NCBI GenBank assembly: GCA_024227475.1
Contig: JAAEUI010000582.1
Coordinates: 1 to 33,654, forward strand
Direction: 5' to 3'
From: Paracoccaceae bacterium
GTDB lineage: Bacteria > Pseudomonadota > Alphaproteobacteria > Rhodobacterales > Rhodobacteraceae
Length of the DNA stretch: 33,654 nucleotides
The notes under the pieces are model-generated. The model saw only the letters and a program-made list of their open reading frames with translations. It had not been told where the DNA came from and made no database searches. This document shows positions 1-33,654 of the stretch, piece by piece; within the stretch, counting starts at the first letter, position 1; every line of letters starts with the position of its first letter. Made by a program: the position numbers and the translations under genes.

Positions 1-1
1 C

Positions 2-1393
2 ACCCAGCCCCGCCACATCGAGATCCAGGTGCTTGGTGACAAGCATGGCAATTGCCTCTACCTGAACGAGCGCGAATGTTCGATCCAGCGGCGCAACCAA
101 AAGGTTGTGGAAGAGGCTCCGTCGCCTTTCCTTGATCCCGAAACCCGTAAAGCCATGGGTGAACAGTCCGTCGCACTCGCGGCGGCAGTGGATTATTGCA
201 GCGCCGGGACTGTTGAATTTATCGTGGACGGCGAGCGGAACTTCTATTTTCTTGAAATGAATACACGATTGCAGGTGGAACACCCGGTAACCGAAATGAT
301 TACCGGTGTTGACCTGGTGGAACAGATGATCCGCGTTGCCTACGGCGAAAAACTTGCGATGACCCAGGACGACATAGGCATCAACGGCTGGGCGATTGAA
401 AACCGGCTTTACGCCGAAGATCCGTATCGTGGTTTTCTGCCGTCAATTGGCCGCCTGTCGCGTTATCGCCCGCCTGCTGAGGTGGCCGAGGCCACCCATG
501 CCGTGCGCAATGACACCGGAGTATTCGAGGGTGGTGAAATATCCATGTACTACGACCCGATGATCGCCAAACTCTGCACCTGGGGCCCCACCCGGGGCGA
601 GGCGATTGAAACCATGCGCAATGCGCTTGACGGGTTCGAGGTTGAAGGCATCGGTCACAACCTGCCGTTCCTGGCAGCCGTGATGGATCACCCGATCTTT
701 ATTGATGGGGACATGACGACCGCCTTTATTGAGGAGCAATATCCCGAGGGATTTGAAGGGGTTGAACTGGAAGACGCGGCGCTCAAACGCATCGCTGCCT
801 CCTGCGCGGCCATGTACCGGGTTGCCGAAATCCGCCGCGCCCGGGTGTCCGGAAGAATGGACAACCATGAACGGCAGGTTGGCCGGGATTGGGTTGTCTG
901 GCTGCAGGATAGTTATTTGCCGGTCTCGATTGACGCGGATCACGCGGGCTCGACGGTGACATTTGAGGACGGAACCAGCCACCGGGTTTCCTCGGATTGG
1001 ACGCCGGGGGATCAGCTGGCCACAATGAACATTGATGGCAACCCTTTGGTCTTGAAGGTTGAGGCGATTTCGGCCGGGTATCGCGTGCGGTCGCGGGGTG
1101 CCGATCTGAAAGTGCGGGTGCGCAGCCCACGCAACGCAGAACTGGCCTCATTGATGCCGGAAAAACTCCCGCCTGACACATCCAAATTGCTGCTCTGTCC
1201 GATGCCGGGTCTGATTGTTGGGATTGAAGTCAGCGTCGGCGACGAAGTTCAGGAAGGGCAGGCCCTGTGCTCGGTCGAAGCCATGAAAATGGAAAACGTA
1301 CTACGGGCAGAAAAGAAAGGAAAAATCTCCGCAATCAAGGCGGTTGTAGGTGACAGCCTGGCTGTGGATGAAATAATCATGGAGTTTGAATAG
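2..1393 (+). CDS. pccA: Propionyl-CoA carboxylase alpha subunit, C-terminal part (5' end outside window)
   Basis: This is the biotin-carrying subunit of propionyl-CoA carboxylase, which makes (S)-methylmalonyl-CoA from propionyl-CoA, bicarbonate and ATP in the cytoplasm. The reading frame is open from base 2, so the start lies upstream of the window. Visible in order are the end of the biotin carboxylase domain with the EMNTRLQVEHPVTE signature (about 255-300), the family's central linker domain, and a C-terminal biotin carboxyl carrier domain with the EAMKMEN motif. The biotinylated lysine codon is 1286-1288. The stop is TAG at 1391-1393. Two genes downstream lies methylmalonyl-CoA mutase, which supports the propionyl- over the acetyl- or methylcrotonyl-CoA assignment. 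A 3-methylcrotonyl-CoA carboxylase alpha subunit is the main alternative, less likely in this context. Confidence 0.93.
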   Translation, partial: TQPRHIEIQVLGDKHGNCLYLNERECSIQRRNQKVVEEAPSPFLDPETRKAMGEQSVALAAAVDYCSAGTVEFIVDGERNFYFLEMNTRLQVEHPVTEMITGVDLVEQMIRVAYGEKLAMTQDDIGINGWAIENRLYAEDPYRGFLPSIGRLSRYRPPAEVAEATHAVRNDTGVFEGGEISMYYDPMIAKLCTWGPTRGEAIETMRNALDGFEVEGIGHNLPFLAAVMDHPIFIDGDMTTAFIEEQYPEGFEGVELEDAALKRIAASCAAMYRVAEIRRARVSGRMDNHERQVGRDWVVWLQDSYLPVSIDADHAGSTVTFEDGTSHRVSSDWTPGDQLATMNIDGNPLVLKVEAISAGYRVRSRGADLKVRVRSPRNAELASLMPEKLPPDTSKLLLCPMPGLIVGIEVSVGDEVQEGQALCSVEAMKMENVLRAEKKGKISAIKAVVGDSLAVDEIIMEFE

Positions 1394-1413
1394 ATAATGA
1401 GCCTGCGGCCTGT

Positions 1414-1824
1414 TCAGTCGGTTTTCACTTTGCTCTGCTCGATCTCATCGCGGCGGAGCGGCCATTTGTCGATGGCGCGGCTGATTTCACGGATCGACCA
1501 CGGGTTTGGTTTGCGCAGCTTGACCTTGCCGTCTTTGCCGACCAGAACCAGCATAAACCCCCTTGGTCGCAACTTCAGACGCAAGTCCGACTGGGCCGAT
1601 GGGTCCGTGTCTGTCAATACGATGATATCGCGGATGGTTAGTTCCGATTCGTCAGCTGTCAGCAAATTCATCTGGCGGATGAAGCGAGGATCCTGTGGTG
1701 TGTCTGAGAAAACGACTATCGGTCTGTTTTTCCACAAATACTCATCCAGACCGTCGCTTTTGGCGGGCAACGCAAAGACAACAAAAAGGACAAAGATAGC
1801 AACCGTCCGGCAGCGAAATATCAT
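1414..1824 (-). CDS. DUF4174 domain secreted protein
   Basis: A 136-residue protein with an N-terminal signal peptide (hydrophobic stretch about residues 6-20, likely cleavage after PAKSDG), so it is probably periplasmic. The body resembles the DUF4174 family, small proteins with a thioredoxin-like appearance: a WKNRPIVVFSDTPQDPRFIRQ segment early on and a KDGKVKLRKPNPWSIREISRAIDKWPLRRDEI tail. No CxxC motif is present, so a redox role is not supported. Function is unknown. It is transcribed towards pccA and its stop is only about 20 bp from the pccA stop, so the two genes converge. The start is ATG at 1824 with an AAAGG-like ribosome site about 10 bp upstream. Confidence 0.8.
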   Translation of the reverse strand: MIFRCRTVAIFVLFVVFALPAKSDGLDEYLWKNRPIVVFSDTPQDPRFIRQMNLLTADESELTIRDIIVLTDTDPSAQSDLRLKLRPRGFMLVLVGKDGKVKLRKPNPWSIREISRAIDKWPLRRDEIEQSKVKTD

Positions 1825-1920
1825 AGGGAAACCTTTCGCCTCTGAATTTAATACCTTCGCTCAAAAAAACGAGGGTGTCTGTGGATTATTTGGATATTTC
1901 CAGACAATGGAGCTGGCAGG

Positions 1921-3558
1921 ATGACAATTGGTCTGACTCATACCGGCCTTGGCGAGCAGGCGGAAACGCGCAAGCGACTGCTGGCCTTAAGTCTGGTTGG
2001 GGCACTTGTTCCCTATGCCGTCTTGATTGCAATGACGCTGGTCAAAACCGGTGGTGTCTTCGAATATGCGCTTGATGACGTCTATATCCACTTGGCTATG
2101 TCAGAACAGGTTGCCCGGGGGGGGTATGGCGTAAACCCGGGCGAGGCGGCTTCAGCGTCATCTTCAATTTTGTATTCTTACCTGCTTGCCCCGATGGCTG
2201 GGTTCGCCTGGCACCATTGGTGGCCCTTGATTCTGGGACTTATTGCCCTTGTTGGGGCGTCCCTGCTGTGGGCTCGTGTGTTGCACAAAGCCACTGAAGA
2301 GGGCGGAGCTGAGTTTGAGGCGGCTGCTTTGCTGTTGGCGTTGCTGGGACCAATGGTTCTGCATTTTCAGGCGATGGCGTTGATAGGCATGGAACATATG
2401 CTCCATGTTATGTTGACCCTGTTGTTGCTAAACGGGCTGCTGGACTTTGCAAAAAACGGGCGCGTCGGGTGGATGCTTGTGGTTGGAACACTGTTCAACC
2501 CGTTGCTGCGGTTTGAAGGTGCATCAATTGCCATTCTGGCATGTGCAGTTGTGTTTTTCGCGGGACATCGCCGTTCTGGCGTTCTGCTTCTGGTGGCGAG
2601 TTTTCTGCCGTTGCTTGCTCACTTCTGGCACATGTCACAGTTGGGGCTCGATTTGCTGCCCAACTCCGTCAATGCCAAGGCTGCGGTGACCGGTGGCGGG
2701 GATGGTCTTTCTGGTTTGCTGGGCGCTGGCCGGTTCGAAAGGTTGTTTTTCAGTTGGAAGGTTGCTTTGAATACACCGTCCGGAAGAACGCTGTTGATGG
2801 CTGTTTTTGCGGGCTTTTTCGGTTTAATTTTGGCCCGGCGTCGGATCAAGGGCGTCTATGCGCTGATTGGCTGGTCGTTTGTGCTGGCATGTCTGGCGCA
2901 TATTCTGTTTGGCTCCACCGCCAAATTTTACCGTTATGAACTGTATGTCTGGACTTATGCAGTCGGTGTTGGCTTGTTTCTGATCGCCCGGCTGTGCTTT
3001 CAGAGCTCAGTGCTGCGGCGGATAGTGCCTCTGATTTTTACCGCTTCGGTGCTGTACGGAGGCATGCACTATCCCGTCGCTGCATTTCGCGAGATTCCAG
3101 CCGGAGGAGCGGCGATTCACGCACAGCAGCGGCAAATGGGGCTGTTCGTGGCTCGGTACTGGCAGGACGCAGTTGCGGTGAACGATCTGGGGCATGTGGC
3201 GTACCGCAATCCCCACTATGTTCTTGACCTATGGGGACTGGCTTCGGCTGAAGCGCTAGAGGCTCGCCTGCGGGGCACAGACGAATTGTGGGCAGACAAA
3301 CTGGCAGCAAAAAATGATGTCCGGGTGGCAATGGTCTATAAGCACTGGCTCAACAAACACATTCCGCCCCATTGGCAGCCGGTGGCTAAGCTGAAGCTGA
3401 CCATCCCTTTGGCGACTCTGGGCGGAAATATCGTAACGTTTTATGCCATCACACCAGATGCGGAACCCGAACTTCGCGAAAAATTGAAAAGATTTCAACC
3501 GGAGCTGCCTGCTTCGGCTGAATTGACCTTTGTCAAATCTGTGGAGTCCGAGGGCTGA
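1921..3558 (+). CDS. Polytopic membrane protein of GT-C glycosyltransferase type (function unassigned)
   Basis: A 545-residue integral membrane protein with roughly ten hydrophobic segments and a soluble C-terminal part of about 150 residues. After the first membrane segment (about 22-41) there is an [10 protein letters not shown] motif (residues 51-60). An acidic pair in the first extracytoplasmic loop is the hallmark of GT-C enzymes, which use polyprenyl-phosphate sugars. The C-terminal part contains a [19 protein letters not shown] segment (about 420-440) like that in ArnT/ZomB-like proteins. This suggests a cell-envelope sugar transferase, but substrate and partners cannot be read from sequence. 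The ATG start is preceded by GGAG about 8 bp upstream. A run of eight G lies at 2117-2124, early in the gene. It stands between pccA and the mutase but has no evident link to propionate metabolism. Confidence 0.72.
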
Positions 3559-3614
3559 TACCATGGCCAAAAATCTCCACGCAAACAAACAACGACCACA
3601 AAGGAGTGGGTTGG

Positions 3615-5753
3615 ATGAGTGAATCTGAAATTACGAACTGGTCCGAACTGGCCAGCAAGGAATTGCGCGGCAAACCGTTGGAAGACCTGACATGGGATAC
3701 GCCCGAAGGAATCTCGGTGAAGCCGCTTTACACGGCTGATGATTTGGCAGAAATCGAACAACCCGGTGGTCTGCCGGGGTTTGCGCCTTACAAACGCGGT
3801 GTGAAGGCCACCATGTATGCAGGTCGACCATGGACGATCCGGCAATACGCCGGCTTCTCGACGGCTGAAGAATCCAACGCGTTTTATCGCAAGAACCTGG
3901 CGGGGGGACAGCAGGGCGTATCTGTCGCTTTCGATCTGGCGACGCACCGGGGTTATGACAGTGACCACCCCCGTGTGCTTGGCGATGTTGGCAAGGCTGG
4001 CGTGGCTATAGACAGTGTCGAGGACATGAAGATCCTGTTCGATGGTATTCCGCTGGAGCAGATTTCCGTTTCCATGACCATGAACGGTGCCGTTATCCCG
4101 GTTCTGGCCAGTTTCATCGTGGCTGGGGAAGAGCAGGGCGTTGAACGGGCCAAACTGTCGGGCACGATTCAGAACGACATTCTGAAAGAGTTCATGGTGC
4201 GTAACACTTACATCTACCCACCGGAACCTTCGATGCGGATCGTGGCGGATATTATTGAATACACCAGCAACGAGATGCCGAAATTTAACTCGATCTCAAT
4301 CTCCGGCTATCACATGCAGGAAGCTGGTGCTAACCTGATTCAGGAACTGGCGTTTACCATCGCGGACGGCAAGGAATACGTGAAAACCGCCATCGCGCGG
4401 GGCATGGATGTGGATGTGTTTGCCGGGCGATTGAGCTTTTTCTTTGCCATTGGCATGAATTTCTTCATGGAAATCGCCAAACTGAGGGCGGCGCGGATTT
4501 TGTGGGCCGAAGTTATGGCGGAGTTCAACCCAAAGAACCCAAAAAGCTCGATGCTGCGGACCCATTGCCAGACATCCGGCGTGAGTTTGCAGGAGCAGGA
4601 CCCCTATAACAACGTTGTGCGAACAGCCTACGAGGCGTTGAGTGCGGTGCTGGGCGGCACCCAGTCGCTGCATACCAACAGCTTTGATGAAGCCATTGCA
4701 CTGCCTACGGACGAGAGCGCGCGGCTGTCCCGCAACACGCAGTTGATCCTGCAGAATGAAACCGGCGCGACCAATGTGATCGATCCGCTGGCGGGGTCCT
4801 ATTACATTGAAAGCCTGACCAACCAGATGGTGCTTGATGCTCGCAGAATTATCCAGGAAGTGGATGGCCTGGGTGGTATGACCAAGGCGGTGGCGACTGG
4901 CATGCCCAAGCTCAGGATTGAAGAGGCAGCAGCGCGGCGGCAGGCAGCGGTTGATCGGGTGGACGAGGTTGTCGTCGGGGTCAACAAATTTCAGCGAACC
5001 GACGAGCAGCCGGATATCAATATTCGTGAAATCGACAACACGGCCGTGCGAGAGGCGCAGGTTACACGCCTAAAAAGCATCCGCGCGTCGCGTGATCAGG
5101 CGGCCTGCGATACAGCGTTGAAGGCACTCGAAAGTGCCGCGTCGTCCGGTTCTGGCAACTTGCTGGAGCTGGCGGTCGATGCGGCCCGGGCTCGGGCCAG
5201 TGTCGGCGAAATATCAGATGCAATGGAAACGGCGTTTGGGCGTCATAGTGCGGAGGTAAAGACTTTGGCAGGAGTATACGGGGCCGCCTATCACGGCGAC
5301 GAAGGGTACGCCCAAATCCAACGCGATGTTGAGGCGTTCGCAAGTACCGAAGGCCGTCGTCCCAGAATGCTGGTGGTCAAGATGGGGCAGGACGGGCATG
5401 ATCGCGGGGCCAAGGTTATTGCCACTGCCTTTGCCGATATTGGCTTTGACGTGGATGTTGGACCGCTGTTCCAGACCCCCGAAGAGGCCGCGCAGGATGC
5501 CATTGACAATGATGTTCACGTGATCGGAATCAGTTCGCAGGCTGCCGGTCATAAAACGCTGGCACCAAAGCTGGTAGAAGCGCTCAAGGATCAGGGCGCT
5601 GACGATATCATCGTGGTTTGCGGCGGGGTGATCCCCCAGCAGGACTATGAGTATTTGTACAATCGGGGTGTTAAGGCGATTTTCGGTCCGGGGACGAATA
5701 TTCCTGACGCTGCCAAAAACATCCTGGGGCTGGTACGCGATGCCAGGAAGTAA
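3615..5753 (+). CDS. Methylmalonyl-CoA mutase (adenosylcobalamin-dependent)
   Basis: A 712-residue single-chain mutase that interconverts (R)-methylmalonyl-CoA and succinyl-CoA, the last step of propionyl-CoA assimilation. The N-terminal two thirds form the substrate barrel, with [22 protein letters not shown] near residues 70-91 and the family's [22 protein letters not shown] segment. The C-terminal domain binds B12 through a DGHDRG motif whose histidine (about residue 595) is the lower cobalt ligand. Length matches homodimeric or large-subunit mutases. The start is taken at ATG 3615 because AAGGAG (3601-3606) lies 8 bp upstream; an in-frame GTG at 3606 overlaps that site and is unlikely. 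Names used for this gene in relatives include mcm, bhbA and scpA. An ethylmalonyl-CoA mutase is the alternative, but pccA and prpE nearby favour this call. Confidence 0.95.
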
Positions 5754-5818
5754 AGGAATTATGAGAGTGTTTTGAACATTTCTTGAAAGTCAAACAGGAA
5801 CAGAAACTGACAAACAGA

Positions 5819-5853
5819 GGGTTGCCAACAGCGGGCTTACTCCGCGCCAACCC
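5819..5853 (+). promoter_or_regulatory. Leader hairpin before maeB ribosome site
   Basis: GGGTTG (5819-5824) pairs with CAACCC (5848-5853), and inside it GCGG (5831-5834) pairs with CCGC (5842-5845). The structure ends one base before the AGGGAGA ribosome site of maeB. There is no T-run after it, so it is not a typical terminator. It could influence translation initiation. This is structure by inspection only. Confidence 0.3.
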
Positions 5854-5865
5854 AGGGAGACACAC

Positions 5866-8145
5866 ATGGCGGACGATGCCACACCACAACCGCAGAAGCC
5901 TGCACTGCATTACCACGAATTTCCGCAACCCGGAAAGCTCGAGATTCGCGCCACAAAGCCGATGGCGAACCAGCGCGATTTGTCACTGGCCTATTCGCCC
6001 GGCGTAGCGGATGCCTGTCTGGAAATCAGGGACGATCCTGCCACTGCTCAACGCTATACGGCGCGGGGCAATCTGGTTGCGGTCGTTTCCAATGGCACGG
6101 CGGTTCTGGGGCTTGGCAATATTGGTGCGGCTGCGTCCAAGCCGGTGATGGAGGGTAAGGCGGTTCTTTTCAAGAAGTTTGCCAATATCGACTGTTTTGA
6201 TATTGAGGTGGACGAAAAAGACCCTGAAAAGCTTGCCGAAATTGTCTGTTCCATGGAGCCGACCTTTGGCGCGATTAACCTTGAGGACATTAAGGCACCC
6301 GATTGTTTTATAGTGGAAAAACTCTGCCGTGAGCGAATGAATATTCCGGTATTCCACGACGATCAGCATGGTACTGCGATTGTTGTTGGGGCCGCAGCGA
6401 CGAATGCTTTGCATGTGGTGGGCAAAAAGTTCGAGGACATCAAGATTGTTTCCACCGGCGGTGGCGCGGCTGGAATTGCCTGCCTGAACATGCTGCTGAA
6501 ACTTGGCGTAAAGCGGGAAAATGTCTGGCTGTGCGACATTAGCGGGTTGGTTTATGAAGGTCGGACCGCAGATATGACGCCGCAAAAGGCGGAATATGCC
6601 CAAGGCAAAACCCCAAAAGAACTAATTGACGTCATCGCAGGTGCGGACCTGTTTCTTGGGCTGTCAGGGCCAGGGGTTTTGAAACCGGAAATGGTGGCAC
6701 AAATGTCATCGCAACCAATCATCCTTGCTTTGGCAAACCCTACCCCCGAAATCATGCCCGAAGAAGTGCGCAAGGTGGCGCCGGACGCGATCATTGCAAC
6801 GGGCCGCAGCGACTATCCCAACCAAGTCAACAACGTCCTGTGTTTTCCTTTCATCTTTCGTGGGGCACTGGATGTCGGCGCTACCGAGATCAACGATGCT
6901 ATGCAGATTGGTTGTGTAAAAGGGATTGCCGAACTCGCCCGTGCAACTTCAAGCGCAGAGGCCGCTGCCGCTTACAAAGGCGAACAGATGACGTTTGGAC
7001 CCGACTACCTGATCCCAAAACCATTTGACCCCCGTTTGATGGGGATCGTCGCTGGATCGGTCGCCGGGGCCGCAATGGAAAGCGGTGTCGCCGAACGCCC
7101 GGTAGCTGACCTTAATGCCTACAAAGCCGATCTGGACAGTTCCGTATTTAAGTCGGCCTTTATCATGCGACCGGTGTTTGAAGCGGCCAGATCGGCGGTG
7201 CGCCAGATTGTCTTTGCCGAGGGCGAAGATGAGCGGGTGTTGCGTGCTGCCAATGCCATGCTGGAGGAAGGGGTTGATCGCCCGGTCCTGATCGGACGCC
7301 CTGAAGTTGTGGAACGTCGAGCCAAAATTGCAGGCCTTCCGATCCGGCCCGGGCGCGACTTTGACATATGTAATCCCGAAAACGACCCCCGCTACCGGGA
7401 GTACTGGGAGACCTATCATGGACTCATGGAACGCCGGGGGGTAACCCCAGATCTGGCCAAGGCAACCATGCGTACCAATGCCACGGCGATTGCCGGGATC
7501 ATGGTGCATCGCGGTGAAGCCGACGCCGTCATATGCGGCACATTCGGCCAGTACCTCTGGCATCTGAACTATTTGCAGGACATCCTGTCGGGTGGCAAAT
7601 TACATCCTGTGGCTGCCTTGTCGATGATGATCATGGAAAACGGCCCGTTGTTTATCGCCGATACCCATGTTCACCCCGAACCCAATGCTGCCCAGATCAC
7701 AGAAACCGTTGTTGCCGCCTCGCGGCATGTGCGGCGCTTTGGGCTGGACCCGCATATCGCCCTATGTTCCAACTCGCAGTTTGGCAACCTTGCATCAGAG
7801 AGCGGTCGGCGAATGCGAGGCGCGCTGGAGATGCTCGACAGCATGGAACTGGATTTCGACTATGAAGGTGAGATGCACACCGACGCCGCACTTGACGTTG
7901 ACCTGTGCCAGCGGGTTTTCCCGAACTCCAGGCTGAAAGGGCCAGCCAACGTTCTGGTTTTTTCCAATACTGATGCTGCCAGCGCGGTGCGCAACGTCCT
8001 GAAAACCACTGCGGGGGGGCTGGAAGTCGGACCGATCCTGATGGGAATGGGAAACAAGGCGCATATCGTAACTCCTTCGATCACCGCAAGGGGGCTTCTA
8101 AATATTGCAGCACTGGCCGGAACCACAGTGCAGCAATACGGGTAG
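5866..8145 (+). CDS. maeB: NADP-dependent malic enzyme with C-terminal phosphotransacetylase-like domain
   Basis: A 759-residue MaeB-type enzyme that decarboxylates malate to pyruvate with NADP reduction. The N-terminal malic domain shows [11 protein letters not shown] (Tyr about 43), [14 protein letters not shown] (Lys about 98), the [10 protein letters not shown] acidic pair (140-141) and [12 protein letters not shown] Rossmann domain follows with [15 protein letters not shown] near 196-210. From about residue 430 a phosphotransacetylase (PTA)-like domain begins ([17 protein letters not shown]). In this family that domain is regulatory, binding acyl-CoA effectors, rather than catalytic. AGGGAGA at 5854-5860 supports ATG 5866. 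Sitting between methylmalonyl-CoA mutase and prpE, it would remove C4 acids made from propionate as pyruvate. A GC-rich hairpin lies directly before its ribosome site. Confidence 0.95.
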
Positions 8146-8174
8146 AACCGAAAAAGCGAAAAGGACTTGAGATA

Positions 8175-10070
8175 ATGGGATACAGTGAGATTTACCAGAG
8201 CTGCCAATCGGATCCGGAAGGGTTCTGGATGGGGGTAGCCGACGCAATTGACTGGGTGGAAAAACCGTCAAAAGCGCTGTTTGACGAAAACGCACCGCTA
8301 TATGAGTGGTTTTCTGATGGCGTGGTGAACACCTGCTATAACGCGGTGGACCGGCATGTGCAGGCGGGCCGCGGCGATCAGGTTGCGATCATTTATGACA
8401 GCCCGATCACCGGAGCCAAGGACAAGATCACTTATGCCCAGTTGCTGGACATGGTGGCGCGTCTTGGCGGGGCTTTGCAGGCCAAGGGCGTCGAAAAGGG
8501 CGACCGGGTGGTGATTTACATGCCGATGGTGCCAGAGGCGCTTGTTGCCATGCTGGCGTGTTCGCGGATAGGGGCGGTGCATTCTGTGGTGTTCGGTGGA
8601 TTCGCAGCTAACGAATTGGCCACCCGCATCGACGATGCGACCCCAAAAGCGATCATTGCCGCCAGTTGCGGGATCGAGCCGGGCAGGGTGGTTGCCTACA
8701 AGCCGCTGTTGGACGAAGCAATCAACCTGTCCGCCCACAAGCCGGACTTTACTGTGATCCTCCAGCGCGAGCAGCAGTCCGCAGAGATGACTGAAGGTCG
8801 CGACTATGACTGGCATGGGGTGCAGGAAGGCGTGGAGCCGGTACCCTGCGTACCGGTGAACGGCAACCATCCGGTATATATTCTCTATACCTCGGGCACC
8901 ACCGGCCAGCCCAAAGGCGTGGTGCGGCACACAGGCGGCCATCTGGTAGCTCTAAACTGGACCATGAAGAACCTTTATAACGTTGAACCGGGCGAGGTGT
9001 TCTGGGCCGCCTCTGACGTAGGCTGGGTCGTTGGACACAGCTATATCTGCTATGCCCCGCTCATTCACGGCAACACAACGCTGGTCTTTGAGGGCAAGCC
9101 TATTGGCACGCCTGACGCGGGTACGTTCTGGCGGGTAATTTCCGAACATGACGTCAAGGTTCTCTTCACAGCGCCGACAGCTTTCCGGGCCATCAAACGC
9201 GAAGACCCGGCTGGCGTACAGGTCGGGAAGTACGACTTGTCCTGTCTGCGCGCGCTGTTCCTAGCGGGCGAACGGGCTGACCCGGACACAATCGAATGGG
9301 CTCAGAATCAACTAGGCGTGCCGGTGATCGACCACTGGTGGCAGACCGAAACCGGCTACGCTATGGTCGCCAACCCGATCGGGATAGAAGAACTGCCGAT
9401 TAAACTCGGCTCGCCCACAGTGCCGATGCCGGGATTTGATGTGCAAATCCTTGATGAAGGCGGCCACCCGATGCCGGCCGGTGAACTTGGTGCAATTGCG
9501 GTAAAACTGCCGCTGCCCCCGGGCACCCTTCCGACTTTGTGGAACGCTGAGGCGCGCTATCACAAATCTTATCTCGAGGCTTTCCCTGGCTATTACGAGA
9601 CCGGCGATGCTGGCTACAAAGACGAAGACGGCTACCTCTACATCATGGCGCGCACAGATGACGTGATCAACGTCGCGGGCCACCGCCTGTCTACCGGTGC
9701 AATGGAAGAGGTGCTGGCCAGTCACCCCGACGTCGCTGAATGTGCGGTGATCGGCGTGGCTGACTCGCTGAAAGGACAGGCGCCGCTGGGGTTCCTGTGT
9801 CTGAATGCAGGAACCGAGAAACCCAACAATGTGATCGAAAAGGAATGCGTGACCCTTTTGCGTGAAAAGATCGGGCCGGTGGCTGCCTTCAAAATTGCCT
9901 GCGTGGTTGACCGGTTGCCAAAAACCAGGTCGGGCAAAATCCTGCGTGGTACAATGGTGAGTATTGCCGATGGTAAACCTTACAAAATGCCCGCAACAAT
10001 AGATGACCCGGTCATCTTGACAGAAATTACCGCAGCACTGGCCGGGCTCGGTTACCCAAATGCCAACTGA
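8175..10070 (+). CDS. prpE: Propionyl-CoA synthetase (propionate--CoA ligase)
   Basis: A 631-residue AMP-forming acyl-CoA synthetase of the acetyl/propionyl type, which activates propionate to propionyl-CoA through an acyl-adenylate. The N-terminal YSEIYQSCQSDPEGFW segment is of PrpE type. The phosphate-binding loop YTSGTTGQPKGV is in the middle, WWQTETGYAM follows as the A5 motif, and KTRSGKILRG near the C-terminus carries the adenylation lysine (residue 588, codon 9936-9938), the usual target of regulatory acetylation. It lies 29 bp after maeB on the same strand and may be co-transcribed with it. Acetyl-CoA synthetase is the alternative; the surrounding pccA and mutase genes and the N-terminus favour propionate. 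Confidence 0.92.
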   Translation: MGYSEIYQSCQSDPEGFWMGVADAIDWVEKPSKALFDENAPLYEWFSDGVVNTCYNAVDRHVQAGRGDQVAIIYDSPITGAKDKITYAQLLDMVARLGGALQAKGVEKGDRVVIYMPMVPEALVAMLACSRIGAVHSVVFGGFAANELATRIDDATPKAIIAASCGIEPGRVVAYKPLLDEAINLSAHKPDFTVILQREQQSAEMTEGRDYDWHGVQEGVEPVPCVPVNGNHPVYILYTSGTTGQPKGVVRHTGGHLVALNWTMKNLYNVEPGEVFWAASDVGWVVGHSYICYAPLIHGNTTLVFEGKPIGTPDAGTFWRVISEHDVKVLFTAPTAFRAIKREDPAGVQVGKYDLSCLRALFLAGERADPDTIEWAQNQLGVPVIDHWWQTETGYAMVANPIGIEELPIKLGSPTVPMPGFDVQILDEGGHPMPAGELGAIAVKLPLPPGTLPTLWNAEARYHKSYLEAFPGYYETGDAGYKDEDGYLYIMARTDDVINVAGHRLSTGAMEEVLASHPDVAECAVIGVADSLKGQAPLGFLCLNAGTEKPNNVIEKECVTLLREKIGPVAAFKIACVVDRLPKTRSGKILRGTMVSIADGKPYKMPATIDDPVILTEITAALAGLGYPNAN

Positions 10071-10289
10071 TCAACCGCAATATAATGCAAGCGGGGGCGA
10101 CCGCGACTCTCTGAGTTCCGACTGGACACTTTCATTTTTGAGCTGGTTTTACGAAGGCGTTTCCCCATTAGCTTGATACAAGTTGATGGTGAAATCACCG
10201 GTCGCTGATGACGATAACGTGGAGGCTTGGGGTTTCACCTGGGGTTCGGATTAAGAGCATCGTTATCTAGCGCTTACTCGCGAAAGTTG

Positions 10290-10317
10290 TTGCGAATTGC
10301 AATTGGTTCTGCAATTC
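10290..10317 (+). promoter_or_regulatory. Predicted enhancer site for the LuxO-like activator
   Basis: TTGCGAATTGCAA at 10290-10302 differs at one base from the TTGCAWWWTGCAA consensus described for Vibrio LuxO. The same stretch forms a perfect dyad, GAATTGCA (10294-10301) with TGCAATTC (10310-10317), and places two TGCAA half sites 12 bp apart. The dyad centre is about 90 bp upstream of the start site predicted from the sigma-54 promoter at 10372-10387, a normal distance for a sigma-54 activator. The match and geometry are seen in the sequence; binding is inferred. Confidence 0.55.
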
Positions 10318-10371
10318 AGTTCATTATGTGGGGCGCCCCGGCGCGATTACTCTGGGTAAGGTGAATTCTTG

Positions 10372-10387
10372 TGGCATAAAAATAGCA
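10372..10387 (+). promoter_or_regulatory. Candidate sigma-54 (-24/-12) promoter
   Basis: The sequence TGGCATA, four bases, then TAGCA fits the sigma-54 pattern TGGCACG-N4-TTGCW at 9 of 12 defined positions. The obligatory GG (10373-10374) and GC (10385-10386) are exactly 10 bases apart. Transcription would start near 10398, leaving a leader of about 18 bases with a GGGGTGCAGGG ribosome site before ATG 10416. The locus it drives ends in a sigma-54 activator gene, so positive autoregulation is plausible. Confidence 0.55.
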
Positions 10388-10415
10388 GATAGTCCGGTAT
10401 TGTAGGGGTGCAGGG

Positions 10416-10901
10416 ATGAATAATTTTACAAAGTTTTTCGCAGTGATTGCTGCATTTTCCTTTTTGTGTAGCGCAGGTTTGGCAGAAACGATCTTAACTG
10501 TTCGGGTCAAACAGATCGGGCAGGCGGATCTGATCGCTGAGTATTCGTTGGCGGATATGCAAGCCATGCGTCAGCACACCATTGTGACGGCAAACGAATT
10601 CGTCGACGGCAAGCAGGAGTTTCAGGGCCCATTGGCCAGGGACATTCTTGTAAATCTGAATGCGCAGGATGCAAAAGTGGCTCGGTTGACAGCCGCTAAT
10701 GACTACTCAGTAGAAGTCCCTGTCGAAGAGTTTTTCCACTACGACGCAGTGCTGGCGCTGCAAATGGGCGGACAACAACTTTCCCGAAGAGACAAGGGGC
10801 CGATCTGGGTCATATACCCGATGAGCGAGCACAAAGAACTGCAAGACCCGGTTTATAACAACAGGTTGATCTGGCAGCTTGTTGAAATGGAGATTGAGTG
10901 A
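10416..10901 (+). CDS. Secreted protein of the molybdopterin-binding (sulfite oxidase-like) fold, likely non-catalytic
   Basis: A 161-residue protein with a clear signal peptide (hydrophobic residues about 7-21, cleavage after GLA), so it should be periplasmic. The mature part resembles short proteins of the oxidoreductase molybdopterin-binding family: EFQGPLARDILVNL, then AANDYSVEVPVEEFFHYDAVLALQ, then KGPIWVIYPM and PVYNNRLIWQL at the end. The only cysteine is inside the signal peptide, so the cysteine that holds molybdenum in sulfite oxidases is absent and enzymatic activity is unlikely. The stop overlaps the GTG start of the next gene, a membrane sensor kinase, by 4 bases (GTGA), implying translational coupling. 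A role as ligand-sensing partner of that kinase is inferred. ATG 10416 has a good GGGGTGCAGGG ribosome site. Confidence 0.75.
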   Translation: MNNFTKFFAVIAAFSFLCSAGLAETILTVRVKQIGQADLIAEYSLADMQAMRQHTIVTANEFVDGKQEFQGPLARDILVNLNAQDAKVARLTAANDYSVEVPVEEFFHYDAVLALQMGGQQLSRRDKGPIWVIYPMSEHKELQDPVYNNRLIWQLVEMEIE

Positions 10902-12550
10902 TCACTACGTCCAACGTGATCAGAGGGCTGGTGCTGGCAATTATCGCGGCCGGTATCCTGGCGGCTGGGAGTGCTTTTTTCTTCGTCCGCTCTGATGTCG
11001 ATGCCATGAGGGAGGAAAGCAGGGAAAACCTGTTGTGGTCTTCTTCCCAGCTGGAGATTGAGTTTTTTAGATTTCAGGAAACCTTGGCCCGGTTTGGTCT
11101 TCCCGGCTTTGATGTCGATGAGCGGGACGTGAATGACCGCTTCGATATTCTTTGGAGCCGGGTGAATTTGTTTCAACAGGGGGAAGTGGGGCGCCGCCTG
11201 AAATCCTACCCCGAGACGGGCAACACGTTAAGCAGCCTCTTTGTTACGCTCCAGGCTCAGGAAAACGCGGTGGTGAGTTTGAAACCGGGTGATCCGGACA
11301 CTAAAACTCGGGTTTTGGCTGCGTTCAGGCAACATGAGGTGCCATTACGGCGCTTCAATCGTGACATTTTACACGGTGAAGAGAAGCGCGCAGCAGGGTT
11401 GCGTGAGGAACTATATGACAGTTCAGCAATGTTGGCCTGGTTAAGCGCTCTTGCCGTAACGGCCTCTGTTGCTCTGATTTATTTCTTTGGCGCTGAAACC
11501 CGCAGGTCTCAGGCAATGGCAAGTGAAAACCGGCGTTTGTTTCAAATCGCTCAAAAAGCCAATCAGACAAAATCCCGATTTCTAACCATGATGAGTCACG
11601 AGTTGCGGACACCGATGAACGGAATACTTGGAATGATTGCCCTTGCCAAACAGCATGGGACTTCAAGCCAGCAGGATCGTTTGCTTGATCAGGCGACAGA
11701 ATCCAGCAAGCAAATGAACGATATGCTAACGGATATTCTCGACTTCGCGTCTTTGGAGGACGCAAACCTGAAGCTTTCAAGCAAACCGTTTAACCTAAAT
11801 CAGTTGCTGGACAAAACTTCGCAATCACTAGAACCCCTGGCGCGGCGGGAAGGAATTGACTTTAACATAGAAATCGCTCCGGAATGTCCTGGGCATTTGT
11901 TAGGTGATGCCCGACGGTTGCGCCAGTCGATCGTGCATCTGGCTGATTACCTGGCCGAAACTGCAGGGACAAAATCCATAACCCTGAAGGTTGATTATCA
12001 GGACGGGGCATTACAGATACTGCTGTCCTATGTGTATGGCGATGATGACAGTGATTGGCAGCCGACACTAATTCTGGGCGAAGTGGAGCGGGGCAAAGAC
12101 CGGTTCGCCACCGACGCACTTGGTCCGGCTGTCGCAAGGGGGTTTATCAAAAAAATGGGAGGCGGCATTCGTTTGCATTGCCCAGACCCCGCAAAAGAGC
12201 AGGTGGCAATTCTGGTAACAATACCAATGCAGACAAGCCAGATATCAAAAGTACTGGTGCGCATTGAAACAAATTCCGCGGCTCTGACTGCAATCTGCAA
12301 AAGCGCAATGGCAGGTGATCAGGTGGAGTTCTACAATCAGGGTTCCGAAGCGGTCGTAAATGCCGTTGTCATTGAAAGTGGATCAGAAAGTGAAAGGGAA
12401 ACCTTCAGTCGCATGAAGGTGCTATACCCAGATGCGACAATGGTAGCTCTGGGCTCACCTATTCACCCGGATTTGTTTGATGACGTAATCTCTTTACCAA
12501 TAAACGTTGAAGCTGTCCGCGGAGCCCAATACTTGCGCCAAAAAGCCTGA
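10898..12550 (+). CDS. Membrane sensor histidine kinase with degenerate ATPase and receiver domains
   Basis: A 550-residue protein: membrane helix at about 8-30, an extracytoplasmic region of about 145 residues, a second helix at 177-198, then a coiled linker and a HisKA domain with an intact H-box (SHELRTPMNGILG, His 234). The following ATPase-like region keeps LLGDARRLRQ, but the N-box reads IVHLADYLAE without the ATP-binding Asn, no DxGxG box is seen, and the GTGLGL lid is replaced by TDALGPAVARG. The C-terminal 100 residues look like a receiver domain in which the phospho-Asp position is Glu (about 493) and the conserved Lys is Leu (ISLPI, about 533). It probably cannot phosphorylate itself with its own ATPase domain. 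The GTG start overlaps the preceding stop by 4 bases. Confidence 0.82.
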   Translation: MITTSNVIRGLVLAIIAAGILAAGSAFFFVRSDVDAMREESRENLLWSSSQLEIEFFRFQETLARFGLPGFDVDERDVNDRFDILWSRVNLFQQGEVGRRLKSYPETGNTLSSLFVTLQAQENAVVSLKPGDPDTKTRVLAAFRQHEVPLRRFNRDILHGEEKRAAGLREELYDSSAMLAWLSALAVTASVALIYFFGAETRRSQAMASENRRLFQIAQKANQTKSRFLTMMSHELRTPMNGILGMIALAKQHGTSSQQDRLLDQATESSKQMNDMLTDILDFASLEDANLKLSSKPFNLNQLLDKTSQSLEPLARREGIDFNIEIAPECPGHLLGDARRLRQSIVHLADYLAETAGTKSITLKVDYQDGALQILLSYVYGDDDSDWQPTLILGEVERGKDRFATDALGPAVARGFIKKMGGGIRLHCPDPAKEQVAILVTIPMQTSQISKVLVRIETNSAALTAICKSAMAGDQVEFYNQGSEAVVNAVVIESGSESERETFSRMKVLYPDATMVALGSPIHPDLFDDVISLPINVEAVRGAQYLRQKA

Positions 12551-12805
12551 AGATTGCCGCTTGCGTGGGGTCTGCAGAGTTCATGCTGATGAAGGCACCC
12601 CTTGCGGCTCATCGCGCTGAAATGGGCTACAAGAATGCGGCGACGTGCCTTTTAGTAAAGGGGCTGTCTGTTTCATGCCATCACCACTGCAATCACTGAT
12701 TAAACGCCGCACTCTCTAAGTAACTCATGAATTGACTAATTGCTTTGCACCTCAACCTATGAGGGTCTATGATTGTTTGAACGGCTATTGGGGTGACCGA
12801 CGTAT
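12551..12805 (+). promoter_or_regulatory. Intergenic region with weak sigma-70-like promoter before the hybrid kinase
   Basis: This 255-bp gap breaks the otherwise tight locus. A TATGAT box (12768-12773) lies 17 bases after TTGCAC (12745-12750), with an expected start near 12780 and the next gene at 12806. The -10 box is good and the -35 box poor. It may give the two downstream genes their own promoter. Confidence 0.25.
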
Positions 12806-14359
12806 ATGGGCCAAAATAATTCAAATGGTTCTGCCAGTAAGCGTGACCAGAACGATATTTCCGAAATGGATTCCGCTGCTTTGTTGTCTCATGACCTTCG
12901 GTCGGCTGTCTCCGATATTATAGGTGGCCTTCAGTTGCTCGATTTGAGCGGACTGGATGAGGGAAATCGGCGCCAGGTCGAACGGATTTCGGCCTCTGCC
13001 GGGCTGTTGTACCGGTTGCTTGAAAAATCCACGAGTTCCGACAGCGGGGGCGAACTGGCGGCCGACTGGCACAGGGCTACGCCAATAAAAATCTCCGAGC
13101 TTCTGGACACCTTGGAAAAACGTTGGAGCGCCCGGGCGGGTGAAAAAGGAATTTCGCTCGAGTTCCGGTTGGAAACCGAACCGGGTTTCTTACTGAACTG
13201 TAGCCGACTGCCGTTGGAACGGCTGCTTGCAAATGTCCTCGACAATGCGATTAAAAACACTGACGAGGGCAAAATATCTGTGATTTCGTCAGCACAAGAC
13301 AGTTCCTGTGTGCGATTTGATGTCCAGGACCAGGGCCCGGGATTCAGTCAGGACGCCCTTGATAAGTTGTTTTCTTTTGGTGGTCGTCCGGTTCGCTCAG
13401 AAAAGCCGGGGTCTGGGATGGGGCTTTTCATCGCGCAGCAGATGGTGTGGCGCTTGAACGGAACGATAACTGTACAAAACACATCCGAAGGGGCGTTGGT
13501 TCGGATCGTTTTGCCCTTGCAAGATGACGGGGCAACTTCAGATCGTCCAGTAGTTTTATCAGCCCAGCAGCCCCAACAAAGACTGGCAGGCATGTGCGTT
13601 TTGCTGGCTGAAGACAACAAGACCAACCAGATCGCCGCTGGCCAGATGTTGCGGACTTTGGGTGCGGAAGTCTCAGTTGCCGCCGATGGGGTGGAGGCCT
13701 GGAACCTCCTTGAAAGGCAGACCTTTGATTTCGCGGTGCTCGATATCGAAATGCCGCGAAAGTCCGGACTTGAACTGATCCGTGATATCCGCGCCAGAAC
13801 GGACGCCATGGCGAGGATACCGCTTATCGCGCTAACCGCTTACGTCATGCGTGAACATCGCGAACGTATTCTGGCAAGTGGCGCCGACGGGATTATCGCA
13901 AAGCCACTTATGGACATCGACGATTTTGGTGAATCGATTGAATACATTTTGGGTATTCCAGCTCACATGCCAGCAAATACCAGACAGGAAGTCGCTGAAC
14001 CGCCATCTGGGCCAGTTGATTTGAACGTCTACAATTCTTTGCGCAAAACGATAGGCACGGAGGCATTTTCAGAATTACTGGAAAAACTTCTGGATGATCT
14101 GAGCATGGTTAAGGATCGGCTGCAAAGCGCATTTGCAAACCGGGACGTCAACAAGGCAAGAACCGCCAGCCATGTTATGATATCCTTGGCCGGGGCAATA
14201 GGGGCCACCCGCCTGCAAGAGGTCGCCCAATCTTTGAACACTGCCGCAAATGATGGAGATGGCTGGAAATTATCGGATTTTGAGTGCAGAAGTCTGGAAC
14301 TTCTGGGTGAACTTACGGTATTTCTGGAAACTGCGCTTGGAGAGCAAAAAGAGGACTAA
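12806..14359 (+). CDS. Soluble hybrid histidine kinase: HisKA-HATPase-receiver-Hpt
   Basis: A 517-residue cytoplasmic protein without membrane segments. The HisKA H-box is LLSHDLRSAVSDIIGG (His 29). The ATPase domain is complete: N-box ANVLDNAIK (Asn 147), DQGPGF, a LFSFGG F-box, and GSGMGLFIA as the lid. A receiver domain follows with AEDN, the phospho-acceptor in VLDIEMP (Asp 313), LTAYVM and IIAKPL. The last 110 residues form a helical Hpt-like domain with His 456 in ARTASHVMISLAGAIGA; the usual HxxKG has become HxxIS. It has all parts of a His-Asp-His phosphorelay and probably supplies phosphate to the activator encoded directly downstream (stop and next ATG are adjacent). It may also act with the degenerate membrane kinase upstream. 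Confidence 0.88.
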   Translation: MGQNNSNGSASKRDQNDISEMDSAALLSHDLRSAVSDIIGGLQLLDLSGLDEGNRRQVERISASAGLLYRLLEKSTSSDSGGELAADWHRATPIKISELLDTLEKRWSARAGEKGISLEFRLETEPGFLLNCSRLPLERLLANVLDNAIKNTDEGKISVISSAQDSSCVRFDVQDQGPGFSQDALDKLFSFGGRPVRSEKPGSGMGLFIAQQMVWRLNGTITVQNTSEGALVRIVLPLQDDGATSDRPVVLSAQQPQQRLAGMCVLLAEDNKTNQIAAGQMLRTLGAEVSVAADGVEAWNLLERQTFDFAVLDIEMPRKSGLELIRDIRARTDAMARIPLIALTAYVMREHRERILASGADGIIAKPLMDIDDFGESIEYILGIPAHMPANTRQEVAEPPSGPVDLNVYNSLRKTIGTEAFSELLEKLLDDLSMVKDRLQSAFANRDVNKARTASHVMISLAGAIGATRLQEVAQSLNTAANDGDGWKLSDFECRSLELLGELTVFLETALGEQKED

Positions 14360-15775
14360 ATGCCGGAACCTGTGTTGCTAATCGAAGATACTCCATCCCT
14401 TCAGATGGTGTATGAGGCGATCCTGAACAAGTCCGGTTATAAGGCGGATTGTGCAAATAACGCTGCCGAAGGCGCAATACTATTTCGAAAAAACGGGCAC
14501 AAGATTATTCTGCTCGATCTTCTTCTCCCGGATCGTGACGGACTTGATCTGATGGCCGACCTGCTGGCCCTTAACTCACGAGTGAAGGTCATCGTGATTA
14601 CTGCCAATGGATCAATCAACCGCGCAGTGGCCGCGATGCGGGGTGGGGCATTTGATTTCCTGGTCAAACCATTTGATGAACAAAGGCTGATCTCTTCCGT
14701 GCGAAACGCAATTGTCGATCTTGGGCCATCTGCCCTGAGCAACGCAAGCATCGAAGTATCCGAAACCGGGTTTCAGGGGTTCACTGGCGTTTCACCGGTT
14801 ATGCAGGACATCTACAAGAAAATTGCCAGCATCGGCCGGTCAATGGCGACGGTTTTTATTTCTGGGGAAAGCGGCACTGGCAAAGAATTATGTGCCGAGG
14901 CTATTCATGCAGTTTCTAACCGGGCTTCGGGCCCGTTTGTCCCTTTGAATTGCGGGGCGATTCCAGCCGATCTGCTGGAATCCGAAGTGTTTGGCCACCT
15001 TAAAGGTTCCTTTACTGGAGCTATCGCTGACAAAATCGGCGCAGCGGCAGCGGCAGACGGGGGAACGCTGTTTCTTGATGAAATCTGCGAAATGGACATG
15101 GCGTTACAGACGAAGCTGCTAAGGTTCCTGCAGACGTCAACGATTCAACCGGTTGGGTCTGTCAGCCCGCGCAAAGTCGATGTGCGGATCGTTTGCGCAA
15201 CCAACCGCGATCCCTTTGAAGAGGTTGCCGCCGGGCGCTTTCGAGAAGACCTGTTTTACAGGTTGCACGTCGTGCCGATTCACTTGCCAAACCTCAGAAA
15301 TAGGGGCGAGGATGCCCTGCTGATCGCAAAAGCCGCACTTCAACGGTTTTCTCGGGAGGAGGGCAAGAAATTCAACCGCCTCAGCGGAGACGTAACTCGG
15401 GTCTTTGCTGCCCATCCCTGGCCTGGAAACGTTCGCCAGCTACTGAATGTTTTACGAAATGCTATCGTTTTGAACGACGGTGAGGTGGTGGAACTGAAAA
15501 TGCTGGCACCAGAATTTTTGGCTGCTTTAAGTTCCCATATGAACGGAGCAACCAAAGCTGCGCCAGATAAGCCCCCCCCCGAGGCAACGGCACCCAGCCA
15601 GGAATCCGCAATTGAAGCCCTGCTTTCATCACGTCAAACCCTGGCGCAACTGGAACGGGACATAATAGAAGCCACGATTGAAAAATACGGTGGCTCCGTG
15701 CCACGGGCGGCCCGACATCTTGATTTGTCACCCTCAACGATTTACCGCAAGCGCGAAAGCTGGGACGAGAAATAA
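14360..15775 (+). CDS. LuxO-like sigma-54-dependent response regulator
   Basis: A 471-residue NtrC-class activator. The receiver domain has LIEDTPSLQ, phospho-Asp 53 in ILLDLLLPDRDGL, ITANGS and LVKPFDE. The AAA+ domain has Walker A GESGTGKE (169-176), the sigma-54 contact loop as GSFTGA (216-221, usually GAFTGA) and Walker B TLFLDEI. A HTH of Fis type lies at about 444-465. The AAA+ region around EICEMDMALQTKLLRFLQ and VCATNRDPFEEV resembles Vibrio LuxO more than NtrC or DctD. It follows the hybrid kinase without spacing, so that kinase is the likely phosphodonor. A run of eight C (15572-15579) lies in the linker before the HTH. Regulated targets are unknown; its own locus is a strong candidate. 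Confidence 0.9.
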   Translation: MPEPVLLIEDTPSLQMVYEAILNKSGYKADCANNAAEGAILFRKNGHKIILLDLLLPDRDGLDLMADLLALNSRVKVIVITANGSINRAVAAMRGGAFDFLVKPFDEQRLISSVRNAIVDLGPSALSNASIEVSETGFQGFTGVSPVMQDIYKKIASIGRSMATVFISGESGTGKELCAEAIHAVSNRASGPFVPLNCGAIPADLLESEVFGHLKGSFTGAIADKIGAAAAADGGTLFLDEICEMDMALQTKLLRFLQTSTIQPVGSVSPRKVDVRIVCATNRDPFEEVAAGRFREDLFYRLHVVPIHLPNLRNRGEDALLIAKAALQRFSREEGKKFNRLSGDVTRVFAAHPWPGNVRQLLNVLRNAIVLNDGEVVELKMLAPEFLAALSSHMNGATKAAPDKPPPEATAPSQESAIEALLSSRQTLAQLERDIIEATIEKYGGSVPRAARHLDLSPSTIYRKRESWDEK

Positions 15776-15878
15776 CCCGACCAGCAATGAAAATGCTCTG
15801 GTGGTGCTTCGTTCGGGGCATCAAAAACCGGCGCTTGGTTGCGCGCCAAAGCGCAATGAGCCTAATCTGAAAAAAAAT

Positions 15879-15924
15879 GAAGCGTTTCTACATCAACATA
15901 TCGCAAGCTAATGTAGAAACCTTC
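15879..15924 (-). terminator. Long hairpin with T-run on the minus strand (terminator-like)
   Basis: GTTTCTACAT (15884-15893) pairs perfectly with ATGTAGAAAC (15911-15920). The stem continues as GAAG/CTTC (15879-15882 and 15921-15924) after one bulged C, giving 14 pairs around a 17-base loop. Read on the minus strand the stem is followed by a run of eight T (15877 down to 15870), as in an intrinsic terminator. No annotated minus-strand gene ends here, so it would terminate either an unannotated small transcript or read-through. Confidence 0.45.
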
Positions 15925-16114
15925 TAGGCCCATTCACTCCCAGCAAATGACGCGATGCATGGCTACAGTTCCACAACATAGAGGCGACACATCAATATAT
16001 AGCTTTACTACAAGGCAATAAATATGCAGTTTGTCTGTGTCCAGCGTGCAGACTGGGATGCTACTGCAGACCAGCACGTGAGCAACTCCTGCGTGACCAC
16101 GACCATGATGGTGC

Positions 16115-16130
16115 TGGCAAGAGCGCAGCG
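16115..16130 (+). promoter_or_regulatory. Weak sigma-54-like promoter match
   Basis: TGGCAAG, four bases, then CAGCG keeps the GG-N10-GC spacing and 6 of 7 bases of the -24 box, but the -12 box matches only at GC. Its predicted start near 16141 would precede ATG 16160 and its GGGAGGGC ribosome site. It may be chance. Confidence 0.25.
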
Positions 16131-16159
16131 TACCAACAAGCCTTTTTGGGGAGGGCTCA

Positions 16160-16786
16160 ATGCGAATTCTGATGGGTGCATTTTTGATGGCTTGTTTAGC
16201 GGTCTCTTCAGTCGGGCCCGCCGGTGCTAAAACCATTCGTGAGGTCGGATCACCAGCTGAAACACCTCCCGAAAGTTATCAGGGCAAACAATATGTTGAC
16301 AGCCGCGGCTGTGTTTTCATCCGCGCCGGGTACGGCGGTCAGGTTACGTGGGTTCCGCGGGTCAATCGCAAACGCGAGGTTTATTGCAGTAAGGAAAACA
16401 AACCGTCTTTGTCGCACTCACAACTTGCCGCCCTTGGCAGCACGCCGGTTATTGTCAAAACAGAGCCGGTGATAAAAACCCCAACCTCGGTGGCTGCCAC
16501 GACAAAGAGCACGACCACTGTAGCATCCGCCGCCACGAAACAAACAATCACAAAGCGTAAGCGTCGCAGCGTGGGCGCGTCAACGCGGCAGGACGCCCAG
16601 GCAACCGCCTTAAACCGACGTGCTGGAACTCGTCACCGTGTGGTGCAGCGGAACCTGACAATCGCCGCTGTGACTGTTGATCCTGATGTAACAGCAGCAG
16701 GAGACGCTCAGATGGAAAAAATCTGGACAAATACCGTGCCCCGCAGACTGATTGTCCGCCGGGTTGGTGTAAAAGCCAGTAACTGA
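16160..16786 (+). CDS. Secreted protein with the N-terminal motif of Rhodobacteraceae SPOR-type proteins
   Basis: A 208-residue protein with a signal peptide (residues 1-23, cleavage after PAGA). After it comes QYVDSRGCVFIRAGYGGQVTWVPRVNRKREVYC (about 45-77), a segment familiar from the N-terminal part of secreted SPOR-domain proteins in Rhodobacteraceae. Two cysteines flank it and may form a disulfide. The remainder is low-complexity, rich in Thr, Ala, Lys and Arg (residues about 95-150), ending in a basic tail; no SPOR domain could be recognised. It is probably periplasmic and may contact the cell wall, but the function is unknown. Start ATG 16160 has a GGGAGGGC site 4-11 bases upstream. 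Confidence 0.7.
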   Translation: MRILMGAFLMACLAVSSVGPAGAKTIREVGSPAETPPESYQGKQYVDSRGCVFIRAGYGGQVTWVPRVNRKREVYCSKENKPSLSHSQLAALGSTPVIVKTEPVIKTPTSVAATTKSTTTVASAATKQTITKRKRRSVGASTRQDAQATALNRRAGTRHRVVQRNLTIAAVTVDPDVTAAGDAQMEKIWTNTVPRRLIVRRVGVKASN

Positions 16787-16832
16787 TGGTCTCCTGGTCG
16801 CCACCGGAAAATCTGACCGGACTGTTTCCGTG

Positions 16833-17312
16833 TCATGTCATCGCTTCCAGGCGAATTCTGGCAATCTGATGCAGCTGGTTCAGCGCGTTGCGAAATTCCG
16901 TCGCTCTGTCGTGTTCAATCCGCTTGCGAAACTCATCCAGAAGCTGTTGCCGGGTTCGATCCCTGACAACAACGATGTATGGAAAGCCGAAAGCTTCCCG
17001 GTACTGTTTGTTCAAGGACAAAAAGGCATCAAACTGGTGTTGTGAACAATACTCAAGCCCAAAATTTCCCTGCTCCTCGGGCAGACCAGCAACGGCAATA
17101 CGTTCGCCTAAGTCCGGCTGGGCGCGCAGCAGGGTGAGCTGCAACTCCATCGGCTGGGATTCAACAACCGCAGCCATCGGGCCGGCAACGTCAACAGGTG
17201 ATGCCGGTGCGTTCTCGCCCTGATCAAAGAGCCTTTCAGCGATCCAGGGGCTGAATTCATACACACCGCCGAATTTGGCTACAAAGGCCTCCCTTGAGGT
17301 TTTGGTTGTCAT
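16833..17312 (-). CDS. uraD: 2-oxo-4-hydroxy-4-carboxy-5-ureidoimidazoline (OHCU) decarboxylase
   Basis: A 159-residue protein of the OHCU decarboxylase family, which makes S-allantoin in the third step of urate breakdown. The N-terminus FVAKFGGVYEFSPWIAERLF and the segment LNKQYREAFGFPYIVVVRD (about 100-118) are characteristic. The substrate-site Glu-Gln pair is present (80-81). At residue 65, where the family has the catalytic His of the RAHPDL motif, this protein reads RAQPDL (codon CAG). The start is taken as ATG 17312 because AGAGGA stands about 8 bp upstream and the homologous region begins here; the frame stays open further upstream but that stretch is composed of inverted repeats. It is divergent from the 8-oxoguanine deaminase gene, which feeds the same pathway. 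Confidence 0.88.
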   Translation of the reverse strand: MTTKTSREAFVAKFGGVYEFSPWIAERLFDQGENAPASPVDVAGPMAAVVESQPMELQLTLLRAQPDLGERIAVAGLPEEQGNFGLEYCSQHQFDAFLSLNKQYREAFGFPYIVVVRDRTRQQLLDEFRKRIEHDRATEFRNALNQLHQIARIRLEAMT

Positions 17313-17382
17313 GCCGCTTATCCTCTTTGGCACAATTTGAGGCTTTCCGCTCCGAAAATGCAAGGGTAGGTTTGCACGAGAG

Positions 17383-17420
17383 TGGTTCAGGTTCAAACTG
17401 TTCAGATTGAACCTGAACCA
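17383..17420. repeat. Perfect 14-bp inverted repeat built from tandem GGTTCA
   Basis: The left arm (17383-17396) contains GGTTCA twice in tandem. The right arm (17407-17420) is its exact reverse complement with TGAACC twice. The 10-base spacer is ACTGTTCAGA. It lies between the divergent uraD and 8-oxoguanine deaminase genes, so it is a candidate operator for a purine-responsive regulator. There is no T-run on either side, which argues against a terminator. Confidence 0.5.
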
Positions 17421-17444
17421 TCGATCTAAGTTTCTGGTGTGGCT

Positions 17445-17487
17445 GCGTTTCTGGTTTCGCTTGTGTTTCAATCAAACCCAGAAACGC
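17445..17487 (+). repeat. 10-bp inverted repeat in the deaminase leader
   Basis: GCGTTTCTGG (17445-17454) pairs with CCAGAAACGC (17478-17487), extended by TTT/AAA with one bulged C. GTTTCTGGT also occurs as a direct repeat at 17430-17438 and 17447-17455. The structure ends 16 bp before the AAGGAG ribosome site of the deaminase gene. It could be an operator or a leader hairpin. Confidence 0.4.
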
Positions 17488-17516
17488 TCTAGGACATATT
17501 CAAAAGGAGTGGCGTC

Positions 17517-18851
17517 TTGGGTTCTACGGTGATTAAAAACAGCCAAGTTATTGTGACGATGGATGGCAAGCGTCGTGAACTGCCCGGCTGTGATCTGTTA
17601 GTTGATGGGGGGGTGATTTCTGCAATTGGCCCCGATCTTGAGGGCGATCAGGTGTTGAATGCATCTGGATGTGTGGTCACGCCGGGTTTGGTAAATACCC
17701 ACCACCATCTGTATCAGACTCTGACACGCGCGGTTCCCGGTGGGCAGGATGCCTTGTTGTTTGGCTGGTTGAAGACGCTATATCCGATCTGGGCCCGAAT
17801 GGGCCCGGAGGAGGTTTTTGTCTCTGCTCAGGTCGGGCTGGCCGAATTGGCGCTGTCGGGCTGCACGATGTCCTCTGATCACCTTTACATGTTCCCAAAC
17901 GGAGCGCGGCTTGAGGATACGATTGAAGCTGCGAAGACCATCGGAACCCGTTTTCATGCAACCCGTGGGGCAATGTCGATCGGTGAAAGCGACGGTGGCT
18001 TGCCCCCGGATGCACTGGTCGAACGGGAAGAAGATATTCTGAATGACTCGATCAGGGTGGTCGATGCCTTTCATGACGCAAGAGAAGGCTCGATGACACG
18101 GGTCGGACTGGCCCCTTGTTCGCCGTTTTCTGTCAGCCGGGAACTGATGCGCGACGCAGCGCTTTTGGCGCGAGACAAGGGCGTGATGCTGCACACCCAC
18201 CTGGCAGAGAACGACGAGGATATTTCTTACAGTCTTGAAAAATTCGGCTGCCGTCCAGGACAATATGCCGAAGATCTCGGCTGGACCGGCGATGATGTCT
18301 GGCACGCCCATTGCGTGAAACTGGATGCGCAGGAAATCGACCTCTTTTCCCGAACAGGTACCGGCGTGGCGCACTGCCCGTGCTCCAATTGCCGCCTTGG
18401 TTCCGGCATTGCTCCGGTACGTCAGATGCGCGATGCGGGTGTGAAAGTGGCGCTTGGGGTGGATGGGTCTGCGTCAAACGACGCTGGCCACCTGATGGAC
18501 GAAGCCCGCCACGCGCTGTTGCTGCAGCGGGTGAAGAACGGGGCCGATGCCATGTCCGCCCGCGAAATGTTGGAAATTGCAACCCTTGGCGGGGCAAGGG
18601 TGCTGGGCCGGTCGGAATGCGGCTCGCTTGAGGTCGGAAAACGCGCTGACATCGCGGTTTGGGATATGGGTGGCATCACTGCCGCGGGTAACTGGGACCC
18701 AGTGGCCGCCCTGGTGCTGACCGGGCCGCATAACGTGCGGAACTTGTTTGTCGAGGGCAGGGCGGTTGTTTCGGATGGACAACTGACCGGAGTGGAACTT
18801 GGTGCTTTGATTGAGCGGCAGAACCGGTTGGCCCTGCGTTTGCTGGATTAG
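17517..18851 (+). CDS. 8-oxoguanine deaminase
   Basis: A 444-residue metal-dependent hydrolase of the amidohydrolase superfamily, assigned as 8-oxoguanine deaminase, which converts 8-oxoguanine to urate and ammonia. Visible metal and active-site motifs are VNTHHHLYQTLTRA (HxH, 62 and 64), HTHLAEN (226-232), WHAHCVKL and GVDGSASND. The NTHHHLYQTLTRAVPGGQD and HCPCSNCRLGSGIAP stretches match this subgroup better than chlorohydrolases such as AtzB or TrzN. The start is a TTG at 17517: AAGGAG (17504-17509) is 7 bp away, while the next in-frame GTG (17529) is too far. Urate from this reaction would enter the pathway that includes uraD, encoded divergently upstream. An S-adenosylhomocysteine or cytosine deaminase-like role is possible but less likely. 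Confidence 0.87.
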   Translation: MGSTVIKNSQVIVTMDGKRRELPGCDLLVDGGVISAIGPDLEGDQVLNASGCVVTPGLVNTHHHLYQTLTRAVPGGQDALLFGWLKTLYPIWARMGPEEVFVSAQVGLAELALSGCTMSSDHLYMFPNGARLEDTIEAAKTIGTRFHATRGAMSIGESDGGLPPDALVEREEDILNDSIRVVDAFHDAREGSMTRVGLAPCSPFSVSRELMRDAALLARDKGVMLHTHLAENDEDISYSLEKFGCRPGQYAEDLGWTGDDVWHAHCVKLDAQEIDLFSRTGTGVAHCPCSNCRLGSGIAPVRQMRDAGVKVALGVDGSASNDAGHLMDEARHALLLQRVKNGADAMSAREMLEIATLGGARVLGRSECGSLEVGKRADIAVWDMGGITAAGNWDPVAALVLTGPHNVRNLFVEGRAVVSDGQLTGVELGALIERQNRLALRLLD

Positions 18852-18867
18852 AGACCCTGTCGAGACA

Positions 18868-20337
18868 TCAGGTTAGTGTTAATAAAATCACGAAACCCGC
18901 AAATCCAAGAGACCCGGCGATTCCCAAATAATAGATGGCCCGAACAAAGCCGCCTATCTTGTTTCGCCGAAGGGCCATCACAACAAAACTTGTCACCGCC
19001 GCCATTGCCAGACCGGCAACCAAGCCGGACTCAAAGTCGTAGTAAATCCTGCCTCCGTCACCCCAGGAGCGATAACCCAGAAATGAAATTCTGTTAGCGT
19101 CAAAGAAAGCAGTAATGCCGGTCGCCATCGCTCCAGCAATTACAATCCAGATCAGGCAAAATACCAGACCACTGAATGCTGATCGTTGTGTGGAGCGTGG
19201 GTGCCGGGTTCTGTTGTGAGAACTTGCCACGGCCGCCTTTTCTACTTTGGGAGCTGATGGTTGCCATGGCGCAGGTTTGGGCTGGTACGGTTGTTCTTTG
19301 GCTCCAATTTCGCGATTTTGGGCTGGCGCTGGCTCAGACTTTTGCGCTGGTTCCGGCGGAGCGTCGGTGATCCTGAACCACTCACCTGTGAACGGCCCGG
19401 GCGCAAGATCATCGATCACCAGGCGGTCCAGCAATTTTCGGTGTCTCAAATCCTGAGTGCTCAGTTGTCCGTTTGTCCCGGTTTGCAATATCCTGGCTGC
19501 GTGTCCGGTGATATGCGCGTCGATCAGCTCCTTGTCCGACCATTCCAGCACAATGGCCCGGATTTTAGCCCGCAGTTCCTTGTCCGGTTCGGCCCCTGAA
19601 TGGCTGATGGCCACGTCACCTTGTATATCCAGTCCGCTTTCGGTGGGTTTTTGCTTGTGAAACCTGACCACTTGTTTTTGCACGTATTTTGATAATTCAT
19701 TCAAAGTTATCGTGCCGTCACGGTTGGTGTCCGCGTTTCCGCCAAGACCATCAACAAGCCATCTTGTCAGTACACTCAGGCCGCCCTGCGCATCTTCCTC
19801 TGCCAGATCAAGCGCCCCTGCGGCCATCAATACATAGGTGCCGGTCCCCCGCGCAAACTCAGAGACCCGGTCGCGGACCTGATCCTCAGCACCCTTCCAT
19901 TGACCGGCAAAGGCCCCGGCGTGACAGCAATCCAACACGACAGCCTTCTTGCTTGTACGGGCCTTTCTGATCAGGTCCCGGACATCGTCGGACTTTACAC
20001 CGGTCGCCTCCAGTTGATCGACTTCAGTATTGCTGGCCGCAAGGTATAACTTGCCCTCGTCGTCGGTTTTGCCGTGGCCGGAAAAATAGATGAATACCAG
20101 ATCATCACGCTGCGCCATATTCAGGATATTCTTAACGCCAATCAGGATTTCCCCGCGCGGCTTGTCTTTCAGCACTTCAACATGCGCAAAGGCTCCGTGT
20201 TTGGGATCCATCAGGACATCGCGAACGGCGTCCGCATCGTTGAGGGGGCACTGAAGAGAATGAAACCCGCTGTCTTTGTCGTAGGTACTGTTGGCGATCA
20301 GGATGCCGTATCTTGTTTCGGTCTGTTGATTGGGCAT
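18868..20337 (-). CDS. Caspase-family (C14) peptidase with EF-hand-like loop and three C-terminal membrane helices
   Basis: A 489-residue protein. Residues about 8-240 form a caspase/metacaspase domain with the dyad His 88 (YFSGHGK) and Cys 138 (LDCCHAG). Residues 203-214 (DTNRDGTITLNE) have the spacing of an EF-hand loop, suggesting calcium dependence. A helical region (about 250-320) of no recognised family follows, then a Pro/Ala-rich linker (325-370) and three membrane segments (about 389-411, 437-456, 467-488). The peptidase is therefore probably anchored to the inner membrane facing the cytoplasm. It lies 14 bp after an EACC1-like gene on the same strand, a pairing typical of predicted conflict or programmed-death systems. 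Its end converges with the deaminase gene 16 bp away. Substrate is unknown. Confidence 0.87.
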   Translation of the reverse strand: MPNQQTETRYGILIANSTYDKDSGFHSLQCPLNDADAVRDVLMDPKHGAFAHVEVLKDKPRGEILIGVKNILNMAQRDDLVFIYFSGHGKTDDEGKLYLAASNTEVDQLEATGVKSDDVRDLIRKARTSKKAVVLDCCHAGAFAGQWKGAEDQVRDRVSEFARGTGTYVLMAAGALDLAEEDAQGGLSVLTRWLVDGLGGNADTNRDGTITLNELSKYVQKQVVRFHKQKPTESGLDIQGDVAISHSGAEPDKELRAKIRAIVLEWSDKELIDAHITGHAARILQTGTNGQLSTQDLRHRKLLDRLVIDDLAPGPFTGEWFRITDAPPEPAQKSEPAPAQNREIGAKEQPYQPKPAPWQPSAPKVEKAAVASSHNRTRHPRSTQRSAFSGLVFCLIWIVIAGAMATGITAFFDANRISFLGYRSWGDGGRIYYDFESGLVAGLAMAAVTSFVVMALRRNKIGGFVRAIYYLGIAGSLGFAGFVILLTLT

Positions 20338-20351
20338 GAGTCTATGGCATT

Positions 20352-20714
20352 TTACTCTGCGTTCGTGCCAAGAAACTTGTGAATCATCGGCTCGGCAGCT
20401 TTGGCGGTTGTCGCATCAATTTCCATTTCCGTTCCATCGGCACGTTGTAGTTTGATTTTTATTCCCTTGTTTCGGTCAAAGTAGGCCTTCAGCATGTCAA
20501 ATAACGCGACAGCCGTGCCACTGGTCATTGCTGAAATCAATAAAGTTCCGATAGAAATCACATCTCCCTTTTGATGGGCTTCCGCTTTTGCTTGCGGGAA
20601 ATCCACTTCAGCGTCGGTGTATTTTAACAAGTCAGCGCGAAGCGACCGAGTGAGGTCCTGAAGCCTGGGCTCCGTCAGATCATCAGCCTGGATTCTCAAC
20701 GTTAAGTTGGTCAC
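20352..20714 (-). CDS. EACC1-like protein (effector-associated constant component)
   Basis: A 120-residue protein: an N-terminal beta/alpha segment (LTLRIQADDLTEPRLQDLTRSLRADL), a polar stretch with KAEAHQKGDVIS, one hydrophobic segment (about 52-75), then KGIKIKLQRADGTEMEIDATTAKAAEPMIHKFL. This order of acidic N-terminal strand, hydrophobic helix, a K/R-linked beta strand pair ending in xRxDGTxxxxxA, and a short helix is that of EACC1, a small component found with peptidase or nuclease effectors in conflict systems. It is the first gene of the pair with the caspase. The start is GTG 20714; the ribosome site (GAGG, about 10 bp upstream) is modest. A good promoter stands about 70-100 bp upstream. 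The family call is from memory of pattern, not a profile search. Confidence 0.7.
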   Translation of the reverse strand: MTNLTLRIQADDLTEPRLQDLTRSLRADLLKYTDAEVDFPQAKAEAHQKGDVISIGTLLISAMTSGTAVALFDMLKAYFDRNKGIKIKLQRADGTEMEIDATTAKAAEPMIHKFLGTNAE

Positions 20715-20784
20715 GGGGAAAAAACCTCACAAAAAATTCTTCGAACCAGAAAAATGGAAACTTTTTACGCAAAATGTTGGAATA

Positions 20785-20813
20785 ATTTTACTGCAGTTTG
20801 CCGTTTTTGGCAA
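20785..20813 (-). promoter_or_regulatory. Sigma-70-type promoter for the EACC1-caspase pair
   Basis: On the minus strand TTGCCA (20813-20808) and TAAAAT (20790-20785) are separated by exactly 17 bases. Each box matches the consensus at 5 of 6 positions. The predicted start is near 20778, giving a leader of about 64 bases before GTG 20714. The -35 box also forms one arm of a TTGCC/GGCAA dyad (20798-20802 and 20809-20813), where a repressor could act. The surrounding stretch is AT-rich. Confidence 0.5.
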
Positions 20814-20891
20814 CTTTTAACGCGCCCAATCCAGGGATGCTGAGAGGGTTGTTGTATCGGTTCTGCAAAACTTGAGGCTAACAAGTCAGAA

Positions 20892-20917
20892 AAAAACCGC
20901 CCCGGAGGGCGGTTTTT
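20892..20917 (-). terminator. Intrinsic terminator after the NCS2 permease (bidirectional form)
   Basis: AAAAACCGCCC (20892-20902) pairs perfectly with GGGCGGTTTTT (20907-20917) around a 4-base loop. This is a textbook GC stem with A and T runs on the two sides. It lies 19 bp after the stop of the permease gene and separates it from the EACC1-caspase promoter. Confidence 0.9.
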
Positions 20918-20935
20918 GCGTAGCTTGAGGTTTGA

Positions 20936-22255
20936 TCAATCCTCCTGTGGCAGCACCAGATTGAGCACAATCGCTATTAAAGCAGTCGGCAGCAGCCCGG
21001 AAACCGCCATGGTTTTTACAACACCTGGCAGGTATTGCACCGCCGTCGGCACGAGGTTTAGCCCCAGGCCCACGGACAGTGAGACCGCGATGATGATCAT
21101 GTTGCGGCGGTTCATCTTAACTTCGGTCAGCATATTCAGACCTGCCGCAGCCACCATGCCGAACATCACGATCACGCCACCACCCAGCACCGGCAGGGGC
21201 ATCGAGGCTATAACCGCGCCAATTTTCGGGATCAGACCACAGGCGATCAGCACAAGCCCGCCAATTGTCACCACATGGCGCGACATGATGCCGGTCATGC
21301 CGATGATACCGACGTTCTGGCTGAACGAGGTGTTGGGCAGGCCGCCAAACACCGCCGCCACCGCCGTTCCCAGACCATCTGCATATGTTGCGCCGGCGAT
21401 TTCGTCATTTGTGGCATCGCGGCCAGCGCCTGCTTTGGTAGTGGCCGAGGTGTCGCCAACGGTTTCAATTGCGGAAACGATGCAGATTAAAACAACGGCT
21501 ATTACGGCACCGATTTCAAACTGGAAGCCATAGGGCATCACTTGTGGGATAGCGACCCAGCCAGCTTTGCCAACCGAGCCAAAATTGACCATGCCAAGCG
21601 CCAGGGCCAACACGTAGCCGGCGATGAGACCAATCAGAATGCCCGAAGCCGACAAGATGCCTTTGCCCCAGAATTTCAGGCCCAAAGCAACAACTATCAC
21701 CGTAAGGGCCACCGACCAGTGCATCAGTGAGCCAAAGCTTTCTGCTTCCATCTGAAATTTGGCGGCTCCGCCAGCGGAATATTTGATGGCGACCGGAATG
21801 AGGTAAAGGCCAATGGTCAGGATGACCAGACCGGACACCAGCGGTGGGAACAGAAACCGGAGCCTACCGATGACGGTTCCAAGAGAAAAGTGAAACAGGC
21901 CACCGATCAGACAGGCCGTCAGGGCCACTCCCAACCCTTGGGTTGCGGCGATTGCGGTTAAAACCGATACAAAGGCAAAACTGGTGCCCTGCATGATCGG
22001 TAACCGCGCGCCAACAGGCCCAAAACCGATGGTCTGAAACATTGTGGCGATGCCCGCAAACAGCATCGCCATCTGGATAAGATAAACCTGCTCGCCACTG
22101 CCAAAGGCCAGCCCAGCCGCACCCGCGACGATAATGGACGGCGTGACATTGGAGGCAAACATTGCAAGGACGTGTTGCAGCCCAAGCGGAATTGCCTGCG
22201 CCATGGGTGGCGTAACATTTGGGTCCGGGTTGGAGCTTATGGTTGCGTCTGTCAT
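20936..22255 (-). CDS. NCS2 family xanthine/urate permease
   Basis: A 439-residue polytopic membrane protein of the nucleobase:cation symporter-2 family with about twelve to fourteen hydrophobic segments. Family features are LGLQHVLAMFASNVTPSIIV near the N-terminus, PIMQGTSFAFV, the SAIETVGDTSATT segment and the GLPNTSFSQNVGIIGMTG signature. In the family, this form takes up xanthine, urate or uracil with protons. The start is taken at ATG 22255 because GAGGGA stands about 8 bp upstream; a longer in-frame start would bypass it. The nearby 8-oxoguanine deaminase and uraD genes point to a purine base or urate as substrate. Its upstream region carries paired direct repeats that may control it. 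Confidence 0.92.
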   Translation of the reverse strand: MTDATISSNPDPNVTPPMAQAIPLGLQHVLAMFASNVTPSIIVAGAAGLAFGSGEQVYLIQMAMLFAGIATMFQTIGFGPVGARLPIMQGTSFAFVSVLTAIAATQGLGVALTACLIGGLFHFSLGTVIGRLRFLFPPLVSGLVILTIGLYLIPVAIKYSAGGAAKFQMEAESFGSLMHWSVALTVIVVALGLKFWGKGILSASGILIGLIAGYVLALALGMVNFGSVGKAGWVAIPQVMPYGFQFEIGAVIAVVLICIVSAIETVGDTSATTKAGAGRDATNDEIAGATYADGLGTAVAAVFGGLPNTSFSQNVGIIGMTGIMSRHVVTIGGLVLIACGLIPKIGAVIASMPLPVLGGGVIVMFGMVAAAGLNMLTEVKMNRRNMIIIAVSLSVGLGLNLVPTAVQYLPGVVKTMAVSGLLPTALIAIVLNLVLPQED

Positions 22256-22314
22256 GGGTCTTCCCTCTATAGTTCCACACAGGTGCCTCTTATGGGCGGG
22301 CACTTTGAGCGAGG

Positions 22315-22357
22315 TATAGGAGTAATCCTAGCCCCGCAGGGGCAAGTTTCTCCTATA
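22315..22357. repeat. 8-bp inverted repeat enclosing a GC hairpin upstream of the permease
   Basis: TATAGGAG (22315-22322) pairs with CTCCTATA (22350-22357), and inside lies GCCCC-GCA-GGGGC (22331-22343). In the minus-strand transcript of the permease gene it would form a nested leader structure about 60-100 bases before the start codon. It could also act as an operator at the DNA level. Confidence 0.4.
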
Positions 22358-22398
22358 TTTTGTGAAAATCAAGAGAAATTACACTATATATTGTGAAA
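22353..22398 (-). repeat. Paired 15-bp direct repeats upstream of the NCS2 permease
   Basis: CTATATTTTGTGAAA (22353-22367) and CTATATATTGTGAAA (22384-22398) agree at 14 of 15 positions and start 31 bp apart, three helical turns. The second copy runs into the palindrome GAAACAGTTTC (22395-22405). Such spacing on one face of the helix suggests a regulator binding side by side upstream of the permease. Confidence 0.45.
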
Positions 22399-22445
22399 CA
22401 GTTTCCGGATTTCATAGAAAATCTGCACGGCCTGAGTGCGGGTTT

Positions 22446-22835
22446 CTAATAGTCCGCGTAGGATTTTTCCTCGACGATATTTGACCCCATTACGGTGTTG
22501 ATCTCGCGTTTCAGAGCGGCCCGTCGATCATTTGTAACGTAAACTGCACGTGCTAAAGTTATGAAATCTTGATCAAAATTATTGACACGCTCGCAGTTTC
22601 TAATGTCGTCTTCAATATCCCAAAGTTCAGTATTGACCGTGAGCAGAGCTGCGGTGAGTTCAGGTATTTTTCCTTTCGCCGGAACGTGTCGGTCAGCAAC
22701 CGCCTGAAGCAGATTATGTTCTGTCTTCACGTTTTCCAGTTTACGGGCGTCTGAAATTCGCATCAGTTTGATTTGCAAAATCGTCAGTTTGTCCAGCAAT
22801 TCGCCGGGTGAAATGGGGGTTAATATATCACTCAT
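22446..22835 (-). CDS. DUF6165 family protein
   Basis: A 129-residue cytoplasmic protein that begins with ISPGELLDKLTILQIKLMRISDARKLENVKTEH, the characteristic opening of DUF6165. The body is predicted almost entirely helical with heptad-like Leu spacing. Its ATG overlaps the TGA of the preceding glycosyltransferase gene by 4 bases (ATGA), so the two are probably translated together and may work in the same glycosylation process. No catalytic motif is visible and the function is not known. Confidence 0.8.
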   Translation of the reverse strand: MSDILTPISPGELLDKLTILQIKLMRISDARKLENVKTEHNLLQAVADRHVPAKGKIPELTAALLTVNTELWDIEDDIRNCERVNNFDQDFITLARAVYVTNDRRAALKREINTVMGSNIVEEKSYADY

Positions 22836-24229
22836 CCATCCGCTTCCGATTTTATTCTGACAAGTTCGGAGATTTCCTCTCGCAAAAGATCAAACACACC
22901 CTGCCAGTCTCCGGGTTTTTCTTGCCTGATCAGGCGCATGCTTGGGTACCATGGGGTATGGTCATCAAACGGTTCGTACAGCCAGTAAGCCTCGCTGTGA
23001 AGCAGATTCCAGACCGGCAGGCCCATGGAGCCACCAATATGGGCAATCGCACTGTCCATAGTGACAACCAGATCAAGCTCGCGCATCATTGCTGCGCTGT
23101 CAGCAAAATCCCGATCATTGCCAGCGGCGTCAAGAATGATGCAGGAGGTTCCATCAGCATGGAAATCATCCAAAAGCGGGCCTTTATACAGCGAAAACAT
23201 CTGAAGATTGGCAATGTCAGCCAATTGCAGGAGGGTTTTGTGATTAAACGAGCGTTTGTGATTTGCCCGGTAGGTTACGGACCCGGACCACAAAACGCCA
23301 AGTTTGAACTTCTCTGTGAACGGCGCAACGATTTCCCGGGCCCGGTCTACTGAGTCCTGAGGCAATGAGAGCGGTGCGGGCGGCCGGACGGTGTCAAGTA
23401 CCGTTCCGAGCCACCGGGGCAAGTCCATCATCGGAGCCCAATAACTGCAATCGGCAATCTCGGAGTTGGTTTCCGGGACGGCATCAACCCCCGGCAGGCC
23501 GGCAAATACCCGGCGCAAAGGTGGTTTGCAGGCAAACTTCACAACACATCCAAGTGCCTTTAGCGGCTCAAAGAACCGGGCCATGAGAACGGTATCTCCA
23601 AACCCCTGTTCTGGTGTGACAAGAATGGTTTTCCCCTTAAGATCTTCGCCCTGCCATTGAGGAAACGTAAATTCTGGCGGTGAAATTTCATCGCCCTGCC
23701 AACGCCAATGAAAATTTTTGAAACCTTCCGGGTAGTTGCCCCGCGACAATTGGCAGAACGACAACTGGATGTGCAATTCCGCATTGTCCGGGTGTGCCTT
23801 GAGCGCCTTTTTTATCTCCGTCTCGGCTTCCAGGTGTTGCCCCAGTGCGCGAAGGCATTTGGCCAGAGTTACGTAGTTTTCGACCTTGCTTGGCGCCAGA
23901 CGAAGCGCCCTGCGCCGCATCTCAAGTGCGTCCTCGATTTCGCCCGCATCATAGAGCGCGTTCGAGGCATTGTTCAGAATGCTCTCGGATGTGGCGTCCA
24001 GGGAAACTGCGCGCCGCTGGCATGCCGCGGCCATTTCAAAGTTCTTTTCCGTTCTGAACAGTGCGCCAAGGTTTGACCAGAAGATGGCGTCTTCGGGTTG
24101 GTGCGCCAAATACCGACGGTACAATTTTCGCGCGGTTCCAAGATCTCCGTTCTGATGATGTTGCAATGCCGCCGCGCGCAATTCGCCGAGGGTTTCATAC
24201 GCCGGGGTATTGGTTTGAGTGTCTGCCAT
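22832..24229 (-). CDS. TPR-glycosyltransferase fusion protein (GT9/SPINDLY-like)
   Basis: A 465-residue protein. Residues about 10-175 hold four to five TPR units (for example AIFWSNLGALFRTEKNFEMAAACQRRA and VENYVTLAKCLRALGQHLEAE). The rest is a GT-B-type transferase region with ILVTPEQGFGDTVLMARFFEPL, LGVLWSGS, VVTMDSAIAHIGGSMGLPVWNLL and DDHTPWYPSMRLIRQ. Roseobacter relatives are often annotated as flagellar or surface glycosylation proteins. The start ATG 24229 begins the TPR homology, though no strong ribosome site precedes it; the frame remains open upstream without a better start. It is divergent from mgtE and co-translated with a DUF6165 gene. Acceptor and sugar donor are unknown. Confidence 0.82.
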   Translation of the reverse strand: MADTQTNTPAYETLGELRAAALQHHQNGDLGTARKLYRRYLAHQPEDAIFWSNLGALFRTEKNFEMAAACQRRAVSLDATSESILNNASNALYDAGEIEDALEMRRRALRLAPSKVENYVTLAKCLRALGQHLEAETEIKKALKAHPDNAELHIQLSFCQLSRGNYPEGFKNFHWRWQGDEISPPEFTFPQWQGEDLKGKTILVTPEQGFGDTVLMARFFEPLKALGCVVKFACKPPLRRVFAGLPGVDAVPETNSEIADCSYWAPMMDLPRWLGTVLDTVRPPAPLSLPQDSVDRAREIVAPFTEKFKLGVLWSGSVTYRANHKRSFNHKTLLQLADIANLQMFSLYKGPLLDDFHADGTSCIILDAAGNDRDFADSAAMMRELDLVVTMDSAIAHIGGSMGLPVWNLLHSEAYWLYEPFDDHTPWYPSMRLIRQEKPGDWQGVFDLLREEISELVRIKSEADG

Positions 24230-24304
24230 CTGGTGGATATGGAATGCCTTCGCGTCTGTCTGCCCGGGGTAAACCGTACCGCCCGGTTGTGCCCAAGTAA
24301 ACAG

Positions 24305-24360
24305 GGGGCAACGCGCAACTTGGCGTTGTTGCCAATGGCATAGCTGATATACATTGCCCC
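24305..24360 (+). promoter_or_regulatory. Nested hairpins in the mgtE leader
   Basis: GGGGCA (24305-24310) pairs with TGCCCC (24355-24360), and within it CAACGC (24309-24314) pairs with GCGTTG (24323-24328). The two pairings overlap by two bases and may be alternatives. The structure ends 4 bp before the GAGGA ribosome site of mgtE. It could be a regulatory leader, but it matches no known magnesium riboswitch that I recognise. Confidence 0.3.
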
Positions 24361-24374
24361 AAACGAGGACCAGG

Positions 24375-25757
24375 ATGACAGAACAGCTCCAACTAGACAC
24401 GGAGAATTCAGACCGCGCCTATGAAATAGACGCTGATGCGATAGAATTGATTCTCGATGCGGTGGAGGACGGGGATCGTGACCACCTGATCGACCTGCTG
24501 GACCCCCTCCACGCTGCCGATATTGCCGACCTTCTGGAGCAAGTTTCATCAAAGGAACGGGGGGCGTTGCTGGCTCTTTGGGGTGACGCGATTGAAGGCG
24601 TTGTTCTGTCTGAGGTCGACGAGGGCTTGCGCGCAGAAGTCTTTGAGCAAATTCCGGACGAAGTTGTTACCGAGGCTGTCCGGGCTTTGGAAACCGATGA
24701 CGTTGTCGATCTGGTCGAAGACATGGAAGGACCCCAGCAGGTACGGGTGCTGGAGGCTCTGGAGGATGCGGATCGGGTCGCTGTCAAACAATCCCTGCAA
24801 TACCCCCAGGACACTGCAGGGCGCCTGATGCAGCGCGAACTGGTCATGGCTCCGCCGGACTGGACGGTGGGTCACGCCATTGATTACATGCGCGGCGAAG
24901 CGGACTTGCCGGAAAATTTCTACAACGTCCTGATCGTCGACCCGCGCCTGCAGCCGATTGGCAAGGTTGCGCTTTCGACCCTGATGGCCAAACCGCGGGC
25001 AACCGTGCTTGCCGATATCATGGACGAGGATTTCCGCGTCATTCCAGCCAGCCAGAGCCAGGAAGACGTGGCTTATGCCTTTAATCAGTACCACATGGTT
25101 TCTGCCCCGGTTGTGGATCAGGAAGGCAGGCTGGTTGGCATCATCACCATCGACGATGCGATGGATGTGCTGGACGAGGAAGCCGAGCAGGATATCAAGC
25201 TGCTGGCCGGTGTTGGCGATGAAAGCCTGACTGACAACGTCTTTGACACAACCCGGCAACGGTTTCCCTGGCTTGCGGTAAACTTGCTGACCTCAGTTCT
25301 CGCTTCAGTCGTCATCGCACAGTTTTCCTCCACTATTGAGGCGCTGGTCGCACTAGCCGTCCTGATGCCTATCGTGGCTTCGATGGGCGGCAATGCGGGC
25401 ACCCAGACGCTCACAGTTACGGTTCGCGCTTTGGCGACCAAAGACCTTACCCCGGCCAATGCGTGGCGGGTTATTCGGCGCGAAGTCATTGTTGGGCTGA
25501 TGAACGGCTGCGTATTTGCCCTAATTATCGGTGGTGTCGGCATCGTATGGTATGGCAGCCCGATGCTTGGGTTGGTTTTGGGGATGGCGATGGTGGGCAA
25601 CCTGATTGTTGCGGGTCTTGCCGGTATTCTCGTGCCAATCGGACTGGACAAGATCGGAATCGATCCGGCGCTAGCTTCCGGCGCATTTGTAACAACAGTT
25701 ACTGATGTGGTTGGTTTCTTTGCGTTTCTGAGTTTGGCTGCAACCATCCTCCTTTGA
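24375..25757 (+). CDS. mgtE: MgtE-type magnesium transporter
   Basis: A 460-residue magnesium channel/transporter. The N-terminal superhelical domain (about 15-135) has the LLDPLHAADIADLLEQ repeat unit. Two CBS domains follow (about 140-265; ADLPENFYNVLIVDPRLQPIGKV and YHMVSAPVVDQEGRLVGIITIDDAMDVLDEE). The C-terminal half holds five membrane helices, with the pore signature PIVASMGGNAGTQTLTVTVRAL. In the family, the N and CBS domains sense cytoplasmic magnesium and close the pore. The start is ATG 24375, preceded by GAGGA (24365-24369); an in-frame start further up would overlap this site. Transcription diverges from the TPR-glycosyltransferase gene, and the stop converges on the next gene 9 bp away. 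Confidence 0.95.
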   Translation: MTEQLQLDTENSDRAYEIDADAIELILDAVEDGDRDHLIDLLDPLHAADIADLLEQVSSKERGALLALWGDAIEGVVLSEVDEGLRAEVFEQIPDEVVTEAVRALETDDVVDLVEDMEGPQQVRVLEALEDADRVAVKQSLQYPQDTAGRLMQRELVMAPPDWTVGHAIDYMRGEADLPENFYNVLIVDPRLQPIGKVALSTLMAKPRATVLADIMDEDFRVIPASQSQEDVAYAFNQYHMVSAPVVDQEGRLVGIITIDDAMDVLDEEAEQDIKLLAGVGDESLTDNVFDTTRQRFPWLAVNLLTSVLASVVIAQFSSTIEALVALAVLMPIVASMGGNAGTQTLTVTVRALATKDLTPANAWRVIRREVIVGLMNGCVFALIIGGVGIVWYGSPMLGLVLGMAMVGNLIVAGLAGILVPIGLDKIGIDPALASGAFVTTVTDVVGFFAFLSLAATILL

Positions 25758-25766
25758 CCAAAAAAG

Positions 25767-27860
25767 TCAGGGCATCCGCAAAACCTTGTCCTTGCTGCCT
25801 TTGCGAATCCGCACAGAGCTTTCGCCTATGGCCGAAACTTTCCAGCCACTCAGCTTGTCGCCCTTCTTGACCTTCAGATAGCGCCCCGAGGGCATTCGCA
25901 CCAATGCGCGGCGGGCATTGGGAGTGCCAAACACGCCGACAAGGCTCATTTTCTTCTTGTTGAACCGGCCCTTTTCTGTGGCGGCTTTGGCAACGGTGGT
26001 GGCGGTTGGTCCGGGAGCCGGGCGCGCAGTGCCTTTTGCAGCATCTGGTGTGATCGCGGTGGCAGTTGAGGGTTCCTCTTTGATGCTGGGGGCGATTGTA
26101 GCCAGTCTGGCAGGGCGTGTTTTGGGCACAAGGCTCTTGGCGACGGCAAGTTTCGTGGCGCTGTCGAGCGTATTTTCTGAAGGCTCCTGCGGTTCTGTGA
26201 CCTCCTCGGAGACCTGCACCGGAACTTTCAGGCTTGCCGGGCGTTTCTTGGACCGGAAACCACCAAGCGCGGGGTCAGCCAGGGCCAGAAGACCGTCAAT
26301 TTTCGGCACATCAAAGATTATCAGGGTGTCGGGGCGGATTTTGGCCTTTTGGCCGGCAAGTGACGGGTCAGCAAGCGCCAGAAGTGACGGTTCCGCTGCT
26401 TCTTCTTCCTGGGTGGGTTCGGTTACTTCCTCAACAGCTTCTACCGGTTCATCCGTCGTTTCCGGCGGCGGCTCTTCGGCCAGCTCCGCCAGAACCGCTT
26501 CAGGCACCAGCCCTTCCGGCCGTGGTCGGGCCCGGAATTCCGCCAATGGATCTGGTGGCGGGCTCAAGTCCGGGCGTGCCGGGGGTAATTGTTGTGGGCG
26601 ACCGGAGAAAATGAGAATGTTCTCAGGGCCCAATGTCCCTTCGGGTGTCGGCGTCAGGGTCCCGGGTTCTGCGTCAACAAGTGAAGGTGGGGGTTCGGGC
26701 GGGTCCGCTGGCAGCATCGCATCGAGCGGGGGTGTTCCATGGCCCGCCTGTGGCTTGGGCAACTGGCTTAGTGACGCCTCAGTTTTGCTGATATCCGGCG
26801 CTGTCAGCGCTGCCAGAATAATCGGGGCTTCCTGTTGTGTGGCGGGAAGCCCTGAAATCGACATCGCGCTTTGGATGACCTCGACAACTTCATCGCTCAG
26901 TTCGACCTCGGGCAGGTCCCGGTGCGCCTCCACCAGTTCGAGCTTGTCAGTTTTATTGGCTGAGGAAGCACCGTGGTACCCCGGCAGCGAAATGTTTTTG
27001 TCCGGCACCACCCGTGCCAGCCGTTTTAGATTAGCCGCTGAGCGCGGTTGGGCATCTTCAATAACAAGATCTGGGTAGGGGGTGGTGCTTGGGGCTGCGA
27101 GGGCTGCGAGCAGCGTTGCCGGATCGTTGGGTGGTTGATCGGAGGGTGCGATTTCTGCTTCGGGCTCCTCGATCTGTGCGGTCTGCTCCTTGGGTAAAGG
27201 ATCAACCGCCGCCAGCACTGCTTCACTCTGTTCAGGCTGGATCTCGGTAACTTCGGGTGGCGCATCGGCCGGTGCCAGAAATGTACTGTATCCAAAATAC
27301 CCAATTGTCAGGCCAATGGCTGCCGCTGCTGCAATCCGGCTGATGAGCGGCATTTTGGAAGGTTTTGGCGGGTTGATATAAAACCGTGGTTCGCCCGGAA
27401 ACTCCCGGCTGCCGTATTGTGTTGTGTAATAGACCGGCTGAAAGCCGTGAGTGTGTGCAAATTCCTCTGCCTCTTTCAGCGTCTTTTTGGCGACGACCGC
27501 AACCGGGGCCATGTTTCCGACCCCCTTGGGCCCCAGGTCATAGGACACCTCGTTAAACGCGTAGGGTGTCAGGTCCGTTATCAGTTTTCGTGCATGAGAT
27601 TCTGCGGCATCCCCCTCGAACACCCCAAGTTTCAGCCGGGACATCATGACTTCGCTGCGCGGAATCCGGACAACGGTATGAAGGGCATTGCCGTGCATTG
27701 AAACCGCGCGGCCCTGCAGGGTTTTCATTTCCTCGGGCAGGTTTGGATCGCTGAGCGTAACCTCTCCAAAAACCGTCCACCCGGCATTCCCGGTGCGGTG
27801 CCAGAGCGCTATTCTGTCGTTTGACAGGTCCAGTGCAAAAATTGGCTTCGGTTCGGCCAT
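25767..27860 (-). CDS. Large single-pass protein with GspL/PilM-like N-terminus and PilP/GspC-like C-terminus
   Basis: A 697-residue protein that I do not recognise by name. Residues 1-165 look like part of an actin-like GspL/PilM fold (FALDLSNDRIALW, LITDLTPYAFNEVSYDL). One membrane helix follows at about 172-195. A long Pro/Glu/Ala-rich stretch (about 197-635) contains two copies of LALADPxLxG...RP (DNA about 26260-26390). The C-terminal 60 residues (VFGTPNARRALVRMPSGRYLKVKKGDKLSGWKVSAIGESSVRIRKG) resemble the small beta domain of PilP and GspC. The order suggests an inner-membrane protein spanning the periplasm that carries parts of a type II secretion or type IV pilus platform in one chain. 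No other secretion genes lie nearby. A large open frame on the opposite strand is a shadow of this gene. Confidence 0.72.
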   Translation of the reverse strand: MAEPKPIFALDLSNDRIALWHRTGNAGWTVFGEVTLSDPNLPEEMKTLQGRAVSMHGNALHTVVRIPRSEVMMSRLKLGVFEGDAAESHARKLITDLTPYAFNEVSYDLGPKGVGNMAPVAVVAKKTLKEAEEFAHTHGFQPVYYTTQYGSREFPGEPRFYINPPKPSKMPLISRIAAAAAIGLTIGYFGYSTFLAPADAPPEVTEIQPEQSEAVLAAVDPLPKEQTAQIEEPEAEIAPSDQPPNDPATLLAALAAPSTTPYPDLVIEDAQPRSAANLKRLARVVPDKNISLPGYHGASSANKTDKLELVEAHRDLPEVELSDEVVEVIQSAMSISGLPATQQEAPIILAALTAPDISKTEASLSQLPKPQAGHGTPPLDAMLPADPPEPPPSLVDAEPGTLTPTPEGTLGPENILIFSGRPQQLPPARPDLSPPPDPLAEFRARPRPEGLVPEAVLAELAEEPPPETTDEPVEAVEEVTEPTQEEEAAEPSLLALADPSLAGQKAKIRPDTLIIFDVPKIDGLLALADPALGGFRSKKRPASLKVPVQVSEEVTEPQEPSENTLDSATKLAVAKSLVPKTRPARLATIAPSIKEEPSTATAITPDAAKGTARPAPGPTATTVAKAATEKGRFNKKKMSLVGVFGTPNARRALVRMPSGRYLKVKKGDKLSGWKVSAIGESSVRIRKGSKDKVLRMP

Positions 27861-28057
27861 TTGTCCGGTTGCTACCTGTTGTTTTTGTTTTTCATTTCCC
27901 CGTAGGGCGACTACACCGTTTCCCGTATAATTGCCATCAGTTAGATTATGTTAGCCCAGTTTAGCATGATTTTGCCGTTTTTCCTTCGCATACCTGCTGC
28001 TGTGGATCAGATAAAATCAAACCGCTAAGTTATTGTGAAAAGCGGGGGGATAAAACG

Positions 28058-28744
28058 ATGCGCATTTTTGTTATTTTTTTAGTGCTGTTCCAGTTTTTGG
28101 CGGCACCGGGTTTTTCTGAATCCGGTGAATTGGTTGTTGTCGGTCAGGGGCGTGTAACTGCAACCCCGGATATGGCAACCGTTACCTTGGGTGTTTCGGT
28201 TTTTGGCAGGACCGCTGCTCAGGCTCTAGGGGAAAACTCTCGCGATATGACAGCCGTTCTGAAATTGTTGGCAGCGGCGGGTATTGAAGATCGAGATATG
28301 CAGACCGCGCAATTGTCGCTACATCCGCGTTGGAACAATCGCTCCAGCAGCAACAAGCCGCCGGAAGTCATTGGCTTTGAGGCCGTAAATACGGTGGTCG
28401 TTCGGGTGCGCAACCTTCCCGCGCTTGGCGAAATTCTCGATCAGATCGCCCAGGCAGGGGCCAACCAGATTCAATCCATCGGGTTTGGTTTGCAGAACCC
28501 ACGCCCCATTCAGGACGCGGCAAGAGTGGACGCCATAAAGGATGCGCAGGCCAAAGCGAAACTCTATGCGGAGGCGGCAGGGGTCAGACTGGGCACCATT
28601 AAACTGATTTCAGAAACCGGCACCACCCCACCGCGCCCTCAATTCGCCCGGATGGAGGCGGCGATGGCTTCCGACGCGGTGCCCATCGCGCGCGGTGAAT
28701 CCGAAGTCTCGGCCCAAATCACACTGGTATTTGCGTTGGAGTAG
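28058..28744 (+). CDS. SIMPL domain (DUF541) periplasmic protein
   Basis: A 228-residue protein with a signal peptide (residues 1-20) followed by GELVVVGQGRVTATPDMATVTLGVSVFGRTAAQAL, the typical opening of the SIMPL family, and by QDAARVDAIKDAQAKAKLYAEAAGVRLGTIKLISE (about 165-200). It is likely periplasmic. Family members are linked to outer-membrane integrity or oxidative stress, but no biochemical activity is established. It is divergent from the large secretion-like gene and convergent with metY, 40 bp away. The AGCGGGGGGAT ribosome site lies just before ATG 28058. Confidence 0.9.
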   Translation: MRIFVIFLVLFQFLAAPGFSESGELVVVGQGRVTATPDMATVTLGVSVFGRTAAQALGENSRDMTAVLKLLAAAGIEDRDMQTAQLSLHPRWNNRSSSNKPPEVIGFEAVNTVVVRVRNLPALGEILDQIAQAGANQIQSIGFGLQNPRPIQDAARVDAIKDAQAKAKLYAEAAGVRLGTIKLISETGTTPPRPQFARMEAAMASDAVPIARGESEVSAQITLVFALE

Positions 28745-28784
28745 GGAGGTTTCGCCCCCCAATTCGCAGCTTCAGCACAGGGCT

Positions 28785-30077
28785 TCAAGAAGCAGCTTTT
28801 GCCAGCGCCTGATCCAGATCGGCAATGATGTCGTCTGAATCCTCAATTCCTATTGACACCCGGACAACATTGGGCGCCGCTCCGGCTGCTTCTTGTTGTT
28901 CAGGCGTCAGTTGCCGGTGGGTTGTGGAGGCCGAGTGGATAATCAGCGACCGGGTATCGCCCAGATTGGCGACATGGCTGAATAATTCCAGTGAATCCAC
29001 CAGTTTGACGCAGGCGTCATATCCGCCTTTGACGGCAAAGGTGAAAAGGGCACCGGCGCCTTTTGGATACAGCGTCTTGGCACGTTCGGCATAGGGTGAA
29101 CTTGGCAGTCCTGCATAGGTCACAAAGTCAACCCGTGGGTCGTTCTCGAGCCAGTTTGCAACGATTTCGGCGTTTTCAATGTGCCGTTCCATCCGCAACG
29201 ACAGGGTTTCGATCCCCAACAGCGTGTAGTGTGCGCCCTGTGGGTTCATGGTCATACCCAAATCGCGCAATCCGATGGCGATGCTGTGGAAAGTGAAACC
29301 CAGCTCTCCAAAGGTCTCGTGGAATTTCAGCCCGTGATAGGCTGGCTCCGGTTGGGACATAGACGGAAACTTGTCGTTCTGCGACCAGTCAAACTGGCCG
29401 CTGTCAACAACGCACCCCCCGGTTACTGTACCGTTGCCGGTCAGGTATTTGGTGGTGGAATGCACAACCAGTGTCGCCCCCATTTCAATTGGGCGGCACA
29501 GGTAAGGCGTGGCGGAGGTATTATCGACGATCAGGGGAATCCCAGCCGCATCGGCAATCTCAGCCAGCGCGGGGATGTCAGTTACATACCCCCCCGGATT
29601 GGCGATGGATTCGCAAAAAATAGCCCGCGTATCATTGTCTACCGCTGCTTTCACTGCATCCAGATCGTCGGTGTCGACAAATCTGGCCGACCAGCCAAAG
29701 CGCTTGATTGACTGGCTCAACTGGGTGACCGACCCGCCATAGAGACGCGTTGAGGAAACCACATTCTTACCCGGCCCCATCAGCGGAAACAGGGCCATGA
29801 TTTGCGCGGCATGACCCGAGGAACAGCACACCGCTCCAACACCACCCTCAAGCGTCGCGATCCTCTCCTGGAGAACCGCAACCGTCGGATTGGTCAGACG
29901 CGAATAGATAAAACCAACCTCCTGTAGGTTGAATAAGGCCGCAGCGTGATCGGCATCACGAAACACGTAAGCGGTGCTTTGATAGATCGGCGTTTGCCGT
30001 GCGCCGGTAGCGGGATCCGGCCGCGCGCCTGCATGAATTTGCAAAGTGTCAAACCCGTATGTCGGTCGGTCGGTCAT
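28785..30077 (-). CDS. metY: O-acetylhomoserine sulfhydrylase / aminocarboxypropyltransferase
   Basis: A 430-residue enzyme of the Cys/Met metabolism PLP family that makes homocysteine from O-acetylhomoserine and sulfide. The N-terminus TYGFDTLQIHAGARPDPATGARQTPIYQSTAYVF is diagnostic for MetY-type proteins. YSRLTNPTVAVLQERIATLEGG, the phosphate-site SSGHAA and the PLP lysine in VVHSTTKYLTGNGT (Lys 210) are present. The start is taken at ATG 30077, where GGGAGAC stands 6-12 bp upstream; the frame extends further but without support. It follows the CoA-binding protein gene on the same strand after a gap of 67 bp. A cystathionine gamma-synthase is less likely given the length and the N-terminus. 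No SAM riboswitch was recognised upstream. Confidence 0.93.
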   Translation of the reverse strand: MTDRPTYGFDTLQIHAGARPDPATGARQTPIYQSTAYVFRDADHAAALFNLQEVGFIYSRLTNPTVAVLQERIATLEGGVGAVCCSSGHAAQIMALFPLMGPGKNVVSSTRLYGGSVTQLSQSIKRFGWSARFVDTDDLDAVKAAVDNDTRAIFCESIANPGGYVTDIPALAEIADAAGIPLIVDNTSATPYLCRPIEMGATLVVHSTTKYLTGNGTVTGGCVVDSGQFDWSQNDKFPSMSQPEPAYHGLKFHETFGELGFTFHSIAIGLRDLGMTMNPQGAHYTLLGIETLSLRMERHIENAEIVANWLENDPRVDFVTYAGLPSSPYAERAKTLYPKGAGALFTFAVKGGYDACVKLVDSLELFSHVANLGDTRSLIIHSASTTHRQLTPEQQEAAGAAPNVVRVSIGIEDSDDIIADLDQALAKAAS

Positions 30078-30144
30078 TTGCTGTCTCCCAGAAGTATTAT
30101 TTTCCAGCACGTTAGGGCAGGGGATCGGGAGCCTCAACAGATTA

Positions 30145-30624
30145 TTACAATTTCGAAGAAATAATCCCGGTGTTGAATCCCGCCATCCGCAACTCACCAA
30201 ACAGGCGCTGATATTCAATCTTTGGGCACCGGTTTTGGATCACCTGAAGGCCGTGTTTTTCAGCCAGTTCAGCCGCCTCAGAGTTGCGCACACCGACCTG
30301 CATCCAGATGGTCTTGAGATTGGCCAAATGCGCAATCGCCTCTTCAACAATCGGCAGGACATGTTCAGAGCGGCGGAAAATATCAACCATGTCAATCTGG
30401 ATGTCTTTGGGAATGTCGCGAATTGACCCAACTATTGTTTGCCCAAACAGCTCTTTCCCGGCATGGCCCGGATTGATCGGAACCACGCGGTATCCCTTTA
30501 GCGACAAATACCGAGCTACGAAGTAAGAGGGCCGGATCGTATTCATTGACACGCCGATGCAGGCCACGGTTTTGGTTTCACGCAGGATTCTTCGCAAGCA
30601 ATCGTCGGTGGGGTCGTCCGTCAT
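30145..30624 (-). CDS. CoA-binding (succinyl-CoA ligase-like Rossmann) domain protein
   Basis: A 159-residue stand-alone CoA-binding protein. The Rossmann fold begins with TKTVACIGVSMNTIRPSYFVARYLSLKGYRVVPINPG (about 18-54), followed by SIRDIPKDIQIDMVDIFRR and the WMQVGVRNSEAAELAEKHGLQVIQNRCPKIEYQRL end. In this family the Cys of NRCPKIE is a conserved feature. Small proteins of this kind bind CoA or an acyl-CoA; their physiological role is unclear. The start is set at ATG 30624 by analogy with family N-termini; GTG 30648 is an alternative, and neither has a strong ribosome site. It is upstream of metY on the same strand. Confidence 0.88.
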   Translation of the reverse strand: MTDDPTDDCLRRILRETKTVACIGVSMNTIRPSYFVARYLSLKGYRVVPINPGHAGKELFGQTIVGSIRDIPKDIQIDMVDIFRRSEHVLPIVEEAIAHLANLKTIWMQVGVRNSEAAELAEKHGLQVIQNRCPKIEYQRLFGELRMAGFNTGIISSKL

Positions 30625-30657
30625 AGGTTGAGGTAATATCAGCACCACAGATCAGCG

Positions 30658-30702
30658 CCACAAAAATGCGCCCAAAGCAAAGCTCCGGGCGCAAAGTTGT
30701 GG
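30658..30702 (-). terminator. Two-tier hairpin between the YHS gene and the CoA-binding gene
   Basis: CCACAA (30658-30663) pairs with TTGTGG (30697-30702) and TGCGCCC (30667-30673) with GGGCGCA (30687-30693), separated by a symmetric 3-base internal loop. On the minus strand the inner stem is followed by five T, as in an intrinsic terminator for the YHS transcript. A second 7-bp hairpin (GAAGCGG 30721-30727, CCGCTTC 30742-30748) lies just before it. Confidence 0.5.
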
Positions 30703-30814
30703 AACGAGGGACAGTAATGTGAAGCGGAATGTTCCAATAAGCCGCTTCGGTAATCTACACTTAGGGCGGTTTTCTCATTCTTTAAGACCTTGTAATAAAA
30801 TCGTGAAGAAAGCC

Positions 30815-31270
30815 CTAACCAAGTACACCCGGCCAGTTTTTGTCTGCTCTCGCGGTATTGCCCGGAATGTCGCGTCGCCAGAGGTGAAGCACCGGCATTG
30901 AATAGTTCAAGTACAGCCGGTTTTGGTAGACTGTCCAGGCGTTGGGGTCGGTTGTGGCGATGCCCCCTTTGGAAACAGCATACGCACAATACCCGCCGTA
31001 TCTGGGCCTAAAACGCTCCTGATCGCGCAAAAAAGCTTCCTTGGTGATTTGTGAAGCGAACAACCAAGTGGCCACGCCGTCGTTATAACTAATGTCCGAA
31101 TTGCCCATCACCGGGCCAGGGTTCGTTTGGTCAAAATAGGCCACCGGATCAAAGCCACGAATTGCGAACCCGTCAAAGATAAAAACGTTTGGCTGCGCCT
31201 GGGCAAACGAGGGTCTTGCAACTGCTGCGGCACCGATCAGTGCAAGCGTCGAACGTCTTGTAAACTTCAT
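30815..31270 (-). CDS. Exported YHS domain protein
   Basis: A 151-residue protein with an N-terminal export signal that carries a twin-arginine (FTRRSTLALIGAAAVA, likely cleavage near SFAQA), so Tat export is possible. The mature part is a YHS domain: IRGFDPVAYFDQTNPGPVMGNSDISYNDGVATWLFAS then FRPRYGGYCAYAVSKGGIATTDPNAWTVYQNRLYLNYS. YHS domains are thought to bind metals, often copper. The paired cysteine form of metal-transport YHS proteins is not obvious here, with one Cys in YGGYCAYA. It lies between rlmB and the CoA-binding gene on the same strand. The start ATG 31270 has an excellent ribosome site. Confidence 0.9.
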   Translation of the reverse strand: MKFTRRSTLALIGAAAVARPSFAQAQPNVFIFDGFAIRGFDPVAYFDQTNPGPVMGNSDISYNDGVATWLFASQITKEAFLRDQERFRPRYGGYCAYAVSKGGIATTDPNAWTVYQNRLYLNYSMPVLHLWRRDIPGNTARADKNWPGVLG

Positions 31271-31277
31271 AACCGGA

Positions 31278-31301
31278 CTCCTCTGCGTTCTCCTCTGCGT
31301 T
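31278..31301 (-). repeat. Tandem 12-bp duplication that doubles the YHS ribosome site
   Basis: CTCCTCTGCGTT occurs twice back to back (31278-31289 and 31290-31301). On the coding strand each copy supplies AGAGGAG. The copy nearer the gene is 7 bp from ATG 31270 at ideal spacing, and the second Shine-Dalgarno sequence is 12 bp further upstream. Confidence 0.8.
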
Positions 31302-31385
31302 GTCCTGAGAATAGAAACTCCAGCAGCGCTAGGGAAGTCTTCTCTCTGAGAAGTGATCTATCGGCGAGTTTTGGTGCGGTGCCAG

Positions 31386-32183
31386 CTAACAGCGTAGGCG
31401 CCCGGCGGCATACAGCGCAACTGCGGTGGCGTTCGATACATTCAGCGACCCAAAGTCGCCTGCGAAGGTGATTTTGGCCAGTTCATCGCAGGTTTTGCGT
31501 GTCAGCTCCCGCAACCCCGGGCCCTCCGCCCCTAGGGCAAGCGCAACCGGCATGCCTGAGCATCTATCAAGACTGATCGCCAAATCGACATCAGCTTCTC
31601 CGTCTAACCCAATGATATAATACCCCATATCCTGCAAAGTTCGCATTGCGGTGGCAAGGTTCTGGATGCGCAGATAGGGTTGTCGCTCCAGCGCTCCGGA
31701 CGCTGTTTTAGCGAGCGCCCCTGTTTCCGGAGCCGAGTGCCGGTGCGGCGAGATGACCGCCCGAGCGCCGAACACTTCGCTAGAACGCAGGATTGCGCCG
31801 ACGTTATGGGGATCGGTCACCCGGTCGAGCAACACAACCACTGGGTTTTCGCCACGCGGCGCACATTGTTCAGACAGGCTGCCCCAGTCCAGCGGTTTCA
31901 CCTCCAGCGCCGCACCCTGATGCACGGATTGGGGGTCAAGGGGCGCACTGAATTTACGCGGATCAACGACTTCAGGTTCTATTTTGCCCTGGACAACCGC
32001 ATCTCCCAGACGGTCCAGCGCGTTTTTGGTCACAATCAGTCGCATTTTTTCCCGCGCCGGATTCAGAAGCGCATCGCGTACCGCATGCAGGCCAAACAAC
32101 CACACGGTCTCGTTTGTGCCAGCAGAGCGCGCGCGTTCCTTTTCGACAATCCAGGCAGGTTTCTTCTTGCTGCGCGGGGCCAT
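31386..32183 (-). CDS. rlmB: 23S rRNA (guanosine-2'-O-)-methyltransferase, RlmB/TrmH (SpoU) family
   Basis: A 265-residue SpoU-type RNA 2'-O-methyltransferase. The N-terminal RNA-binding domain starts at WLFGLHAVRDALLNPAREKMRLIVT. The knotted catalytic domain carries the three family motifs: DPHNVGAILRSSEVFGA, LALGAEGPGLRE and SLNVSNATAVALYAAGR at the C-terminus. The basic extension MAPRSKKKPAWIVEKERAR is typical of alphaproteobacterial versions. The start is set at ATG 32183, since AGGA lies about 7 bp upstream; ATG 32189 overlaps that site. The expected product modifies G2251 of 23S rRNA (E. coli numbering), though specificity within the family is inferred. It is first in a leftward series of four genes. 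Confidence 0.9.
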   Translation of the reverse strand: MAPRSKKKPAWIVEKERARSAGTNETVWLFGLHAVRDALLNPAREKMRLIVTKNALDRLGDAVVQGKIEPEVVDPRKFSAPLDPQSVHQGAALEVKPLDWGSLSEQCAPRGENPVVVLLDRVTDPHNVGAILRSSEVFGARAVISPHRHSAPETGALAKTASGALERQPYLRIQNLATAMRTLQDMGYYIIGLDGEADVDLAISLDRCSGMPVALALGAEGPGLRELTRKTCDELAKITFAGDFGSLNVSNATAVALYAAGRLRC

Positions 32184-32477
32184 GGGCATTCCTGATCTTT
32201 GCTCAACTTCGCATTGCCACGGTGGCGGCTTATTTGCAAGAAGCGGTGATGAGCTTACCAAAAGGTTCAGACGATTTGACCAACACTGTGAGGGTTTTAG
32301 ATTGCGTTTCCTTTCGGGCACCATCTTAGCACCAAGCAGAGGCGACGAACGACGCCACAGCGTGGCCTTGATGCGCTGGAGACTGCTCAAAATTTTTTGC
32401 AGAGCGCCGGAAACCGAATTCCAGCTCGTAATACGACGGTGTGAACCAAATGCGGTAGCGGCAAAAAGGAAGTCAGT
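32184..32477. other. Divergent intergenic region between rlmB and the DUF1566 gene
   Basis: No gene, tRNA or clear promoter was recognised in these 294 bases. A short A/T stretch (AAAATTTTTT) at about 32389-32398 is the only compositional feature. The last bases hold the AAAGGAAG ribosome site of the next gene. Confidence 0.4.
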
Positions 32478-33407
32478 ATGAAAATCAGCTCAACACCAAA
32501 ACAAAAAGGGTTGGCTGCGCTTGTGGCAATTTTGTTTGTTCCCAGTCTGGCAGCGGCCAACGGGCTAACTATGCGAATTCCGGATACAGGCGTGACGTCT
32601 TCCTATAGCGACAAATCCAAAATTTCCGCACCCTCTAAAGGCAGGGCGTTCTTTGGGCAGGACGGCCAGTACCGGATCAGCAATCCTTCCTATGTCAATA
32701 ACGGCGACGGTACGATAACCGACAAAGTCACCGGATTGATGTGGGAAAAATCAATGGGCGGTAAAATGACGCTGAAGGAAGCACAGCGCAAGGCCAACCA
32801 ATCCAACCTTGGTGGCCACGGCGATTGGCGCATTCCGACCATTACCGAGCTTTATTCGCTGATCCAGTTTACCGGAAAACACGGGCCTAATTCCTCAAAG
32901 CTGTTCATTGACAAACGCTTTTTTGACCAACCCTTTGGCGACAGATCGAAAGGCGAAAGGCCAATCGATGCCCAAACCTGGTCATCCACGATTTATACCG
33001 GCAAGGTAATGAACAAAAAAAGTGCGATTTTCGGGGTGAATTTTATTGACGGACGGATCAAGGGATATCCGCAGATCGACCCACGTTCCCGCAGTGCCAA
33101 ACGCATGTATTTCCGGCTTGTTCGCGGCAACGAAAACTATGGTGTAAACAAATTTGTCAGTAACAAGAACGGCACCGTCACGGATCGGGCCACCGGTTTG
33201 ATGTGGGCCAAAGACGACAGCAAGAAGGGGATGGATTGGAAAACGGCGCTGGCCTATTGCGAGGACATGCAACTTGGCGGACACAGCGACTGGCGTTTGC
33301 CCAATGCAAAAGAACTGCAGAGCATCGTTGATTATTCCCGTTCGCCAACCCGCACAAAATCTGCGGCCATCAGCGGCAAGTTCAACATTTCCGAGACCTC
33401 TGCATGA
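32478..33407 (+). pseudogene. DUF1566 (Lcl-like) secreted protein gene, truncated by an insertion sequence
   Basis: The 309-residue frame has a signal peptide (cleavage after AAA, about residue 27) and two DUF1566 units. The first (about 65-215) has NNGDGTITDKVTGLMWEKSM and LGGHGDWRIPTITELYSLI; the second (about 220 on) has NKNGTVTDRATGLMWAKDDS and LGGHSDWRLPNAKELQSIVDYSRSPTRTKSAAI. Such proteins are secreted, and relatives include lectin-like adhesins. Family proteins normally continue well beyond SAAI with a WSST block and a C-terminal VRCVR segment; here the second unit stops after about ten more residues. The last codons (ETSA-stop) coincide with what looks like an IS terminal repeat starting near 33393. 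The gene is therefore probably interrupted rather than naturally short. AAAGGAAG precedes ATG 32478. Confidence 0.75.
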
Positions 33408-33654
33408 ATGGCCGTTTGCAGTGATTTTCTGATCGAGCGCAGGTTTCTGGCTTCCGTCACCGGTTTTCGGGACGGATTGGTTTTGTGTGTCGGGCTTAAG
33501 CGATTGCGGCGGCTTGCGGGTTGAGAGTGATCTTGTTTGCGGCCTTAAGAAGGTTTTGCGAGATGGCGGCCATGACCATCTGCGCGTGGATCTTGGCGAG
33601 GCCGAAGTATCGTGCGCGGTGCAATCCAAAGAGCCGTTTCATCGTGCCGAAGCA
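33393..33654 (-). mobile_element. IS5-type insertion sequence, one end only
   Basis: The right end of the window is occupied by one end of an insertion sequence. GAGACCTCTGCATGAATGG at about 33393 resembles the terminal repeats that begin GAGACCTTTGCA in IS5-family elements. About 100 bp further in begins the transposase stop codon. The other end and the target duplication lie outside the window, so the exact boundary is inferred. Confidence 0.6.
33496..33654 (-). CDS. IS5-type DDE transposase, C-terminal end (5' part outside window)
   Basis: On the minus strand the frame from 33654 to the TAA at 33498-33496 encodes 52 residues containing TMKRLFGLHRARYFGLAKIH and AQMVMAAISQNLLKAANKI. This is the familiar last stretch of IS5-like transposases, just after the catalytic Glu region, where the chain packs as helices. 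No start is visible, since the gene runs out of the window. The protein would mobilise the element whose end disrupts the DUF1566 gene. Whether the element is intact cannot be judged from this window. Confidence 0.75.
   Translation of the reverse strand, partial: CFGTMKRLFGLHRARYFGLAKIHAQMVMAAISQNLLKAANKITLNPQAAAIA

Follow-up and report, generated by a model that had tools for sequence, protein, structure and literature searches.

Kinase-dead, PruR-linked receptors of Rhodobacteraceae and relatives as candidate phosphatase subunits of a proposed split histidine kinase

The window, namely, the whole 33,654-nucleotide stretch of Paracoccaceae DNA that was analysed, contains on its forward strand a set of neighbouring signalling genes. 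A pruR-like gene (10416..10901), coding by homology for a secreted pterin-binding protein of 161 residues (PF00174), overlaps by 4 bases the following ORF (10898..12550). The latter, with a GTG start, encodes a 550-residue protein that we classify as a kinase-dead receptor of the DTB type and name pHK. Further downstream, hk2 (12806..14359) codes, according to Pfam and alignments, for a soluble HisKA-HATPase-REC-Hpt kinase of 517 residues, and is followed by the gene of a sigma-54-dependent response regulator (14360..15775), assigned by Pfam to the REC-AAA-Fis, LuxO/NtrC type, whose best NCBIfam match, LuxO, reaches 536.9 bits, under the cut-off of 800 for that family. The gap between pHK and hk2 (12551-12805) measures 255 bases, whereas the hk2 frame of many relatives already opens within some 100 bases.

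On the same strand, an acyl/acetyl-CoA synthetase gene (8175..10070; Pfam ACAS_N and AMP-binding) precedes these genes. It is a frequent upstream neighbour, found just upstream of PruR-pHK also at L031, L040-L044, L047-L049, L056 and L057 (L and G numbers being our labels for loci and genomes), and no match to it was seen at several loci with enough flank (e.g., L028, L034, L035); this neighbourhood may point to a connection with the use of acetate or propionate. Beyond the regulator gene, an ORF at 16160-16786 codes for 208 residues; it begins like a signal peptide, matches nothing in Pfam, and is represented by a homologue at the corresponding position of another genome of the genus (L156). 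We considered and discarded a sigma-54 promoter close to these genes, because the -24/-12 pattern occurs 54 times in the window, chance alone predicting 49, and its single exact match falls inside another ORF. Matches to sigma-70 promoters were likewise at chance level, including in the gap 12551-12805.

pHK is a predicted membrane protein with two transmembrane helices, formed by residues 12-30 (10931..10987; hydropathy of 2.48 over 19 residues) and 179-197 (11432..11488; hydropathy of 2.01), a periplasmic domain of ~148 residues (about 31-178), and then HisKA (DHp), CA-like and receiver-like domains. The DHp domain (11540..11767) carries an intact H-box, S-H234-E235-L-R-T238-P239, and HisKA is the sole Pfam domain recognised in the protein (residues 225-288, E=8.4e-18), neither HATPase_c nor Response_reg being matched by Pfam up to E=1. 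A preliminary description of this DNA had read both the ATPase and the receiver domain as inactivated next to an intact H-box, and this reading holds. Its range, 11870-12550, corresponds to residues 325-550 and takes in the whole receiver-like domain and the greater part of the CA-like one, but H234 lies outside it, at 11597-11599. In comparison with the intact kinases L021 and L022, the degenerate CA (HATPase) domain (11768..12235) has lost all three boxes and kept its fold. The N-box, NLIGNAVK and NLIANAVK in these kinases, is replaced by HLADYLAE (residues 347-354, 11936-11959), the G1 box DTGIG and DTGPG by YGDDD (residues 380-384, 12035-12049), and the G2 box GTGLG by TDALG (residues 405-409, 12110-12124), of which the final L-G is retained. 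Among the residues expected of an active HisKA-HATPase protein, the H-box His is therefore present, and the N-box Asn, DxGxG and most of GxGLG are gone. The pseudo-receiver domain (12245..12547) keeps a receiver fold without the acidic pocket, phospho-Asp, Thr/Ser and Lys of a phosphorylatable receiver, the acidic pair being replaced by T-N (458-459), the phospho-Asp by E493 (12374-12376), the Thr/Ser by G519 and the Lys by L533 (12494-12496).

Boxes hidden at shifted positions were ruled out by a profile-profile alignment of 33 pHK with 25 hk2 proteins, which spans DHp, CA and REC (probability of 99.1, E=5e-19) and places each lost pHK box opposite an intact hk2 box; the missing boxes were not found elsewhere. 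A frameshift or truncation artefact was also ruled out, similar-length relatives carrying the same changes. Weak traces of HATPase_c can be detected in some relatives, 16 out of 33 giving a match with E no higher than 0.1 (0.001 at best). The AlphaFold model of residues 162-447 has GacS as its best PDB match (7z8n, Z 20.4, rmsd 3.2, 280 aligned), and also resembles RetS (7n0e, Z 19.1, rmsd 2.9, 191 aligned) and DivL (4q20, Z 17.7, rmsd 5.0, 220 aligned), while residues 447-550 folded alone best match CheY (6ekg, Z 12.1, rmsd 2.4, 98 aligned). In the predicted structures, pHK thus keeps both the DHp-CA fold and the receiver fold. Its CA domain, to judge from the sequence, lacks the ATP-binding boxes, and the protein is probably inactive toward ATP.

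Relatives of pHK were sought in 295 genomes of the same family (own included), with an additional scan of named genomes (80 loci kept). From these 80 loci, L025-L062 alone were aligned (bit score over 100), and the weaker matches L063-L104, mainly to the kinase core, stayed outside the family alignment, save L096 and L101, which served as outgroups. The 56 aligned rows minus six same-genome duplicates (L032, L036, L046, L053, L059, L060) gave 50, window protein included, and six of these (L021-L024, L061, L062; 110-124 bits) were left out after their intact boxes had been noticed, resulting in a 44-row family from Rhodobacteraceae and relatives. L108, L111 and L112 were added later, in the tree and outside the 44-row counts. 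The H-box is uniform across the 44 rows, with His, Glu at +1, Thr/Asn at +4 (41 T, 3 N) and Pro at +5 in every one. In the CA boxes, neither N-box Asn (0 and 0) nor either of the first two G2 Gly (0 and 0) is ever found, and the G1 Asp occurs in a single row; N-box Asn is absent in all 42 rows above 200 bits, and also in L019 and L020 below 200. The losses are, on this alignment, family-wide and more than a local defect or chance, since they are shared across the 44 rows, a depth of conservation that the preliminary description did not contain.

The lost boxes and their surroundings have acquired new conserved positions, among them Y351 (35/44), W387 (43/44) and P410 (42/44), and 25 columns are invariant among 33 pHK proteins. 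Pairwise dN/dS ranges from 0.01 to 0.22 in the DHp and from 0.08 to 0.41 in the CA-like domain (10 pairs), and from 0.08 to 0.42 in the receiver-like domain (9 pairs with finite dS). These values are rough, many dS exceeding 1 and one comparison each of the receiver-like and sensor segments having a saturated dS; dN/dS is well below 1 in all four pHK segments, where computable. The dead domains are under purifying selection. One homologue, L009 (G162), has an in-frame TAG and may be a pseudogene or reflect an assembly error. In a tree whose columns took in the dead boxes, and which was rooted by five intact PruR-linked kinases (L022, L023, L024, L096, L101), 47 kinase-dead rows form one side of a branch with a support of 100/100. 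The distribution is patchy, 18 of the 295 family genomes matching at 1e-30, of which 14 hold members of the kinase-dead family (own genome included), and at the level of the order 7 out of 390 matching at 1e-60 (own included). Within the window's genus, seven other genomes were considered (G120, G330, G390, G395, G415, G489, G534), and G415 alone has a match at 1e-60, so the system seems to be often gained or lost.

The sensory side of the locus, the pterin-binding partner and the receptor motif, was likewise missing from the preliminary description. The PruR-like protein matches Pfam Oxidored_molyb (E=2.3e-7), and its closest solved structures are pterin-binding (7rkb 3e-21, 7kp2 6e-19, 7kos 2e-17). 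It keeps the pterin-contact residues N95, Y97 and W153, found in 35, 36 and 36 of 37 family rows, respectively. Its only Cys, C18, is located within the signal-peptide-like start. A molybdenum enzyme was ruled out, the mature protein having no Cys and its homologues being pterin-binding. As described in PMC13259868, PruR proteins lack the Mo-ligating Cys and contact pterin through Trp160 and Tyr104 (A. tumefaciens numbering), and their partners are receptors with a periplasmic WX7E motif, either those of the DcpA type, which are c-di-GMP enzymes, or those of the DTB type, which are kinases resembling TorS/BaeS. In a PruR-DTB system, reduced pterin is expected to bind PruR and to favour its contact with the receptor. 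In pHK, this motif (W47...E55, 11036..11062) lies within the periplasmic domain. Both W and E are present in 39 of the 40 rows reaching the motif, the remaining one having Y/E, and four rows are cut; L020 is without the Trp. A PruR match accompanies pHK in 37 of the 39 family rows whose upstream stretch is long enough, five further rows being cut by contig ends, and none was found at L017 and L020 despite sufficient upstream sequence. At L152 (G004), pHK, a REC-Hpt protein and the regulator stand together with WX7E kept, and no PruR match was seen between acs and pHK, where a very divergent PruR may be present. A second, weak PruR-like match (29% identity) was noticed elsewhere in the window's own genome (G000:C5:44387-44692). 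The PruR-like upstream gene and the WX7E motif place pHK, by homology, within the PruR-DTB family, as a receptor of DTB ancestry whose kinase is dead.

No sensor and no membrane helix were found in hk2. Its catalytic residues are intact, comprising H29 in the DHp domain, N143 and N147 in the N-box, D175, G177 and G179 in G1, G202, G204 and G206 in G2, D313 and K366 in the receiver, and H456 in the Hpt domain, and H29 is followed by S33 and A34 at +4 and +5. In a 25-row alignment, the DHp His, the receiver Lys and the Hpt His are found in 25/25, and the receiver Asp in 24/25 (one unreadable). A count of 35 rows, with duplicates, REC-Hpt-only rows and other kinases left out, gave both N-box Asn and the G1 Asp in 35/35 and the G2 Gly in 34/35. 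At the +4 site, the same rows have S in 26, A in three, G in two, N in two and T in two, such that T/N is kept in 4/35, and Pro at +5 is gone in 35/35.

The meaning of these positions comes from the work of Willett and Kirby (PMC3510030), according to which Thr/Asn four places after the His is required for the phosphatase, not the kinase, activity of HisKA proteins, changing Pro+5 to Ala cuts the phosphatase activity, and the acidic residue following the His is required for autophosphorylation, not phosphatase activity, in the proteins tested. Among the T/N-site mutants of that paper there is none with Ser (no N375S or T264S). As a control, 40 other kinase regions from five related genomes were taken (of 41 covering the His), 35 of which could be scored; the scoring profile derives from pHK and hk2 sequences and could overlook H-boxes that diverge from these, five regions being unscored. 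These control kinases have T/N in 34/35 and Pro+5 in 33/35, and the contrast with the 4/35 of hk2 is marked (Fisher p = 4e-14, relatedness ignored). In the window's own genome, 13 of the 16 other kinases were readable, with T/N in 10, S in one and Q in two, indicating a looser rule. In the absence of a Ser mutant from the published set, hk2 may retain some phosphatase activity, and four of its rows still carry T/N.

Because pHK keeps T/N and Pro without the kinase boxes, and hk2 the reverse, the comparison suggests that the two proteins keep complementary halves of one bifunctional kinase. The explanation that we favour, with about even confidence, is a split histidine kinase in which hk2 acts as the kinase and pHK as a pterin-gated phosphatase or phosphotransfer subunit on the receiver of hk2. 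The PruR-like protein would bind reduced pterin in the periplasm and probably dock, as its homologues do, on the WX7E domain of pHK, from which the signal would pass across the membrane to the DHp domain. hk2, whose kinase boxes are present at the sequence level, would make the phosphate, and the domain order implies a route from H29 to D313, then to H456, and on to the LuxO/NtrC-like regulator. pHK would set the phosphorylation level of the hk2 receiver, mainly as a transmitter phosphatase via H234-E-x-x-T238, and possibly also through reversible phosphotransfer onto H234; under the control of the PruR-like protein, it would thereby tune phosphate flow to the sigma-54-dependent regulator. The phosphatase activity of pHK, its control by pterin and the direction of this control are what we infer from these features. 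The REC-Hpt module appears as the constant partner, since in six family rows the protein paired with pHK is of the REC-Hpt type and stands in place of hk2. Where the preliminary description had left trans-phosphorylation, phosphatase and scaffold roles side by side, the balance now leans to the phosphatase or phosphotransfer subunit, because T/N is invariant in pHK (44/44) and kept in only 4/35 hk2, and because RetS offers a precedent.

An allosteric scaffold is unlikely, though it merits attention. In such a role, pHK would heterodimerise with hk2 and switch it on or off with its H-box chemistry unused, in the manner of DivL-CckA or of the third mechanism of RetS. Published precedents of this kind exist (PMC12189002, PMC5992135). 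Both DHp domains are of the HisKA type, hk2 is devoid of sensor and membrane helix, and the folds nearest to pHK include those of DivL and RetS. However, DivL has a Tyr at the H-box His position, unlike pHK, and for a pure scaffold there would be no need to hold His, Glu and Thr/Asn invariant in 44/44 rows, nor would the loss of the phosphatase residues from hk2 be expected.

Trans-phosphorylation is rather unlikely as well. Here, the CA domain of hk2 would phosphorylate H234, and phosphorylated pHK would feed the hk2 receiver or the regulator, the two proteins working as a split pair. hk2 does have a full CA domain, H234 and E235 are invariant (44/44 each), and an acidic residue at this place is needed for autokinase activity in the HisKA proteins tested (PMC3510030). 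We keep this option because of the invariant Glu235, which also fits phosphorylation of H234 and would count against a pure phosphatase model. On the other hand, hk2 possesses its own DHp His (25/25), making a second acceptor unnecessary, the six rows without an adjoining hk2-type kinase still keep H234, and RetS keeps the same H-box without autophosphorylation (PMC5992135).

The preliminary description had also proposed that the Glu at the Asp position could mimic a permanently active receiver. We regard such a domain, which would bind hk2, the Hpt domain or the regulator, as improbable, the residue counts speaking weakly against it. The receiver fold is kept and Glu prevails in 35 of the 42 rows having the domain, but the other seven carry Asp (five), Ala (one) or Ser (one), the switch Lys and Thr/Ser are gone in 42/42, and the entire domain is missing in L019 and L112. 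That pHK is a decaying gene, drifting since hk2 replaced its kinase function, is hardly credible, as the lost ATP-binding boxes and receiver residues and the in-frame TAG of L009 are set against a dN/dS well below 1 in all four segments where computable, which contradicts drift, against the 25 invariant columns, and against new conserved positions such as Y351 and W387.

With regard to the origin of the pairing, the protein in place of hk2 in the six rows mentioned (L017, L020, L048, L049, L051, L054) aligns with the receiver and Hpt parts only. Pfam, run on five of them (not L051), gave a clear receiver in 5/5 and an Hpt domain at the cut-off in three and below it in L048 and L049. Five of the six, together with the receiver-less L019 and L112, branch below a 40-row clade holding every hk2-bearing row (backbone support of 97/86 and 96/81; 86/72 for the five-row REC-Hpt group), and L020, on a very long branch, falls inside this clade. 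In Rubrimonas cliftonensis (G083, so named by its match to L060; L151, L154), a REC-Hpt protein, with its Hpt match below the cut-off, and a LuxO-like regulator stand beside an acyl-CoA synthetase gene without a PruR/pHK match there, PruR-pHK being on a separate contig. In the simplest reading, the receptor, already kinase-dead, initially worked with a REC-Hpt protein that obtained its phosphate from some other kinase, and the kinase domains of hk2 were added afterwards; the early-branching rows could instead have lost hk2, these being few long branches of moderate support. More tentatively, and below even confidence, we propose a natural pterin-gated split of a bifunctional kinase, in which the receptor became the phosphatase subunit and the soluble kinase is without phosphatase residues, the ATPase having been lost once while the partner was only a REC-Hpt protein, before the kinase domains were gained.

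In many HisKA sensors, a single protein alternates between kinase and phosphatase activity, which makes it hard to tell which of them the signal controls. Here, each activity seems to have its own gene, the residues retained in one being the opposite of those retained in the other across 35 counted locus pairs, and this division makes the signal-controlled activity directly testable. The pHK system further ties the question to pterin signalling, for which the worked-out example in PMC13259868 is a c-di-GMP enzyme. If the proposed history is true, 'phosphatase first, kinase later' would represent a route for the evolution of sensor phosphatases.

Several known systems share part of this organisation. 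DivL of Caulobacter, which works with CckA, is like pHK a pseudo-histidine kinase tuning a hybrid kinase, with a matching fold (4q20), and differs in that pHK has its H-box His, H234. CheA3/CheA4 of Rhodobacter sphaeroides is a split histidine kinase, in which, as proposed here, kinase functions are split over two proteins; these are CheA-type proteins, whereas pHK is a membrane HisKA receptor. A general definition of split kinases is given in PMC4014401.

The precedent for the proposed mechanism is the RetS-GacS pair. GacS, the partner of RetS, has kinase, receiver and Hpt domains, as in hk2, and is a membrane sensor, whereas hk2 has no membrane helix and has lost the phosphatase residues. 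RetS of Pseudomonas aeruginosa has a degenerate HATPase without G-boxes and an intact HExxT, cannot autophosphorylate despite its H-box, and dephosphorylates the GacS receiver (PMC5992135). pHK has the same degenerate HATPase, intact HExxT and DHp-CA fold, and its sequence matches RetS (6dk8, E 1.6e-16) and GacS (7z8n, E 2.5e-20). Unlike RetS, whose REC2 acceptor Asp D858 takes phosphate and serves mechanism 1, not the phosphatase (PMC5992135), pHK has no acceptor Asp in its receiver (E493). The PruR-DTB (DcpA-TorS-BaeS) systems resemble the locus in its two-gene unit, composed of a secreted pterin-binding PruR and a WX7E receptor with a TorS/BaeS-like cytoplasmic part. In PMC13259868, DTB kinases are described as modular, the Ruegeria pomeroyi example being drawn with a HATPase and the Asp of a receiver, while other DTB proteins may carry these domains in full or in part; kinase-dead members are described neither in the passages of that source used here nor among the literature matches listed. 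pHK departs from these systems in that its HATPase and receiver are present as folds but dead, and in that its operon includes a further gene, for hk2 or for a REC-Hpt protein. By analogy, pHK would be RetS-like in predicted function only, because its sensor is of the DTB type.
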